A stretch of DNA of 64,000 nucleotides from Alcanivorax sp. (GTDB lineage: Bacteria; Pseudomonadota; Gammaproteobacteria; Pseudomonadales; Alcanivoracaceae), in assembly GCA_022449455.1 (NCBI GenBank), contig JAKUPL010000005.1:1-64000 (forward strand), written 5' to 3'. Within the stretch, counting starts at the first letter, position 1. Every line of letters begins with the position of its first letter. The notes beneath the pieces are model-generated. The model was not told where the DNA came from, ran no database searches, and saw nothing but the letters and a program-made list of their open reading frames with translations. Positions 1 to 64,000 of the stretch are shown here, in pieces. The position numbers were made by a program, and so were the translations under genes.

Positions 1-2
1 AT

Positions 3-68
3 GGCTACCGGGACAGCGATTACTTCTTCCTCAAGATCAAAGCCGCCTTTCCCGGGAATCCGCGATGA
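3..68 (+). pseudogene. C-terminal tail of a probable IS transposase (ISL3-like), cut by the window edge
   Basis: The frame beginning at base 3 reads GYRDSDYFFLKIKAAFPGN and stops at 66-68. This Gly-Tyr-Arg-Asp...Tyr-Phe pattern resembles the extreme C-terminus of ISL3-family transposases, recalled from memory rather than searched. The stop lies inside the palindrome at 61-90, as is common where an IS gene ends close to its terminal repeat or a terminator. Whether the complete gene upstream is intact cannot be seen. Confidence 0.45.
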
Positions 69-90
69 ACCTTTTTTTTGGTTCATCGCG
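61..90. terminator. Perfect 11-bp palindrome with an 8-T loop
   Basis: CGCGATGAACC at 61-71 is the exact reverse complement of GGTTCATCGCG at 80-90, separated by eight T residues. The stem overlaps the stop of the transposase-like tail. It could terminate that gene, or be part of the IS end. No long T-run follows the stem, so use as a simple intrinsic terminator is uncertain. Confidence 0.5.
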
Positions 91-159
91 CTCTCGCCTG
101 ACAGCGGCGGCGCGCCCCGGTATGGTCCTGCGCATAAACCTTCAAGGAGCTTGACCGGT

Positions 160-753
160 ATGTCCGCAGTGTTTGGTAATTTTCTGGCTGTCTTTCCGCT
201 GATCGTACCCGCTCTGATCGGCATCGTTCTGGGCTGCGCGTTTCTGTCCCGCTACCGCAAACCGGCGATCATGGTGATCATCGCCAGCGCCCTGATGCTG
301 CTCCAGGGGGCCTTCATGATGCTGGCCAACATGTTCCTGGTGCGTCTGGCCAGCGACGGCGTGATCACCTGGGAGACCTACAGCCTGATCGCTTCAGCGG
401 TGCACTTCATACTGGGGCTGAGCGCTTCCGCGCTGTTGCTGACGGCGGCGTTCGCCGGACGGGCCGCCCCGGTCGTGGAGGTGGCGCCCGATGCCCGCCC
501 TCACCGGGGCGCGCCGATTCTGGTCATGGGGATACTGTCGGTGGCGATTTTCGCGCCCCTGGGGGTGATCGCCATGGTGCTGGGGATTCGCGATCTGGCG
601 GCCATGGACGCCGGCGCCATGGACCCGCGGGGCCGCCCGCAAACCACCGCCGGCATGGTACTGGGCATCATCGCCATCGTGCTGATGGTGCTGGCGCTGA
701 TCAGCGCCGCCCTGCTTCTTTACAGCCTGTCCGCGACCAGTTGGATGCCCTGA
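160..753 (+). CDS. Small multi-pass membrane protein of unknown function
   Basis: A 197-residue protein. The start at 160 is chosen because AAGGAG lies at 144-149 with good spacing; the frame is open further upstream, but there it overlaps the IS-like tail. Hydrophobic segments lie at about residues 10-30, 35-60, 75-100, 120-145 and 165-195, giving four or five membrane spans with a short polar linker near residue 110. The C-terminal pair of spans, with an intervening glycine- and alanine-rich stretch, recalls DUF4190-type membrane proteins, but this is weak. It sits alone on the plus strand and converges on the YrhK-like gene. No catalytic motif was recognised. Confidence 0.75.
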   Translation: MSAVFGNFLAVFPLIVPALIGIVLGCAFLSRYRKPAIMVIIASALMLLQGAFMMLANMFLVRLASDGVITWETYSLIASAVHFILGLSASALLLTAAFAGRAAPVVEVAPDARPHRGAPILVMGILSVAIFAPLGVIAMVLGIRDLAAMDAGAMDPRGRPQTTAGMVLGIIAIVLMVLALISAALLLYSLSATSWMP

Positions 754-783
754 AGCGGACGCCACCGGCGACCGGGAACGGCG

Positions 784-1059
784 CTAGCGTTCCCAGTCGC
801 TTTCCGGCACGCGCTGCAGGTGAATATGGCTGAGCAATCGAAGGGTGGGCCGGATCAGGAACTGGAAACTGCCGATGATGAACAGCCAGGCCGCCGGCTC
901 CGCCAGGCTGGGATACAGAAACAGAATGCTGCCCACCAGAAACCAGATGGCGATCAGAAAGTCGTTGATGATGCTCAGCGTCTCGTAACGCCGCCGGATC
1001 ACCAGCTCCTCGTGCCCCATATGCAGCGTCAAGGGGTCATCGGCTCGACGATGTGCCAT
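784..1059 (-). CDS. YrhK-like small membrane protein
   Basis: A 91-residue protein beginning MAHRRADDPLTLHMGHEELV, preceded by a strong GGGAGGAAGG ribosome site that fixes the start at 1059 even though the frame is open upstream. A basic Arg-Arg-Tyr-Glu segment is followed by two hydrophobic helices (about residues 30-50 and 56-74) and a polar tail ending ESDWER. This layout matches the YrhK domain family of short two-span proteins, whose function is unknown. It lies 23 bp downstream of yheV on the same strand and may be cotranscribed with it and prlC. Confidence 0.7.
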   Translation of the reverse strand: MAHRRADDPLTLHMGHEELVIRRRYETLSIINDFLIAIWFLVGSILFLYPSLAEPAAWLFIIGSFQFLIRPTLRLLSHIHLQRVPESDWER

Positions 1060-1082
1060 CCTTCCTCCCTTCTCCCATCGTG

Positions 1083-1283
1083 TCAGCGTGATTTGGGCCC
1101 TCGCAGAGCGACCGGTTGTTCGTTGGCGTCGACGGCGGCGGGCTGCTGGTCCAGATCGCGGACCATGCCGCAGGCAACGCACTCCATCCAGATGCGTTCG
1201 CCGTCCAGGCAGCGCTGGACCCGATCAAGGGCGCCGCAGGACGGGCAGGCGGCGCCGGCGATGAATTGACGCTTTACCGCCAT
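1083..1283 (-). CDS. yheV: YheV-family zinc-ribbon protein
   Basis: A 66-residue protein with two CxxC knuckles, CPSC (Cys13, Cys16) and CVAC (Cys35, Cys38), spaced as in a zinc ribbon. Short Cys4 proteins of this kind, often annotated as YheV-type putative metal-binding proteins, commonly follow prlC in Pseudomonas-like genomes. Here the ATG at 1283 comes one base after the prlC stop, so translation is almost certainly coupled. The frame can be extended 19 codons upstream into prlC, but the coupled ATG is the better start. The molecular role is not known. Confidence 0.85.
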   Translation of the reverse strand: MAVKRQFIAGAACPSCGALDRVQRCLDGERIWMECVACGMVRDLDQQPAAVDANEQPVALRGPKSR

Positions 1284-1284
1284 A

Positions 1285-3321
1285 TCAGGCTCCGATACCG
1301 CTGTGCCGCAGCAGCGGCTCCACGCTCGGCTCGCGGCCACGGAACGCCACGAACAGTTCCATGGGCTCCTGGCTGCCGCCCTGGGCCAGGATTTTCTCGC
1401 GGAAATCCCGACCGGTGTCGGCGTTGAACGGGCCCTCTTCCTCGAAGCGGGAATAGGCGTCGCAGGACAGTACCTCCGCCCATTTGTAGCTGTAATAGCC
1501 CGCCGCGTAGCCGCCGGCGAAGATGTGCGCGAAGCCGTTCTGGAAGCGGTTGAAGGCCGGCGGCCGCACCACCGATACCTCCTCGCGCACTTCGTCGAGC
1601 ACCTTCTGGATGCTCATGCCATCTTGGTATTCGGCGTGCAGACGCATGTCGAACAGGGAGAATTCCAGCTGCCGCATCATGCCCATGGCGCTCTGGAAAT
1701 TCTTGGCGGCGAGCATCTTTTCCAGCATCGCCTTGGGCAGCGGCTCGCCGGTTTCATAGTGGCCGGAGATCAGCGCCAGCCCTTCCTCGGTCCAGCACCA
1801 GTTTTCCAGAAACTGGCTGGGCAGCTCCACCGCGTCCCAGGCCACGCCGTTGATGCCGGAGATCCCGGGCACGTCCTGTTCGGTAAGCATATGGTGCAGA
1901 CCGTGGCCGAACTCGTGGAACAGCGTGACCACCTCGTCGTGGGTCAGCAGCCCCGGCTTGCCGCCGGCCGGCGGCGCGAAGTTGCAGGTCAGGTAGGCCA
2001 CCGGCGTTTGCAGGGAGCCGTCCAGACGACGGCGGCGGATGCGGGCATCGTCCATCCAGGCGCCGCCGCGCTTGCCGGTGCGCGCGTACATATCCAGGTA
2101 GAAGGCGGCGCGCACGGTGCCGTCGTCGTCCACCAGCTCGTAGAAGCGCACGTCCGGGTGCCAGGTGTCCACGTCCTCCCGGGGCCGGAAGCGGATGCCG
2201 AACAGCTTGCCCACCACCTGGAACATGCCGTCGATGACGGTCTCCGCCGGAAACCAGGGGCGCAGGGCCTCCTCGGACAGGTCGTAGCGGGCTTCGCGCA
2301 GCCGTTCGCTCCAGAAGCCCAGATCCCAGGGTTGCAACTCATCGGCGCCCTGTTCGGCGGCAAACGCCTTCAGGTCCGCCAGCTCCTGTTCCGCCTGGGG
2401 TTTGGCGCGGCGCGCCAGGTCGTGCAGGAAGGTCATCACCTCGTCCACGTCCCGGGCCATCTTGGTGGCCAGGGATTCCTCGGCGTAATTGGCGAACCCG
2501 AGCAGGCTGGCCTGGGCATGGCGCAGTTTGAGAATCTCGTCCATGACCCCGGCGTTGTCGTATTCGCCGGCCTGGGGCCCCTGGTCGGAGGCCCGGGTGG
2601 TGAAGGCGCGGTACATTTCCTCGCGCAGGGCGCGGTTGCGCGCATGGCTCATCACGGCGATAAACACCGGTACGTCCAGGGTCAGCAGCCAGCCCTGTTC
2701 ATGGCCCTCGGCCCGGGCCCGGTCGGCGGTGCCGGCCAGGGCGGTTTCCGGCAGGCCGTCCAGTTCGGCTTCGTCGGTGACCAGCTTGCTCCAGGCCTGG
2801 GTGGCGTCGAGCAGGTTGTTCTCGAAGCGGGTGGTCAGCTCGGAGAGCCGCTTGGCGTTCTCCATGTACTGCTTTTTCTGCTCGCCGGACAGCGCCACGC
2901 CGGAGAGGCGGAAATCACGCAGGGTATTGTCGATGTCCTTGCGCCGGGCCGGGCTGAGCTGCTGGAATTCGTCGCTGTCGCGCAGCGCCTGATAGGCGGC
3001 GAACAGCGCTTCGTTCTGGCCCACCTCGGTGCCGTATTCACTGAGCAGCGGCAGGCAGGCGTTGTAGGCCTCGCGCAGGGCCTCGTTCTGGGCCACCGCG
3101 TTGAGGTGGCCCACCGGACCGAACGCCTTGCCGAGGCGGTCGTCTTCCTCGGCCAGGGTCTGCTCCAGGGCGCGGTAGCTGAAGTCGCCCTTGGCCAGCA
3201 CCTCGCGGATGCGTTCGCGACCGGCGGCCACCAGCGCGTCCACCGCCGGCTGCACGTGCTCGGGGCGGATGTCGGAAAACGGCGGCAGATCCGGATAATC
3301 GATCAGCGGATTGTGGCTCAT
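1285..3321 (-). CDS. prlC: Oligopeptidase A (M3 family zinc metallopeptidase)
   Basis: A 678-residue cytoplasmic metallopeptidase of the thimet oligopeptidase (M3) family, which degrades short peptides including cleaved signal peptides. The zinc motif HEFGH is at residues 469-473 and is followed by the usual GLHHM; further downstream is a tyrosine-rich segment (GGYAAGYYSYKW) typical of M3 substrate binding. The length matches E. coli OpdA (about 680 residues). The start at 3321 gives MSHNPLIDYPDLPPFSDIRP, the normal family N-terminus; a longer open frame upstream is an artefact overlapping the divergent carbonic-anhydrase gene. It is followed at one base by yheV, and 51 bp separate its start from the divergent gene. 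Confidence 0.97.
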   Translation of the reverse strand: MSHNPLIDYPDLPPFSDIRPEHVQPAVDALVAAGRERIREVLAKGDFSYRALEQTLAEEDDRLGKAFGPVGHLNAVAQNEALREAYNACLPLLSEYGTEVGQNEALFAAYQALRDSDEFQQLSPARRKDIDNTLRDFRLSGVALSGEQKKQYMENAKRLSELTTRFENNLLDATQAWSKLVTDEAELDGLPETALAGTADRARAEGHEQGWLLTLDVPVFIAVMSHARNRALREEMYRAFTTRASDQGPQAGEYDNAGVMDEILKLRHAQASLLGFANYAEESLATKMARDVDEVMTFLHDLARRAKPQAEQELADLKAFAAEQGADELQPWDLGFWSERLREARYDLSEEALRPWFPAETVIDGMFQVVGKLFGIRFRPREDVDTWHPDVRFYELVDDDGTVRAAFYLDMYARTGKRGGAWMDDARIRRRRLDGSLQTPVAYLTCNFAPPAGGKPGLLTHDEVVTLFHEFGHGLHHMLTEQDVPGISGINGVAWDAVELPSQFLENWCWTEEGLALISGHYETGEPLPKAMLEKMLAAKNFQSAMGMMRQLEFSLFDMRLHAEYQDGMSIQKVLDEVREEVSVVRPPAFNRFQNGFAHIFAGGYAAGYYSYKWAEVLSCDAYSRFEEEGPFNADTGRDFREKILAQGGSQEPMELFVAFRGREPSVEPLLRHSGIGA

Positions 3322-3372
3322 GGGACCTCTCGGTATAAACGGGCGGTAACGGAAACGTTCAGGAGTAGTGAA

Positions 3373-3918
3373 ATGGGGATTCGCCCCTTCAAAGACAAGG
3401 CGCCGACCCTGGGTGAACGGGTCTGGGTGGACCCGGCCGCCACCGTGATCGGTGAGGTGGAACTGGCCGACGACGTGTCCCTGTGGCCGGGCGCGGTGGT
3501 GCGCGGCGACATGCACCGCATCCGCGTGGGCGCGCGCACCAGCGTGCAGGATAACGCGGTGCTGCACATCACACACGCCTCCGAGTTCAATCCCGGCGGC
3601 TTCCCGCTGGACATCGGCGAGGACGTGACCATCGGCCACCAGGCGATGCTGCACGGCTGCACCGTGGGCGACCGGGTGATGATCGGCATGCAGACCATGA
3701 TCATGGACGGCGCGGTGGTGGAAAGCGACGTGATGCTGGCCGCCGGCAGCCTGGTGAGCCCGGGCAAGCGGCTGGAATCCGGCTGGCTGTATCGGGGTCG
3801 CCCGGCCCGCCCGGTGCGCGAGCTCACCGAGCAGGAGTTGCGTTTTCTGCCCTACGTGGCCGGCAACTACGTCAAACTCAAGGACGATTACCGGGCGGAA
3901 GCTAGATCGCCCACATAA
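3373..3918 (+). CDS. Gamma-class carbonic anhydrase-like protein (YrdA/PaaY family)
   Basis: A 181-residue left-handed beta-helix protein with repeated hexapeptide turns. The three zinc-ligand histidines of the gamma-carbonic anhydrase family are visible: His65 (VLHIT), His89 (IGHQ) and His94 (MLHGC). Proteins of this subgroup (YrdA, PaaY) bind metal as trimers, but carbonic anhydrase activity varies, so the reaction is inferred. The start at 3373 follows AGGAGTAGTG. A long open frame continues upstream across prlC but is only its antisense shadow. The 3' end overlaps the convergent lpxR-like gene by 17 bp. The arrangement with divergent prlC is as I recall it in Pseudomonas. Confidence 0.93.
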   Translation: MGIRPFKDKAPTLGERVWVDPAATVIGEVELADDVSLWPGAVVRGDMHRIRVGARTSVQDNAVLHITHASEFNPGGFPLDIGEDVTIGHQAMLHGCTVGDRVMIGMQTMIMDGAVVESDVMLAAGSLVSPGKRLESGWLYRGRPARPVRELTEQELRFLPYVAGNYVKLKDDYRAEARSPT

Positions 3919-4888
3919 ACGACAGGTTGCCGAAGCTGAGCGGGTCGTTGCTGTCGCGCAGCGGCGAGGTGGAGGTCTGCAGCGTCATGGTGAAGCTGAA
4001 GCCATCGTTGCGCAGGCCGAAGCCACCAATGGCGGTGCCGGTGAAGTCGCGGGCTTCGATGTCGTAGGGCCCGGCGTGCTCCTCGATGTAGGAGTAACCG
4101 GTGTACTGACCGGCCAGCCCCAGGAAAAGCTCCCAACCGAAGCCGCGGCGGTCGAACAGGCCCACCAGGGAGCCGGCGGTGCCGATGCCGGCGTAGTCGG
4201 GAATGAAATTGCCCGGCAGGTTGCGCCCGAAGCGCACGAAGCCGCCGGCCTGGGCATGGCCGTCAAAGTTGTTGGCGTCGATGCCCCAGGCGGTGCCCAG
4301 CTCGGTTTCATAGCCGTGGTCGCCGGTATGCCGGAACAGCCGGTGGGCCTGTATGAACCAGGCGCCGCCGATGGTGTCCGGTCCCAGCTGGTTGTCCCAG
4401 CCCTCGGGCTCGTTGGAGCCGACCACCCGGTGCACGAACTTCTGGCTGTTCTCGGCGCCGGAATCCGGCCCGACCACACCCACGCGCAGACCGTAGCCGT
4501 ACAGATTGCGCTGGTCCCAGCTGAACAGACCCACTTCCAGATTGGCGTAACCCACATAGGGCAGGTCGTTGTAGTCCGGCGTGGTCCGCTCAATGTCCGA
4601 GGGGGTGATCATGATCTGCTCGAGGCTGACGGTCAGCGCATGGCGTTCGTCGGCGGCGGAAATGCCGGGTAGCGGATCCAGGGTACGGGCCACCGCGCAG
4701 GTGGCGCCGCTGTTGTGCTCGCAATCGTCCTGCCCGTCGCCCACCCAGCTGAACCGCACCCCGTTGGTGTAGTTCTTGTCCTGGCCGAGAAACAGGTCGT
4801 TGTCCCACGAGAAGCCGAGCGTATCGGCCTGGCCGAAGGTCGGACCCAGCAGGCCGGCCAACACCATCGCACCCAACAGTGCACGCAT
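3902..4888 (-). CDS. Outer-membrane lipid A deacylase, LpxR family
   Basis: A 328-residue protein with a signal peptide (MRALLGAMVLAGLLGPTFGQA) and a beta-barrel-like remainder ending in an aromatic-hydrophobic strand (SFMWAI), as expected for an outer-membrane protein. Near the mature N-terminus is the LpxR signature WDNDLFLGQDKNYTNG, holding the Asn/Asp and Thr residues of the active site. A later HRVVGSNEPEGWDNQLG segment supplies the catalytic His and nearby acid. LpxR proteins remove the 3'-acyloxyacyl chain of lipid A; that activity is inferred from family membership. The ATG at 4888 is selected by the signal peptide. The gene ends inside the last codons of the convergent carbonic-anhydrase-like gene. 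Confidence 0.88.
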   Translation of the reverse strand: MRALLGAMVLAGLLGPTFGQADTLGFSWDNDLFLGQDKNYTNGVRFSWVGDGQDDCEHNSGATCAVARTLDPLPGISAADERHALTVSLEQIMITPSDIERTTPDYNDLPYVGYANLEVGLFSWDQRNLYGYGLRVGVVGPDSGAENSQKFVHRVVGSNEPEGWDNQLGPDTIGGAWFIQAHRLFRHTGDHGYETELGTAWGIDANNFDGHAQAGGFVRFGRNLPGNFIPDYAGIGTAGSLVGLFDRRGFGWELFLGLAGQYTGYSYIEEHAGPYDIEARDFTGTAIGGFGLRNDGFSFTMTLQTSTSPLRDSNDPLSFGNLSFMWAI

Positions 4889-5072
4889 TGGTGAATCTCC
4901 ACGAAACGCAAACGGGCAAGCACACCGCTCGAACGGCGCGAAAAACAAAATCAGTCAGGCGAAAAAAGCGGCCGCCCCGGCGACCGCCGGCGAATATTTC
5001 ACCGCGTCCTTGCCGCCGCCACCAGCGGCGCGACGACAAAAGTTGTAAAACCGCGCGGCGCCCGGGGCGGGC

Positions 5073-7365
<2,293 letters not shown>

Positions 7366-7423
7366 GGGTCGCGGGCATCGGTAGTCAGGGACCGGGCAAG
7401 GATACCGATTGCCGTGGCCGACG

Positions 7424-8491
7424 TCAGTCCCGGGACGGCGCGGTGCGCGCCGTGTAACCGCCGGCCACTCGCTGCACGCGGCCTTCCAGCTCCAGTTCCG
7501 CCAGCTGATCGGCCAGCTCGGCCATGGCCAGGCCGCTGCGCCGGCACAGGGCATCCAGGTCGTTGACGCCACCGGTGAAGTGCCGGAGCAAGCCGCCGGG
7601 GCGCGTGGTACTGAGCGCCGGGCTGTGTTCCACGGTGCGACGAAAATCACCGAACGCGGCCAGCACGTCGTCCACGCTTTCCAGCCAGTTGGCGCCGTCC
7701 CGCAGCAGCCGGTGGCAGCCCTTGCTGAGCGGGTTGTGCAGCGAGCCCGGCACCGCGAACACCTCGCGGCCCTGCTCGGCGGCGGTGCGGGCGGTGATCA
7801 GGGAGCCGCTGCGCAGGGCCGCTTCCACTACCACCGTGGCCAGGCTGAGGCCGCTGATCACCCGGTTGCGCAGGGGAAAATGCGGGCCCAGGGGCCCGGC
7901 GCCCGGAGCGAACTCGGTGACCAGCGCACCGCCGCCCTGGACAATGCGTTCCGCCAGGCCCGCATGGCGCGCCGGGTAAATCCGGTCCGGCCCGCAGCCC
8001 AGCACCGCCACGGTGGTCCCGCCGCCGGCCAGAGCACCCTGATGGGCCGCCCCGTCCACGCCCAGGGCCAGGCCGCTGGTCACCGTGAAGCCGGCCCCGG
8101 CGAAGGCGCGGGCGAAACGGTGCGCGTTGTCGAGGCCGTCGGCGCTGGCGTGACGGGCGCCCACCAGCGCCAGCTGCGGCGCCGACAGCACCGCCGGGTC
8201 GCCGCGCACCGCCAGCACCCCGGGGGCGTCCTCCAGGTCCGCCAGCAGCGGCGGATAGTCGTCGTCACCCAAAGCCAGCCAGCGCCAGCCGTGGGCGGCC
8301 AGGCCGTGCAGTACCGGCGCCAGGGTCTCGGGGTCACGCAACAGACGGGCGTCGCCGGCCGGCGGCAGATGTTTCAGATAATCGAGCGGCCGGTGACGGT
8401 CCGGGGATCGTTCCCGCAGCGCCCGGCCAAGCCGGCCGGAGGCGGGGGAAAAGGCGGCGGCCAGGGCCAGCCGTTTGAGTTGAGGGTCCAT
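7424..8491 (-). CDS. dprA: DNA-processing protein DprA
   Basis: A 355-residue protein of the DprA/Smf family, which loads RecA on incoming single-stranded DNA during natural transformation. The Rossmann-like core starts with LALVGARHASADG and continues through SGLALGVDGAAHQGAL, TVAVLGCGPDRIYP, PLGPHFPLRNRVISGLS and ARTAAEQGREVFAVPGS, all diagnostic. An N-terminal SAM-like segment and a C-terminal winged-helix-like segment (LDALCRRSGLAMAELADQLAELELEGRV) flank the core. It follows the LysM gene by 28 bp. Presence of dprA with type IV pilus motors elsewhere in the window is compatible with competence but does not prove it. Confidence 0.96.
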   Translation of the reverse strand: MDPQLKRLALAAAFSPASGRLGRALRERSPDRHRPLDYLKHLPPAGDARLLRDPETLAPVLHGLAAHGWRWLALGDDDYPPLLADLEDAPGVLAVRGDPAVLSAPQLALVGARHASADGLDNAHRFARAFAGAGFTVTSGLALGVDGAAHQGALAGGGTTVAVLGCGPDRIYPARHAGLAERIVQGGGALVTEFAPGAGPLGPHFPLRNRVISGLSLATVVVEAALRSGSLITARTAAEQGREVFAVPGSLHNPLSKGCHRLLRDGANWLESVDDVLAAFGDFRRTVEHSPALSTTRPGGLLRHFTGGVNDLDALCRRSGLAMAELADQLAELELEGRVQRVAGGYTARTAPSRD

Positions 8492-8519
8492 CGCGCACCT
8501 CCCTGTGCGCGCCGGGAGG

Positions 8520-9608
8520 TCAGTAACTGCCCTCCGGGCTTTCCACGATGTCTTTCATGTAAATGGGCCGAACCGATTCCATGATCAGGCCGTAGCTGAC
8601 CTTTTCGTACACCCGGAACAGCACCAGGGTGCCGGAGCGGGAGCGGGGCAGGCGCACCATTTCGTCACGCTGGCGGTCGCGCACCAGCTCGCCCTGCTGG
8701 AAGATGTCCAGCACGTGACCGGGCTCCATGCCGTCGCGCTCGCCCTTGTTGATCACCACCACGTCGTTGCGGGCCACACTGTTGATGCGGTCGAAGAAGC
8801 GGATGATGTGGCCGGTGGTTTTCTCCGCCGGCGCGTGCGGGTACAGCACCGCCCGCACCAGCCGGTCCGGCTGCGGGAACAGGCGGTCGTCCACGCGCAC
8901 GTCCTCCGACGAGCGCACCACCTTCATGGTGACCATGTCCTCATCGTGGGCGGTGATGGTGGCCAGGCCGATCTGGCGGGCCTCGTAGCCCAGCACCTCG
9001 TCGGTTTCCGGGTCCACGTACTCCTCGCCGACCCGGTAGATGCCGAAGCGCGGCGGGGCGTTTTCGAACTGATCGTCCGGATCACGGGCGTAGACGGTGT
9101 CGCCCATGCCGTACACCACCCGGCGGTCCTGGCCGCCCACCACATAGGGGGCGTCCTTGATCTCGGCCCGCGTTACCACCAGGGCTTCCTTCAGGTAGCT
9201 CTGAATGGCGTTCATGGGAATCGCGGGGATGGCGCTGTCGCGGTCCAGCTCCCGGGCCCGGGGCGTCAGTTTGACGGTGCCGTCGGCCAGTTCGGTGCGG
9301 CTGTTGCCGTCGCGGCGCACCGTCAGGCGCGGCTCGCCATCGGTCCACAACAGGCGGATTTCATCGCCGGGATAGATCAGATGCGGGTTGTCGATCTGAG
9401 GGTTGTCGTGCCAGAGTTCCGGCCACTGCCAGGGGTTCTCCAGGAAGCGGGCACTGATGTCCCACAGGGTGTCGCCCTTTTTGACGTAGTAGACATCCGG
9501 ATGCCCGTCGCGCAACTGGACGGTATCGGCCACCACCGCGGAGGCGATGGACCCCATTCCCAGACACAGGACCCCCAGACACAGGATTCGCCGCAGCGAT
9601 TTCATCAT
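8520..9608 (-). CDS. Exported LysM-domain protein
   Basis: A 362-residue protein with a signal peptide (MMKSLRRILCLGVLCLGMGSIASA) followed by one LysM domain (about residues 38-90: VYYVKKGDTLWDISARFL...WPELWHDNPQI...IYPGD), a peptidoglycan-binding module. The remaining 270 residues form a conserved region seen in homologues next to dprA (PA0020-type), with no recognised catalytic residues. The first of two consecutive ATGs is favoured by AAGGAA seven bases upstream. It heads the run toward aroE and is divergent from def. The protein is probably periplasmic; its role in cell-wall biology is inferred only from the LysM fold. Confidence 0.9.
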   Translation of the reverse strand: MMKSLRRILCLGVLCLGMGSIASAVVADTVQLRDGHPDVYYVKKGDTLWDISARFLENPWQWPELWHDNPQIDNPHLIYPGDEIRLLWTDGEPRLTVRRDGNSRTELADGTVKLTPRARELDRDSAIPAIPMNAIQSYLKEALVVTRAEIKDAPYVVGGQDRRVVYGMGDTVYARDPDDQFENAPPRFGIYRVGEEYVDPETDEVLGYEARQIGLATITAHDEDMVTMKVVRSSEDVRVDDRLFPQPDRLVRAVLYPHAPAEKTTGHIIRFFDRINSVARNDVVVINKGERDGMEPGHVLDIFQQGELVRDRQRDEMVRLPRSRSGTLVLFRVYEKVSYGLIMESVRPIYMKDIVESPEGSY

Positions 9609-9684
9609 CAGCGGATTCCTTTTATCATTATCGGCGTCCGCGAGAAGGCGGACGCACCCCCGGATCGAGCACAGTCGTTCTCGG

Positions 9685-9714
9685 ATATTAGCAACGCGAT
9701 CATAGATTTAGCAA
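9685..9714 (-). promoter_or_regulatory. Candidate sigma-70 promoter for lysM-dprA-tsaC-hemF-aroE
   Basis: Reading the minus strand, TTGCTA (9709-9714) is followed after 18 bases by TAATAT (9685-9690), about 80 bases before the LysM start. The element TTAGCAAC occurs twice on the plus strand here (9688 and 9708), 20 bases apart, so part of the promoter is a direct repeat. The region is AT-rich compared with its surroundings. Confidence 0.45.
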
Positions 9715-9775
9715 CCGAATTTAAAGCAGCTTCGCAAGTAGCTGTTCGTCCGTAAAAGAGACCCACGGGAGCCCC

Positions 9776-10285
9776 ATGGCAAAGCTGGAGATACTGGAAT
9801 TTCCCGACCCACGGCTTCGCACCGTAGCAAAACCGGTGGAGCAGGTGGATGACGCGCTTCGCAAACTGATCGACGACATGATCGAGACCATGTACGACGC
9901 GTCCGGTATCGGCCTGGCGGCCACCCAGGTCAACGTGCACCAGCGCCTGCTGGTGATCGATGTGTCCGAGGCGCGCGACGAGCCGCTGGTGTTCATCAAC
10001 CCGGAGATCACCCCGCTCACCGAGGACCTGGCCCCCTATGAAGAAGGCTGCCTGTCGGTGCCCGGCTTCTATGAGGAAGTGCAGCGCCCGGCCAAGGTGC
10101 GCATCAATGCCCTGGACCGGAACGGCGAGCCCTTCGAGATCGTCACCGACGGCATCCTGGCCACTTGCATCCAGCACGAAATCGACCATCTGGACGGCAA
10201 GCTGTTCGTCGATTACGTGTCCCGGCTGAAGCGCGACCGGATCAAGAAGAAACTCCAGAAAATCCACCGTCAGAACGCCGGATGA
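9776..10285 (+). CDS. def: Peptide deformylase
   Basis: A 169-residue metalloenzyme that removes the N-formyl group from nascent proteins. All three motifs are present: GIGLAATQV (residues 44-52), EEGCLSVPG with metal-ligand Cys92, and QHEIDHLDG with His134, catalytic Glu135 and His138. The C-terminal basic helix ([13 protein letters not shown]) is as in the E. coli enzyme. The stop overlaps the fmt start in ATGA, consistent with the paired functions of formylation and deformylation. Confidence 0.98.
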
Positions 10286-11238
10286 GTACTTCCCCCCTCC
10301 GACTCGCGTTCGCCGGCACCCCGGACTTCGCCGCCGTCAGCCTGCGGGCGCTGATCGACGGCCCCCATGAGATCGCCGCCGTACTCACCCAGCCCGACCG
10401 GGGTGCCGGGCGCGGCAAGAAGGTGGTGCAAAGCCCGGTGAAACAGCTGGCGCTGGCCCACGACCTGCCGGTGCTGCAGCCGGAATCCCTGAAAGGCGAT
10501 GAGATTCAGCGCCAGATCGCCGACCTGGACCTGGATGCCCTGATCGTGGTGGCCTACGGCCTGATCATTCCCCGCGCGGTGCTCGACCTGCCCCGTCTCG
10601 CTTGCGTCAACGTGCACGGTTCGCTGCTGCCGCGCTGGCGCGGCGCGGCGCCGATCCAGTGGGCGATCGTGGCCGGCGACACCGAGACCGGCAACACCAT
10701 CATGAAGATGGACGCGGGCCTGGACACCGGTCCCATGCTGCTCGGCGAGGCGCTGACCATCGGCGACCGGGAGACCGGCGGCGAGCTGCACGACCGCCTG
10801 GCCGCCCAGGGCGCGAGCCTGCTGGCCACCGTGCTGGACGATCTGCCCGGCCACCTGGCACGGGCCGAGCCCCAGCCCGAGGACGGCGTCACCTACGCGC
10901 ACAAGCTGAGCAAGCCCGGCGCCCGCATCGACTTCGGTCTGCCGGCGCGGGGCATCGTCAACCGGGTGCGCGCCTTCAACCCCTGGCCGGTGGCCTGGGT
11001 CGAGCTGAACGGCCAGCCGCTGCGCATCTGGGGCGCGGAAGAAGCCCCCGAAGCCGGCGACGACCAGGCCGAGCCGGGGCGCATTCTCACCGTCGGCGAC
11101 GACGGTCTGCTGGTGGCCTGCGGCGACGGCGCCGTGCGCCTGACCCGGCTGCAGTTGCCCGGCAAGAAATCCCTGACCGTGGCGGAAATCCGCCGCGGCC
11201 ATCCCGATCTGTTCCAACCAGGAGCCTTCCTTGGCTGA
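10282..11238 (+). CDS. fmt: Methionyl-tRNA formyltransferase
   Basis: A 318-residue enzyme that formylates Met-tRNAfMet using 10-formyl-tetrahydrofolate. The N-terminal Rossmann domain starts [13 protein letters not shown], and the catalytic block [20 protein letters not shown] begins with Asn110 and His112. The C-terminal OB-like domain follows ([14 protein letters not shown] and LRIWGAEE). The ATG at 10282 lies in the def stop, so the longer open frame from 10165 is rejected. The 3' end overlaps the TTG start of rsmB by eight bases. Confidence 0.98.
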
Positions 11239-12574
11239 AAGCCCGGATCCCCGCCTGGCGGCGGTGCGCGCCCTCAACCGCGTACTGCCCGGCCAGGGCG
11301 ATGGCGCCAGCCTGCGCGAAGTGCTGCGCCGGGGCGTCCCCGACGGCAGCGCCGGCGGCCTCACCCGCGACCTGTGCTTCGGCGTGTGCCGCTACCTGCG
11401 CCCGCTCAATCAGTGGCTCAACGACCAGCTCGACAAGCCCCTCAAGGCCAAGGCCCAGCCGGTGCGGCTGGCGCTGCTGTGCGGCATCTATGAGCTGTGG
11501 TTCAGTGAGCGGCCGGCCCACGCGGTGGTCAACGCCTACCCGGAACTGTGCCGGCGCCTCAAGGCCGGCTGGGCCAGCGGCCTGGCCAACGCGGTGCTGC
11601 GCAAGGCCGACCGCACCGACGCCGCCACCGTCTTCGCCGACTACCCGCCGGCGGTGGCCGGCTCCCTGCCGGACTGGCTGTGGCGCCAGCTCCAGGAAGA
11701 CTGGCCGGCGCAGGCCGATGAGCTGGTCCAGGCCAGCCTGGCGCCGCCCCCCTTCACGCTGCGCGTGGACCGCCGGCGGCAGACTCGCGAGCAGGCCGTG
11801 GCATTGCTGGGCGACGGCGCCCGCCCCGGCGAACTGGCGCCCTGGAGTCTGTACCTGAGCCCGCCGCGCCCGGTGACGGCGTTGCCGGACTTCGAGACCG
11901 GCGCTTTCTCGGTGCAGGACGAAGCCGCGCAACTGCCGGCGGAATATCTGAACGTGCCCGCCGGCGGCCGGGTGCTGGACGCCTGCGCCGCGCCCGGCGG
12001 CAAGACCGGCCAGATTCTGGAAGCGTTCCCGGACGCCCGGGTCACCGCTCTGGATCTGGCGGAAGGGCGCCTGGCCCGCGTGCGCGACACCCTGGCGCGG
12101 CTGGGCGTGGAGGCCGACCCGCGCGTGGGCGACGCCGCCGACCCGAGCGGCTGGTGGGACGGCGAACCGTTCGACGCCATCCTGCTGGACGCACCCTGTT
12201 CCGCCACCGGCATCCTGCGCCGCCAGCCGGACGTGAAGTGGCACCGGCGCCGGGCGGACATCGCGCCGCTGGTGGATTTACAAGCGCGGATGCTGGATGC
12301 ACTATGGCCGCTGCTACGGCCCGGGGGCCGGCTGGTGTACGCCACCTGCTCGGTGCTGCGCGCGGAGAACGACCAGCAGGTGGACGCGTTTCTGGCGCGC
12401 ACCGACGACGCCCGGGACCGCACGCCACGGCCGGACACGGCGGTGGCGGTAACGGCGGGCTGGCAATTGCTGCCCCGCGACGGTGGCCCGGACGGCTTCT
12501 ACCTGGCCTGTCTGGATAAAGCGAGTCCGGACCAGGGCGGCCCCAACAAGAAGGCGATCGATCCCGGATCATGA
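11231..12574 (+). CDS. rsmB: 16S rRNA m5C967 methyltransferase
   Basis: A 447-residue SAM-dependent RNA methyltransferase. The N-terminal NusB-like domain (about residues 8-140, with [18 protein letters not shown]) is followed by the methyltransferase: [15 protein letters not shown] (SAM binding), [19 protein letters not shown] and [13 protein letters not shown], containing the two active-site cysteines of this family. Translation probably starts at TTG 11231, seven bases after CAGGAG; no ATG gives the usual N-terminus. It overlaps fmt at the 5' end and trkA (ATGA) at the 3' end. The C-terminal extension after about residue 430 is low-complexity. Confidence 0.96.
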
Positions 12575-13947
12575 AGATCATCATTCTCGGTGCCGGCCAG
12601 GTGGGCGGCACCCTGGCGGAGAACCTGGCGGGGGAACGCAACGACATCACCGTCATCGATATCGACGGCGAGCGGTTGCGGGAGCTGGGCGACCGCCTCG
12701 ACATCGGCACCGTGCAGGGGATGGGCTGTTACCCCTGGGTGCTCAAGGATGCCGGCGCCGAAGACGCCGACATGCTGATCGCGGTGACCAATTCCGACGA
12801 AGCGAACATGGTCGCCTGCCAGGTCGCCTATACCCTGTTCCGCACCCCCACCAAGATCGCCCGTATCCGCTCCGCCAATTACACCGCCCGCGGCGACAAG
12901 CTGTTCAACGAAAGCGCCATTCCCATCGACGTGATCATCAGCCCCGAGCAGGTGGTCACCGACTACATCAAGCGGCTGATCGAACACCCGGGCGCGTTGC
13001 AGGTGGTGAACTTCGCCGGCGGCCGGGTGCAGCTGGTGGCGGTGCGCGCCTATTACGGTGGCCCGCTGGTGGGCAACGAACTGCGCGAACTGCGCAAGCA
13101 CATGCCCAACGTGGACACCCGGGTGGCGGCGATCTTCCGCCGCAACCGGCCGATCATTCCGGAAGGCAATACGGTGATCGAGGCGGACGACGAGGTCTTC
13201 TTCATCGCCGCCAAGAACGACATCCGCGCGGTAATGAGCGAGCTGCGCCGCTTGGAGCACAATTACAAACGGGTGCTGATCGCCGGCGGCGGCAACATCG
13301 GCTACCGGCTGGCCAAGAGCATCCAACACCGCTACAACGTGAAGCTGATCGAGCGTTCGCCGCAGCGCGCCGAGTGGCTTGGCGAGAAGCTGGACCACAC
13401 CGTGGTGCTGCAGGGCCTGGGCACCGACCGGGATGAGCTGCTCAAAGCCAACATCGAAAACACCGACGTGTTCTGCGCGCTGACCAACGACGACGAAGCC
13501 AACATCATGGCCTCGCTGCTGGCCAAGCGGTTGGGCGCGCGCAAGGTGATGACGCTGATCGCCAACCCGGCCTACGTGGATCTGGTGCAGGGCCACGACA
13601 TCGACATCGCCATCTCGCCGCAGCAGTCCACCATCGGCAGCCTGCTGACCCATGTGCGCCGAGGCGACGTGGTCAACGTCTACTCTCTGCGCCGCGGCGC
13701 GGCGGAGGCCATCGAGGCCATCGCCCACGGCGACGCCAAGTCGTCCAAGGTGGTGGGCCGCGCCATCGAGGACATCGACCTGCCGGAGGGCACCACCATC
13801 GGCGCCATCGTGCGCGGCGAGAAGGTGCTGATCGCCCACGACGACCTGGTGATCGAACCGGACGACCACGTGATCCTGTTCCTGATCGACAAACGGCGGA
13901 CCCGCGACGTGGAGAAGTTATTCCAGGTCGGGTTCACCTTCTTCTAG
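12571..13947 (+). CDS. trkA: Trk potassium uptake peripheral NAD-binding protein TrkA
   Basis: A 458-residue cytoplasmic regulator of the Trk K+ channel, made of two RCK_N/RCK_C repeats. Each Rossmann half starts with a glycine motif: [17 protein letters not shown] at residues 3-19 and [17 protein letters not shown] at about 235. Acidic second-strand ends (VIDID; LIERS) suit NAD(H) binding. The ATG lies in the stop of rsmB, and trkH follows after about 117 bp, so channel and gate are encoded together. Confidence 0.97.
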
Positions 13948-13957
13948 GGGCCGCATG

Positions 13958-13987
13958 CACGCTTACACGCTTACACGCTTACACGCC
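13958..13987 (+). repeat. Tandem 8-bp repeat (CACGCTTA x3 plus partial copy)
   Basis: CACGCTTA is repeated three times without interruption, followed by a partial CACGCC, in the trkA-trkH gap. A related sequence in opposite orientation (GCGTGTTGCGTGCAAGCGTG, around 14026-14046) could pair imperfectly with it to form a long hairpin just before the trkH ribosome site. Confidence 0.8.
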
Positions 13988-14064
13988 CACTGGCGTAGCA
14001 GGGTTCCTCACGGTTTCCAGCGTGCCGCGTGTTGCGTGCAAGCGTGCGAGCGCCAGGATCTCCC

Positions 14065-15516
14065 ATGCATTTCGCGCTGATTTCCAAGGTGCTCGGTCTG
14101 CTGCTGGTGGTGTTCAGCTTCACCATGATGCCGCCGGTGGCGGTGGCGTTTTTTTACGGCGACGGCACCGAAGGGCCGTTTCTGACCTCGTTCTGCATTT
14201 CCCTGCTGCTGGGTCTGACCCTGTGGCTGCCGTTCTTCCGCCACCGCGCCGAACTGCAAACCCGCGACGGCTTTCTGGTGGTGACGTTGTTCTGGTCGGT
14301 GCTGGGCCTGATCGGTGCGCTGCCGCTGCTGATCTCCGACGCGGTGCCGGTGGGCTTCACCGACGCGGTGTTCGAGTCGGTGTCCGGGCTGACCACCACC
14401 GGCGCCACCATTCTGTCCGGCATCGATGATCTGCCTCCGTCGGTATTGTTCTACCGCCAGCAGCTGCAATGGCTCGGCGGCATGGGCGTGATCGTGCTGG
14501 CGGTGGCGATTCTGCCGATGCTCGGCATCGGTGGCATGCAGCTCTACAAGGCGGAAATCCCCGGCCCCATGAAAGAGGCCAAGCTGACGCCGCGCATCGC
14601 CGAGACCGCCAAGGCCCTGTGGTACGTGTACCTGGCCATCACCGTGGCCTGCGCGCTGGCGTTCTGGGCCGCCGGCATGACCCTGTTCGACGCCATCTGC
14701 CACAGCTTCAGCACCGTCTCCACCGGCGGCTTTTCCACCCACGATGCGTCCATGGCCTACTGGGACAACGCCGCCATCGACTGGGTGGCGACGGTGTTCA
14801 TCCTGATCGGCGGGGTCAACTTCGCGCTGCACTTCGCCGCCTGGCGCAGCCGCTCGCTGCTGACCTTCGTGCGCGACCCGGAATTCCGCTTCTTCATGGG
14901 CCTGATGCTGCTCTACATCCTGTTGGTGGGGCTGGGGCTGATGGTGTTCCACATCCACGACCCGGTGGATCAGGCGTTCCGCCATGCCGCCTTCCAGGTG
15001 GCCTCGTTCGGCACCGGCACCGGCCTGACCAGCACCAACGCCGCCGCCTGGCCCGGCTACATCCCCTATCTGCTGGTGCTGATCAGCTTTATCGGCGGCT
15101 GCGCCGGCTCCACCGGCGGTGGCATGAAGGCGGTGCGCGCCGCCCTGGTGGCCCGCCACAGCCTGCGCGAGCTGCGCCGGCTGATCTACCCCAACGGCGT
15201 GTTCGCGCTGCGCTTCGGCAAGCACGTGGTCAACGACCGGGTGCTGCAGGCGGTGTGGGGCTTCGTCGGCGTGTACATCACCATCTCGGTGATCTTTACC
15301 CTGCTGTTCACCGTCACCGGCATGGACCTGACCACCGCCGTCAGCGCCGTGGCCGCCTCCATCAACAACCTGGGCGTGGGCATCGGCCAGGTGGGCGCCG
15401 GCTTCGCCAACATCACGCCGGAAGCCAAGTGGATGATGACCCTGCTGATGCTGCTGGGCCGGCTGGAGATCTTTACCTTTCTGGTGCTGTTCACGCCGCT
15501 CTTCTGGAAACAGTAG
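14065..15516 (+). CDS. trkH: Trk system potassium channel subunit TrkH
   Basis: A 483-residue inner-membrane K+ uptake protein with four membrane-pore-membrane repeats. The four selectivity-filter loops can be read: SGLTTTGATIL, STVSTGGFSTHD, SFGTGTGLTSTN and ASINNLGVGIGQVG. About ten hydrophobic helices surround them. The ATG at 14065 is preceded by CAGGA and gives MHFALISKVLGLLLVV; an upstream in-frame start lies in repeat sequence and is unlikely. It is placed downstream of trkA, its NAD-binding regulatory partner. Confidence 0.96.
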   Translation: MHFALISKVLGLLLVVFSFTMMPPVAVAFFYGDGTEGPFLTSFCISLLLGLTLWLPFFRHRAELQTRDGFLVVTLFWSVLGLIGALPLLISDAVPVGFTDAVFESVSGLTTTGATILSGIDDLPPSVLFYRQQLQWLGGMGVIVLAVAILPMLGIGGMQLYKAEIPGPMKEAKLTPRIAETAKALWYVYLAITVACALAFWAAGMTLFDAICHSFSTVSTGGFSTHDASMAYWDNAAIDWVATVFILIGGVNFALHFAAWRSRSLLTFVRDPEFRFFMGLMLLYILLVGLGLMVFHIHDPVDQAFRHAAFQVASFGTGTGLTSTNAAAWPGYIPYLLVLISFIGGCAGSTGGGMKAVRAALVARHSLRELRRLIYPNGVFALRFGKHVVNDRVLQAVWGFVGVYITISVIFTLLFTVTGMDLTTAVSAVAASINNLGVGIGQVGAGFANITPEAKWMMTLLMLLGRLEIFTFLVLFTPLFWKQ

Positions 15517-15546
15517 GTCTGGAAAAAGTAGGTCGGGAACTTGACC

Positions 15547-15566
15547 CAATCACCGGAAGGTGATTG
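15547..15566. repeat. Short stem-loop upstream of the MFS gene
   Basis: CAATCACC (15547-15554) and GGTGATTG (15559-15566) form a perfect 8-bp stem with a GGAA loop, 30 bp after the trkH stop. No T-run follows. It could terminate trkH transcription weakly or mask the possible TTG start at 15564 of the next gene. Confidence 0.45.
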
Positions 15567-15599
15567 ATTGAGCGGCCCTCCACCCGCCACAGGTCCCGC

Positions 15600-16859
15600 A
15601 TGACGGTTTCCGATCCGGCCACGGCCGTCTATCGCCAACCCGGTTTCGTTCCCTTTCTGATCGCCCGGCTGTTCGCCTCGGCGGCCATGCAGATCCAGGC
15701 CATCATCGTCGCCTGGCAGGTCTACGCCCTGACCCGCGACCCGCTGTCGCTGGGCTATGTAGGGCTGGCCCAGTTTCTGCCCATGGTGGTCCTGCTGCTG
15801 CCCGCCGGCGACCTGGTGGACCGCGTCGACCGGCGCCTGCTGCTGCATTTCAGCTGGGGCGTGCAGGCGCTGTGCAGCGCCCTGCTGATCGCGCTGTCCT
15901 GGCGTGCCGACACCGACGTCCGCCTGTTCTATGCGGTGCTGGTGCTGTTCGGGGCCGCTCGCGCCTTCACCGGCCCCACCTTGCAAAGCCTGCTGCCGCA
16001 GATCGTGCCGCGCGGCCTGCTGGGCAAGGCCATCGCCCTGAACTCCTCGATCATGAAGATCGCCGTGATCGGCGGCCCGGTGGCCGGTGGCCTGCTCTAC
16101 CCGCTGGGCCCGGTGGTGGCCTACAGCGTCACCCTGAGCCTGTTCGTGCTGGGCGTGCTGATGCTGTTCGCGGTGCGCATACGTTACCGGGGCGACCCGG
16201 CGCCGGCGGAAGCCAGCGCCTGGCGGCGCTTTACCGCCGGCATTCTCTATATCCGTCACAAGCCGGTGATTCTGGGCATTATCTCCCTGGACCTGTTCGC
16301 GGTGTTGTTCGGCGGCATCACCGCCTTGCTGCCGGTGTACGCCGAGGAAGTGCTGAATGTGGGGCCGGAAGGGCTGGGCGCGCTACGCAGCGCCATCGCC
16401 GCCGGCGCCTTCGTGATGGGGCTTTATCTGGGCGTGCGCGCGATTCAGCGCCGCGCCGGCCTGGTGATGTTCGCCGCGGTGGCGGTGTTCGGCGTGGCCA
16501 ATATCGTGTTCGCCCTGTCGCGGGAATTCTGGCTGTCGTTCGCGGCGCTGTTCGTGGCCGGCGCCGCCGACATGATCAGCGTGTACGTGCGCCTGACCCT
16601 GCTGCAGCTGGCCACCCCGGACGCCATGCGCGGCCGCGTCAACGCGGTGAACATGCTGTTCATCGGCGCCTCCAACGAGCTGGGCGAGTTTGAATCCGGA
16701 GTGACCGCGTCCTGGTTCGGCACGGTGCCGGCGGCGGTGATCGGCGGGGTCGGCACCCTGGCGGTGGTGGGCCTGTGGATGAGCGCCTTCCCGGCGCTGC
16801 GCAAGGTGGACCGCATCGAGGACGTGGCGGCGGACGCCCCGCCGCCCACGAAACCGTAG
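15600..16859 (+). CDS. MFS transporter of the EntS/MFS_3 type
   Basis: A 419-residue major facilitator protein with about twelve hydrophobic helices. The first half has the loop motif DLVDRVDRRLLL between helices 2 and 3 (MFS motif A-like), and the layout resembles enterobactin-exporter-like MFS_3 proteins. The substrate is unknown; annotation transfer to enterobactin export is not justified because no siderophore genes are near. The start is uncertain: ATG 15600 begins MTVSDPATAVYRQPGF, while an in-frame TTG at 15564 follows GGAAGG. It stands alone, converging on alkB. Confidence 0.88.
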   Translation: MTVSDPATAVYRQPGFVPFLIARLFASAAMQIQAIIVAWQVYALTRDPLSLGYVGLAQFLPMVVLLLPAGDLVDRVDRRLLLHFSWGVQALCSALLIALSWRADTDVRLFYAVLVLFGAARAFTGPTLQSLLPQIVPRGLLGKAIALNSSIMKIAVIGGPVAGGLLYPLGPVVAYSVTLSLFVLGVLMLFAVRIRYRGDPAPAEASAWRRFTAGILYIRHKPVILGIISLDLFAVLFGGITALLPVYAEEVLNVGPEGLGALRSAIAAGAFVMGLYLGVRAIQRRAGLVMFAAVAVFGVANIVFALSREFWLSFAALFVAGAADMISVYVRLTLLQLATPDAMRGRVNAVNMLFIGASNELGEFESGVTASWFGTVPAAVIGGVGTLAVVGLWMSAFPALRKVDRIEDVAADAPPPTKP

Positions 16860-16881
16860 GAGCGGCGGTCCCGCCGCGATC
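16857..16881 (+). repeat. REP-like extragenic palindrome
   Basis: GTAGGAGCGGCGGTCCCGCC followed by GCGAT lies between the convergent MFS and alkB stops. It has the GTAGGAGC...CCGCGAT form of Pseudomonas-type REP elements, with a GCGGCGG/CCGCCGC stem. It may act as a two-way transcription end. Only one copy was noticed in the window. Confidence 0.55.
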
Positions 16882-16919
16882 CGGCGCGCGCCCCATGGGC
16901 CGCGCCGTCGCCACGCCCC

Positions 16920-18068
16920 TCAGGCGATGTTGTTGACCCGGCGACTGCCGCGGAACAACTGATCCATCTCGCCTTCGTAATAGGCTTCCACCCGCGGGTT
17001 CATCACCTTCTTCCACAGCGGCGGCACCAGCGCCAGCACGTACATGGCCGCGTAGCCCCCGGGCAGCTGCGGACTCTCGTCGTAATGGCGCAGCACCTGG
17101 TAGCGACGCTTGGCGTAGGCGTGGTGGTCGCTGTGCCGCTGCAGTTGGAACAGCGCCAGGTTGGTGAGCAGGTAGTTGGAATTCCAGCTGTGCGCCGGGG
17201 TCACCCGCTCGTAGCGGCCGTTATCGCGCACCCGGCGGTGCAGGCCGTAGTGCTCGATGTAGTTGATCACTTCCAGGGTGAAGGCGGCCACGAAGCTCTG
17301 CGCCACGAAGAACAGCACGCCCATCCAGCCGAACGCCAGCCCGAACGCCACCGCGAACAGCGCGGAAATGCCATACCACCAGATCAGCTCGTTGTGGACG
17401 CTCAGGTTCTTCTTGCCCTTGCGCTCCAGGTACTGCTTCTCCAGCTTCCAGGCGTTCAGGAAGTTGTGCTTGAAGGCGCGCGGCAGGAATTCGTAGAGCC
17501 CCTGGTTGTACTGGGAAGACGACGCGTCCTCCGGCGTGGACACATGCACGTGGTGGCCGCGCACATGCTCCACCTTGAAGCCCGCGTAGGTCACCGACGC
17601 CAACAACAGCCCGCCCATCCAGTTTTCCAGCTTGGGGTCCTTGTGCACGAACTCGTGGCCCAGGTTGATGGCGATGATGCCACCCACGGTACCGATGGAA
17701 ACGATCCAGCCCAGTTGGCCGAACCAGGAATAGTCGTTGTTCACGAACACCCAGCCGGCGAAGAACAACACCGCCAGCCACAGGAAACCCATCAAGAACA
17801 GGGAATAGGTGTACAGCCGCTCCTGGCTGAGCGACGGCACCTGGACCTCCTCGTCCGGGTTGGACGGGTCCTTGCCGATCAGGTAGTCCAGCACCGGAAT
17901 GATGCCGAACACCACGAAGTAGATGAACCAGGCCCAGTAATCCTGGGTCCCGGCCTCGCGCCCGATAAAGGCGCTCATCGGCAACAGCGGCAGCACCAGA
18001 GCCCAAAAGGCCAGATACCCCCATTTTTTTATTTTCAGCATGGTATCGGAATGCATGTTGGCGAACAT
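16920..18068 (-). CDS. alkB: Alkane 1-monooxygenase (membrane non-haem di-iron hydroxylase)
   Basis: A 382-residue integral-membrane enzyme that hydroxylates the terminal carbon of medium-chain n-alkanes, taking electrons from rubredoxin. The histidine clusters of the family are all seen: HEFVH (138-142), EHVRGHHVH (167-175), the HYG motif NYIEHYGLHR (269-278) and LQRHSDHHAYAKRRYQ (309-324). About six hydrophobic helices are present. The divergent GntR gene matches the arrangement reported for Alcanivorax alkB2, so it may be that paralogue. No rubredoxin or rubredoxin reductase gene is in the window. ATG 18068 follows GGGAGACC. Confidence 0.97.
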   Translation of the reverse strand: MFANMHSDTMLKIKKWGYLAFWALVLPLLPMSAFIGREAGTQDYWAWFIYFVVFGIIPVLDYLIGKDPSNPDEEVQVPSLSQERLYTYSLFLMGFLWLAVLFFAGWVFVNNDYSWFGQLGWIVSIGTVGGIIAINLGHEFVHKDPKLENWMGGLLLASVTYAGFKVEHVRGHHVHVSTPEDASSSQYNQGLYEFLPRAFKHNFLNAWKLEKQYLERKGKKNLSVHNELIWWYGISALFAVAFGLAFGWMGVLFFVAQSFVAAFTLEVINYIEHYGLHRRVRDNGRYERVTPAHSWNSNYLLTNLALFQLQRHSDHHAYAKRRYQVLRHYDESPQLPGGYAAMYVLALVPPLWKKVMNPRVEAYYEGEMDQLFRGSRRVNNIA

Positions 18069-18104
18069 GATGGTCTCCCGTGACGTTATCAGTCCTCGAT
18101 GGCA

Positions 18105-18132
18105 ACATTAGCACCCTTTCTTGAATTGTCAA
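18105..18132 (-). promoter_or_regulatory. Promoter of alkB
   Basis: On the minus strand TTGACA (18127-18132) is followed after 16 bases by TAATGT (18105-18110), about 37 bp upstream of the alkB start. The -35 is a perfect sigma-70 hexamer, and it touches the dyad at 18121-18154, suggesting control by the divergent GntR protein. Confidence 0.6.
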
Positions 18133-18154
18133 ACAACTCAATTAGTGACACAAG
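18121..18154. promoter_or_regulatory. Candidate GntR operator between alkB and gntR
   Basis: An imperfect dyad is centred on ACTCAATTAGT, with outer arms TTGTCAAAC and GTGACACAA. It spans the -35 hexamers of both facing promoters (18127-18132 for alkB, 18145-18150 for gntR), where a bound regulator would affect both. Operator identity is inferred from position and symmetry only. Confidence 0.4.
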
Positions 18155-18173
18155 GTCGCACCGGGCGGATAAT
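18145..18173 (+). promoter_or_regulatory. Promoter of the gntR regulator
   Basis: GTGACA (18145-18150), 17-base spacer, GATAAT (18168-18173), then the ribosome site AGGAGGAAG before ATG 18198. It faces the alkB promoter with only 12 bases between the two -35 hexamers. Confidence 0.55.
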
Positions 18174-18197
18174 GGCCACCACCCTCAGGAGGAAGTG

Positions 18198-18863
18198 ATG
18201 TCGTTGAAAGCCGTCAGTCTCAGTGAACAGATCGCCGATCACCTGGGCGAACGGATCGTGCGCGGGGAACTGGCCCCGGGCGCGAAACTGCCCGAAGCGG
18301 AACTGGCGAAAAGTCTTGATGTGAGTACTAACTCACTGCGAGAGGCTTTCAGGCTTCTGGAAAAGCGACACCTGATCGAACTGCAACCCCGGCGCGGGGC
18401 GCGGGTCTGTGAGGTCACGGAAAGCGAGGTCCGCGACCTGTACGACTTCCTTTTCCTGCTGCTCTCCCACATGGCCGCCCGCGCCGCCCGCGACTGGCAA
18501 CCCGGCCAGATCGAGGACCTGGCCCGAATGCTGCCCGAACTGGAGCGGTACTTTCAGGCCGACGATCTCCCCGCCGCCCACCAGGTGGCCTTCCGGTTCG
18601 TGGAACTGGCCACCCGACGCTTCGCCGACAACCGCTACCTGGCCGCCGACATCGAGGACCTGGTGCCCCTGCTCAAGCGCTTCTCGTACATCGCCCTGCA
18701 GGAAGAAACCACCGAATTCGACATGTCCCTGAAGATCTTCCAGCGGCTCCTGGAAAACGTCCTCGCCCGCAACCCGGAACAGGCCGCCGCCGACATCCGT
18801 GAGTATGGGGAGAACCAGTGCCGCATCGTGCTGCGGGCGGTGGCGAAGCGGAACGCGGCTTAG
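18198..18863 (+). CDS. GntR/FadR-type transcriptional regulator, probably of alkB
   Basis: A 221-residue regulator. The N-terminal winged helix (about residues 5-70) contains ERIVRGELAPGAKLPEAELA and the recognition region STNSLREAFRLLEKRHLIEL, followed by an all-helical FCD-like ligand domain. The start at 18198 is set by a strong AGGAGGAAG; the frame is open upstream into the operator region. Divergence from alkB, with overlapping promoters, suggests it controls alkB in response to an alkane-derived acid or acyl-CoA, as reported for Alcanivorax alkB2 loci. The ligand is not visible in the sequence. It is the last core-like gene before the accessory island. Confidence 0.92.
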   Translation: MSLKAVSLSEQIADHLGERIVRGELAPGAKLPEAELAKSLDVSTNSLREAFRLLEKRHLIELQPRRGARVCEVTESEVRDLYDFLFLLLSHMAARAARDWQPGQIEDLARMLPELERYFQADDLPAAHQVAFRFVELATRRFADNRYLAADIEDLVPLLKRFSYIALQEETTEFDMSLKIFQRLLENVLARNPEQAAADIREYGENQCRIVLRAVAKRNAA

Positions 18864-18888
18864 GCGGCTTAGTAAGCCCTCCAGCTGC

Positions 18889-18919
18889 TTGATGGCATGT
18901 CTAATCTGACATATCATGT
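18889..18919 (+). promoter_or_regulatory. Promoter and palindromic operator of the HigBA-like module
   Basis: TTGATG (18889-18894) and TATCAT (18912-18917) are 17 bases apart, just before the toxin ATG at 18925. Inside the spacer ATGTC (18897-18901) and GACAT (18908-18912) form an inverted repeat, and ACAT/ATGT (18909-18919) gives a second one. This placement suits autorepression by the antitoxin. Confidence 0.5.
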
Positions 18920-18924
18920 AGAGC

Positions 18925-19251
18925 ATGAGCCCGAAGGATAAGCCACTTATCTGGCTACATGGAGACGTAAGGACGCCGCCTTTCTCGGCCGCCGCCAGAT
19001 TAGAGGCGGGCTACCTGCAGCGTGGTGTAACACTTACCATGCCGCACTCCCGACCCATGCCCTCCATCGGCGCTCATTGCCACGAACTTCGCATCACGGA
19101 CGACGACAAGATCTGGCGTATATTTTACCGGATAGACAGGGATGCCATTGTCATAGCAGAGATTGTTAAGAAGAAGACCGGCAAGACTCCGAAGACGGTA
19201 ATCGATACCTGTAAGACCAGATTCAGGATGTATGATGATGCATGCGAATAA
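18925..19251 (+). CDS. RelE/ParE-family toxin (phage Gp49-like, HigB type)
   Basis: A 108-residue basic protein starting MSPKDKPLIWLHGDVRTPPF. The order LIWLHGDVRTPPFS...AGYLQRG...PMPSIGAHCHELRITD...WRIFYRID...AIVIAEIVKKKTGKTP is that of Gp49-like/HigB toxins, which act as ribosome-dependent mRNA endonucleases. The ending CKTRFRMYD is also typical. It overlaps the antitoxin start by about 20 bp, toxin first, as in higBA operons. Base composition is lower in GC than the flanking core genes, in keeping with lateral acquisition. Confidence 0.85.
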   Translation: MSPKDKPLIWLHGDVRTPPFSAAARLEAGYLQRGVTLTMPHSRPMPSIGAHCHELRITDDDKIWRIFYRIDRDAIVIAEIVKKKTGKTPKTVIDTCKTRFRMYDDACE

Positions 19252-19567
19252 GCGTAAAAAGCTTGAGGAAAGCGGCTGGAAAATCGGTAATGCGGATGAG
19301 TTTCTGGAGCTCACCCCTGAAGAGTCCGCCTACATTGAGATGAAACTGGCGCTCAGTCAGTCGCTCAAAGAGAGTCGACGCAAGAAAAACCTGAGCCAGG
19401 TAGAGCTGGCAAGACTGATCAAGTCCAGCCAGTCTCGAGTGGCCAAAATGGAAGCCGGCGACCCGAGCGTTTCCATGGATTTGCTTATGAGGTCACTGCT
19501 TGCGCTTGGCACTTCGCCAGAAGAAGTTGGCAGGGTTATTTCTTCAGGTAAGCCTCGAGCTGCATAA
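19232..19567 (+). CDS. XRE-family antitoxin (HigA type) paired with the Gp49-like toxin
   Basis: A 111-residue protein with a helix-turn-helix at about residues 48-100 (KNLSQVELARLIKSSQSRVAKM). The N-terminal part (ADEFLELTPEESAYIEMK) is typical of antitoxins paired with Gp49-like toxins. Three ATGs lie close together (19232, 19235, 19238) after CAGGA, so the exact start is unclear. The last 24 bases overlap, on the opposite strand, the out-of-frame tail of a truncated YoeB-like reading frame. It should bind both the toxin and the upstream palindrome. Confidence 0.85.
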   Translation: MMMHANKRKKLEESGWKIGNADEFLELTPEESAYIEMKLALSQSLKESRRKKNLSQVELARLIKSSQSRVAKMEAGDPSVSMDLLMRSLLALGTSPEEVGRVISSGKPRAA

Positions 19568-19711
19568 CGCGGAGCTTTGCGGAGGCGGCTTGCGGTAAGG
19601 GTCTTCTGAAATCAGCATCAACGATTCCTGGGCTTTTGGCTTGAAGCCGCTGGAGGCCGGTTTCCTTGCATCTTTCTGGGCGTGCTTGGTGTAAACCACC
19701 TTCCATGTCAC
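19544..19711 (-). pseudogene. Truncated Txe/YoeB-type toxin
   Basis: Starting at a GTG that overlaps the antitoxin stop, the frame reads TWKVVYTKHAQKDARKPA, then SSGFKPKAQESLMLISEDPY and RKPPP, which is the N-terminal 40-odd residues of the YoeB/Txe family. After RKPPP the similarity ends: the frame runs on as QSSALCSSRLT and stops after 55 residues inside the 3' end of the neighbouring higA-like gene. Family members are about 85 residues long and carry their catalytic Glu, Arg, His and Tyr in the missing half, so this toxin should be inactive. The break lies near 19580-19590. Confidence 0.75.
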
Positions 19712-19950
19712 CAGTCCAGCTCCTCATCGCATTCATCCACGGGGGTATCCATCCCCTCACGAATAGACTCCCGCATACCCGGCACGGAGAGCAGGTAAAG
19801 TGTTTCTTGAATGGCCGACCAGTCTTCCTCGGAGACCAGGACGGCTTTGTTCCGCTTGCCCATGATGACGATGGGTTGATGGGACTCGGCGGTTTCATCA
19901 ATCAACCGATAAAGGTTGCTGCGCGCCTCAGTCGCTGTGATCCCGGTCAT
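19708..19950 (-). CDS. Phd/YefM-family antitoxin
   Basis: An 80-residue protein beginning MTGITATEARSNLYRLIDET, the conserved N-terminal fold of Phd/YefM antitoxins, continuing with QPIVIMGKRNKAVLVSEEDW and an acidic C-terminal tail (DTPVDECDEELDW) that would wrap around the toxin. The frame is intact. Its partner at 19544-19711 overlaps its stop codon but is truncated, so this is now an orphan antitoxin that could still act as a DNA-binding repressor or neutralise related toxins. Confidence 0.9.
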   Translation of the reverse strand: MTGITATEARSNLYRLIDETAESHQPIVIMGKRNKAVLVSEEDWSAIQETLYLLSVPGMRESIREGMDTPVDECDEELDW

Positions 19951-20055
19951 GACGCACCTCTTGCGTGTTCAATTTTTCACCAAGTGTGAGCCTTTGGGTG
20001 GGTACGCCAAGACGGACGTATTTCGTCACGCCACTCAGCACGCGCACACGACGTT

Positions 20056-20115
20056 GGGGTCAGGTCCTGTGTCTCGTCTTTGCCAATCAAAAGGCAAGAC
20101 ACAAAACTTGACCCC
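20056..20115. repeat. Island hairpin repeat, copy A
   Basis: Begins GGGGTCAGGTCCTGTGTCTC and ends ACACAAAACTTGACCCC. The outer arms are complementary with a few mismatches, and an inner stem pairs GTCTTTGCC with GGCAAGAC around AATCAAAA. It lies downstream of the PUA-nuclease gene. Related copies are at 21311-21363 and 22090-22145, each ending in GACCCCATCA. Confidence 0.75.
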
Positions 20116-20201
20116 ATCAAACACTAACGCTCAGCTTAACCGTCCGACTTTGGAGCGCCAGCGGAAAAGCCGGTCCGAGTTCAAGCTGTTTTTGGATTTC
20201 G

Positions 20202-21254
20202 TCATCCCGACCACTCAGGCGCCATAATTAGAAGCGCTTCGCGCGCACCGTCGCACGGATAAATCGGATAGTGGCTCATTAAGCGGGTCAGATTCATGTA
20301 AGCAGCCAGCCCGAAATTACCTGACGCGTTCCGGGTATAGACCCCATATCTAAGACCATCGGTGACAATCAGACGTCGACATTCCGACTTTCCTTGGGCA
20401 TACGTTTGGGCCTGGGACATTGCGGATAGACAGGAGGCATTCATTTTTTTCGCTTCAACGACGACGGTTAAATTAATGTTCTCCCTCGGCAACTTATCGA
20501 AAAGTGCAACATCCACTCGACGCCATTCGACAGCCATACGCTGAGGCGTCCACCCTAGGGCACGAAGCAATGGAATCACGAGATAAGCCACCGTCTCATG
20601 CTCAGAAGGCATACTTGTTCTCTGATACCACTTAGCGATCCTTACCAATTCGCCTATATTATCTACCAGTGCTGCAATTGAATCGCTGGCCACACCATGA
20701 TCGAATAGAAATTCGGAGACGTCGAAAAACTCAATCTCGCTTGACTCGTCTGGAGATGGAAGCGGCGGTATTTTCCGCTCATACCGTTCGGCTGGAATTT
20801 CAAGTTGGGATACCCACTCGCTCACTACTGTAGAACTCAGCCGTTGGGTGGTATCGCCCTGTTTCAACTCATATGTACCAAAGGTTTTTGGATTTCCCCT
20901 CGACTCCCATAACCATCGAATCCGACGGGTGTGTTGTATATCCCAGCCATCTATATCACCGAATTCTGGGCGCCACTCGTAACCCCCCACGACCTCGCCA
21001 ACGGCCAACACCGTTGACGTTCCAAGCCGTAGCACCACTAAATCGCCGTCGGACATCTCCTCCGCAAACCTGCGGAGGTCGGTCACTTCCCTCGCTGACC
21101 AGCCATCCGCCATCAATGCATCCCGACAGTCGGGCCATGATCCAGCGTAACCCGGTCCGTTAAGGATTACGCCCCACTTCAGGCATAGGGCCGAGTAGTC
21201 ACGGTCAGTGTCCCCCGCAGCCTGCTGCCAGATTGTCCTATCGCCGATATCCAT
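20202..21254 (-). CDS. Predicted restriction-type nuclease: PUA-like N-terminal domain plus PD-(D/E)XK domain
   Basis: A 350-residue protein, not recognised as a named family. Residues 20-120 (WGVILNGPGY...RRFAEEMSDGDLVVLRLG...VLAVGEVVGGYEWRPEF...RRIRWLW) have the layout of PUA/EVE-like domains attached to restriction enzymes: an aromatic start, a GD-hydrophobic-basic hairpin, a GEV strand and a final RxxxW. Residues 215-310 look like a PD-(D/E)XK nuclease: Glu220 in HETVAYLVIPLLRALGW, Asp248 in RRVDVALFD, the E267-x-K269 pair in LTVVVEAKK, and QAQTYAQ near 281-287, as in type I HsdR N-termini. ATG 21254 is taken; upstream frame is repeat. Low GC, alone between hairpin repeats. A single-gene type IV-like defence role is inferred. 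Confidence 0.6.
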   Translation of the reverse strand: MDIGDRTIWQQAAGDTDRDYSALCLKWGVILNGPGYAGSWPDCRDALMADGWSAREVTDLRRFAEEMSDGDLVVLRLGTSTVLAVGEVVGGYEWRPEFGDIDGWDIQHTRRIRWLWESRGNPKTFGTYELKQGDTTQRLSSTVVSEWVSQLEIPAERYERKIPPLPSPDESSEIEFFDVSEFLFDHGVASDSIAALVDNIGELVRIAKWYQRTSMPSEHETVAYLVIPLLRALGWTPQRMAVEWRRVDVALFDKLPRENINLTVVVEAKKMNASCLSAMSQAQTYAQGKSECRRLIVTDGLRYGVYTRNASGNFGLAAYMNLTRLMSHYPIYPCDGAREALLIMAPEWSG

Positions 21255-21310
21255 CAGAATCCAATACCTTGTCCTCCTGCATGTACTGCAGAGCGCGTTC
21301 TTGTGCGTTG

Positions 21311-21363
21311 GGAGGCAAGTCTTGTGTCTCGTCTTTGCCACTCAAAAGGCAAGACCTGACCCC
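21311..21363. repeat. Island hairpin repeat, copy B
   Basis: GGAGGCAAGTCTTGTGTCTC at the left, an inner stem GTCTTTGCC/GGCAAGAC, and CTGACCCC at the right. Compared with copy A it has lost about nine bases in the right arm. It lies just upstream of the nuclease gene, and its end is followed by ATCACC. Confidence 0.7.
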
Positions 21364-21408
21364 ATCACCACCGCCCTTTTTATACGTTGCCGGCATGGAT
21401 TGATATTT

Positions 21409-21570
21409 TTACTTACCGTTCAGGCTTTTCTTCTGTGCAAGTCCAATAATCAGAAGAGTAAGCCCTGCAATCATGCAGCCAGCAGCCGGCCCCATAGCGT
21501 AGAGGACTGCATAGAAAAGGTGATAAAAAGAAAGACAAAAACTATTGTGCTTGGCCTTGTTAGCTTGCAC
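21409..21570 (-). CDS. Possible 53-residue small membrane protein
   Basis: An open frame from GTG 21570, overlapping the end of the RraB-like gene by 11 bases, to TAA at 21409. It holds a long hydrophobic stretch (VLYAMGPAAGCMIAGLTLLI then IGLA) followed by a basic tail (QKKSLNGK), the look of a single- or double-span small membrane protein. No good ribosome site is seen, and translation may be coupled to the upstream gene or begin at an internal Met (28 residues). No homologue is recalled; it could be chance. Confidence 0.3.
   Translation of the reverse strand: MQANKAKHNSFCLSFYHLFYAVLYAMGPAAGCMIAGLTLLIIGLAQKKSLNGK
21554..21564 (-). other. Integron attC R''-like core at the 3' end of the RraB-like gene
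   Basis: On the minus strand GCTAACAAGGC contains the stop codon of the RraB-like gene. This matches the outer core of many integron attC sites (a GCCTAACAAGGCG-like form). No matching downstream half was found before the next hairpin repeat, so the site is incomplete. Confidence 0.4.
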
Positions 21571-21982
21571 TTTCTACCAGCTCGTTTTCAAACTTCACGC
21601 CGAGTTTTGGCGATTCAAGCGACCATGTAGAGAACATGCAGGAGTGCGACTGAGCAACGTCGGACATGAACTCCACCCATGCACGATATTGCTCCGCAGT
21701 GAGCGTAATCCCATCTGGTCGAGTTGTGCCTTTCACGTACCAGTAACCGCTTTCTTGTGGCCCCACAACTTCAACCTCGTAGTTCTCCGAAAGTTGATTA
21801 GCTAATGCGGCTGCGCCTTCTTCTTTTTGTCCGAAGTGCAGAAAATCCAGTGCCAATACAGCCTCATCAGTCAAGCCGGCATTCACCATCTGCTCCGACA
21901 ATGCTGCCGCCTCCTGGAGCCTCTGTGCCTTCTTGCTCTTGTAGTAATCGCGCCATACCTTCTCAGCTTCTTGTGATTCCAC
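21560..21982 (-). CDS. RraB-like (ribonuclease E inhibitor family) protein
   Basis: A 140-residue protein with an N-terminal helical segment (EKVWRDYYKSKKAQRLQEAAALSEQ) and a ferredoxin-like C-terminal part (YEVEVVGPQESGYWYVKGTT...LTAEQYRAWVEFMSDVAQSHSCMFSTWSLE), recalling RraB/DUF695-type folds. The assignment is by pattern and moderate. Translation starts at GTG 21982, six bases after GGAGG. It is bounded on the 5' side by an attC-like sequence (22000-22074) and its stop lies in an attC-core-like GCTAACAAGGC, so it looks like a former integron cassette. If it is RraB-like, it might modulate RNA decay. Confidence 0.55.
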   Translation of the reverse strand: MESQEAEKVWRDYYKSKKAQRLQEAAALSEQMVNAGLTDEAVLALDFLHFGQKEEGAAALANQLSENYEVEVVGPQESGYWYVKGTTRPDGITLTAEQYRAWVEFMSDVAQSHSCMFSTWSLESPKLGVKFENELVESAS

Positions 21983-21999
21983 GGAACCCTCCTTTACGA

Positions 22000-22074
22000 G
22001 CTAACGCCGCCTTAACCGGTGAGTAATAGTTGGCTATAGTGTGAAGCGAAGCGGAACCGAGACAATTGTTACGC
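22000..22074 (-). other. Integron attC-like half site upstream of the RraB-like gene
   Basis: On the minus strand it begins GCGTAACAATTGTCTCGGTT, passes through CCGCTTCGCTTCACACTATA and ends CCGGTTAAGGCGGCGTTAGC. The centre and the right half closely resemble environmental integron attC sites that I recall, with the R' core GCGTTAGC abutting the ribosome site of the next gene as in a cassette junction. The left L'' arm is not complementary, probably lost by insertion of the adjacent hairpin repeat. Confidence 0.45.
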
Positions 22075-22089
22075 GGGCGCGTGCATTAC

Positions 22090-22145
22090 GGTCAAGTCTT
22101 GTATTTCGCCTTTGCCGCCCAACAGCCAAAGCACAAGACTTGACC
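22090..22145. repeat. Island hairpin repeat, copy C
   Basis: Outer arms GGTCAAGTCTTGT (22090-22102) and ACAAGACTTGACC (22133-22145) are perfectly complementary, making a 13-bp stem. The loop contains a second imperfect stem (CTTTGCC... with ...AGCCAAAG). A further isolated TGACCCCATCAC occurs at 22163-22174. The copy separates the GIY-YIG and RraB-like genes. Confidence 0.8.
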
Positions 22146-22187
22146 CCATCAACGTGCTTATTGTGACCCCATCACTTCATTGGGCAG

Positions 22188-22646
22188 CTATTCCTCAAAA
22201 TTGATCGCGGTTGGGATAAATTTCTTTAGAGCCGTGCGCTGCGACCTGACCGTACCGCTTTTGATTCGCGTGCCTTGCTTGTTTATTAGCGCGTCACCTT
22301 TCGCAAGATAATGCCGGATCAGCGCTTTCTCGATCCGTGCTATCGACGAATCTTTGCTTTGTCCCGGCTTAGGCTCAAAGACACCGATCAGCAATCGCCT
22401 CTGCCCATTCGCGGCGCTCTCAATTCCCTTCATGAGCTGCACGTTGTTGAGCTGCTGCTTCACCCGGGATTTGAGGTTCTTCGCTTTTCCGACATACAGC
22501 GCCTTCGCACTTTCTCCATGAATGCGCAGAAAGATATAAACCCCCGCTTGCGCGGGAATCCTGTTGATATCCACGCTGTATATGCCTTGGCTCGCCGAGG
22601 CGTTGCGCAGAAAAAGTGGGTTTTGCCAACTTACGTGCAGATCCAT
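22188..22646 (-). CDS. GIY-YIG domain protein
   Basis: A 152-residue protein with a GIY-YIG nuclease module at about residues 33-110: GVYIF as the first strand, ALYVGKAKNLKSRVKQQL as the second with the usual Gly-Lys-x-x-x-Leu-x-x-Arg, then RIEKALIRHYLA carrying the metal-binding Glu and a final INKQGTR in place of the usual LN. The N-terminal SWQNPLFL... segment was not recognised. Standalone GIY-YIG proteins include homing-like and repair nucleases; the role here is unknown. It is lower in GC than core genes and sits at the right side of the island on the minus strand with the other cassette-like genes. Confidence 0.7.
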   Translation of the reverse strand: MDLHVSWQNPLFLRNASASQGIYSVDINRIPAQAGVYIFLRIHGESAKALYVGKAKNLKSRVKQQLNNVQLMKGIESAANGQRRLLIGVFEPKPGQSKDSSIARIEKALIRHYLAKGDALINKQGTRIKSGTVRSQRTALKKFIPTAINFEE

Positions 22647-22800
22647 TATTCCCCCAGAGCATCAACGATGTTTATCCAGCCCGTCCCGACAGGCACTAGG
22701 CCACGTGCGTCATATCCTGTTAGCCCGTTTTTAACTGCCTGAAATAGAAGCAGAAATTATCGGGCACGGCAAACCGGAAAGGCCATTGTCGCGAAAGCAC

Positions 22801-22828
22801 AAAAAACGCGACCGAAGCCGCTTTTTTT
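22801..22828. terminator. Bidirectional intrinsic terminator with UUCG tetraloop
   Basis: AAAAAA, then GCGAC-CGAA-GCCGC, then TTTTTTT. On the minus strand the stem GCGGC-TTCG-GTCGC is followed by GTTTTTTG. It has a T-run on both sides, so it can stop both acyl-CoA dehydrogenase transcription and plus-strand reads leaving the island. It marks the island's right boundary. Confidence 0.85.
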
Positions 22829-22837
22829 ATAAGAGCG

Positions 22838-22865
22838 CCGGGGCTTACGGTCAGGCAAGCCCCGG
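22838..22865 (-). terminator. Stem-loop directly after the acyl-CoA dehydrogenase gene
   Basis: CCGGGGCTT (22838-22846) and AAGCCCCGG (22857-22865) form a perfect 9-bp stem with a 10-base loop, five bases beyond the minus-strand gene's stop. It has no U-run of its own but is followed by the strong terminator at 22801-22828, so the two probably work in series. Confidence 0.7.
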
Positions 22866-22869
22866 TGGA

Positions 22870-24009
22870 TCAGCGCCCCAGAATATCCCGGGCGATAATC
22901 TCTTTCATGATTTCGCTGGTGCCGCCGTAGATACGCTGGATGCGGGCGTCCACGAAGTCGCGGGATATGGGGTATTCCTTCATGTAGCCGTAGCCGCCGA
23001 ACAGTTGCAGGCATTGGTCGGCGACCTTGCCTTGCAGTTCGGTGGTGGTGAGTTTGGCGATGGAGGCGTTGGTGGTGCTGAGTTCGCCGCGGTCGTATTG
23101 GTCGGTGCATTGGGCGCAGAAGGCTTTATTGACCTGGACCTGGGCGTGCAGGTCCGCCAGCACGAAGCGGGTGTTCTGGAATTTGCTGATGGATTGGCCG
23201 AAGGCCTGGCGTTCCTGGGTGTATTGGACGGTGCGGTCGATCATGCCTTCGCAGGCGGCGACGGCGCCGAGGGCGAGGATCAGGCGTTCGCGGGGCAGTT
23301 CGTTCATCAGGTTGAAGAAGCCTTTGCCTTCGTCGCCGAGGATCTGGTCGGCGCCGACCTGGACGCCTTCGAAGAACAGTTCCGAGGTGTCGGCGGCGTG
23401 GTGACCCATTTTTTCCAGGTTGCGGCCCCGGGAGAAGCCGGGGAGGGAGGCGTCCACGGTGAACAGGGTGACGCCCTTGGCGCCGGCGTTGGGGTCCGTT
23501 TTGGTGGCGAGCACGATGACGTCGCAGTGCTGGCCGTTGGTGATAAAGGTTTTCTGGCCGTTGATGACGTAGCCGTCGCCGTCTTTTTCGGCACGGGTTT
23601 TCATGGCCTGCAGGTCGGAGCCGGCGCCGGGTTCGGTCATGCCGATGGAGCCCACCGCTTCGCCGGTGACCATTTTCGGCAGCCAGGCCTGTTTCTGTTC
23701 CTCGGTACCCAGGTGCAGGATGTAGGGGGCGACGATGTCGGAGTGCACGGAGAGGTTGGAGGCCAGGGCACCGAAGCCCATGCGCGAGGCTTCTTCCACC
23801 ATCACCGCGGAGAGCCGGAAGTCGGCGCCGAAGCCGCCGTATTGCTCGGGCACGTCCACGCACAGCAGGCCGTTTTCGCCCATGCGGTTCCAGAGTTCGC
23901 GGGGCAGTTTTTCGTCCTTTTCCCACTGGTCGTAGTGGGGCTGCACTTCTTTTTCCAGGAACTTGCGGACGTTGTCGCGAAACAGATCGATTTCGTTTTG
24001 ATCAAGCAT
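22870..24009 (-). CDS. Acyl-CoA dehydrogenase
   Basis: A 379-residue FAD enzyme catalysing alpha,beta-dehydrogenation of acyl-CoA, the first step of beta-oxidation or branched-chain degradation. Signatures are GSIGMTEPGAGSDLQAMKTRA (near 118), FITNG in the flavin-binding part, QCLQLFGGYGYMKEYPISR and, at the C-terminus, RDFVDARIQRIYGGTSEIMKE, holding the second family signature and the usual position of the catalytic Glu (TSEIMKE). N-terminal RDNVRKFLEKEVQP is standard. The start at 24009 follows GAGGGCGAG. The substrate chain length cannot be read from sequence. Confidence 0.95.
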   Translation of the reverse strand: MLDQNEIDLFRDNVRKFLEKEVQPHYDQWEKDEKLPRELWNRMGENGLLCVDVPEQYGGFGADFRLSAVMVEEASRMGFGALASNLSVHSDIVAPYILHLGTEEQKQAWLPKMVTGEAVGSIGMTEPGAGSDLQAMKTRAEKDGDGYVINGQKTFITNGQHCDVIVLATKTDPNAGAKGVTLFTVDASLPGFSRGRNLEKMGHHAADTSELFFEGVQVGADQILGDEGKGFFNLMNELPRERLILALGAVAACEGMIDRTVQYTQERQAFGQSISKFQNTRFVLADLHAQVQVNKAFCAQCTDQYDRGELSTTNASIAKLTTTELQGKVADQCLQLFGGYGYMKEYPISRDFVDARIQRIYGGTSEIMKEIIARDILGR

Positions 24010-24130
24010 GGCTCGCCCTCTCTGCGTTGGCGGAAAAAGGCGGCCCCTGGCCGCCGGGGAGGGCGACAGTTTAGCGATTCGACACCGTGCGGTCGCCAGC
24101 CGGGCGTGGCCGGTCGGTCACGGCGGCGGG

Positions 24131-24580
24131 CTAGGCGTCCGGTTCGACGATAACCTCGGCGCGCAGGGAGTTGGCCACGAAGCAGTTGCGGTGGGCGGCG
24201 TCGTGCAGCTTCTTCAGGGCCGCCGCGTCCGGGTCGGTTTCGAACACCACCCGGGGCCGCAGCTCGATGCGGGTGATGGCCAGGCGGCCTTCCTCGTTCT
24301 TCTCCACCACGCCACGGGGGCGGTCCACGTAGCTGAGCACCTTGAGGCGCTGCTTGGCGGCGATGGACAGGAAGGTGAGCATGTGACAGCTGGCGGTGGC
24401 GGCGATCACCGCTTCGTCCGGGTTGACCCGGTTGCCGGAGCCGAAGAATTCCGGCGACGCGGAGGCGGAGATCACCTCGCCGCCGGCGAAGGTCCATTCA
24501 TGGGAACGGTCGAAGGTTTCGTAGTCGAAGCTGGCATCCGGTGCCAGGTGCCAGGCCACGGTTGCGCCGTATTCACTCAT
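24131..24580 (-). CDS. OsmC-family peroxide reductase-like protein
   Basis: A 149-residue OsmC-fold protein with both redox cysteines placed as expected: ATASCHMLTFL near residue 65 and AHRNCFVANSLRAEV near 133. The N-terminal VAWHLAPDASFDYETFDRSHEW differs from the classical OsmC/Ohr starts and fits an OsmC-like hydrolase/peroxidase subgroup. OsmC proteins reduce organic and fatty-acid hydroperoxides through the two cysteines; the substrate here is inferred. It lies 121 bp upstream of the acyl-CoA dehydrogenase on the same strand. A second, different OsmC protein is at 36010. Confidence 0.9.
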   Translation of the reverse strand: MSEYGATVAWHLAPDASFDYETFDRSHEWTFAGGEVISASASPEFFGSGNRVNPDEAVIAATASCHMLTFLSIAAKQRLKVLSYVDRPRGVVEKNEEGRLAITRIELRPRVVFETDPDAAALKKLHDAAHRNCFVANSLRAEVIVEPDA

Positions 24581-24654
24581 GGTACCTCTCCCCTCGTTCT
24601 GGTTTTACCTCCAACCATGCTATGTCCGTGCGCCAGTGGCAATACTGTGCCAGA

Positions 24655-25500
24655 TCAATCCATCCGCAATCGCTCCGCCACGGCCCGCGCCACCCGGGGG
24701 CTGTAGAGCAGGGCGCAGTGGCCCAGATAGGGCAGGCACAGATTGTCCCGCGCCTCGGACAGGGTGGCGGTGGCGGCCGGCATCACGAAATTGTCCATGT
24801 CCGAGTAGAGGCAGTGGAAGCGCGCGCCACCGGGGCATTCGCCGCCCTCCGCCAGTTCCTGCACGAAGGGGCTGCGGTAGCGCATCTGGGCGGCGGCGCC
24901 CCGGGCCGGGAACAGGGCGGCGATGCGCGTGCCATGGTGCGGGCTGCCCAGGGTGATCACGGTGCGCACCCGACCGGCCAGGCCCAGGTTCTTGATCGCG
25001 TAGCGGCTCAGTGGGCCGCCCATGGAGTGGCACACCAGGTCCACCTGCCGGGCGCCGGTGCGCTCCAGCACCCGCTCCACGTGCCGCGCCACCTGGGCGG
25101 CCAGCTTGCGGGCGTTAATGTGCGGCGGCGTGTAGCTCACCGCGTACACATTGCGAAAGCCCCAGCGGCGCAGGCGCCACTGCATCCACAGGAAATTGGC
25201 GCTGTTGCCACCGTAACCGTGCACCAGAATCACCGGCGGCCGGTCCCAGGCGCGGGTGCGCTTGGGCGAGGCGTCCTGCACCAGACGCAGCGGATAGGTG
25301 GCGACCAGAAAAGTCAGGCTGGCCGCTTCCAGCAGCATCGCGCCCAGAGCCCGGCCCGGGCGCACGGACGCCGCGCCCTGCGCCTCCTTGGACGCGGGAA
25401 AATTGCGGCGGTCATAGAACCAGACCAGGTAGAACGCCAGGGTAATGTAGGTGGGGATCAGCGCGATCACCACCAGCACAACGGACAAAATCCAGATCAC
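24655..25500 (-). CDS. Membrane-anchored alpha/beta hydrolase (lipase-like)
   Basis: A 281-residue protein with an N-terminal hydrophobic anchor (MIWILSVVLVVIALIPTYIT...) and an alpha/beta hydrolase domain: oxyanion-side PPVILVHGYGGNSANF near residue 90, nucleophile elbow VDLVCHSMGGPLSRYA with the catalytic serine (a Cys replaces the usual Gly of GHSMGG), and TLGSPHHGTR as in triacylglycerol lipases. A late LGHCALLYSP supplies a likely catalytic His. The natural ester is unknown; hydrolysis of lipids or storage wax and triacylglycerol is possible in an alkane user, but that is inference. Confidence 0.88.
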   Translation of the reverse strand: MIWILSVVLVVIALIPTYITLAFYLVWFYDRRNFPASKEAQGAASVRPGRALGAMLLEAASLTFLVATYPLRLVQDASPKRTRAWDRPPVILVHGYGGNSANFLWMQWRLRRWGFRNVYAVSYTPPHINARKLAAQVARHVERVLERTGARQVDLVCHSMGGPLSRYAIKNLGLAGRVRTVITLGSPHHGTRIAALFPARGAAAQMRYRSPFVQELAEGGECPGGARFHCLYSDMDNFVMPAATATLSEARDNLCLPYLGHCALLYSPRVARAVAERLRMD

Positions 25501-25698
25501 GGCAGCTCTCCATCAGCGCTTCGCCACCCTTGTTGGCATCGACAGTACCCAGGCCCGCCCCTGATCACAACGGACCGCCGCCATCGGCCGGCCCGGTGCG
25601 GCCATTGACCCGGCAGGGTGGGAGGCGTAGCGGGCGGTGGCCGCTGCCAGTCGCCCATGGCAAACTGCTGGCCCCGTGGTTCCCAGCGAGGGCCTGTT

Positions 25699-26619
25699 AT
25701 GACCGATACCGCCATCATCAATGAAGTGGGCCTGCGCGATGGCCTGCAGAATCAGCCCGTCCCGGTCAGTACCGACGCCAAGGCGCGCATCGCCGACGCG
25801 CTGGTGAACGCCGGCGTGCGCTATCTGGAACCGGTCAGCTTCGTGAGCCCGAAAGCGGTGCCGCAGATGGCGGACGCGGCGGCGCTGACCGAGCGGCTGC
25901 CGCGCCGGGACGACCTGCATTACACCGCCCTGGTGCCCAACCTGAAGGGCTATCAGCTGGCCCGCGACGCCGGCTACCCCACCGTGGCGCTGGTGCTGTC
26001 CACCACCGACACCTTCAACCAGCGCAACCTGAACATGAGCCTGGAGCAGGCCGCCGCCAGCTGCGAGGCGATTCTGGGCGCGGCCCGGGAAGACGGGGTC
26101 GCCACCCGCACCTACATCTCCGGCGCGTTCGCCTGCCCCTACGACGGACCGGTGCCGGTGGCGCTGACGCAATCCCTGGCGGAGCGTATGTTCGCCGCCG
26201 GCAGCGACGAGGTGGCCATCGCCGACACCATCGGCGGCGGTAACCCGCGCCAGATGAAGGACATCATGACGCCGCTGATCCGTGAGTTCGGCGCCGGGCG
26301 GTTCTACGTCCACCTGCACGACACCCGGGGCCTGGCGGCGGCCATGGCCTGGGAAGCGGCGGACCTGGGCGTGCGCCGGTTCGATGCGTCCCTGGGCGGC
26401 CTGGGCGGCTGCCCGTTCGCCCCCGGCGCCACCGGCAACATGGCCACCGAGGATCTGGTCTACCTGCTCGAGAGCACCGGCCTGAAAACCGGCATCGACC
26501 TACAGGGCCTGCGCGAGGCCATCGCGCTGGCCGCCGAGGCCACGGAACGCCCGCTGGGCGGGCGTATTCTTGCGTGGATGGCCTCTCAGGAGAAGCAGGG
26601 CAAGACGCCCTGCGTGTGA
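25699..26619 (+). CDS. mvaB: Hydroxymethylglutaryl-CoA lyase
   Basis: A 306-residue TIM-barrel enzyme that cleaves HMG-CoA to acetyl-CoA and acetoacetate at the end of leucine degradation. The N-terminal NEVGLRDGLQNQP contains the catalytic Arg and metal-binding Asp (Arg13, Asp14). The HMG-CoA lyase signature GGLGGCPFAPGATGNMATEDL holds the catalytic Cys, and HLHDTRG the metal-binding histidines. Start 25699 is chosen for its alignment with the family and GAGGG upstream. No methylcrotonyl-CoA carboxylase genes are next to it. Its stop lies only one base from the stop of the convergent lipoprotein gene. Confidence 0.95.
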   Translation: MTDTAIINEVGLRDGLQNQPVPVSTDAKARIADALVNAGVRYLEPVSFVSPKAVPQMADAAALTERLPRRDDLHYTALVPNLKGYQLARDAGYPTVALVLSTTDTFNQRNLNMSLEQAAASCEAILGAAREDGVATRTYISGAFACPYDGPVPVALTQSLAERMFAAGSDEVAIADTIGGGNPRQMKDIMTPLIREFGAGRFYVHLHDTRGLAAAMAWEAADLGVRRFDASLGGLGGCPFAPGATGNMATEDLVYLLESTGLKTGIDLQGLREAIALAAEATERPLGGRILAWMASQEKQGKTPCV

Positions 26620-26620
26620 G

Positions 26621-27763
26621 TCAGCGGGACGCGGCGGCCCGGGCCGCCGCCATGCCCGCGAGCCCGTTCGACAGCGTTACCGCTTCCGCCTCGTAGACTT
26701 CCGGCATCACGTTTACCTGGTAACGGGTGATGTCGCGGGCCACTTTGCTGGAGGTGCCGCTCAGCGCGCTCAACATGCCCACCGCCTTGGTCAGCCCGGA
26801 GGTCACCTTGTCGCCGGTGGTGGTGACGTTATCGATGCGGGTGTAGAAGGGGCGATCACTGGCCACCGGCTGTCGGGTGGCGAACACCGGCTGCTGGTTC
26901 AGTTTGATCTGGCATTTCTCCTTGCCGTACTCCTTCCAGCATTTCTGCGCGGGCAGCGGTTGAAAGCGCAGATCGCCGGTCACCGCCAGTTGGATGTCGG
27001 CTTTTACCTTGGCGGTATTTTTGTTGCCCAGGCCGGCGAAGGTTTTGTGACCGTCGGATTCCAGGGAGGCGAAATCCACCAACAGATTGATGTTCACGCC
27101 GGTCATACCCAGGTCCTTTATCAGCTGGCCTTCCAGTTGCTCGGTGGCGTCGCCGGCCACCGCTTTGAAGGATTGCGCGAAGCCCTGGCCGGCGCCGGTG
27201 TAGCGCGAGTCGGTGACGGTCTCACCGGTACGTGCCAGCACCAGGTAGCGGGTACCGCCGCGCTTCTCCTTGTACTCAAACGGGCTGGGGCGGCCGCCCT
27301 CCTGAATTTTCCGATAATTCGCATTGGCCCGCAGGGTCTCCAATGGCACCAGCTGGAAACCGGCGCCGGCCAGTTGCCTTTCCGCGTTGGCGCAGGCGGC
27401 GTCGGCGATGCGTTGCAGCTCATTGTCTGCCACGCCATCGACGGTGTAGGTCACGGTGACTTTCACATCCGAGCGGCTGATGGTGCCGGTGGCCCGGTCC
27501 GCCCCCGCCCGGAAGCCCCCGCTGGTGGAGGCGGAAGCGGCGCTGGTCATGCCAAACATGACGTTGCAGGACAGTACGCCCACCTTGTTCACGCCCTTCA
27601 TGTGTTTTTCGTTGTCGGCTTCGATAAAGGTGTTGGCCTGACCGGCGGCGCTGCCGCTGGCGTTGTAGTCCGGCGCCGGCACGCCGCCGGTGACGGCACA
27701 ACCGGATACCAGCGCAAACAGCGTGATGGCGGAAACGGTCCTGTTCCCCAGGATTATTTTCAT
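26621..27763 (-). CDS. Uncharacterised lipoprotein
   Basis: A 380-residue protein with a lipoprotein signal: hydrophobic SAITLFALVSGC, lipobox ending at Cys22. The mature part is rich in beta-like segments and includes VKVTVTYTVDGVADNELQRI, ADAACANAERQLAGAGFQLVP and PVASDRPFYTRIDNVTTTGD. It was not recognised. The start at 27763 follows GGGAAGAAA; the frame is open upstream across the gap but contains no ribosome site. It lies downstream of a second lipoprotein gene on the same strand, separated by a hairpin. Probably periplasmic or outer-membrane associated. Confidence 0.8.
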   Translation of the reverse strand: MKIILGNRTVSAITLFALVSGCAVTGGVPAPDYNASGSAAGQANTFIEADNEKHMKGVNKVGVLSCNVMFGMTSAASASTSGGFRAGADRATGTISRSDVKVTVTYTVDGVADNELQRIADAACANAERQLAGAGFQLVPLETLRANANYRKIQEGGRPSPFEYKEKRGGTRYLVLARTGETVTDSRYTGAGQGFAQSFKAVAGDATEQLEGQLIKDLGMTGVNINLLVDFASLESDGHKTFAGLGNKNTAKVKADIQLAVTGDLRFQPLPAQKCWKEYGKEKCQIKLNQQPVFATRQPVASDRPFYTRIDNVTTTGDKVTSGLTKAVGMLSALSGTSSKVARDITRYQVNVMPEVYEAEAVTLSNGLAGMAAARAAASR

Positions 27764-27792
27764 GATTTTCTTCCCGACTGGGGGACATTGAA

Positions 27793-27817
27793 ACGCGCGG
27801 GAAAGCGTCCCGCGCGT
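27793..27817. terminator. GC-rich stem-loop between the two lipoprotein genes
   Basis: ACGCGCGGGA (27793-27802) and TCCCGCGCGT (27808-27817) form a perfect 10-bp stem with a 5-base loop, 14 bp after the stop of the upstream minus-strand gene. Only TTCAAT follows, so termination may be partial or Rho-independent with low efficiency. Confidence 0.55.
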
Positions 27818-27831
27818 CGTGTCCCTGGTTG

Positions 27832-29430
27832 TTATTGCTTCGCGGCGTTTTTCATCTCGAACAGCTCGCCACCGACCCAGGCACTCATCTTGATCACCGC
27901 CAGGTTCTCGTCGAACCGGATCTGTACCTGCCCCGCGCTGACGTTGACCAGGTCCTGCGCGTCGACCTGCATCAGGAAAGCGCCGTCGCTTTCTTCCACC
28001 CCCGGGATCAGAAAATCGTCCTTGCCGCCCCATTGGTTTTCCCGAGGCAGAACGCCGCCGCACAGCTGGGTCTGACCCTCCAGCGTGAACTGGCCCTGCT
28101 CGGTAATGGTGATGGTGTTGGTGACGGTGGTGAACGGTCCGAACGGCCCGCTGCACGACACCTGAGCGGAGCCGGTCCAGGTGCCCGCCAGATCGTCAAA
28201 GATGTCCGGCACGCCGTCGCCATAAGCCAGCACGCTGTTGCGGAATTTCACTTCGCCATTGCCGCCGGCGCTGCCTTCGATCAGCCCCGTGTCCCATTCC
28301 AGGAAGGTGTTGACGAATTCGGTGATGGCGGTGCCCTGGTTGATGAACACCTGCCCGGACATATAGATCGGCCCGAAGCCGAAATCCGAAACCGAGAAGG
28401 GCGTCAGCGCCCGGGTGAAGGCACCGTCGGCGGACTGGCTGACGACGGTGCCGCCGTCGGCGCCCAGCAGGGTGACGGTCCAGTTGTCGGTGGTGCCGCC
28501 GATGGTCAGCGAGCCTTCGCCGTACCATTCCGGGTGCTCGGCGGGCACGTCGTAGATCGCCACCGGCCAGGTCCGGGAGATCACACCGAGGAATTCCGAC
28601 GGGGTGGGCGCGGCGTTATCGCCCAGGTCCGCCGCGGCCACGGCGCCCTGCGGCGTCGGGGGATCGGTGGGGTTGGTGGGGTCGGTCGGATCGGTGGGGT
28701 CCGGCTCCACCGGATCCGGGAAGGCGCCACCGCTGATCACATCCGCCAGCACCGTCTGGTAATCGCTGGCGGCGGCTTCGATGGCCGCCTGCAGGTCTTC
28801 CAGCAAGCGGTCCAGGGTGTCCGCCGCCGGCGTCGCGCTGGGGGTGAACGCCTGGAAGAATGGCGCCATCAGCTGCGCGGGCGACCAGGACGAGGGCAGC
28901 GAATAGTCGGCATCGTCCAGGCGGGTGCGCAGGGAATCGACGGCGTCGCTCAGCCCACCGCTGACCGCGTCCCAGTTGTCCGGGTCCTGGAACCAGGCGG
29001 CCAGGCCGCGCCCGTCCTGGCTGGTCACCGCCAGGGCCAGCGCCAGATCGGTGAGCGGCGTGACATTGACGGTGGCCTGGGACGCCGACGGCGCGAAGGA
29101 ATGCAGCGCACCGACACCGCCGGGCAGGTCACCACCGGTGACGCGGAGAATACAGGGGAAATCGGCGCTCGGAATTTGCACCGCATAGCCGCCGTTGGCG
29201 GCACTGGTCACCGAGGCCACGCCATTGCCCGACCGGCAGGTGACCTGCACGGTGGCGCCGTTGACCGGCGCCCCCACCGCCACCGACCCGCTCAGGGTGG
29301 TGGCCTCGGGCCCGCCATCGTCGGTGACGGGGTCATTGTCGTCGCTGTCGCCGCCGCAGGCGGCGACCAGCAACACCGTGCCGAACAGGCCGGCCAACGG
29401 CACGAGCCGGAAGGTAGAAAGAACGGACAT
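27832..29430 (-). CDS. Large uncharacterised lipoprotein with Asp-Pro-Thr linker
   Basis: A 532-residue protein with a lipobox LLVAAC (Cys25) followed by an acidic tether (GGDSDDNDPVTDDGG). Residues about 45-110 look like a carboxypeptidase-regulatory or Big-like beta domain (TLSGSVAVGAPVNGATVQVTC...GGYAVQIP). A helical middle part follows, then a low-complexity linker of DPT/DPTN repeats near 265, and a C-terminal beta-rich domain with several Cys pairs (TGSAQVSCSGPFGPFTTV, GQTQLCGGVLP). Function unknown. The architecture suggests an outer-membrane or surface-exposed anchored protein. ATG 29430 follows GGAGAATCG. Confidence 0.82.
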   Translation of the reverse strand: MSVLSTFRLVPLAGLFGTVLLVAACGGDSDDNDPVTDDGGPEATTLSGSVAVGAPVNGATVQVTCRSGNGVASVTSAANGGYAVQIPSADFPCILRVTGGDLPGGVGALHSFAPSASQATVNVTPLTDLALALAVTSQDGRGLAAWFQDPDNWDAVSGGLSDAVDSLRTRLDDADYSLPSSWSPAQLMAPFFQAFTPSATPAADTLDRLLEDLQAAIEAAASDYQTVLADVISGGAFPDPVEPDPTDPTDPTNPTDPPTPQGAVAAADLGDNAAPTPSEFLGVISRTWPVAIYDVPAEHPEWYGEGSLTIGGTTDNWTVTLLGADGGTVVSQSADGAFTRALTPFSVSDFGFGPIYMSGQVFINQGTAITEFVNTFLEWDTGLIEGSAGGNGEVKFRNSVLAYGDGVPDIFDDLAGTWTGSAQVSCSGPFGPFTTVTNTITITEQGQFTLEGQTQLCGGVLPRENQWGGKDDFLIPGVEESDGAFLMQVDAQDLVNVSAGQVQIRFDENLAVIKMSAWVGGELFEMKNAAKQ

Positions 29431-29512
29431 GACGATTCTCCATGCACTGGATTTTATTTCGTCACATCCTAGAGCAGCGCCGGCGAGCGGAACCCCCCGC
29501 GAATAGGGGGGC

Positions 29513-30382
29513 TCAGTCGATGCTGATGGCCGCCATGGCGTCCGCGTAAGGGGCCACCGGCGTGGGTCGGTGGCTGTCCCGGTCGATCAGCACCATCACG
29601 CTTTCCACGGTGCCGGTGGCCACCCCGTCCACGGTGATGCCGCCCCGCAGCACGAAGGACGTATTGCCAATGCGCGACAGGCCGGTGGCCAGGTCCACCT
29701 CGCCCATGCCCCGGTCCCAACGACCGAAGCGCAGATCGATGCGCGCCACCAGCAGCCCCAACTGCGGCTGGCGCAGCACCGACAGGGAACCGGCCCGGCC
29801 CTGCTCCGCGTACCGGGCCAGCGCCAGTTCCGAGAGTACCCGGTCCGGGTCCAGGTCCGCGTAGCGGGACACCAGCGGTACCCGCTCCGGGTAACCGGCG
29901 AACGCCCCGGCGTCCAGGGGCGGTTCCGGCGGCCAGTCCGCCGCGCCCTGGTCGCCGGCCAGCGCCGCGCGCACGGACGCCGGCAACGGCACCCAATCGT
30001 CGCCCTGCCAGGCTCCCAACAGACAGTCCTGGATGCCCACGCATTCCTCGTTCTGGAACAGGGCCGTGCGCAGATGGGCGCCATGCTCGTCGGCGTGCAG
30101 CGCCACGGCGGCGGCGGTCACCGGGTGCGGGTAGTGGGTTTCGCCAAGAAACTGGGTGAGCGTGCGGCGCGGGCGCAGCAGCAGGTCGTCGGCGTACCAG
30201 ACCGGGCGGTCCAGGCGCCCCATCAGATAGCGGGTGCGCGCCTCCAGATGGAAGCTGTGCACCGCCACATTGTTGACGTGGCGCTCGGTGTCCAGATGGC
30301 TGTAGTGCGGCGTCAGCGACAGCTGAAACGGGTAGGCGTGCGGCGTGCGCCAGACGCCGTCCGGTTTGCTTCCAGGGTTCAA
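29513..30382 (-). CDS. Double hot-dog acyl-CoA thioesterase-like protein
   Basis: A 289-residue protein made of two hot-dog (4HBT-like) repeats: PHYSHLDTERHVNNVAVHSFHLEARTRYL near residues 25-55 and SRYADLDPDRVLSELALARYAEQGRAGSL near 170-200, each with the Asp-rich loop before the long helix. Such proteins hydrolyse acyl-CoA or act as FatB-like thioesterases; the chain length is not predictable. TTG 30382 is preferred as start because GGGAGA lies seven bases upstream; a TTG at 30406 lacks a ribosome site and no ATG fits. It is divergent from the enoyl-CoA hydratase-like gene. Confidence 0.8.
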   Translation of the reverse strand: MNPGSKPDGVWRTPHAYPFQLSLTPHYSHLDTERHVNNVAVHSFHLEARTRYLMGRLDRPVWYADDLLLRPRRTLTQFLGETHYPHPVTAAAVALHADEHGAHLRTALFQNEECVGIQDCLLGAWQGDDWVPLPASVRAALAGDQGAADWPPEPPLDAGAFAGYPERVPLVSRYADLDPDRVLSELALARYAEQGRAGSLSVLRQPQLGLLVARIDLRFGRWDRGMGEVDLATGLSRIGNTSFVLRGGITVDGVATGTVESVMVLIDRDSHRPTPVAPYADAMAAISID

Positions 30383-30547
30383 GGCGGCTCTCCCAACGAA
30401 TTCCAAAGCCGCAAGCCTACCGCCGCCGGCGCGCCGCGCCCAGGGGCGGCCATGACCGAAACCGCCGCACCGGTGTCGTAACTGGCGGTTGCGGGGGCCC
30501 CGGGCCTGACCAATGATGGTCGATCACGCTTGCACCGAGGACCCAGC

Positions 30548-31423
30548 ATGGACATTCCCGCCTTCAACACCCTGGAACTGACCGTCGATGACGGCATCGC
30601 CACCCTGTTCCTGAACCGCCCGGAAAAGATGAACGCCTTTAACCGGGAGATGAAGGACGAGCTGCTCGCCGCCTTCGACTTCACCGACCAGCACGACGAA
30701 GTGCGGGCGGTGATCGTCACCGGCAAGGGCCGCGCCTTCTGCGCCGGCGCCGACCTGTCGTCCGGCGGCGACACCTTCGATTACAAGAAACGCGGTGGCG
30801 AAGGCGCCAACCCGGACGACGCCCATCGGGACGGCGGCGGCCAGGTGGCGATGCGCATCTACCGCAGCCTCAAGCCGGTGATCGGCGCGGTGAACGGCGC
30901 CGCCGTGGGCGTCGGCATCACCATGCAGCTGCCCATGGACGTGCGCATGGCCTCCGAGGACGCCAAGTTCGGCTTCGTGTTCTCGCGCCGGGGCATCGTC
31001 AACGAGGCCGCCTCGTCCTGGTTCCTGAGCCGGGTGGTGGGCATTTCCTCGGCCCTGGAGTGGTGCTTCACCGGCCGCGTGTTCAGCGCCGCCGAAGCCA
31101 AGGAGCGCGGCCTGGTGCGCTCGCTGCACAAAGCCGACGAGCTGTACCCGGCGGCGGTGGCCCTGGCCAGGGAGATGATCGAGCAGAGCGCGCCGGTGTC
31201 GGTGGCGGTGATCCGCCAGATGATCTGGCGCATGGCCGGCGCGGAGCATCCGATGGAAGCCCACAAGCTGGACAGCAAGGCGATGAAGTCCCGGGGCGGC
31301 TCCGAGGACGTGAAGGAAGGGGTGATGTCGTTCCTGGAGAAACGCCCGGCGGTGTTCCCGGACAAAGTCTCCCGGGATCTGCCGGACTTCTTCGACTGGC
31401 AGGGCGAACCGCCGTTCAAATAG
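30548..31423 (+). CDS. Enoyl-CoA hydratase/isomerase (crotonase family)
   Basis: A 291-residue crotonase-fold protein. The N-terminal TLFLNRPEKMNAFNREM is typical. The first oxyanion-hole block AFCAGADLSSGG is followed by an insertion rich in Gly/Asp (GEGANPDDAHRDGGG), and the second block is VIGAVNGAAVGVGITM. An acidic residue at NEAASSWFLS matches one catalytic Glu; the first Glu of classic hydratases is not clearly present, so it may be an isomerase or a crotonase of other specificity. ATG 30548 follows GAGGA. It likely serves fatty-acid degradation together with the nearby thioesterase. Confidence 0.88.
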   Translation: MDIPAFNTLELTVDDGIATLFLNRPEKMNAFNREMKDELLAAFDFTDQHDEVRAVIVTGKGRAFCAGADLSSGGDTFDYKKRGGEGANPDDAHRDGGGQVAMRIYRSLKPVIGAVNGAAVGVGITMQLPMDVRMASEDAKFGFVFSRRGIVNEAASSWFLSRVVGISSALEWCFTGRVFSAAEAKERGLVRSLHKADELYPAAVALAREMIEQSAPVSVAVIRQMIWRMAGAEHPMEAHKLDSKAMKSRGGSEDVKEGVMSFLEKRPAVFPDKVSRDLPDFFDWQGEPPFK

Positions 31424-31441
31424 GCGGCCGCCCCACGGGGG

Positions 31442-31990
31442 TCAGTGCAGCTGGAACAGAATCTTCAGCACCTGCACGCCCAGCAGCACGATCAGCGGGC
31501 TCAGATCGAGCCCGCCCATGGCCGGCAACAGGCGCCGGCAGGGCGCCATGATCGGCTCGGTGATCTGGATCACCACGCGCACCACCGGGTTGGACGGGTC
31601 CGGCGCCACCCAGCTCAGAATCACCCGGATCAGCACCGCCCAGAAGATGTAGTTGAGCAGCAGGGTGGCCAGTTCCCGCAACGTGTAGACCAGCAGCGCC
31701 GGCCCGATGCCCGGCGGAATGCCGCCGGTCTGCAACGTCATCAGCATCAGCGCCTTGACGATGATCAGCAGCACCACCAACACCAGGGACGCGATGTCCA
31801 GCCCCCGATAGCCCGGAATGATGCGCCGCAGCGGTGCCAGCAGCGGATTGGTGGCGCGCAGCACGAACTGGGAGATCGGGTTGTAGAAATCCGCCCGGGC
31901 CAGTTGCAGCACGAAGCGGGTCAGAACGATGAAAATGTAGACGCTGAACGCGAAATCGATCAGGAAAACCGCGGCACCCTGAGGGTTCAT
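31442..31990 (-). CDS. YggT-family membrane protein
   Basis: A 182-residue protein made of two YggT repeats: FAFSVYIFIVLTRFVLQLAR...NPISQFVLRATNPLLAPLRRIIPG and LLNYIFWAVLIRVILSWVAP...NPVVRVVIQITEPIMAPCRRLLP. Each has two hydrophobic helices with the conserved NP...PL.P.RR loop. YggT proteins are conserved next to proC/yggS and are linked to cell-surface or osmotic functions, but the mechanism is unknown. It lies 62 bp downstream of proC in the same direction. Confidence 0.93.
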   Translation of the reverse strand: MNPQGAAVFLIDFAFSVYIFIVLTRFVLQLARADFYNPISQFVLRATNPLLAPLRRIIPGYRGLDIASLVLVVLLIIVKALMLMTLQTGGIPPGIGPALLVYTLRELATLLLNYIFWAVLIRVILSWVAPDPSNPVVRVVIQITEPIMAPCRRLLPAMGGLDLSPLIVLLGVQVLKILFQLH

Positions 31991-32052
31991 GGTGACTCCA
32001 GACTGTCCGTTTGGCGTCAGAGTATTGAGGTAAAGCGGACCGGTTTCAAATT

Positions 32053-32862
32053 TTAGTCCGCCAGCTCCTCGGAACGCTCCCGGGCGGCGGCCACGGCGGC
32101 CTGCACCTGCTCGCGGAAACCGGCTTCCTCGAACACACCGAGGGCGGCGGCGGTGGTGCCGCCGGGGCTGGTAACGCGCTGGCGCAGCACGTCGGGGCCC
32201 ACCTCACTGGTGATCGCCAGCTGGGCGGCGCCCCAGGCGGTCTGCAGCACCAGCTGCCGGGCGGTGGCCTGGGGCAGGCCCTGGGAGACGGCGGCGTCGA
32301 TCAACGATTCCATCAGCAGGAAAAAGTAGGCCGGGCCGGAGCCGGACACCGCGGTCACCGCGTCCAGTTCCTTCTCGTCCTCGAACCAGAAAGTCAGGCC
32401 CACGGCGCCGAGAATCTGGCCGGCCATGTCCTTCTGAGCCTCGCTCACGCCGTCGGCGGCGTACAGGCCGGTGGCGCCGGCCTGTACCAGCGACGGCGTG
32501 TTGGGCATGGTGCGCACGATGGGCGCCTCGCCCAGCCACTGACGCAGGTTGGCCACGGTGACGCCGGCGGCGATGGAGATGATCAGCGGCTGGCGCTCCT
32601 CGATCACCTCGCGCAGGGCGGCGCAGGCGTCGCCCATCACCTGGGGCTTCACCGCCAGCACCAGCACGTCCACCCGGCGAGCCACCTCCAGGTTGTCCTC
32701 GGTGACGTGCACCCGGTGCAGTTGGGCCACCTCGTCCAGACGGTCCCGGGACGGGTCGCTCATCCAGATGCGCGCCGGGCGGATGCCCTTGGCGATCATG
32801 CCGCCGGCCAGGCTGTTGGCCATGTTGCCGGCCCCGATGAATCCGATCAGTTGCTGTGCCAT
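32053..32862 (-). CDS. proC: Pyrroline-5-carboxylate reductase
   Basis: A 269-residue NAD(P)H-dependent enzyme performing the last step of proline synthesis. N-terminal IGFIGAGNMANSLAGGMI binds the cofactor; the P5CR signature VSGSGPAYFFLLMESLIDAAVSQGL and the C-terminal RVTSPGGTTAAAL are intact. The start at 32862 gives the normal family N-terminus, and the long upstream frame across yggS is a shadow. It is located between yggS and yggT, 23 bp after yggS. Confidence 0.97.
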   Translation of the reverse strand: MAQQLIGFIGAGNMANSLAGGMIAKGIRPARIWMSDPSRDRLDEVAQLHRVHVTEDNLEVARRVDVLVLAVKPQVMGDACAALREVIEERQPLIISIAAGVTVANLRQWLGEAPIVRTMPNTPSLVQAGATGLYAADGVSEAQKDMAGQILGAVGLTFWFEDEKELDAVTAVSGSGPAYFFLLMESLIDAAVSQGLPQATARQLVLQTAWGAAQLAITSEVGPDVLRQRVTSPGGTTAAALGVFEEAGFREQVQAAVAAARERSEELAD

Positions 32863-32885
32863 AACTACGCCGTTCCTCTTGTCCG

Positions 32886-33578
32886 TCACGCCTTGGGCGG
32901 GCGTGGTCCGAACAGGGCGGTGCCGATCCGGACCAGGGTGGCACCCTCTTCGATGGCCACGGGGTAATCCGCGCTCATGCCCATCGAGAGGGTGTCGAGG
33001 GCCGGCATTGTATTGCGCAAATGTGACAGTGTCATGGCGAGCCGCCGGAACGCCGCCCGATTGCCGTCCTCGGCGTCGGCCCGGGGGATCGCCATCAGGC
33101 CGCGCAGCCGCAGCCGGGGCCACTCCTGGAACGCCGCCGCCAGGGCCGGCACCTCCGCCAACGGCAGCCCGCTTTTGCTGTCCTCGTCGTCCACATTGAC
33201 CTGCAGGCACACGTTGAGCGGCGGCAGCTCCGCCGGGCGCTGGTCGTTGAGCCGCCGGGCCACCTTGCCCCGGTCCACGGAATGCACCCAGTCGAAACGG
33301 GCCGCCACGTCCCGGGTCTTGTTGGATTGCAGCGGGCCGATGAAGTGCCACACCAGGTCCCGGCCGGTCAGAGCCGGCATCTTGTCCAGCGCCTCCTGCA
33401 GGTAGTTCTCACCGAAATGACGCTGGCCCTGGTCGGCCAGGGCGGCGATCTCGTCGGCACCGCGGGTTTTACTGACCGCCAGCAGAGTGACCGCCTCGGG
33501 ATCACGGCCGGCGGCGGCGCAGGCGGCCTGGATTCGTGCGCGAATCGAGGTTAGCGGCGTCTCGGTGTCGGGCATCAT
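32886..33578 (-). CDS. YggS-type pyridoxal phosphate homeostasis protein
   Basis: A 230-residue PLP-binding protein of the YggS/PROSC family, a fold-type III barrel without a known catalytic function, which controls PLP and amino-acid balance. The PLP lysine is Lys37 in LLAVSKTRGADEI; HFGENYLQEALDKM, WHFIGPLQSNKTRD and LSMGMSADYPVAIEEGATLVRIGTALFG are diagnostic. The first of two successive ATGs (33578) has GGAAG seven bases upstream. It is divergent from pilT, an arrangement I recall from Pseudomonas. Confidence 0.96.
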   Translation of the reverse strand: MMPDTETPLTSIRARIQAACAAAGRDPEAVTLLAVSKTRGADEIAALADQGQRHFGENYLQEALDKMPALTGRDLVWHFIGPLQSNKTRDVAARFDWVHSVDRGKVARRLNDQRPAELPPLNVCLQVNVDDEDSKSGLPLAEVPALAAAFQEWPRLRLRGLMAIPRADAEDGNRAAFRRLAMTLSHLRNTMPALDTLSMGMSADYPVAIEEGATLVRIGTALFGPRPPKA

Positions 33579-33639
33579 TGAATGGCTTCCAGGGAGCGGT
33601 TAAGTTTAGGAAATTCTACTGAGAAGAAACGTCATTCCA

Positions 33640-34674
33640 ATGGATATCACCGAACTGCTTGCCTTCAGTGCCAAAAACGGCGCCTCGGACCTGCATCTGT
33701 CCGCCGGGCTGCCGCCGATGATCCGCGTCGATGGGGACGTGCGCCGGATCAACCTGCCGCCCATGGAACACAAGGAAGTGCACGCGCTGGTCTACGACAT
33801 CATGAACGACAAGCAGCGCAAGGACTACGAGGAGTTCCTGGAGACCGACTTCTCCTTCGATGTGCCCGGCGTGGCGCGCTTCCGGGTCAATGCCTTCAAC
33901 CAGAACCGGGGCGCCGGCGCCGTGTTCCGGACCATTCCCTCCAAGGTGCTGACCATGGAGGACCTGGGCATGGGCAAGGTGTTCCAGAAGATTTCCGATT
34001 TTCCGCGCGGGATCGTGCTGGTCACCGGCCCCACCGGCTCCGGTAAGTCCACCACCCTGGCGGCGATGATGAACTACATCAACGAGTCCCGCTACGAGCA
34101 TATCCTCACCATCGAGGACCCCATCGAATTCGTGCACGAATCGAAGAAGTGTCTGGTCAACCAGCGCGAGGTGCACCGCGACACCCTGGGCTTCGCCGAG
34201 GCGCTGCGCTCGGCCCTGCGGGAAGACCCGGACATCATTCTGGTGGGCGAGATGCGCGACCTGGAAACCATCCGCCTGGCGTTGACCGCGGCGGAGACCG
34301 GGCACCTGGTGTTTGGCACGCTGCACACCACCAGCGCCGCCAAGACCATCGACCGGGTGGTGGACGTGTTCCCCGCCGAGGAGAAGTCCATGGTCCGCTC
34401 GATGCTCTCCGAGTCCCTGCAGGCGGTGATTTCCCAGACCCTGATGAAGAAGAACGGCGGAGGACGGGTGGCGGCCCACGAGATCATGATCGGCACCCCG
34501 GCGATCCGTAACCTGATCCGCGAGGATAAGGTGGCGCAGATGTATTCCGCGATCCAGACCGGCGGCGCCCTGGGCATGCAGACCCTGGATCAGTGCCTGC
34601 AGGGGCTGGTACAGAAGGGCGTGGTGTCCCGCGAGGCGGCCCGCGAAAAAGCGAAAAGCCCGGACGCGTTCTAA
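33640..34674 (+). CDS. pilT: Type IV pilus retraction ATPase PilT
   Basis: A 344-residue hexameric secretion-type ATPase that powers pilus retraction and twitching motility. Walker A GPTGSGKST is at residues 130-138, the Asp box contains TIEDPIEFVH, Walker B DIILVGEMRD follows, and the His box is TGHLVFGTLHTTSAAKTIDR. The C-terminal AIRNLIRE motif, required for retraction in studied PilT proteins, is present. It is followed after 15 bp by pilU. The Pil-Chp signalling operon that controls pilus activity is at 51728 onward. Confidence 0.98.
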   Translation: MDITELLAFSAKNGASDLHLSAGLPPMIRVDGDVRRINLPPMEHKEVHALVYDIMNDKQRKDYEEFLETDFSFDVPGVARFRVNAFNQNRGAGAVFRTIPSKVLTMEDLGMGKVFQKISDFPRGIVLVTGPTGSGKSTTLAAMMNYINESRYEHILTIEDPIEFVHESKKCLVNQREVHRDTLGFAEALRSALREDPDIILVGEMRDLETIRLALTAAETGHLVFGTLHTTSAAKTIDRVVDVFPAEEKSMVRSMLSESLQAVISQTLMKKNGGGRVAAHEIMIGTPAIRNLIREDKVAQMYSAIQTGGALGMQTLDQCLQGLVQKGVVSREAAREKAKSPDAF

Positions 34675-34689
34675 AAGGGGAAGGACACC

Positions 34690-35808
34690 GTGGAATTCGA
34701 TGATCTGCTCAAACTGATGGTGCAAAAAGGCGGCTCGGACCTGTTCATCACCGCCGGCGTGCCACCCAGCATGAAAGTGCACGGCAAGGTGCTGCCGGTG
34801 ACCCGCAACGCTCTGACCCCGGACATGACCCGGGACATCGTGCTCAACGTGATGAGCGAGAAACAGCGCAAGGAATTTCTCGAACACCACGAATGCAACT
34901 TCGCCATTTCCGCGCGGGGCATCGGGCGCTTCCGGGTCAGCGCCTTTTACCAGCGCAATCTGGTGGGCATGGTGCTGCGTCGCATCGAGACCAAGATTCC
35001 CCAGGTGGACGAGCTGCGCCTGCCGCCGGTGATCAAGGACCTGGCCATGACCAAGCGGGGCCTGGTGCTGTTCGTGGGCGCCACCGGCACCGGTAAGTCC
35101 ACTTCGCTGGCCTCGATGATCGGCCACCGCAACAAGAACTCGAAAGGGCACATCATTTCCATCGAGGACCCGATCGAATTCGTGCATCAGCACCAGGGCT
35201 GCATCGTCACCCAGCGCGAGGTGGGCATCGACACGGACTCCTTCGAGGTGGCCCTGAAGAACACCCTGCGCCAGGCCCCGGATGTGATCCTGATCGGCGA
35301 GGTGCGCAGCCGCGAGGTGATGGACTACGCCATCGCCTTCGCCGAAACCGGCCACCTGTGCCTGGCCACCCTGCACGCCAACAACGCCAACCAGGCCCTG
35401 GACCGGATCATTCACTTCTTCCCCGCCGACCGGCACGGCCAGCTGTACATGGACCTGTCGCTGAACCTGCGCGGCATCGTCGCCCAGCAGCTGATTCCCA
35501 CCCCGGATGGCAAGGGCCGCCGCGCCGCCATCGAGGTGCTGCTCAACACGCCGCTGGTGTCCGACCATATCCGCAAGGGCGAGATCCACCTGCTCAAGGC
35601 GCTGATGAGCAAGTCCCGGGAGCAGGGCATGCAGACCTTCGACCAGGCGCTCTACGACCTCTACGACGCCGGCGAAATCACCTACGAAGACGCCATCGCC
35701 CACGCCGATTCGCCCAACGATCTGCGTCTGATGATCAAACTCGGCAACGAGACCGACGCCGCCAGCCTGGACCACGCCACCCGCGGGCTGAGCATCGAGG
35801 GCGACTGA
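34690..35808 (+). CDS. pilU: Type IV pilus retraction accessory ATPase PilU
   Basis: A 372-residue PilT paralogue. Walker A GATGTGKST, SIEDPIEFVHQHQGC, Walker B DVILIGEVRSREVMDYAI and the His box TGHLCLATLHANNANQALDR are intact, while the PilT-specific AIRNLIRE motif is absent (LLNTPLVSDHIRKGEIHLLK), as expected for PilU. The start is GTG 34690, preceded by AAAAGGGGAAGGA. PilU assists PilT under load and depends on it. The C-terminal extension (DRIMIKLGNETDAAS-like region after about residue 345) has low conservation. A stem-loop follows the stop. Confidence 0.96.
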   Translation: MEFDDLLKLMVQKGGSDLFITAGVPPSMKVHGKVLPVTRNALTPDMTRDIVLNVMSEKQRKEFLEHHECNFAISARGIGRFRVSAFYQRNLVGMVLRRIETKIPQVDELRLPPVIKDLAMTKRGLVLFVGATGTGKSTSLASMIGHRNKNSKGHIISIEDPIEFVHQHQGCIVTQREVGIDTDSFEVALKNTLRQAPDVILIGEVRSREVMDYAIAFAETGHLCLATLHANNANQALDRIIHFFPADRHGQLYMDLSLNLRGIVAQQLIPTPDGKGRRAAIEVLLNTPLVSDHIRKGEIHLLKALMSKSREQGMQTFDQALYDLYDAGEITYEDAIAHADSPNDLRLMIKLGNETDAASLDHATRGLSIEGD

Positions 35809-35842
35809 ACCGCCTTCCGTTTTGCCTTCTTTTACCTTTTTT

Positions 35843-35866
35843 CGCCGGCCCGCGCTGGGGCCGGCG
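35843..35866 (+). terminator. Stem-loop after pilU
   Basis: CGCCGGCCC (35843-35851) and GGGCCGGCG (35858-35866) form a 9-bp perfect GC stem with a 6-base loop, 35 bp after the pilU stop. The preceding stretch is T-rich but no T-run follows, so it is a weak intrinsic terminator candidate. Confidence 0.5.
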
Positions 35867-36009
35867 AGCGCCGCCGTGCTATTCCTGAACGCTGTGTGGG
35901 TGGCTCCGCCTCCCAACGGCGTCTTCACGGCGTTCGCGCGAGGGTGAGCACTGGCCCGCCCTCCGAGGGCGTTATCAATATTGGAAAAGTGGAAAAGGAG
36001 AGCACCAAC

Positions 36010-36435
36010 ATGAACAAGTTCGCTTCCGCTCACTGGCAAGGCGATATCAAGCAGGGCAAGGGCACCATCTCCACTCAGAGCGGTGCGCTCAAGGGTCAGC
36101 CCTATGGCTTCAACACCCGCTTCGAGGACGAGCCGGGGACCAACCCGGAGGAGCTGATCGGCGGCGCCCACGCCGGCTGTTTCTCCATGGCGTTCTCCCT
36201 GCAGCTGGGCAACGCCGGCTACACCCCGGACAGCATCGACACCGAGGCCAAAGTGACGCTGGAGAAGGACGGCGATGGCTTCAGCATCACCAAGGTGCAT
36301 CTGGATATGACGGCGAAGATCCCCGGCATCGACGACGACGAGTTCCAGAAGATCGCCAAGGCGGCGAAGGAAGGCTGCCCGGTCTCCAAGCTGCTCAACG
36401 CGGACATTTCCCTGGACGCCAAGCTGCAAAGCTGA
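36010..36435 (+). CDS. OsmC-family peroxiredoxin
   Basis: A 141-residue classical OsmC protein, unlike the one at 24131. Cysteines are in IGGAHAGCFSMAFS (Cys56) and AAKEGCPVSKLLNA (Cys121), the pair used to reduce organic hydroperoxides. The N-terminal SAHWQGDIKQGKGTIST matches OsmC. The start at 36010 has AAAAGGAGAG ahead; the open frame from 35896 is shadow. Its own promoter probably lies in the 200-bp gap after pilU. Expected role: protection from lipid or alkyl hydroperoxides. Confidence 0.93.
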   Translation: MNKFASAHWQGDIKQGKGTISTQSGALKGQPYGFNTRFEDEPGTNPEELIGGAHAGCFSMAFSLQLGNAGYTPDSIDTEAKVTLEKDGDGFSITKVHLDMTAKIPGIDDDEFQKIAKAAKEGCPVSKLLNADISLDAKLQS

Positions 36436-36484
36436 CCGCCCCGGCGCCCGCCCCCGTGGCGGGCGCTTACAATCATCATGGTCA

Positions 36485-36509
36485 ATCTCTCACGGCATCC
36501 TTGAGAGAT
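36485..36509 (+). terminator. Stem-loop after osmC-like gene
   Basis: ATCTCTCA (36485-36492) and TGAGAGAT (36502-36509) form a perfect 8-bp stem with a 9-base loop, 50 bp after the stop codon. No U-tract follows. It separates the OsmC gene from the higBA operon. Confidence 0.4.
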
Positions 36510-36590
36510 CGCTGATCCCCCTACCCGACGTTTCTCGTCACACTGACCGTTGCCGCTCCCGTCCTCACCGGGGTAATCGCCGGAGCACCA

Positions 36591-36619
36591 TTGACAACCA
36601 TCACGTGACTAGTTACAAA
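36591..36619 (+). promoter_or_regulatory. Candidate higBA promoter overlapping the toxin start
   Basis: TTGACA (36591-36596), 17-base spacer with CACGTG in it, TACAAA (36614-36619). The -10 would end on the A of the toxin ATG, so a transcript from it would begin about six bases inside the gene. CACGTG could be the centre of an imperfect operator. The site may be only coincidental. Confidence 0.3.
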
Positions 36620-36903
36620 TGATCGTGTCTTTTGCCGACAAAACCACCCGGCGCCTGTTTGCAACGGGCCGCTGCCTGGGAGTGCCGCCGGATGTGGAGC
36701 GCAGAGCCGCGCGCAAGCTGGAATATGTGCACCTGGCCACCTGCCTGGATGACCTGCGGGTACCACCGGGCAACCGGCTCCATCGGCTGGAAGGCGATCA
36801 GAAAGGACGGTACGCCATCCGCGTCAACGAACAATGGCGCATCTGCTTTCGCTTTGACGGCGAAGACGCCCACGACGTGCTGTTCTGCGACTACCATTCA
36901 TAA
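36619..36903 (+). CDS. higB: HigB-type toxin (RelE/ParE superfamily, plasmid maintenance killer)
   Basis: A 94-residue toxin: MIVSFADKTTRRLFATGRC at the N-terminus, RKLEYVHLATCLDDLRVPPGNRLHRLEGDQKGRYAIRVNEQWRI in the middle and HDVLFCDYHS at the end, the HigB/killer layout with catalytic basic and Tyr/His residues near the C-terminus. It cleaves mRNA on the ribosome. No convincing ribosome site precedes ATG 36619, suggesting weak or leaderless translation. The antitoxin follows after 24 bp. Confidence 0.93.
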   Translation: MIVSFADKTTRRLFATGRCLGVPPDVERRAARKLEYVHLATCLDDLRVPPGNRLHRLEGDQKGRYAIRVNEQWRICFRFDGEDAHDVLFCDYHS

Positions 36904-36927
36904 AACGCCGCCGGCGGGAGGCACACC

Positions 36928-37242
36928 ATGGCCCTCTTCAGCGTCACCGGCATGCAGCGCCGCCCCACCCATCCCGGGGAAATGCTGCGCGAGGATTTTC
37001 TGCCCGACTACCGGCTGACGGTCACGTCCCTGGCCGCGGCGGTGGGCGTGTCGCGCCAGTCCATCAACGAACTGCTGCGCGAACGGCGGGCCTTGAGCCC
37101 GGAAATGGCGCTGCGCCTGGCCCGCCTGTTCGGCAACACGCCGGACTTCTGGCTGAACGCCCAGCGCGCGGTGGATCTGTGGGACGCCGAACAGGCCATT
37201 CGCGACCAGATCGAGCGCATCAAACCGCTGACCGCGGCCTGA
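36928..37242 (+). CDS. higA: HigA-type antitoxin
   Basis: A 104-residue helix-turn-helix protein with the HigA marker RPTHPGEMLREDFLPDYRLTV, then SLAAAVGVSRQSINELLRERRALSPEMALRLARLFGNTPDFWLNAQ, all typical of the addiction-module antidote HigA family. GGGAGGCAC precedes the ATG. It neutralises HigB and represses the operon. The gene ends four bases before the stop of the convergent pirin gene. Confidence 0.95.
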   Translation: MALFSVTGMQRRPTHPGEMLREDFLPDYRLTVTSLAAAVGVSRQSINELLRERRALSPEMALRLARLFGNTPDFWLNAQRAVDLWDAEQAIRDQIERIKPLTAA

Positions 37243-37245
37243 CCG

Positions 37246-38103
37246 TCAGGCCGCGGGTTCGGTGAGGGTACCGGCGCGGTAGTCGCGCAGGGCCTGCTCG
37301 ATCTCTTCCTGAGTGTTCATCACGAAAGGACCGTACTGAGCGATGGGCTCGCCGAGGGGTTTGCCCGCCAGCACTACCAGCCGCGCGCCCCGGTCGCCGG
37401 CTTCCAGGGTGACCCGGTCGCCGTCGTCGAGCACCGCGGTGTGCTCCGCCGGTACCGTTTCGCCGGCCACGCTCAGGCCGCCCTCGAACAGGTACAGAAA
37501 GGCGTTGTGGCCCGCCGGGATCGGCACCGTCAGCGACTCACCGGGGCGCAGTTTCACGTCCAGGTAGAGCGGATCCGTGGCGCCGCCCTTCACCGGCGCG
37601 CTGAGCGTTTCCCCGTCCAGCACCACTTCACCGGCGATCGCCTTGACCTGACCGCCACCGGCCAGATCCCGGCGCGGCATCTCCGTGTCCGCCACGTCCC
37701 GATAGCCCGCCGGTTTCATTTTTTCCCGGGCCGGCAGGTTGATCCACAGCTGGAAGCCACGCAGCAGACCGTCCTGCTGCTGGGGCATTTCTTCATGGAT
37801 GATACCGCGCCCGGCGGTCATCCACTGCACGCCGCCCTGTTTGAGGTCGCCTTCGTTGCCCAGATGGTCGCGGTGCTTCATGTGCCCTTCGACCAGGTAG
37901 GTCACGGTCTCGAAACCCCGGTGCGGGTGCGCGGGGAACCCGGCAATGTAATCGTCCGGATTGTCCGAGGAGAAAGCGTCCAGCATCAGGAAAGGATCCA
38001 GCCTCACCGAGGGATTGTGGCCGAGGGCCCGCTTCAGGCGGACGCCGGCGCCGTCGGAGGTTTCCAGGGCCCGGATGGTATGCAGTACACGACGATCTTT
38101 CAT
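37246..38103 (-). CDS. Pirin-like protein (cupin; possible quercetinase-like)
   Basis: A 285-residue bicupin protein of the pirin family. Metal-binding residues are in FPAHPHRGFETVTYLVEGHM (His57 and His59 by position) and GIIHEEMPQ (His101, Glu103). N-terminal RVLHTIRALETSDGAGVRLKRAL and the C-terminal PIAQYGPFVMNTQEEIEQAL are family hallmarks. Bacterial pirins have been tied to quercetin oxidation, pyruvate dehydrogenase or redox control; the role here is not defined. ATG 38103 follows GAGGAGGCC. It overlaps nothing downstream, and is 46 bp from the gene upstream on the same strand. Confidence 0.93.
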   Translation of the reverse strand: MKDRRVLHTIRALETSDGAGVRLKRALGHNPSVRLDPFLMLDAFSSDNPDDYIAGFPAHPHRGFETVTYLVEGHMKHRDHLGNEGDLKQGGVQWMTAGRGIIHEEMPQQQDGLLRGFQLWINLPAREKMKPAGYRDVADTEMPRRDLAGGGQVKAIAGEVVLDGETLSAPVKGGATDPLYLDVKLRPGESLTVPIPAGHNAFLYLFEGGLSVAGETVPAEHTAVLDDGDRVTLEAGDRGARLVVLAGKPLGEPIAQYGPFVMNTQEEIEQALRDYRAGTLTEPAA

Positions 38104-38149
38104 GATGGCCTCCTCGCCCTTGCGGGCATCCACGGCGGCGCCGGCCGAT

Positions 38150-39154
38150 TCAGGCGCCGCGTATTTCCCGTTCGCCCAGCCGCTCACGGCCATGGGGCGC
38201 GGTGAAATCCAGATCCGGGCCGATCGGGATGATCCCGTGCGGGTTCACCGTGGGATGGCTCCGGAAATAATGGTGACGGATATGGTCCATGTGCACCGTT
38301 TCCGCCACGCCGGGCAGCTGATACAGCTCGTTGAGCAGCCCGTTCAGGTTCCGGTAGTCGACGATGCGCTTGCGGTCGCACTTGAAGTGGGTCACATAGA
38401 CCGCGTCGAAGCGCACCAGCGTGGTCCACAGGCGCAGGTCCGCCTCGGTGAGCGTATTGCCCACCAGATAGCGGCTTTCACCGAGCCGGCGCTCCAGATC
38501 CTCCAGGGTGTCGAACAGGGCGGTCACCGCCTCGTCGTAGGCCTCCTGACCGGTGGCGAAGCCGGACTTGTAGACGCCGTTGTTCACATGGTGATAGACC
38601 GGCTCGTTGATCGCCTCGATGGCCTCGCGCAGGTCCTCCGGGTAGTAGTCCCCGGGGCGCGCGCCGAGCCCGTCGAAGGCGCCGTTGAGCATGCGGATGA
38701 TGTCCGCTGACTCGTTGCTGACGATGGTTTCCCGTTCCTTGTCCCACAGCACCGGCACCGTGACCCGGCCGGTGTAGTGGGGGTCCGCTTTCAGATAGAG
38801 CTGGTAGAGCTTGTCCAGACCGTACAGCGGGTCGCCGGTGGCGCCGTCGAAGTCGTCGCGCAGCTCCCAGCCGTTCTCCAGCATGTGCGGGTGCACCACC
38901 GACACGTCGATGTGCTGTTCCAGACCCTTCCAGGCGCGCATCACCAGCGCGCGGTGCGCCCAGGGGCAGGCGAAGGACACGTACAGGTGGTAGCGACCCG
39001 CTTGCGCCTTGAAGCCGTCGTCACCGGACGGGCCGGCGGCGCCGTCGGCGGTGACCCAGTTGCGAAACTGGCTTTCCGAGCGTTTGAAGCGTCCGCCGGT
39101 GCTCTTGGTGTCGTACCACTTGTCCTGCCACTGTCCGTCGACCAGCAGTCCCAT
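38150..39154 (-). CDS. Glutathionyl-hydroquinone reductase (YqjG/Xi-class GST)
   Basis: A 334-residue protein with the Xi-class glutathione transferase active site CPWAHR, catalytic Cys63, in GRYHLYVSFACPWAHRALVMR. N-terminal FKRSESQFRNWVTADG and C-terminal HYFRSHPTVNPHGIIPIGP match YqjG/ECM4. The enzyme reduces glutathionyl-hydroquinones. Next to it are pirin and the NADH-azoreductase, both linked to quinone and flavonoid redox chemistry, suggesting a quinone-detoxification group. ATG 39154 gives the family's usual N-terminus. Confidence 0.95.
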   Translation of the reverse strand: MGLLVDGQWQDKWYDTKSTGGRFKRSESQFRNWVTADGAAGPSGDDGFKAQAGRYHLYVSFACPWAHRALVMRAWKGLEQHIDVSVVHPHMLENGWELRDDFDGATGDPLYGLDKLYQLYLKADPHYTGRVTVPVLWDKERETIVSNESADIIRMLNGAFDGLGARPGDYYPEDLREAIEAINEPVYHHVNNGVYKSGFATGQEAYDEAVTALFDTLEDLERRLGESRYLVGNTLTEADLRLWTTLVRFDAVYVTHFKCDRKRIVDYRNLNGLLNELYQLPGVAETVHMDHIRHHYFRSHPTVNPHGIIPIGPDLDFTAPHGRERLGEREIRGA

Positions 39155-39201
39155 ATCGCTCTCCCGTCGGTGTCTGACTTCCTGGGTTGGCCGCCCCGCG
39201 C

Positions 39202-39825
39202 TCAGGCGGTGGTGATGTTCAGCGCCTCCAGTTCGGCGGCGATTTCCGCCTCGGCCCGGGCCAGCGCCTGGTGCTTGACCTCATCGCCCATGTTGAGCCC
39301 TTCAGCGTAAATGAAACGTACGTCGCGAATACCCATGAAACCGAAAATCTGTTTTACGAACACGGTGGTGGTCTCGTAGGGCTGGCCGGCGTGCACACCG
39401 CCGTGGGCCGCGAACACGCGCACCGGTTTGTCCTCGATCAGGCCCACCGGGCCGGTGTCGGTGTACTTGAAGGTAACGCCGGCGCGGGCGATGTGATCGA
39501 TCCATGCCTTGAACTGGGTGGGCGCGCCGAAGTTGTACATGGGCATGCCGATCACCACCAGGTCCGCGTCGCGCAGTTCCTGAACGAAGGCGTCGGAGCG
39601 GGCCAGAACGTCTTTCTGTGCCTGGTTGAGCCCGTCGCTGAAACCGCGCAGGGCACCCGCCCGTTCCAGGTCCAGGTGCGGCACGCCGTCAGTGACCAGA
39701 TCCCGGGTCACCACCTCGGTGTCCGGGTGGGCGTCGCGGTAACCGTCGATAAAGGCGCGGCTGAGGCGGCTGGAGGCGCCGTCGGCGCCGAACAGGCTGT
39801 TTTGCAGATAGAGGATGCGGGTCAT
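39202..39825 (-). CDS. azoR: FMN-dependent NADH-azoreductase / quinone reductase
   Basis: A 207-residue flavodoxin-like protein. ILYLQNSLFGADGASSRLSR forms the phosphate loop, VVIGMPMYNFGAPTQFKAWIDH the FMN-contact block (MPMYNF), and AHGGVHAGQ the second loop. These enzymes reduce azo bonds and quinones by two-electron transfer. ATG 39825 is at the expected N-terminus. It is divergent from a LysR-type gene, with a perfect palindrome between them, so redox- or quinone-triggered control is likely. Confidence 0.94.
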   Translation of the reverse strand: MTRILYLQNSLFGADGASSRLSRAFIDGYRDAHPDTEVVTRDLVTDGVPHLDLERAGALRGFSDGLNQAQKDVLARSDAFVQELRDADLVVIGMPMYNFGAPTQFKAWIDHIARAGVTFKYTDTGPVGLIEDKPVRVFAAHGGVHAGQPYETTTVFVKQIFGFMGIRDVRFIYAEGLNMGDEVKHQALARAEAEIAAELEALNITTA

Positions 39826-39865
39826 GGCCGTCTCCGTGGAAGATTGGAATGGCCCCATTGTCTTT

Positions 39866-39878
39866 TCGGATCATCCGA
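39866..39878. promoter_or_regulatory. Palindrome between azoR and the lysR-type gene
   Basis: TCGGAT-C-ATCCGA is a perfect 13-bp palindrome, 41 bp from the azoR start and 45 bp from the regulator start. Its position suits a binding site of the divergent LysR-type protein. It is followed by an AT-rich stretch (ATATAAAAC), a possible -10 region. Confidence 0.5.
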
Positions 39879-39922
39879 TATAAAACGGCATCAATCTGTG
39901 TGATATGGCCAGCTGATTCGAT

Positions 39923-40816
39923 ATGTCGACCAAAATTACCCTGGACCAATGGCAAGCCCTGATCGCGGTGGTGGACGAAGGCGGCTACGCCGCCGCCGCC
40001 GAAGCCCTGGACAAAAGCCAGTCGGCGATCAGCTACGCGGTGCAGAAAATCGAAACCGAGCTGGGCGTGCGCGCCTTCGCCCTGGAAGGCCGGCGGGCCA
40101 AGCTCACCGAAACCGGCCATCTGCTCTACCGGCAGGCCAAGGTATTGCTGGAGGAGGCCGGCCGCATCGAGAGCAGCGCCATCCAATTCGGTCACGGCTG
40201 GGAGCCCCTGGTGCGGGTGGCCGCCGACGGCCTGTTTCCGCAAACCCTGGTGTTGTGCGCCCTGGTGCGGCTGGCGGAGGAAAGCCCGCTGACCCGGGTG
40301 GAGTTCCAGGAGACCATTCTGTCCGGCTCGGAGGAGGCGCTGCTGCGCCATGAGGCGGACCTGGCCATCACCGGCCGGGTGCCGCCGGGCTTCATGGGCG
40401 ACCACCTGATTCGCATCCGCTTCGTGGCGGTAGCGGCGGCCCGGCATCCGTTGCACCATCAGGGCCCGCTGGGCCTGGACGATCTGCGCCCCCACCGCCA
40501 GCTGGTGGTACGCGACTCCGGCCGCCAGCGGGTGGATTCCGGCTGGCTCGGCGCCGAGAAGCGCTGGACCTTTTCCCACGGCCACACCCGCCGCCAGGCG
40601 CTGCTGCGCGGCCTGGGCTTCGCCTGGGTACCGGAACCGGAGATCCGCGACGACCTGGCCACCGGCGCGCTCGAGCCGCTGCCCCTGCGGGAAGGCGTGG
40701 ACCGCTACCAGGATCTCTATCTGGTCTACGCCGACGGCCAGTACGCCGGCCGCGCCGCCCGCTTTCTCGGCGAGGGCATCAAGGCGCAACTGGCGTCCGG
40801 CGAGGACGGGCATTGA
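39923..40816 (+). CDS. LysR-type transcriptional regulator
   Basis: A 297-residue regulator with an N-terminal winged helix (WQALIAVVDEGGYAAAAEALDKSQSAISYAVQKIETELGVRAFALEGRRAKLTETG) and a periplasmic-binding-protein-like effector domain containing LVRVAADGLFPQTLVLCALVRLAEESPLTRVEF. It is divergent from azoR, which is its probable target. The effector is unknown. ATG 39923 is the only start giving a full helix-turn-helix. Confidence 0.94.
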   Translation: MSTKITLDQWQALIAVVDEGGYAAAAEALDKSQSAISYAVQKIETELGVRAFALEGRRAKLTETGHLLYRQAKVLLEEAGRIESSAIQFGHGWEPLVRVAADGLFPQTLVLCALVRLAEESPLTRVEFQETILSGSEEALLRHEADLAITGRVPPGFMGDHLIRIRFVAVAAARHPLHHQGPLGLDDLRPHRQLVVRDSGRQRVDSGWLGAEKRWTFSHGHTRRQALLRGLGFAWVPEPEIRDDLATGALEPLPLREGVDRYQDLYLVYADGQYAGRAARFLGEGIKAQLASGEDGH

Positions 40817-40875
40817 CGTAACCCCGCCGATACCGGCTTATACTGAAGCCCACGTTCCCATTCTGGAGAAGGACC

Positions 40876-41400
40876 ATGCGCTGGTTTGCCCTGTTTCTCG
40901 CCGTGACCCTGGCCGGCTGCGTGTCGCCGGTGGTGGTGGATCATCGCGGCGGCACGGATTTCGCCGAATACCGCAGCTATGCCATCGATCCGCCCGCCGA
41001 CGATGAAGAGGTGCTCAGCCTGGACGGCCAGCGGGTGCAGCAGGCCCTGCGCCGGGAGCTGGCCAATCACCCGCTGCAAAGCGCCGGCAAGGACCAGGCC
41101 GATATGCTGGTGCGCTACCGGTTCGTGCCGGTGGAAAAATTCCAGGGCAGCGGCGTGCAGTTCGGCTTCGGCTGGTTCGGGCGCGGCTACGGCCTGTCCA
41201 CCAGCACCCCGGTTGAAGGCGAGACCTACAAGGAATACAAACTGCAGGTGGCCATGGTGGACCGGGCCACCAAGGACGTGGTCTGGGAAGCCACCAGCCG
41301 CGATACCCTCTACGAGGAACTGAGCAGCCAGCGGCGCGTCGAGCGCATCGACAAAATGGTGGCGGAAATGCTCAAGCGCTATCCGCCGGCGGCCAGCTGA
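40876..41400 (+). CDS. DUF4136 lipoprotein
   Basis: A 174-residue protein with a lipobox LAGC (Cys15) and DUF4136 features: VVVDHRGGTDFAEYRSYAID, VQQALRRELANHPLQ, DMLVRYRF, YKEYKLQVAMVDRATKDVVWEATS and a final VERIDKMVAEMLKRYPP. Function unknown; proteins of the family are usually outer-membrane lipoproteins. GGAGAAGG precedes the ATG. The last 29 bases overlap the convergent histidine-kinase gene. Confidence 0.92.
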   Translation: MRWFALFLAVTLAGCVSPVVVDHRGGTDFAEYRSYAIDPPADDEEVLSLDGQRVQQALRRELANHPLQSAGKDQADMLVRYRFVPVEKFQGSGVQFGFGWFGRGYGLSTSTPVEGETYKEYKLQVAMVDRATKDVVWEATSRDTLYEELSSQRRVERIDKMVAEMLKRYPPAAS

Positions 41401-42679
41401 CCCGCACCCGCAGGCCGCCGCCCGGCGCCCTGTCCAGGGCCACCCGGCCATCGGTACGCGCCGTGATGGTGGTGACGATGGCCAGCCCCAGGCCACGGCC
41501 ACCGCCATGTCCGCGCCAACCCCGCTGCAGGGCCCGGCGGCGCTGTTCCGGAGTCAGACCGGGCCCCTGATCATTAATGCACAGCCCTACGCGCCCGTCG
41601 TCCAGCGGCGCCAGGGTAATCACCCCGCCTTCCGGACTGTGACGCACCGCATTCTCCAGCACGTTGCGCAGCACGATGCGCACCAGCCCGGCGGGCGCCG
41701 CCGGCACGCCGGCCACGGCCTCCCGCCACACGCTCAGATTCCGCTTCCGAAGCGACGCCGCCAGTTCCTCCAATACCCCGTCCAGCACTGTGGCCAGGGA
41801 CACCCGATCCGCCGGGGCGCTGCGCTCCCGAGCCAGAGCCAGCAACTGGTCCAGACTGTGGCCGAGCCGCTCCGCCGCCTGCTGAGCCGCGTCCCGGGCG
41901 TGTTCGGCACGGGGCCCCTCGGTGCGCTGCGCCACCTGCAGCTGGGTACGGATCGCCGCCAAAGGGGTGCGCAGTTCATGGGCCAGGTCGTCGGTGAGCC
42001 GGCGCTCCCGATCCAGGGCCTCCCGTTCGCGGCCGAACACCTGGTTGAGCGTGGCCACCATGGGTTCCAGTTCCACCGCCCCCGGCGGCGTGGCCACCGT
42101 CCGCCGGTCACCGGCATCGCGGCCGGCGAGCTGGTCGCGCAACGAGGACAGCGGGCCCAGGGCCCGGCCCACCGCCCACCAGACCAGGGCCAGGCTGGCC
42201 AGCAGGCCAAGGGACAGGGCCGCCAGCAGCACCAGCGCCACCTGACGCATAAAGCCGGTGCGCCCGGCCATGCGTTCGGCGGACGCCACTCTCAGATCGC
42301 CCTGGGTCACCGTGAACACCCGCCAGAGTTCACCGTCCAGATGGCGCTGGCCAAAGCCGTCCCCATCCAGTGCCAGGCCGCCCTCCGGGGCCCCGCTGGA
42401 GCGGGCCAGCAGTTCCCCGCGCAAGCCGCTCACTTCGCAGGCGATGCCACGCAGGGGCAGCCGACCGCCTTCCGCCAGGGCCGCCGGCACCGCCGCGCCG
42501 GCGTCCACCAGCGACGCCACCATCCGCGCCGACGCCGCCAGCCGCTGGTCGAGCACCGCCGCCACCCGGTCGCGCACCCCCTGGTGCAGCCATACCGCCA
42601 GCACCAGCCACAGCACCGACAACCCCAGGCCCAGCCCCAGCAGCAGGCGGCCGCGCAAACTGGCCGGCGCCAGCCTCAC
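41372..42679 (-). CDS. Sensor histidine kinase (QseC-like)
   Basis: A 435-residue membrane kinase with two transmembrane helices (about residues 10-28 and 147-170) around a periplasmic domain, a HAMP-like linker, the H-box DLAHELRTPLAAIRTQLQVA, and ATP-binding N, G1 and G2 boxes (VLRNVLENAVRHSP, CINDQGPGL, GGGRGLGLAIV). GTG 42679 overlaps the response-regulator stop as GTGA. By synteny with a P. aeruginosa locus I recall (PA2476-PA2480), it could sense envelope thiol or redox stress and control the divergent disulfide genes; this is inferred. It converges on the DUF4136 gene. Confidence 0.94.
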   Translation of the reverse strand: MRLAPASLRGRLLLGLGLGLSVLWLVLAVWLHQGVRDRVAAVLDQRLAASARMVASLVDAGAAVPAALAEGGRLPLRGIACEVSGLRGELLARSSGAPEGGLALDGDGFGQRHLDGELWRVFTVTQGDLRVASAERMAGRTGFMRQVALVLLAALSLGLLASLALVWWAVGRALGPLSSLRDQLAGRDAGDRRTVATPPGAVELEPMVATLNQVFGREREALDRERRLTDDLAHELRTPLAAIRTQLQVAQRTEGPRAEHARDAAQQAAERLGHSLDQLLALARERSAPADRVSLATVLDGVLEELAASLRKRNLSVWREAVAGVPAAPAGLVRIVLRNVLENAVRHSPEGGVITLAPLDDGRVGLCINDQGPGLTPEQRRRALQRGWRGHGGGRGLGLAIVTTITARTDGRVALDRAPGGGLRVRVSWPPADSA

Positions 42680-43338
42680 GGTGGGGCCCCCAGGCGATAG
42701 CCCTCGCCGCGCACGGTCTCGATCAGCCCTTCACCGAACTTGCGACGCAGGCTGTGAATGTGCACCGCCAGGGCATTGCTCTCCACGCTCTCGGTCCAGC
42801 CGTAGACCCGGTCGGCCAGGTCGTCGGCGGTCAGCACCCGCCCGCGGGCGCCGAGCAGCGCCTGAAGCAGAGCCCGCTCGCGGCGCGTCAAGGGCATTTC
42901 CCGTTGATCCAGCCAGACCTGTTGGCGGGCCGGGTCGAAGCGCAGCCGGCCATATTCCACCAGCGGCGCCGCCCGGCCCTCCGCCCGGCGCAACAGGGCG
43001 TGTACCCGCGCCACCAGTTCGTCCAGGTCGAAGGGTTTTTCCAGGTAATCATCGGCGCCGGCGTTGAGCCCGGCGACCCGGTGGGCGACGCCATCCCTGG
43101 CGGTCAGCACCAGCACCGGCTCATCGCGACCCTGCCGACGCCATTGGCGCAGCAGCGACAAACCATCCCGGTCCGGAAGGCCCAGGTCCAGCACCACCAG
43201 ATCGAACGCCGCCCTGGCCAGCGCCGCCTCCGCGGCGCCGGCATTCGGCACCCAGGCCACCGAAAAGCCGTGCACCTCCAGGCCCGCCTGTACGCCGTCG
43301 CCCAACAGGGCATCGTCTTCCACCAGCAGAATGTGCAT
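42676..43338 (-). CDS. OmpR-family response regulator
   Basis: A 220-residue regulator with a receiver domain (phospho-acceptor Asp51 in DLVVLDLGLPDRDGL; Lys in YLEKPFD) and an OmpR/PhoB winged helix (LTRRERALLQALLGARGRVLTADDLADRVYGW...VHIHSLRRKFGEGLIETVRGEGYRLG). ATG 43338 follows GGGAGCGATA; the four-codon longer frame is not needed. It is co-translated with the kinase downstream and divergent from the TlpA-like/DsbG-like pair. Confidence 0.96.
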   Translation of the reverse strand: MHILLVEDDALLGDGVQAGLEVHGFSVAWVPNAGAAEAALARAAFDLVVLDLGLPDRDGLSLLRQWRRQGRDEPVLVLTARDGVAHRVAGLNAGADDYLEKPFDLDELVARVHALLRRAEGRAAPLVEYGRLRFDPARQQVWLDQREMPLTRRERALLQALLGARGRVLTADDLADRVYGWTESVESNALAVHIHSLRRKFGEGLIETVRGEGYRLGAPP

Positions 43339-43462
43339 TATCGCTCCCATCGCTCACCATGCCGGGTATCCTGGCCGCGCCGAATTAACCGGGCGTTAAT
43401 CATCGGCGGCCAGCCTGTCGTCGACAACCGCTCAAGAGACCGCTCGGGAGAGAGCCGCTTTC

Positions 43463-44281
43463 ATGACAGCCTTCCATCTAGGCCCCCTGGCCCTGCCGCT
43501 GGCCGTGCTGCCCTGGCTGGCCGGCGTGATCGTCGCCTGGGTGCTGGCCGCTTGGCGGCGCCGCCGGGAACGGCCGGACGCCGAGCCGGTGCTCAGCTGG
43601 ATGCTGTTCAGCGGGCTGATCGGAGCCCGGCTGGCGTTCGTGCTCCGCTACCTGGATCAGTACGCCGGGCCGCTGTCCATGCTGGACGTGCGCGACGGCG
43701 GTTTCTGGTGGCCGGGGGCGGTGCTGGGTGCGCTGGCGGGGCTGGCCCTGGCCCGCTGGCGCGGTCATCGCAAGGCGCTGGCCGAGGCCGGGCGTGTCGG
43801 CGTGGCCGGCGCGGTGGCGGCCCTGCTGACCGGCCTGGCCCTGGCGCCGCTGCGCGCCGGGGACGCCCCCTTGCCCGAGGCCACGCTGTACGACCTGGGC
43901 GGCACCCCGGTGGCCCTGGCGGACGCCGTCGACGGGCGGCTGACGCTGATCAATTTGTGGGCCAGCTGGTGCCCGCCCTGCCGGAGGGAAATGCCGGTGC
44001 TCCAGCAGGGGCAAACCGATTACCCGGCGGTGCGCTTTCTGTACGCCAACCAGGGCGAGGACGCCGACACGGTGCGCCGATACCTGAGCAGCGAGGGCCT
44101 GCGGTTGGAACGGGTTTTGCTGGACCCCCACCGGGACCTGGGCCGCGCCCTGGGCGGCGGCCTGCCCACCACCTTGCTGGTGGACGACCGGGGCCGGGTG
44201 GTGAACAGCCATCTGGGCCCGCTGTCGCCGGCCAGCCTGCGCCATTTTATTCGTTCCCATTTGCCATCCGACCAGGAGTGA
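43463..44281 (+). CDS. TlpA-like thiol:disulfide protein with Lgt-like membrane domain
   Basis: A 272-residue fusion. Residues 1-130 contain about four hydrophobic helices with GLIGARLAFVLRYLDQY and GGFWWPGAVLGALAG, reminiscent of Lgt (prolipoprotein diacylglyceryl transferase) but far too short for the enzyme. Residues 138-272 form a periplasmic thioredoxin-like TlpA domain with active-site WCPPC (Cys170, Cys173) in LINLWASWCPPCRREMP and a cis-Pro region GLPTTLLVDD. It probably reduces disulfides or passes electrons to the DsbG-like protein encoded three bases later. It replaces the DsbD-type partner that I would expect at this kind of locus. Confidence 0.88.
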   Translation: MTAFHLGPLALPLAVLPWLAGVIVAWVLAAWRRRRERPDAEPVLSWMLFSGLIGARLAFVLRYLDQYAGPLSMLDVRDGGFWWPGAVLGALAGLALARWRGHRKALAEAGRVGVAGAVAALLTGLALAPLRAGDAPLPEATLYDLGGTPVALADAVDGRLTLINLWASWCPPCRREMPVLQQGQTDYPAVRFLYANQGEDADTVRRYLSSEGLRLERVLLDPHRDLGRALGGGLPTTLLVDDRGRVVNSHLGPLSPASLRHFIRSHLPSDQE

Positions 44282-44284
44282 ACC

Positions 44285-44857
44285 GTGCCGTTATCCCGCT
44301 TTTTCCGCCCCCTGACCCTGCTGCTGATCGCGGCTCTGAGCGCCGGTGCCGTGCAGGCCCGAGAGGACACGCCGGAGGACCGGGCGGCGCTGGAAAAGCA
44401 GATTTTCGATGTACTGGAACAGAGCCACTGGGTGGCGGAGGGCGCGGCGGATCCGGACCGGGTGGTGTACACCTTCACCGACCTGAAATGCCCCTATTGC
44501 GAGCGCCAGTGGCGGGACATGCGGCCGTTGCTGGCGGACCCGGACAACCGCACCCAGGTGCGCCATGTGGTGGTCGCGGTTCTGCGCCCGGGCAGCTACG
44601 GGGAAGGGGCGGCGGTGCTGGCGGCGGACGATCCGGCGGCGGCGCTGGCGCAAGGCGAGAAGGGCGAATTGAAGCCGCTGGACCCGGTACCGGAGGCGGT
44701 GGGCCGTCAGTTGCGCGAGAACAATGCGCTGATGCGGGAGTTCGGCATTCGCGGCACGCCGGCGACGATCTTCCGGGACCCGGACGGCAAGCTGCAGTTC
44801 GCGCCCGGCGTGCTGCAGCCGGACACCCTGCGCCGGCTGGTGTTTCAGCTCAACTGA
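44285..44857 (+). CDS. dsbG: DsbC/DsbG-like disulfide isomerase, short form
   Basis: A 190-residue periplasmic protein with a signal peptide (LTLLLIAALSAGAVQA) and a thioredoxin fold: TFTDLKCPYCERQW (Cys69, Cys72) and cis-Pro loop FGIRGTPATIFRDPDGK. The catalytic half matches DsbG/DsbC, but the N-terminal dimerisation domain of about 60 residues is missing, so it may be monomeric. GTG 44285 follows GGAGTGAACC. It is translated directly after the TlpA-like gene and likely exchanges electrons with it. The symbol is by resemblance to the PA2476-type gene and is not certain. Confidence 0.82.
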   Translation: MPLSRFFRPLTLLLIAALSAGAVQAREDTPEDRAALEKQIFDVLEQSHWVAEGAADPDRVVYTFTDLKCPYCERQWRDMRPLLADPDNRTQVRHVVVAVLRPGSYGEGAAVLAADDPAAALAQGEKGELKPLDPVPEAVGRQLRENNALMREFGIRGTPATIFRDPDGKLQFAPGVLQPDTLRRLVFQLN

Positions 44858-44867
44858 GCGACCGGCG

Positions 44868-46148
44868 TCAGTCGCTCAGCCAGCTGACCTTGCCTTGGCA
44901 GACGGTGAGTTTCACCGCGCCGGGCAGGCGGCTGTGCAGCCAGGGGGAGTTGCGGCCGGCGGACAACCAGTGGCTGGACAGGGTGCGACTTTCCGCCGCC
45001 GCCAGCACGCACAGGCTCGCCGGCCGACCCGCTTCCAGATGGCCGGCCTGGATGCCCAGGCAGCGCGCCGGCGCGGCGGTCACCGCCTCCAGCGCCCGGT
45101 GCAGCGGCAGGGCGCCGTCGTCCACCAGCTTGAGCATCAACGGCAGCAGAGTGTCCAGGCCGGAGATGCCCGGCCGGGTGGCCGGGAACGGGGCGGTCTT
45201 GCTGAACGAGCCGGCGGGCTGGTGCTGGGAGCACACCGCGTCGATGGTGCCGTCGGCCACCGCCGCCAGCAGGGCTTCCCGGTCGGCGGCCCCGCGCAGC
45301 GGCGGGATCACGTGGCAGTGGCTGTTGAAGCCTTCCAGGGCGGATTCGTCCAACAACAGATGGTGAACGCTCACATCGGCGGTCACCGGCAGCCCGCGAG
45401 CCTTGGCGGCGCGCAGCAGAGGCAGGGATTCGCGGCTGGAGATCTGCTGGAAGTGGGCACGCACGCCGGTGGCCTCCACCAGCAGCAGGTCCCGGGCCAG
45501 CTCCACGGACTCCGCCACCGCCGGAATGCCGGGCAGCCCCAGCCGGGTGGCCACGGGCCCTTCGTGGGCACAGCCGCCGGCGGCCAGGGCCGCGTCCTGG
45601 GGCCGGAACATCACCGGCAGGTCGAAGGTGGCGGCGTATTCCAGGCCCCGCTTGAGCACCAGGGCGTCCGCCACCGGTGCACCGGCCTGGCCCACGGCGA
45701 TGCAGCCGGCGCGGGCCAGGGTGGCCATTTCCGCCAGCTGCACGCCATCCAGATCCTGGGTCAGGGCGGCCACCGGCAGCACCCGGGCAAAGCCCGCCTG
45801 GCCGGCCTGTTCGCGGATCAGCCGCACCACCGCGGTGGAGTCCACCGGCCCGCAGTCCGGCTGCGCCGCCAGGTGGGTGATGCCGCCGGCGGCGGCGGCG
45901 CGGGTTTCCGAAGTGACGTCGCCGGCACGGCCGCTGTCCGGCAGCGACAAATGCACGCAGGCATCCACCAGGCCGGGGATCACCCATTGGCCGTCGGCGT
46001 CGACGATGTCCGCGCCGGGGGCGTCCAGGCTGGCGCCGATGCGCACCAGACGGCCGTCCTCCACCAGCAGGTCGGCCACCTCGTCGCGGCCGGAGGCCGG
46101 ATCGATCACCCGGCCCTTGCGAATCAACAGATGCGCCTTAGCGGCCAT
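44868..46148 (-). CDS. Inactive dihydroorotase homologue PyrC' (ATCase partner)
   Basis: A 426-residue amidohydrolase-fold protein. The metal motif DxHxH of true dihydroorotases is broken: the sequence reads [13 protein letters not shown], with Cys64 where the first His should be, and REPG is replaced by LPDSG. This matches the non-catalytic PyrC' proteins that assemble with PyrB into dodecameric aspartate carbamoyltransferase in pseudomonads. The overlap of 11 bases with pyrB supports joint assembly. A functional dihydroorotase must be encoded elsewhere. Confidence 0.92.
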
Positions 46149-47154
46149 GCTGGTCTCCCTGCTCCGGGTTCTGGCTGCTTTCCTGGCCGCTGATCGCCAT
46201 GGACATCACCGCCATGCGCACCGCGATGCCGAAGGTCACCTGGTTGAGAATCACCGAGCGCGGGCCGTCGGCCACCTCGGAGGCGATTTCCACGCCCCGG
46301 TTGATCGGCCCCGGGTGCATGACGATGGCGTCCGGCTTGGCGTGGCGCAGTTTTTCGTTGTTGAGGCCGTACAGGCGGAAGAATTCCGCCTCACTGGGCA
46401 GGAAGGCGGAGTCCATGCGTTCCTTCTGCAGGCGCAGCATGATCACCACGTCCACGTCCTTCAGGCCCTGGGTCATGTCGTGGCAGACGGTGACGCCCAG
46501 GCTCTCGGCGGCGGCCACCGGCAGCAGGGTGCGCGGACCGATCAGGCGCACTTCCTCGGCGCCCAGGATATTGAGCGCGTGCACCTGGGAGCGGGCCACC
46601 CGGGAATGCAGCACATCACCGACGATCGCCACCCGCAGGCCGGCGAAGCCGCCTTTGTAGTGGCGGATGGTGTACATATCCAGCATCGCCTGGGTGGGGT
46701 GGGCGTGGCGCCCATCGCCGGCGTTGATCACCGCCACGCCGGGGGTCACCTCGTTGGCGATGAAGAACGGCGCTCCGGAGTCCTGGTGGCGCACCACGAA
46801 CATGTCGGCGGCCATCGCTTCCAGATTGCGCAGGGTGTCCAGCAGGGTCTCGCCCTTGCTGGTGGCGGACTTGGCGATGTCCAGGTTGAGCACGTCGGCG
46901 CTGAGCCGCTTGGCGGCCAGCTCGAAGGTGCTGCGCGTGCGCGTGCTGGATTCGAAGAACAGGTTCACCACCGTTTTGCCGCGCAGCAGGGGCACCTTCT
47001 TGATGGCGCGCCCGCCCACGTCGACGAAACTGGCGGCGGTGTCCAGGATGTCTTCCAGCAGGGAACGGGAGAGATGTTCGACGGAAAGAAAGTGTCGCAG
47101 CTTTCCGTCATCGGTGAGCTGCACGCGGGAGGAGGGCGGCGGCGCAAGCGTCAT
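46138..47154 (-). CDS. pyrB: Aspartate carbamoyltransferase catalytic subunit
   Basis: A 338-residue enzyme joining carbamoyl phosphate and aspartate in pyrimidine synthesis. The carbamoyl-phosphate loop [29 protein letters not shown] and [12 protein letters not shown] are all intact. An N-terminal extension of about 15 residues before the core ([19 protein letters not shown]) is usual in pseudomonad class A enzymes, where it binds nucleotides. It overlaps pyrR (ATGA) and pyrC'. Confidence 0.97.
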
Positions 47155-47666
47155 TCGTCAGCCTTTACGGGGATCTCAATCACCTCCGCGACCAGGGGCG
47201 CGGGCCCGCGTAATTCTACCCGCTGATGGGGCGGCAATGCCAAAGTTTCCCCGCAAATATCGGGACGAATTGGCAATTCCCGGTGTCCGATGTCGAACAG
47301 CACCGCCAGCCGGATCGAGGCCGGCCGGCCGTAATCGAACAGTTCATTCATGGCGGCGCGGATGGTGCGGCCGGTCATCAGCACGTCGTCCACCAGCAGC
47401 AGGTGGGCCCCGTCCACCTCGAACGGCAGATCCGACGGTTTCACCGTGCGTTTCAGCCCGCGGGTGTCGAAGTCGTCCCGGTAGAAACTCACGTCCAGGG
47501 AGCCCAGGGGCGCGGCGGTGGCCAGCCGGGCATTGAGCGCCTCGGCCACCCAGGCGCCGCCGGACTGAATCCCCACCAGCGCCGGCGGCGCCTCGCCATA
47601 GTCGGCCGCGACCCGCTCCGCCATGGCGGTCAGGCGCGCCTCGATCTCCGCTTCGTTCCAGCGCAA
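47151..47666 (-). CDS. pyrR: PyrR bifunctional regulator / uracil phosphoribosyltransferase
   Basis: A 171-residue phosphoribosyltransferase-fold protein. The PRPP loop is [31 protein letters not shown] and [14 protein letters not shown] are typical of PyrR. In Gram-positives it binds pyr mRNA; in gammaproteobacteria the regulatory role is less certain. TTG 47666 is preferred (SD AGGAGA, five bases upstream, [19 protein letters not shown]). The open frame to 47723 lacks a ribosome site. It heads pyrR-pyrB-pyrC'. Confidence 0.93.
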
Positions 47667-47854
47667 GGGTGTCTCCTGAAGATGGATGGTTCGAACCGGC
47701 GTAGAGTAGCAGATCGCCGGCACACCGTGCGTCTTTTGCGAGCCGCACCCAGCTGCCGGCGCCCGTCTTGGTTTACACTCGCGCCACAGTCACCGGCGCC
47801 GCGCCGGCGTTAGGGTGGCGGTTCATCAACATGGATATGGAAACAGGAATTAGG

Positions 47855-48436
47855 ATGACACTCTTGACCAAGAGACTGGCTTTGACCAAAAGCATGGCGG
47901 CGGTGGCCCTGGTGGCCGCGTTCGCGCAACCGGTTCAGGCGTTTGACCTTAAAGGCGCCATGGACTCCGCCAACAAGGCGGTGGATCAGGCTCAGAAAAA
48001 AGCCACCGACGCCACCAACCGCTCCCAGGCCACCGTGGACGGCGCCCGGCTGGCCGGCGACACCGCCACCCTGGTCAACGACCTGTCCAGCCAGCTCGGC
48101 GTGTCCACCGAACAGGCCGCCGGCGGCACCGCCGCGCTGTTCTCCCTGGCCAAAAGCCAGCTGTCCGGCGATCAGTTCAGCGGCGTCACCGACCAGGTCT
48201 CCGGCCTCGGCACCCTGCTCGGCGGCACCGGCACCGGCAACGGCGGCGGCCTGCTGAGCGGCGTGCTCGGCAATGTGAAGACCCTGGCCGGCGTGCAGCA
48301 GGCGTTCAGCGCCCTCGGCCTGAGCCCGGAAATGATCGGCCAGTTCACGCCGATCATCACTCAATTCCTGGGCAACCAGGGCGTGGCCGGTTCGGTGATC
48401 GGCACCCTCCAGAACCTCTGGGCCCCGGCCACCTGA
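47855..48436 (+). CDS. DUF2780-type exported protein
   Basis: A 193-residue protein with a signal peptide (LTKSMAAVALVAAFAQPVQA). The mature part starts with an alanine- and lysine-rich helix (AMDSANKAVDQAQKKATDAT) and continues with LSSQLGVSTEQAAGGTAALFSLAKSQLS and LGLSPEMIGQFTPIITQFL, the pattern of DUF2780 (VcgC/VcgE). The fold resembles repeated helical hairpins; function unknown. ATG 47855 is favoured by ACAGGAATTAGG; an ATG at 47831 is possible. It is the only plus-strand gene between pyrR and ruvX. Confidence 0.85.
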   Translation: MTLLTKRLALTKSMAAVALVAAFAQPVQAFDLKGAMDSANKAVDQAQKKATDATNRSQATVDGARLAGDTATLVNDLSSQLGVSTEQAAGGTAALFSLAKSQLSGDQFSGVTDQVSGLGTLLGGTGTGNGGGLLSGVLGNVKTLAGVQQAFSALGLSPEMIGQFTPIITQFLGNQGVAGSVIGTLQNLWAPAT

Positions 48437-48491
48437 GCCTGACGCCGCCGACGCCCTCAGCGGCGGCGGCGTGCCTTGAACCGAGCGCTCG

Positions 48492-48899
48492 TCAGGGAAG
48501 GATCGGCTCGGCGCCGTTCAGCAGCCCTTCGGCGATCACCACCGCGGCCATGGAGTCCACTTTCGGGTCCGGGCCGCGCTGGCCGGTGCGTTCGCGGGCT
48601 TCCCGGGTGGAAAGGCGCTCATCCACCATCACCACCGGCAGGCCGAAGCGACCGTGCAAGCGCCGGGCGAACTTGCGCGCGCGGGCGCTGGAGGGGCTTT
48701 CGGTGCCGTCCATATTGAGCGGCAGGCCCACCGCCAGGGTATCCGGGCGCCACTCGTCGAGCAGCGCCGCCACCCGGTCCCAATCCGGCTGGCCGTTATG
48801 GCTGGGCAGGGGCAGCAGGGGTGAGGCGGTGCCGATCAGATCATTACCGGTGGCCAGGCCGATCTTCTTGGTGCCGTAGTCGAAGGCCAGCAGGATCAA
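48492..48899 (-). CDS. ruvX: Holliday junction resolvase-like RuvX (YqgF)
   Basis: A 135-residue RNase H-fold protein with [18 protein letters not shown] at the N-terminus, [15 protein letters not shown], and [16 protein letters not shown], the three acidic motifs of YqgF/RuvX, involved in 16S pre-rRNA 5'-end processing. Translation probably begins at TTG 48899, which overlaps the yqgE stop; CAGGTGG lies upstream. It follows yqgE without a gap, as in many gammaproteobacteria. Confidence 0.94.
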
Positions 48900-49459
48900 C
48901 CGTGGCCCACCTGGGTGGCGATCAGGCTGATGTCCACGCCGAGCCCGGCGGCGGCGGCCTGCCAGCGTTGGTTGAAGGGCGTGTCCAGGACCAGTTCCGG
49001 GGAGCTGGCGGCGCTCAGCCAGACGTTCTCGGCCAGTTCCTGTTCCAGTTGGCCCCGGTCCCAGCCGGCGTAGCCCAGGCACACCAGGGTGGCCTCCGGG
49101 CCTTCGCCCAGGGCGATGGCTTCCATGATGTCCCGGGAGGTGGTCAGGCACAGGCCGTCGGCCAGCTGAATGCTGGAGTCCCACTGCCGCGGCGTGCTGC
49201 GATGCAGCACGAAGCCGGAATCCTGCTGGATGGGGCCGCCGGCCACCACCTGATGATGCTCGGAGGGCGGCACCTCCACCTCGATGTCCATGTCCACCAG
49301 GATGTCGTTGAGACTCAGCGATACCGGGCGGTTCAGCGTCAACCCCATGGCGCCTTCGTCACCGTGCTCCACCACGTAGGTGACGGTGTGTTCGAAGTTG
49401 GGATCGTCCATCTGCGGCATGGCGATCAGAAGCTGATGTTTGAGGCTGGCGTTGTCCAT
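48896..49459 (-). CDS. yqgE: YqgE/AlgH family protein
   Basis: A 187-residue DUF179 protein. [57 protein letters not shown] and [23 protein letters not shown] are the family core. The fold is known but the function is not; it has been linked with alginate regulation in Pseudomonas (AlgH). ATG 49459 is the conserved start; the upstream frame is the antisense of tonB. The stop overlaps the TTG start of ruvX. Confidence 0.95.
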
Positions 49460-49514
49460 GGCCACAGTATCCGGCGCGGCCCCGGCGAGGGCAAGGGAAC
49501 AAGCGCCGCCGGCG

Positions 49515-50384
49515 CTATTGGGACGACACCCGGCGCCCGGCGTCGAAGCGCCAGGTGCGAATGATCTCCAGCACGTCCATGCGCTCGCGCATCTCGCCGG
49601 TGAACGGCTCGAACGGCGCCGCCAGCCGTACACTCTGGATCGCCGCCTGGTCCAGGAAGCCGTGGCCGGAGGACGCCAGCACCTTCACTTCCTCGATGTC
49701 GCCGTTGCGGCGCAGCGCCACCATCAACCGCACCCCGCCAAAGGTATTGTTCTCCAGCGCCTGACGCGGAAAGTGACGGGTGCCGGCGGCCTCCACCTTG
49801 CGGCGGAAGGCGTCGATGTAGGCGGCCTCATAATGGGCCTTGGCGGACACCGAGGTGAGACGCCGGATCCGGGGACGCTTGGCGTAGGCCTGCTTCTGCT
49901 GGTCGAGACGGGCCTGCAGGCTGGCGATCTCCCGGCTCAGCTCGTCCATATTGTCCCGCTCGGCTTTCTGGCGTGGCGTTTTTTCCTGGCGGTCGCTCTG
50001 TTCGCTCTCCTCGGGCCGGTCACTGCGCGCCCGGGTAACGATGATCTTCTGGCGGGTGACCGGGCGCGGCTCCCGGGCGGACGGCGCCTGAAGCTGCACG
50101 GTGTCGGTGTCCGGGTCGCTGAACGGCGCGGTTTCGGTGGTGGTCAGCTCGCGCTTGTCCGCCTGGTCGCCGGCGCCGGCCTGGTTGGCCTGGGCGATGA
50201 AGTCGGCCTCTTCCGGTTCCTGGTCGGCCCGGTGCGAGGCCAGGGTCACCTCCAGGCTGTTGGGCGCCGCGCGCGGCTTCTCCGGCGCGAAACTGACACC
50301 AAACAGCACCACGCCGTGCACGGCCAGGGCCAGAAACAATGTGAAGCCGAGCCGGTCGGCGGCGGTTACCTGAGGAGCAGCCAT
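49515..50384 (-). CDS. TonB-family energy-transducing protein
   Basis: A 289-residue protein with one N-terminal membrane helix (LGFTLFLALAVHGVVLFGVSF), a charged periplasmic middle (DRPEESEQSDRQEKTPRQKAE and a coiled-coil-like DELSREIASLQARLDQQKQA), and a TonB C-terminal domain (AAYIDAFRRKVEAAGTRHFP...VRLMVALRRNGDIEEVKVLASSG...SVRLAAPFEPF). From memory it corresponds to TonB3 of P. aeruginosa (PA0406), implicated in twitching and pilus assembly, and here it also lies next to the pil-chp operon. ATG 50384 is preceded by GGAGCAGCC on the minus strand-side junction; a start at 50435 is less likely. Confidence 0.88.
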   Translation of the reverse strand: MAAPQVTAADRLGFTLFLALAVHGVVLFGVSFAPEKPRAAPNSLEVTLASHRADQEPEEADFIAQANQAGAGDQADKRELTTTETAPFSDPDTDTVQLQAPSAREPRPVTRQKIIVTRARSDRPEESEQSDRQEKTPRQKAERDNMDELSREIASLQARLDQQKQAYAKRPRIRRLTSVSAKAHYEAAYIDAFRRKVEAAGTRHFPRQALENNTFGGVRLMVALRRNGDIEEVKVLASSGHGFLDQAAIQSVRLAAPFEPFTGEMRERMDVLEIIRTWRFDAGRRVSSQ

Positions 50385-50466
50385 GAAGGATCTTGCGTCT
50401 TTATTATCGTGCTCATTGTCCCCCGAACGCGCCACGCCGCCCAGGACGTAGCGCGCATTTCCCCGA

Positions 50467-51414
50467 TCAGCCGCGCAGTTCGAGCAGGGCGTCGAACAGC
50501 TGGCCGGCGATATTGATGCCGTAGATCTGATCCAGCTCGCGCACGCAGGTGGGGCTGGTCACGTTGATCTCGGTGAGATAATCGCCGATCACATCCAGGC
50601 CCACGAAGTAGAGCCCTTTCTCGCGCAGCACCGGGCCCACCTGCTGGCAGATCCAGCGGTCCCGGTCGGTGAGCTCGCGCCCCTGCCCGGTGCCACCGGC
50701 GGCCAGATTGCCGCGGAACTCGCCTTCCTTGGGAATGCGGGCCAGGGCGTAGTCGACCGGCTCGCCGTTGATCATCAGGATACGCTTGTCGCCGTCCTTG
50801 ATCTCGGGAATGAAGCGCTGGGCCATCACCGGGGTTTTGCCGTTCTCGGTGAGCACGTCGATGATCACGCTCAGGTTGGCGCTGCCCGGCTCGATGCGGA
50901 ACACATTGGTGCCGCCCATGGCGTCCAGCGGCTTCATCACCGTGTCACCCTGTTCCTTTACAAACTCGCGCAGACGATCCGCGCGGCCGGACACCAGGGT
51001 GGGCACGCAGCATTGGGGAAAATCGGTGGCGAACAGCTTTTCGTTGCTGTCGCGGACACTGGCCGGTTTGTTGACCACCATCACCCCTTCGCGCTCCACC
51101 TTCTCCAACATATAGGTGGCGTACAGATAGGCGGCGTTGAACGGCGGGTCCTGGCGCATCAGGATCATGTCCAGACCGGCCAGGGGCCGGGGTGCCGGCT
51201 CGCCCAGTGTGAACCAGTCGTTATTATCGTCGCGCACGGTCAGGTCACGGGTCACCGCCCGCACCTCGCCGTCGCGCACGTACAGATCGGCGGGCTCCAT
51301 ATAATGGATGGACCAGCCGCGCCGCTGGGCTTCCAGCAGCATGGCCAGGGTGGTGTCTTTCCAGGGTTTGATGTGGTCGATGGGGTCCATCACCACGCCG
51401 ATGTTCAGGCTCAT
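50467..51414 (-). CDS. gshB: Glutathione synthetase
   Basis: A 315-residue ATP-grasp enzyme that joins gamma-glutamylcysteine and glycine. N-terminal NIGVVMDPIDHIKPWKDTTLAMLLEAQRRGW, FPQCCVPTLVSGRADRLREF, VMKPLDAMGGTNVFRI, EIKDGDKRILMINGEPVDYALARIP and DVIGDYLTEINVTSPTCVREL follow E. coli GshB closely, including the conserved length. It is divergent from pilG across a 313-bp gap. Confidence 0.97.
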   Translation of the reverse strand: MSLNIGVVMDPIDHIKPWKDTTLAMLLEAQRRGWSIHYMEPADLYVRDGEVRAVTRDLTVRDDNNDWFTLGEPAPRPLAGLDMILMRQDPPFNAAYLYATYMLEKVEREGVMVVNKPASVRDSNEKLFATDFPQCCVPTLVSGRADRLREFVKEQGDTVMKPLDAMGGTNVFRIEPGSANLSVIIDVLTENGKTPVMAQRFIPEIKDGDKRILMINGEPVDYALARIPKEGEFRGNLAAGGTGQGRELTDRDRWICQQVGPVLREKGLYFVGLDVIGDYLTEINVTSPTCVRELDQIYGINIAGQLFDALLELRG

Positions 51415-51727
51415 GGAGGCTCCAGGAAATAGTCGCGGCAGGGGTGCCGGGCAATGGTATCAGTGCCTCGCGCGGGCCGCTACGGGACGCTTTTCTCAGG
51501 TCCCACAGGGTCTTATAGATTGAATGTAGAAACTGTGTTAAAACCTCGGCTTGGGCTGTTTCACCCAGTAGAGCCTCCGAACAAAGTCGTAACGGGGATC
51601 AAAGAAGAGGCTCACCGGACCCACAATAACTATGATTTTCGGCGTCGCCGGGACGGCGGCTGTGCCCGCGCCTCCCGCTGACATGACGTTGCGGCCCGTA
51701 ACGGTTCACGATTGAAGGCAGTTCTCC
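51415..51727. other. Intergenic region between gshB and pilG
   Basis: This 313-bp gap holds no convincing open frame. The part around 51510-51610 is relatively AT-rich. A weak -10-like TATAGA (51516-51521) lies before the pilG side, with no good -35. A short TTGGGCTGTTTCACCCAG repeat is near 51551. Promoters for gshB (minus) and the pil-chp operon (plus) must lie here, but I cannot place them firmly. Confidence 0.4.
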
Positions 51728-52105
51728 ATGACTGACAATTTCCAAGACCTCAAGGTAATGGTGATCGACGACTCCAAAACCATTCGTCGTACCGCCGAAA
51801 CCTTGCTGAAGAAAGCGGGCTGCGAGGTGATTACCGCCACCGACGGGTTCGATGCCCTGGCCAAGATCGCCGACAGCAAGCCGAGCATCATTTTCGTGGA
51901 CATCATGATGCCGCGACTGGACGGCTACCAGACCTGTGCCCTGATCAAGAACAACAGCGCCTTCAAGGCGACGCCGGTGATCATGCTGTCGTCCAAGGAC
52001 GGCTTGTTCGACAAGGCCAAGGGTCGGATCGTGGGGTCCGACGAATACCTGACCAAGCCGTTCTCCAAGGACGAACTGCTGGGCGCCATTCGTCAACACG
52101 TCTAA
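51728..52105 (+). CDS. pilG: Twitching-motility response regulator PilG
   Basis: A 125-residue single-domain receiver: MVIDDSKTIRRTAETLL, phospho-acceptor Asp58 in IIFVDIMMPRLDGY, SSK in MLSSKDG and the Lys of YLTKPFS. PilG promotes pilus extension and cAMP signalling in the Pil-Chp system when phosphorylated by ChpA. It is the first gene of the operon, followed after 44 bp by pilH. Confidence 0.97.
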   Translation: MTDNFQDLKVMVIDDSKTIRRTAETLLKKAGCEVITATDGFDALAKIADSKPSIIFVDIMMPRLDGYQTCALIKNNSAFKATPVIMLSSKDGLFDKAKGRIVGSDEYLTKPFSKDELLGAIRQHV

Positions 52106-52149
52106 TGCCGCTTCAATGCCACCGCGACGCTCAACCCGAAGAGGAAAAG

Positions 52150-52518
52150 ATGGCACGCATTCTGATCGTCGATGATTCTCCCACCGAGTGCTACAAACTG
52201 CGGGAGATCCTGGAAAAACACGGCCACCACGTTCTGGAAGCCGCCAACGGCGCCGACGGCGTGGCGCTGGCCCGCTCCGAACTGCCCGACCTGGTGCTGA
52301 TGGACGTGGTGATGCCCGGCCTGAACGGTTTTCAGGCCACCCGGCAACTGACCAAGGGCGCCGACACCGCCCATATACCGATCATCATCGTGACCACCAA
52401 GGACCAGGAAACCGACCGGGTCTGGGGCAAGCGTCAGGGCGCCCGCGATTACCTGACCAAGCCGGTGGACGAGGACGTGCTGCTGCAGACCGTGGACCGG
52501 CAGCTGACCGGCGCGTGA
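52150..52518 (+). CDS. pilH: Twitching-motility response regulator PilH
   Basis: A 122-residue receiver: MARILIVDDSPTECYKLREI, Asp52 in VLMDVVMPGLNGF, TTK in IVTTKDQETD and Lys in YLTKPVD. PilH acts as a phosphate sink and supports PilT-driven retraction. ATG 52150 follows GAGGAAAAG; the open frame from 52105 is not needed. Short gaps to pilG and pilI support one transcript. Confidence 0.96.
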   Translation: MARILIVDDSPTECYKLREILEKHGHHVLEAANGADGVALARSELPDLVLMDVVMPGLNGFQATRQLTKGADTAHIPIIIVTTKDQETDRVWGKRQGARDYLTKPVDEDVLLQTVDRQLTGA

Positions 52519-52525
52519 CGCATCG

Positions 52526-53074
52526 ATGAGTACCGCCGCCTCCGCCGCCTTCGTCAAACTGGCGGACTATCTGGTCCGCTGCCGCCGGCTGGCCGCCAGC
52601 CTGCCGATGCAGGAAGACGCGGTCGATTACTGGAGCGGGGTGGGCTTTACCCTGGACCGTCACCGGCTGGTGGCGCCCATGGACGAGGTGGCGGAAATCC
52701 TCTCGGTGCCGCCCTACACCCGGGTGCCCGGGGTACTGCCCTGGATGAAAGGGGTGGCCAACGTGCGCGGCCGCCTGATGACGATCATGGATCTGAGCCG
52801 TTTCCTGGGCCGGGCTTCGGAGCTGCAGGAACGACGGCGCAGATTGTTGGTGTTGGATCAGAACGATCTTTATACCGGGGTCATCGTGGATGAGGTGCAG
52901 GGTATGCAGCACTTCCCACTCGATGCCTACCGGCCGGTGCCGACCGCGGGGGACGAGGACCTGGGGCCTTATCTGCGCGGCGGCTATCTGAGGGACGGGG
53001 AACTCTGGTCCGTGTTCAGCCTGACGCGGCTGGCACAGGATCCGCGCTTCATGCAGGCGGCCCGCACGGGCTGA
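52526..53074 (+). CDS. pilI: CheW-like adaptor PilI
   Basis: A 182-residue CheW-fold protein: [55 protein letters not shown] and [24 protein letters not shown]. It couples the receptor PilJ to the kinase ChpA. It starts seven bases after pilH and is followed by pilJ after 49 bp. Confidence 0.95.
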
Positions 53075-53123
53075 GGCAAGACGCGCCGGGGAGATAAGAA
53101 CAGAGCCAGGCCAGGAGCCAGTT

Positions 53124-55148
53124 ATGAAGTTCAAACCGGGAAACGTGTTCAGCAAGGCACGGGGGAGCGCGGGGGGCAATCCGCTCAATGTCGCCCTGTA
53201 TATCGGGCTTGCCATTTTCATCGCCCTGGCGCTGGCCAACTTTCTGTTGTCGGCGACGCGGGCCAACCTGGCCCAGGAAAACATCACCGACGCCTCGGAA
53301 CTGCGCGTGGTCTCCCAGCAGATCGCCAAGAACGCGCTGGAGGCTTCTTCCGGTAACGCCGACGCCTTCGTGCTGCTGCAGGATTCGCGCAGCGATTTCC
53401 AGGGTGCCTGGAACCGGCTGAAGGAAGAACCGGTGGCCAACGATCAGGTCAAGCAGCGCCTGCAGGCGCTGTGGGATCAGGCCAGCGAGGACACCGCCAC
53501 CATTCTGAACGGCCGCGACGCGGTGCTGGATCTGCACGAAGTGGCGGACACCCTGGCCCAGGCCATTCCCCAGCTGCAATCCGAATACCAGGCGGTGGTG
53601 GACATCCTGGTGGAGACCAACGCCGCTCCGGATCAGGTGGCCTTCGCCCAGCGCCAGATTCTGCTCACCGAACGGATCCTGCGCTCCATCTCCCGGGTGT
53701 TGGAAGGCGATGACAACGCGGTGATCGCCGCCGACAACTTCGGCCGCGACGCCACCGAGTTCGGCCGCGTGCTGAACGGCATGCTGCAGGGCGACCCGGC
53801 CATGGGCATCCAGCAGATCACCAACCCCGAGGCGCTCAACTATCTGCAAAGGGTGTCCCGTCTGTTCGACGAATTCGTCACCCAGTCCATCGACGAGATT
53901 CTGTACACCGCCCCGGACCTGTTCCAGGTGGCCAGCGCCGCCGACACCATCTTCCGTACCTCCCAGGATCTGCTGCAGGAATCCACCAACCTGAACGAGC
54001 AGTTCGAGAGCACCACCACCGGGCTGTTCCCCTCGCTGTGGCTGGGCGCCGTGTGCGCCGGCATCGCGGTGCTGATGTTCTTCCTGATCATGCTGCAGCG
54101 TAACCGTGAAGCAGCCCGCCGCCGTAACGAGCTGGAAAGCGAGAACCAGCGTAACCAGGCGGCGATTTTGCGTCTGCTCGATGAACTGGGCGACCTGGCG
54201 GACGGTGACCTGACCGTGGAAGCGACGGTGACCGAGGACTTCACCGGCGCCATCGCCGACTCCATCAACTACTCCATCGACCAGCTGCGCAGCCTGGTAC
54301 AGACCATCAACAACTCCGCCGTGCAGGTGGCCTCCGCCGCCCAGGAAACCCAGTCCACCGCCATGCATCTGGCGGAAGCCTCCGAGCACCAGGCCCAGGA
54401 AATCGCCGGCGCCTCGGCGGCGGTGAACGAAATGGCGGTGTCCATTGACCAGGTATCCGCCAACGCCGCCGAGTCCGCCGCGGTGGCGGAAAAAGCGGTG
54501 GCGATCGCCAACAAGGGCGCGGAAGTGGTGCAGGCCACCATCCACGGCATGGACACCATCCGCGAGCAGATCCAGGAAACCTCCAAACGGATCAAGCGGC
54601 TGGGTGAATCCTCCCAGGAGATTGGCGACATCGTATCGCTGATCAACGACATCGCCGACCAGACCAACATCCTGGCTTTGAACGCGGCCATTCAGGCGTC
54701 CATGGCCGGCGAGGCGGGCCGTGGCTTCGCGGTGGTGGCGGATGAGGTGCAGCGCCTGGCGGAACGTTCCGCCGCCGCCACCAAGCAGATCGAAACCCTG
54801 GTGAAAACCATTCAGACCGACACCAACGAGGCGGTGATTTCCATGGAAGCCACCACCGCCGAGGTGGTGAAGGGCGCGCGCCTGGCCCAGGACGCCGGTG
54901 TCGCCCTGGAAGAAATCGAAAACGTATCCAAGAACCTGGCCGACCTGATCCAGAACATTTCCAACGCGGCGCGCCAACAGGCCGCCTCGGCGGGTCACAT
55001 CTCCAACACCATGAACGTGATCCAGGAAATTACCTCGCAGACCTCCGCCGGTACCACCGCCACCGCCCGCTCCATTGGCGACCTGGCGGAAATGGCCCAG
55101 GAGATGCGCAATTCGGTGGCCGGCTTCCGCCTGCCGGAACATTCCTGA
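53124..55148 (+). CDS. pilJ: Methyl-accepting receptor PilJ
   Basis: A 674-residue chemoreceptor with a first membrane helix at about 24-43 ([20 protein letters not shown]), a long periplasmic helical domain with two PilJ-type repeats, a second helix at about 303-323, a HAMP-like region and a cytoplasmic signalling hairpin ([20 protein letters not shown], then [19 protein letters not shown]). PilJ senses surface contact or pilus tension and controls ChpA. The tip has Gln-Ala-Ser in place of the common Glu-Ala-Ala, as in other PilJ proteins. Confidence 0.97.
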
Positions 55149-55179
55149 GCCGGCCTGAGCCGGTTCCGGAGACGGAACC

Positions 55180-56055
55180 ATGGGTTACGCAGTGACAGAT
55201 CGCTGGTCGATCAAGAGCGCCCCCGCCATGGACGCCGAGCAGTTCCAGCTCTGGCAGGCCCTGCTCGAGGAGCGCACCGGCATGACGCTGGCGGCGGAGC
55301 GCAAGCCGTTCCTGGAGACCAGCCTCAATATCCGCATGCGCGAGCTGGGCATCGCCGGCTACGACCTGTATTACGAGCAGCTGGTCACCGGTGCCACCGA
55401 GGCGCGGGCCATGGAATGGTCGGTGCTGGTGGACCGGCTCACGGTTCAGGAAACCAGCTTCTTCCGCCACCCGGGCTCGTTCGCCCTGGTGCAGGAGTTC
55501 GTCGACCGGTTCGCCGCCGAACGGCCCGGCGGCGCCACCCTCAATGCCTGGAGCGTGGGCTGTTCCACCGGCGAGGAAGCCTATTCCCTGGCGATGCTGA
55601 TCAACGAGCGCTTCGCCGACAACGGCAAGCCGCTGTTCTACGGCATCACCGGCACCGACATCAGCCTGCCCACCTTGGCCAAGGCGCGCCGTGGCCTGTT
55701 TCCACGGCGCCGGGTGGAGCAGATCGATCCGGCGCTGCGCGAGGCTTACTTCAGCGACGCCGACGGCCGCCACCAGCAGGTCGCCCAGACGCTGCGTGAG
55801 CGGGTCTGTTTCGCCTACCTGAACGTGCTGAATCTGGATCAGGCGCCGATGGACAACATGGACCTGATCTTTTGCCAGAACATGCTGATTTATTTCCGCC
55901 GCTGGCGGAAACGGCAGATCGTCAACCGGCTGGCCGGCCGGCTGGCACCCGGGGGATTACTGGTGCTCGGACCCGGCGAAATCACCGATTGGCAGGATCC
56001 GCGACTGGAACGTGTCCAGTTCGCCGACACCCTGGCCTTCCGGCGCCGGCAATAA
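55180..56055 (+). CDS. pilK: CheR-type receptor methyltransferase PilK
   Basis: A 291-residue SAM-dependent methyltransferase of the CheR family. The N-terminal helical domain (FQLWQALLEERTGMTLAAERK) precedes the SAM-binding WSVGCSTGEEAYSLAML and DLIFCQNMLIYFRR; HPGSFALVQEF corresponds to the family's substrate region. It should methylate glutamates of PilJ, opposed by ChpB. It follows pilJ by 31 bp. Confidence 0.93.
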   Translation: MGYAVTDRWSIKSAPAMDAEQFQLWQALLEERTGMTLAAERKPFLETSLNIRMRELGIAGYDLYYEQLVTGATEARAMEWSVLVDRLTVQETSFFRHPGSFALVQEFVDRFAAERPGGATLNAWSVGCSTGEEAYSLAMLINERFADNGKPLFYGITGTDISLPTLAKARRGLFPRRRVEQIDPALREAYFSDADGRHQQVAQTLRERVCFAYLNVLNLDQAPMDNMDLIFCQNMLIYFRRWRKRQIVNRLAGRLAPGGLLVLGPGEITDWQDPRLERVQFADTLAFRRRQ

Positions 56056-56071
56056 GAACGCGGGAGACGTC

Positions 56072-59000
56072 ATGAGCAACCGTCACGACTATCTGGCACT
56101 GGATTGGGTTCGTGGGGAAATCCAGGAAACATTGAACCAGGCCCGGCAGGCCCTGGAGGCGTTCGTCGAGCATCCGGACGACGCCACGCGCATGCGCTTT
56201 TGCCAGACCCACCTGCACCAGGTGTACGGCACCCTGCAGATGGTGGAGTTCTACGGCGCCGCACTGCTCGCCGAGGAAATGGAAAAGCTGGCCCGGGCGC
56301 TGGTGGAACGGCGCGTGGGCAACGTAAGCGACGGCCAGGAAACGCTGATGCGCGCGATCCTGCAGCTGCCGCCCTACCTGGACCGGGTGGCCAGCAACCG
56401 GCGCGACCTGCCGGTGGTGCTGCTGCCACTGCTCAACGATCTGCGCGCCGCCCGGGGCGAGTCCCTGCTGTCCGAAACCGCCCTGTTCAAGCCGGACCTG
56501 CGCCACGCCGAAGGGCAGGGGCGGGTGCCGGAATCGGTGAGCGCCGACCCGCGCTTCCCGCAGCTGGCGCGCAAGATCCGTCAGATGTTCCAGCTGGCTC
56601 TGGTGGGCGTCATGCGCAACAACGACATCGACCGCAACCTGGGCTACATGCGCAAGGTGTTCGCCAAACTGGAGCAGGTCACCGGCGACGCCGCCCGGGC
56701 GCCCCTGTGGCGCATCGCCGACGCCCTGGTGGAAGGCCTGCGCGAGGACGTCATCGAGTTGGGCAGCTCGGTGAAGCAGATGCTCGGTCAGGTCGACCGC
56801 ACCCTGCGCGAACTGGCCGCCGACGGTGTCGAAAGCCTGGAGCGGCCGGCTCCGCCGGAGCTGCTCAAGAACCTGCTCTACTACGTGGCCAAGGCGGACC
56901 ACGACAGCCCCCGCATCCGCGAGGTGCGCGCCGGCTTCCGCCTGGACGAGGCGCTGCCCTCCGACGATCTGATCAACGCCGAGCGGGAACGCATGACCGG
57001 CCCGGACGCCATGGCCATGAGCTCGGTGGTCAGCGCCCTGTCCGAGGAAATCACCAAGATCAAGGACGCCCTGGAGCGGTTCGTGCACCAGGGCGACTCC
57101 GACCCGGCCGCCCTGGAACCCCAGATCACCGGCCTCAAGCAGGTGTCCGACACCATCGCCATGCTCGGCCTGGGCCAGCCCCGGGTGCTGGTGGAAGAGC
57201 AACTGCGGGTGATGGAAGCCATCGTCGACCGGCGCCGGCCGCCCCAGCGCGATACCCTGATGGACGTGGCCGGCGCGCTGCTCTACGTGGAAGCCACCCT
57301 GGCCGGCATCGGCGGCGATCAGCGCCGCCCGGCCTCCGCCACCGGCGTCGAGCTGCCCCGGCACGTGGGCCAGGCCATGGACGCGGTGCTGCGCGAATGC
57401 CGGGCCGGCCTGGAAGAGGCCAAGGACGGCATCGTCGAGTTCATCGCCTCACAATGGGACCGGAGCCACCTGACCACGGTGCCGGACAAGCTCAACGCGG
57501 TGCGCGGCGGGCTCGAGGTGGTGCAGCTGAACCGGCCCGCCGGCATCCTGCGCCAGTGCGTGCGCTTTATCGAGGAGCGTCTGCTGCAAGGCGACGCTAC
57601 CCCGGACTGGCGCAGCATGGACACCCTGGCCGACGCCATCACCTCGGTGGAGTACTACCTCGAGCGCCTCAGCGACGACCCGGAAACCCGCGATGACATC
57701 CTGCAGCTGGCCCGTGCCAGCGTCAGTGACCTGGGTTACCCGCTACCGGAAGAGGAAGAGCAGGACGACGGCGCCGACGACGCCGAACCACCGCCGGCCC
57801 CGAAGCCGGAAGAACACCACCGGCCCGATGCCGAAACGCCGTCGGACGCCGCCACGGAGCAGGAGGACGACGACGATCTGATCGACGACGAGATCATCGA
57901 AATCTTCGTCGAGGAAGCCGGCGAAGTGCTGGAGGCGTTGAACCAGTACTTCCCACGCTGGGCGGCCAACACCGGCGACCAGACCGCGCTGGTGGAATTC
58001 CGCCGTGCCTTCCATACCCTCAAGGGCTCCGGCCGCATGGTCGGCGCCACCACCGTGGGCGAGCTGGCCTGGGCCATCGAGAACATGATGAACCGGGTGA
58101 TCGACGGCAGCGTCGAACCGGACGCCACCCTGATCGAGCTGGTGCGCACCGTGCACGGCCTGATCCCGGCCCTGGTGGAGGCCTTCGCGCAACGACGCCC
58201 GCCGCCCTGGGACGTCACCCCGCTGGGGCGCGCCGCCTTCACCCTGGCGGAAGGCGGCCGGCTGGAATCGATCCCCCGCGTCGACGGCGACGACTCGCCG
58301 GTCCCCACCCTGGCCCCGGAACCCGCCGACGAGCCACCGGTTCTGGAACCGCAGGACGACCCGCTGGCCGACCTGGACGACCTGGAGTTCGAGCTGCCCC
58401 CCGGGGAGCCACCGGCGATCTCCACTCCCGCCGCGCCGGCCACCGACGACGGCCCGGACCCGGTGCTGCTGGACATCTTCCGCAGCGAGGCACGGCGCAA
58501 TCTGGCGCTGGTGGGGGACTGGCTGGCGCAGCTTGATCCGGATCTCGCCGAACACCGGGTGGATGACGAGGTTCACCGCGCCCTGCACACCCTCAAGGGC
58601 AGCGCCCGCATGGCGGAAATCAACGCCATGGCGGAACTGGCGGAGCCGGCGGAGAAGCTGGTCAAGGAACTGATCAACGGCGGCCACCGCGCCGACGCGG
58701 AACGAGTGGCGCTGATCGACGCTACCCGGGAGCAGCTCGGCGAAGGCCTGGCGCGGCTGGGCCAGGGCCCGGTGACCCTGCCCGGCGCGGCGGACCTGAT
58801 CGAACGCCTGGTGGCGGCCCGCGCCGCGCTCAATGAGCATCGGGAAGGCACCGACCCGCACATTCTGTCCGTGTTCCTCTCCGAGGGCATGGACCTGATC
58901 ATCGACACCGACAAGCTGCTGGAGCAGTGGGCCAGCGACCCGGCGCACACCGCCGAGCTGGCGCGCCTGCGCGACGAACTGGCGCTGCTGGCGAACAGCG

Positions 59001-62000
59001 CGCGCACCGCCCGCCTCGACGAGATTCACGGGCTCGCCCAGGCGCTGGCGCTGGTGTATTCCGCGGTCAACGAGGGCCGGCTGCGCTTCAGCCCGAGCCT
59101 GCTGGAGCTGGCCCGGGAAGGCCACGAAGCGTTGATGAACATGATGGATTGTCTGGCCGCCGGCCAGACCGTGCGCGCCGAGCTGGGCCTGGTGGACGCC
59201 CTGCGCGACCTGGCCGAAACCTCCGGCCCGGACAATCCCGGTGACGGCCCGACCACGCCGGTGGACGACGACGACACCGATCCGGAGCTGGTGCGCCTGT
59301 TCCTGGAAGAGGCCGAGGATCTGCTGCTGTCCTCCAGCGAACATCTGGCGGCCTGGGAGCAGGGCGGCCAGGCCAGCCTGCCGGCCCTGCAACGGGACCT
59401 GCACACCCTCAAGGGCGGGGCGCGCATGGCCGCGGTAACGCCGGTGGGCGACCTGGCCCACGAGCTGGAAAACCTCTACGAAATGGCCGGCGGCCCGGAC
59501 CGCCCGGCGCCGCCGGCGTTGTTCGACCTGCTGCACCGGGGCCATGACCGGCTCGCCGATATGATCGACGACCTGCGCCAGGGCCGTACCCCGGCACCGG
59601 CACCGGAGCTGTTGGCCGCCCTGCGCGAGGCCGTGGACGGCGACCTGACGATAGCGGCGGCGGACCCGGCGCCGACCGGCACGCCCTCCGAGCCGGACCA
59701 GGAACTGCTGGCTCTGTTCGTGGAAGAGGGCCGCGACGTGCTCGACAGCGCCGCACGCAGCCTGGACGCCTGGCTGGCCGACCCGGACAACGGCCTGGAA
59801 TTGCAGTCCCTGCAGCGCGATCTGCACACGCTCAAAGGCAGCGCGCGGATGGCGGACACCGGCGCCGTGGGCGACCTCGCCCACGAGCTGGAAGCGCTCT
59901 ACGACACCCTGAGCCGGCAACGCGCCCTGCTGACACCGGCGGTCTCGGCCCTGCTGCACGGTTGCCACGACCGGCTGGCGGACATGGTCGAGGCGGTGGC
60001 CGCCGGTCGCGCGCCGGTCGCGGCGGACGATCTGATCGCCGCCCTGGGCGAGGCACGGCGGGCGCCCTTCGAAGCCGACGGGGACACGGCGGCGGCCGGC
60101 CCCGCTGACGATGACCTGCCGGAGGATCTGGACCCGGAGATCCTGGACGTTTTTCTGGAGGAATCCGAGGAACTGGCGGAAATCATCGACGGCTGCCTGA
60201 TGGCCTGGCGGGACCACCCCGAGAGCCGTGACTTCAGCGACGACCTGAAGCGCGCTCTGCACACCCTCAAGGGCGGCGCCCGCCTCGCCGGCCTGCAGGA
60301 TCTGGGCGACCAGAGCCACGGCTTCGAGGGTCTGATCAACCGGCTGGAAAGCCAGCGCCGGGACCCGGAAGACGGCGATTTCGAAGCCATGCTGGCGCAC
60401 TTCGATGCCATCAACCAACGGCTCGCCGGGCTGCGCGAGCGGGTGGCGGCGCGCCCGGCCCCGGCCGGGCCACCAGCGACCGTGGCCGGCCCGGATCCGC
60501 AAGCGACGCGCCCGCAACGGGAAGAGCGCCGGCCCCAGGCGCAGCCGCAGGAAATGGTGCGGGTGGGCGCCGATGTGCTGGAGGCCCTGGTGAACCTGGC
60601 CGGGGAAACCTCCATCAACCGGGGCCGGGTGGAACAGAGCATCAGCGAATTCGGCTTCAACGTGGCGGAAATGGGCGCCACCGTGACCCGGCTGTACGAG
60701 CAGCTGCGGCGCCTGGACGTGGAAACCGAAGCGCAGATTCTCTCCAACTATCAGCAGGGCGTGGACCGGGGTGAGTTCGACGGCCGCTTCGACCCGCTGG
60801 AAATGGACCAGTACTCGGAACTGCACCAGATCACCAAGCAGCTGTCCGAGTCCGCCTCCGACCTGCTGGACCTGAAGAACACTCTGCTGGACCGCACCCG
60901 CGACACGGAAACCCTGCTGCTGCAGCAACAGCGCATCAACACCGATCTGCAGGAAAAACTGATGCGCACTCGCATGGTGCCGTTCTCGCGGCTGGTGCCG
61001 CGGCTGCGGCGCATCGTGCGGCAGATTTCCGGCGAGCTGGGCAAGCGCGTCACCTTCGACGTGCTCAACCCGGAGAGCGAGCTGGACCGCACCCTGATGG
61101 AACGGGTGGTGGCGCCGTTGGAGCACATGCTGCGCAACGCCGTGGACCACGGCATCGAGGCCCCGGAAGGGCGTCGCCAGGCGGGCAAGCAGGAGGGCGG
61201 TCATGTCACCCTGGAGCTGACCCGGGAGGGCGGCGAAGTGGTGGTGATTCTGGCCGACGACGGCCGCGGCATCGACACCGAGGCGGTGCGTCGCAAGGCG
61301 GTGGAGCGGGGCCTGATGGCCGAGGACGCGGCGCTGCCGGATCATGAAATTCAGCAGTTCATCTTCCATGCCGGTTTCTCCACCGCCAGCCAGGTGACGC
61401 AGGTGTCCGGCCGGGGCGTGGGCATGGACGTGGTGGCCAGCGAGATCAAACAGCTGGGCGGCTCGGTGACCATCGACTCGCGACCCGGCCAGGGCACCCG
61501 CTTCCTGGTGCGCCTGCCGTTCACCCTGGCCATGAACCGGGCGCTGATGGTGCGCGTCGGCGACGACGCCTACGCCATCCCGCTGAACCAGATCGAAGGC
61601 ATCGTGCGCGTCAGCCCCTATGAGCTGAGCGATCATCTGGGCCAGGACGGTGACCGGACCACGGACCGTCAGGGCGACGGTTATCACTACGCCGGGCAAC
61701 GCTACGATCTGAACTATCTGGGCCGCTTCGTGCACGACGTGGCGGCCCCGAACCTGGAAAGCCAGAGCCAGCCCCTGCCGGTGCTGCTGATCCGCAGCGC
61801 CGACCACAGCGTGGCCCTGGTGGTGGACAGCCTGATCGGCTCCCGGGAAGTGGTGGTCAAGTCCGTGGGCCCGCAGCTGGCCAGCGTGGCCGGCATCAGC
61901 GGCGCCACCATTCTTGGTGACGGCGCGGTGGTGATCATTCTCGACATTCACTCGCTGATCCGCGCCGCCCAGGCCCAGCAAAAGGCGCTCAGCGATGCCC

Positions 62001-62434
62001 GTGCGCCGCTGGCGCCGGCGGCGCCCGCCCTGGAGGAAGACACCCACACCCTGCCGCTGGTGATGGTGGTGGACGACTCGGTGACCGTGCGCAAGGTCAC
62101 CGGCCGGCTGCTGGAGCGCAGCGGCTACGAGGTGATCACCGCCAAGGACGGCATCGACGCCATCGCCACCCTGGAGGAGAAGACCCCGGACGCGCTGCTG
62201 CTGGACATCGAGATGCCGCGCATGGACGGCTTCGAGGTGGCCACCCATATGCGCCACGACGACCGGCTCAAGGCGGTGCCGATCATCATGATCACCTCGC
62301 GCACCGGCGAGAAGCACCGCGAGCGCGCCTTCGACATCGGCGTCGACTGCTACATGGGCAAGCCCTTCCAGGAGAACGAACTGCTCGCCACCCTGCGTGA
62401 ACTGCTCGGCGAAACCGGGGAGGTGCGCGCCTGA
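56072..62434 (+). CDS. chpA: Pil-Chp hybrid histidine kinase ChpA
   Basis: A 2120-residue CheA-like kinase. The N-terminal 600 residues hold degenerate Hpt-like regions (HQVYGTLQMVEFYG near 50; FQLALVGVMRNNDIDRN near 180). Five canonical Hpt motifs follow, all HTLKG, with His648, His839, His1111, His1252 and His1397. A sixth domain near 968 (ELALLANSARTARLDEIH) lacks the His. Then come the dimerisation helix (about 1505), ATPase with LRNAVDHGIEAPEGR (1683) and GRGVGMDVV (1780), CheW-like domain (1818-1960) and a C-terminal receiver with Asp2045. ATG 56072 follows CGGGAGACG. Acidic Pro/Asp-rich linkers join the Hpt domains. Confidence 0.97.
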   Translation: MSNRHDYLALDWVRGEIQETLNQARQALEAFVEHPDDATRMRFCQTHLHQVYGTLQMVEFYGAALLAEEMEKLARALVERRVGNVSDGQETLMRAILQLPPYLDRVASNRRDLPVVLLPLLNDLRAARGESLLSETALFKPDLRHAEGQGRVPESVSADPRFPQLARKIRQMFQLALVGVMRNNDIDRNLGYMRKVFAKLEQVTGDAARAPLWRIADALVEGLREDVIELGSSVKQMLGQVDRTLRELAADGVESLERPAPPELLKNLLYYVAKADHDSPRIREVRAGFRLDEALPSDDLINAERERMTGPDAMAMSSVVSALSEEITKIKDALERFVHQGDSDPAALEPQITGLKQVSDTIAMLGLGQPRVLVEEQLRVMEAIVDRRRPPQRDTLMDVAGALLYVEATLAGIGGDQRRPASATGVELPRHVGQAMDAVLRECRAGLEEAKDGIVEFIASQWDRSHLTTVPDKLNAVRGGLEVVQLNRPAGILRQCVRFIEERLLQGDATPDWRSMDTLADAITSVEYYLERLSDDPETRDDILQLARASVSDLGYPLPEEEEQDDGADDAEPPPAPKPEEHHRPDAETPSDAATEQEDDDDLIDDEIIEIFVEEAGEVLEALNQYFPRWAANTGDQTALVEFRRAFHTLKGSGRMVGATTVGELAWAIENMMNRVIDGSVEPDATLIELVRTVHGLIPALVEAFAQRRPPPWDVTPLGRAAFTLAEGGRLESIPRVDGDDSPVPTLAPEPADEPPVLEPQDDPLADLDDLEFELPPGEPPAISTPAAPATDDGPDPVLLDIFRSEARRNLALVGDWLAQLDPDLAEHRVDDEVHRALHTLKGSARMAEINAMAELAEPAEKLVKELINGGHRADAERVALIDATREQLGEGLARLGQGPVTLPGAADLIERLVAARAALNEHREGTDPHILSVFLSEGMDLIIDTDKLLEQWASDPAHTAELARLRDELALLANSARTARLDEIHGLAQALALVYSAVNEGRLRFSPSLLELAREGHEALMNMMDCLAAGQTVRAELGLVDALRDLAETSGPDNPGDGPTTPVDDDDTDPELVRLFLEEAEDLLLSSSEHLAAWEQGGQASLPALQRDLHTLKGGARMAAVTPVGDLAHELENLYEMAGGPDRPAPPALFDLLHRGHDRLADMIDDLRQGRTPAPAPELLAALREAVDGDLTIAAADPAPTGTPSEPDQELLALFVEEGRDVLDSAARSLDAWLADPDNGLELQSLQRDLHTLKGSARMADTGAVGDLAHELEALYDTLSRQRALLTPAVSALLHGCHDRLADMVEAVAAGRAPVAADDLIAALGEARRAPFEADGDTAAAGPADDDLPEDLDPEILDVFLEESEELAEIIDGCLMAWRDHPESRDFSDDLKRALHTLKGGARLAGLQDLGDQSHGFEGLINRLESQRRDPEDGDFEAMLAHFDAINQRLAGLRERVAARPAPAGPPATVAGPDPQATRPQREERRPQAQPQEMVRVGADVLEALVNLAGETSINRGRVEQSISEFGFNVAEMGATVTRLYEQLRRLDVETEAQILSNYQQGVDRGEFDGRFDPLEMDQYSELHQITKQLSESASDLLDLKNTLLDRTRDTETLLLQQQRINTDLQEKLMRTRMVPFSRLVPRLRRIVRQISGELGKRVTFDVLNPESELDRTLMERVVAPLEHMLRNAVDHGIEAPEGRRQAGKQEGGHVTLELTREGGEVVVILADDGRGIDTEAVRRKAVERGLMAEDAALPDHEIQQFIFHAGFSTASQVTQVSGRGVGMDVVASEIKQLGGSVTIDSRPGQGTRFLVRLPFTLAMNRALMVRVGDDAYAIPLNQIEGIVRVSPYELSDHLGQDGDRTTDRQGDGYHYAGQRYDLNYLGRFVHDVAAPNLESQSQPLPVLLIRSADHSVALVVDSLIGSREVVVKSVGPQLASVAGISGATILGDGAVVIILDIHSLIRAAQAQQKALSDARAPLAPAAPALEEDTHTLPLVMVVDDSVTVRKVTGRLLERSGYEVITAKDGIDAIATLEEKTPDALLLDIEMPRMDGFEVATHMRHDDRLKAVPIIMITSRTGEKHRERAFDIGVDCYMGKPFQENELLATLRELLGETGEVRA

Positions 62435-63447
62435 TGGCCGGCCCGGGCCGGGTCGGCGTGATCGCCGACGACACCCTGCAAGGGCACCTGCTGGCCGCCG
62501 CCATCAAGGGCCAGGGCTACCAGGTGCTGGTCAGTACCGCGCCGGACAGCCTGGAAGATCGCTGGCTGGAAGAGGGCGCCCTGGACCTGTGGGTGGTGGA
62601 CCTGTCCCGGGAAGATCGCTGGCAGCCGTTCCTTGATCGGCTGCTGGAACAGGCGGCGGCGCCGTTGCTGTTCTGCGACGGTCAGGCGCCGGCGCGCACC
62701 GCCAGCCACTACCCGCGCTGGGAGCGTCGGCTGGTCACCAAGCTGGTGGACTACATCGGCAAACCGGCGGTGGAACGCCTGGATACCGTGCCCCGGGTTC
62801 CGACCCCGGCGCCGATTCCCCGGCCCCGGGAATTCCAGCCGCTGGCCACCGGCGAAGGCGTGGCGGAACGGGTCTGGGTGCTGGGCGCCAGCCTCGGCGG
62901 CCCGGCGGCGGTGAAGCAGTTTCTCGACGCCCTGCCGCCACACCTGCCGGTGGCGTTCGTGCTGGCCCAGCACATCGATGCCGGCTTTCTCGATACCCTG
63001 TGCCAGGTGTTGCGCCGGGACAGCCGCCTGGACTGTCAGGTGGCCGGCACAGGCAGCCGCCTGAGCCACGGGCGCCTGCTGGTGGCGCCGGTGTCGGAAA
63101 GCATCGAATTCGACCGGGACGGGGGCGTGCGGCTCACCGGCCAGCCCTGGGAGGGCCCCTATGCGCCCAGCATCGACCAGGTGCTGCATAATGTGGCCGG
63201 CGGTTTCGGCGGCTGCGCCGGCGCCATCCTGTTTTCCGGCATGGGCAACGACGGCGCCATCACCGCCCCACGGCTGGCCACCGGCGGCACCACGGTGTGG
63301 GCGCAGACCGCCGACAGCTGCGCGGTGAGCAGTCAGCCGGACGCCGTGCGCGAAACCGGTTGTGTAAGCTACAGTGGTACGCCGGAGCAACTGGCCCGGC
63401 AGCTGGTGGAGCGGGTGCGCCGGGAGGTGGCCGTCGCGGCCCCCTGA
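62434..63447 (+). CDS. chpB: CheB-type receptor methylesterase ChpB
   Basis: A 337-residue methylesterase. The catalytic triad is Ser153 (GASLGGPAAV), His180 (AQHIDAGF) and Asp273 (GMGNDGA). The N-terminal 120 residues resemble a receiver but the phospho-acceptor region (DLWVVDLSRED) is imperfect, so phosphorylation is doubtful, as in Pseudomonas ChpB. It removes methyl groups from PilJ. The ATG shares a base with the chpA stop (TGATG). Confidence 0.94.
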   Translation: MAGPGRVGVIADDTLQGHLLAAAIKGQGYQVLVSTAPDSLEDRWLEEGALDLWVVDLSREDRWQPFLDRLLEQAAAPLLFCDGQAPARTASHYPRWERRLVTKLVDYIGKPAVERLDTVPRVPTPAPIPRPREFQPLATGEGVAERVWVLGASLGGPAAVKQFLDALPPHLPVAFVLAQHIDAGFLDTLCQVLRRDSRLDCQVAGTGSRLSHGRLLVAPVSESIEFDRDGGVRLTGQPWEGPYAPSIDQVLHNVAGGFGGCAGAILFSGMGNDGAITAPRLATGGTTVWAQTADSCAVSSQPDAVRETGCVSYSGTPEQLARQLVERVRREVAVAAP

Positions 63448-63491
63448 GGTTCTGGCTAACAAGGTTCGATACAACCATGCCCGAGGCAACG

Positions 63492-63977
63492 ATGTCCGAA
63501 TCACAGACGTCTGAAAAACGCGCGCCCGACGCGCCGATCCCCGACGACATTCCCAGCCTGCTGATCCCGATGAAGGGGCGCCCCTGGCTGATCCCCAATA
63601 TCGTGGTCGCCGAGGTGATTCCCCTGCGGCAGCCGGACCGCCCCGGCCACGGCCCGGAGTGGCTGCTTGGCTGGATCAACTGGCGGGACCAGGACCTGCC
63701 CCTGATTTCCTTCGAGAAGCTCAATGACTCCGGCCAGGTGGCGATCGGCCCGGAGGCGCGCATCGCCGTGATCAACACGGTGACCGGCGGCGCCCGCTTC
63801 TATGCCACCGTGGTGCAGGGCATCCCGCGCCTGCTGCGGGTCAACAAAGGCGACCCGGTGGAGGAACCCGGCGACACCGGACCGGCGGAAGCCATGTACG
63901 TGCAGGTGGGCGGTGATCTGGCGGTGATCCCGGATCTGGACGCCATCGAACGGGCGGTGGCCGGCCTCAACGCATGA
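63492..63977 (+). CDS. chpC: CheW-like protein ChpC
   Basis: A 161-residue CheW-fold protein (PSLLIPMKGRPWLIPNIVVAEVIP...GPEWLLGWINWRDQDLPLISFE...ARIAVINTVTGG...FYATVVQGIPRLLRV). In Pseudomonas ChpC links additional inputs to ChpA. ATG 63492 has GAGG five bases upstream; an in-frame ATG at 63477 (MPEAT) has a poorly spaced AAGG. It is the last complete gene in the window and its stop overlaps the next ATG as ATGA. Confidence 0.9.
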   Translation: MSESQTSEKRAPDAPIPDDIPSLLIPMKGRPWLIPNIVVAEVIPLRQPDRPGHGPEWLLGWINWRDQDLPLISFEKLNDSGQVAIGPEARIAVINTVTGGARFYATVVQGIPRLLRVNKGDPVEEPGDTGPAEAMYVQVGGDLAVIPDLDAIERAVAGLNA

Positions 63978-64000
63978 TCGATTGGGCCCGCCTGGAGCGA
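63974..64000 (+). CDS. Start of a further gene, cut by the window end
   Basis: ATG 63974 overlaps the chpC stop (ATGA) and opens a frame reading MIDWARLER before the sequence ends. The overlap suggests a gene translationally coupled to chpC. Nine residues are too few for identification; it does not obviously match the start of chpD or chpE. Confidence 0.4.

Follow-up and report, generated by a model that had tools for sequence, protein, structure and literature searches.

A predicted fusion of a YTH/EVE-like reader and an HsdR_N-like nuclease in Alcanivorax sp. is a probable stand-alone type IV restriction endonuclease

Can a single bacterial gene that lies among toxin–antitoxin genes encode an enzyme able to destroy modified foreign DNA on its own? 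The question is raised by a gene at 20202..21254, on the minus strand of the window, the 64,000-nucleotide stretch of contig JAKUPL010000005.1 (assembly GCA_022449455.1) analysed here, predicted to encode a reader–nuclease fusion. The description of this gene in the sequence-only reading was borne out: from its ATG it encodes 350 amino acids plus a stop codon, the motifs GDLVVLRLG, VGEVVGGYEW, RIRWLW, E220, D248, E267-x-K269, and QAQTYA were found at the positions given there, and its GC content was indeed lower than that of its surroundings (52.9% in the gene vs. 66.4% in the window). A short-pattern scan of 84,980 species genomes returned at least 16 loci, of which 13 cover at least 245 residues at 48–77% identity and three are short pieces; the open reading frame is thus not a chance one. 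Though a GTG at 21341 opens a longer version of the same frame, position 1 was methionine in 13 of 13 aligned rows, suggesting that the ATG is the likely start. Compared with the nearest homologue (L001), 224 of the 350 third codon positions differed and dS was saturated at a dN of 0.17, indicating that the protein is under purifying selection.

The best AlphaFold2 model, built from a 13-row alignment, had a mean pLDDT of 86.6 and a pTM of 0.82, with block pLDDT values of 84–96 over residues 1–150, and the remaining four full models were less confident (pLDDT 76.0 to 63.3). YTH domains headed the Foldseek list of PDB matches for the full model, with YTHDF2 (E 7e-4) as the single one of 354 matches at E ≤ 0.001, and PH1033 and the EVE protein entries 2gbs and 1zce appeared further down. 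The Foldseek output gives no aligned range, and the YTH match was placed on the N-terminal domain by target size and fold. A fold like that of the modified-base-binding YTH/EVE domains is thus predicted for the N-terminal half. By sequence, the window protein matched neither an EVE nor a YTH family at E ≤ 1 in Pfam or NCBIfam, and the EVE/YTH assignment is made by predicted fold only. On this fold and on hhalign homology, residues 1–150 (20805..21254, minus strand) were delimited as a YTH/EVE-like reader domain of the PUA superfamily; the secondary structure of the model places a helical linker at residues 155–212 (20619..20792, minus strand).

A search of 398 phylum genomes with the family profile, in which up to five candidates were scored per genome, gave, in addition to the window gene, at least 12 matches, each restricted to the N-terminal domain. 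All 12 non-self matches had a Walker A motif on one side of the reader and GTMNTAD or GTMNAAD on the other, the arrangement that a reader inserted into a McrB-like GTPase would show. Furthermore, all six of these 12 reader-containing proteins that were tested matched Pfam AAA_5, and an annotated McrC gene lies immediately downstream of a copy of the inserted reader on a Priestia plasmid. In hhalign, the family N-terminal domain aligned with seven McrB-like inserts (alignment A6, comprising L018 and six of the 12 phylum matches) at a probability of 98.8% and an E-value of 7.6e-17, calculated for one pair, compared with 0.2% and E 0.33 for the HsdR_N control. Profile comparison thus indicates homology between the reader and the domain that these McrB-like GTPases carry as an insert. 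PMC11090510 describes insertions in McrB GTPases that are likely to act as specificity domains. At G040:C1:1338495-1341915, a McrB-like gene carrying this reader as an insert lies close to an HsdR gene, the domain matches being approximately 2.3 kb apart.

The C-terminal half contains a predicted PD-(D/E)XK nuclease domain that resembles HsdR_N (residues 216–321; 20292..20609, minus strand), supported by a Pfam HSDR_N match below the cut-off and by a conserved motif. The catalytic stretch from D248 to E267-x-K269 (20448..20513, minus strand) was invariant, as were Q281 and Y285, in all 12 rows of alignment A3, the window protein included. Alignment A1 leaves out L012 (frameshifted) and L014–L016 (partial), A3 also omits L013 (cut before the nuclease), and L019 and L020 are in no alignment. 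The putative catalytic core is hence well supported by the motif. Pfam HSDR_N matched residues 245–291 at E 9.7e-5, with 22.7 bits against a curated cut-off of 25.1, and at E ≤ 1 the window protein matched HSDR_N and HSDR_N_2, not Mrr_cat; nine of 13 family members matched HSDR_N at E ≤ 0.1. An HSDR_N search of the window's genome gave no match at E ≤ 0.001, the window gene included. The comparison with 16 HsdR N-terminal sequences by hhalign gave a probability of 14% and an E-value of 0.0019, and it paired D248, E267-x-K269, and Q281 with the D, ExK, and Q of HsdR_N.

The sequence-only reading had proposed structure prediction of both domains, and the outcome was divided: the list of fold matches to the full model was led by YTH domains, but the C-terminal domain modelled alone (pLDDT 78.8) had no significant Foldseek match in the PDB. 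The HsdR fragment 3h1t ranked third for this model (E 0.27, probability 0.51), after two unrelated proteins, and other restriction-endonuclease-like entries ranked lower. In the best full model, residues 251–260, near the active site, had a pLDDT of 56. Searches of PDB sequences with phmmer and profiles returned nothing useful for the window protein. PHROGs gave weak matches only, one of them to an endonuclease family (residues 213–307, E 0.12), and PADLOC mad2 matched over the nuclease part in four family members. When the whole protein was compared with viral models by Foldseek, the third match was to a phage protein whose annotation includes a type I R N-terminal domain (E 2.2e-3). The best viral match was BFVD A0A8S5NVT7 from Myoviridae sp. 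ctEBR14 (E 1.2e-4, 250 columns of 336 amino acids, rmsd 22); judging from the models, this phage protein may have a comparable two-domain architecture. A TyrRSs_C match in two of 13 family members (best E 0.0032) was taken as chance. The nuclease half is therefore less well supported than the reader half, and its placement nearest to HsdR_N as a subtype is weakly to moderately supported. The possibility that the protein is a fragment of HsdR was rejected: the type I subunit has approximately 1000 amino acids with a helicase, whereas the window protein has 350, shows no helicase match, and scores below the HSDR_N cut-off (22.7 vs. 25.1 bits).

Relatives of the protein are scattered over widely separated bacteria, including Pelobacter, Ferrovibrio, Sphaerochaeta, Acidobacteria, Kiritimatiellales, Pseudomonadales, Psychrobacter, Saprospiraceae, Bryobacterales, Halanaerobiales, and Arenicellales, most of the genomes being MAGs; a homologue with 63% identity is also present on two Cupriavidus metallidurans megaplasmid records. 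The only full-length match among the 398 phylum genomes, with up to five candidates scored per genome, was in the window's own genome, and the protein was absent from all 12 other genomes of the genus that were searched. No relative was found in the phage records and viral contigs searched. At L005 (L005:381-4956), a phage tail sheath gene lies next to the homologue along with further tail-like ORFs, a setting like that of a prophage-borne gene. Copies at L012 (frameshifted) and L013 are broken, which may be an assembly error in MAGs. In L013 (L013:8001-14522) the homologue is split into two pieces separated by approximately 4.3 kb, with a PDC-S11-like, YhcG-type nuclease following them, and the frameshifted homologue in a Halanaerobiales genome (L012:4224-14263) lies amid BrxL, PDC-S25/ThsA-like, AriA/Old-like, and DrmC-like genes.

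The gene lies in a variable stretch at approximately 20032..22703 (no strand assigned), which has no counterpart among the matches listed for the 12 other genomes of the genus; both flanks of ~20.03–22.70 kb are conserved within the genus. The site is nearly empty in G001, where 171 bp separate the flanks and the Gp49/HTH pair is missing too, and in G002 and G011 the site is interrupted by contig ends. At the same site, G010 has a 1754-amino-acid protein (L057:1222-6486) that matches PDC-S37 (E 4.4e-69) and carries helicase-type AAA domains and an MTES_1575 nuclease domain, and other relatives have other genes there, as read by eye. The 'defence-like island' previously proposed thus holds in part: the site is variable and contains a PDC-S37 match in one relative, but it is only partly a defence island.

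As the sequence-only reading had stated, the neighbours include toxin–antitoxin genes and a GIY-YIG gene, and no methylase partner was detected beside the gene. The neighbours are a Gp49/HTH pair (18925–19567), a Phd antitoxin (19708–19950), a 140-amino-acid ORF with a weak RraB match only (21560–21982, minus strand; E 0.013), and a stand-alone GIY-YIG protein of 152 amino acids just below the Pfam cut-off (22188–22646, minus strand). The family searches found no methylase among the window neighbours submitted to them, and ORFs of at least 180 amino acids within approximately 5 kb contained neither (D/N/S)PP(Y/F/W) nor the searched cytosine-methylase motifs, a kind of scan that can miss methylases. 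G003 and G012 have the Gp49/HTH pair as part of the left flank, and G004, G009, and G010, in which coverage stopped at the edge of the site, have its HTH gene there, all without the window gene; furthermore, none of five neighbour proteins was found in the homologue loci searched (tblastn, E ≤ 1e-4). The 140-amino-acid ORF, GIY-YIG, Phd, and the Gp49/HTH pair were therefore rejected as partners. Across 14 homologue loci and the window, covering up to 5 kb, one neighbour was common, an acyl-CoA dehydrogenase shared by L006 and the window at 36% identity; the sharing is chance-like, and the window copy belongs to the conserved flank. Clear defence neighbours occurred in few homologue loci; the neighbours examined were a selection from L012, L013, and a small number of further loci, and several flanks were short. 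There is thus no recurrent partner among the 14 homologue loci, and the distribution is patchy and mostly solo.

Considering these results, we propose that the window protein is a stand-alone type IV (modification-dependent) restriction endonuclease, a reading to which we assign a probability of roughly 0.7. The N-terminal YTH/EVE-like domain would bind a modified base in incoming DNA, probably flipped into the pocket of the reader, and the C-terminal HsdR-like PD-(D/E)XK domain, probably dimeric, would cut the DNA nearby. Foreign DNA carrying modified bases, probably of phage origin, may thus be destroyed by a one-gene enzyme; within this mechanism no methylase would be needed, because the host would lack the recognised modification. 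Modified-base binding, base flipping, dimerisation, DNA and not RNA as the target, cleavage, and phage restriction are inferred. The predicted fold of the reader, its homology to the McrB inserts, and the conserved PD-(D/E)XK motif together support the two-domain type IV interpretation first suggested by the sequence-only reading.

One alternative is a conventional restriction endonuclease that cuts unmodified DNA, the N-terminal domain of which would read the target sequence while a methylase is encoded elsewhere or adjoining. L009 has an Eco57I-type methylase by Pfam, convergent and 36 bp downstream, as this explanation would expect. However, amino-methylase-type motif ORFs were present in only two of 14 homologue loci, L009 and L006, one of the two flanks being shorter than 1 kb in L005, L008, L010, and L011; only that of L009 was confirmed by Pfam, and that of L006 resembles an enoyl-CoA hydratase by eye. 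Together with the predicted YTH/EVE-like nature of the reader, this makes a conventional enzyme unlikely.

The same reader raises the alternative of an RNA-directed or abortive-infection enzyme that recognises modified RNA (e.g. m6A) and whose nuclease attacks RNA or the host chromosome, since the matched YTH structures include, by their titles, complexes with m6A RNA, and YTH-like domains in CoCoNuTs are predicted RNA readers (PMC11090510). We consider this quite unlikely, as no partner recurs among the 14 homologue loci and the nearest nuclease families, HsdR_N and Mrr_cat, belong to DNA restriction enzymes. The substrate of both families is DNA. The solitary position of L004, L006, and L007 among metabolic or housekeeping-looking genes (by eye) would also suit a domesticated or housekeeping role, in which modified nucleic acid is bound but not cut. 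Such a role is very unlikely given the invariant catalytic residues, the patchy occurrence (full length in one of the 398 phylum genomes, with up to five candidates scored per genome, and in none of the 12 other genus genomes), and the broken copies in L012 and L013, though assembly error in these MAGs may contribute to the last point. A type IV endonuclease thus remains our preferred reading.

The protein had been put forward as a candidate for an undescribed anti-phage function, and its family appears untested. Bell et al. (2020; PMC7641849) predicted EVE–PD(D/E)XK fusions as type IV enzymes, and PDC-S02, which stands as a prediction in published work, shares the reader; the architecture is therefore not undescribed as a class. 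The fusions of Bell et al. (2020) have the same general architecture as the window protein, and the section describing them names neither the window family nor its nuclease subtype, though their inclusion is possible. No named description of this family's fusion, or experiments on it, were found in the literature searched. A narrower proposal is tentative and rather doubtful: that the family may form a distinct single-chain type IV clade, in which a McrB-insert-related reader, working without a GTPase translocase, is fused directly with an HsdR-type nuclease and recognises m6A or a hypermodified phage base, a modification that none of the known single-chain PD-(D/E)XK enzymes with the same layout reads. 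The design is thus known in outline, and the combination of an HsdR-like nuclease with a McrB-type reader seems to be untested; a single-gene enzyme of 350 residues lends itself readily to testing and might be developed into a tool for detecting a modified base.

Among tested enzymes, the EVE–HNH modification-dependent VcaM4I (309 amino acids; PUA 1–147, linker 148–178, HNH 179–309; PMC7897488) matches the window protein in layout, with an N-terminal PUA-superfamily reader, a helical linker, and a C-terminal nuclease, though its nuclease is HNH rather than PD-(D/E)XK. The McrB-like GTPases with the inserted reader carry a homologous reader, whereas the window protein has no GTPase and has its nuclease in the same chain. 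PDC-S02, a single-gene candidate for phage defence in PADLOC, has, like the window protein, the homologous N-terminal reader and a C-terminal PD-(D/E)XK domain. The PDC-S02 models cover only residues 58–116 of the window protein (best E 1.5e-7), PDLC04819 matched 12 of 13 family members, and hhalign of the two families covered residues 7–273 (97.2%, E 4.2e-11), with nearly all of the signal in the reader (96.9% for the N-terminal domain vs. 1% for the C-terminal domain). However, all 10 PDC-S02-like proteins tested, of 20 loci from an order-wide search, carry Mrr_cat above the Pfam cut-off, whereas the window protein is nearest to HSDR_N. By these profile comparisons, the window protein is related to PDC-S02 but differs in nuclease subtype, and PADLOC's models do not place it among the members. 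One reader module thus occurs on three cutting devices, McrB/McrC, Mrr_cat, and the HsdR-like nuclease, and may therefore be treated as a portable specificity part.
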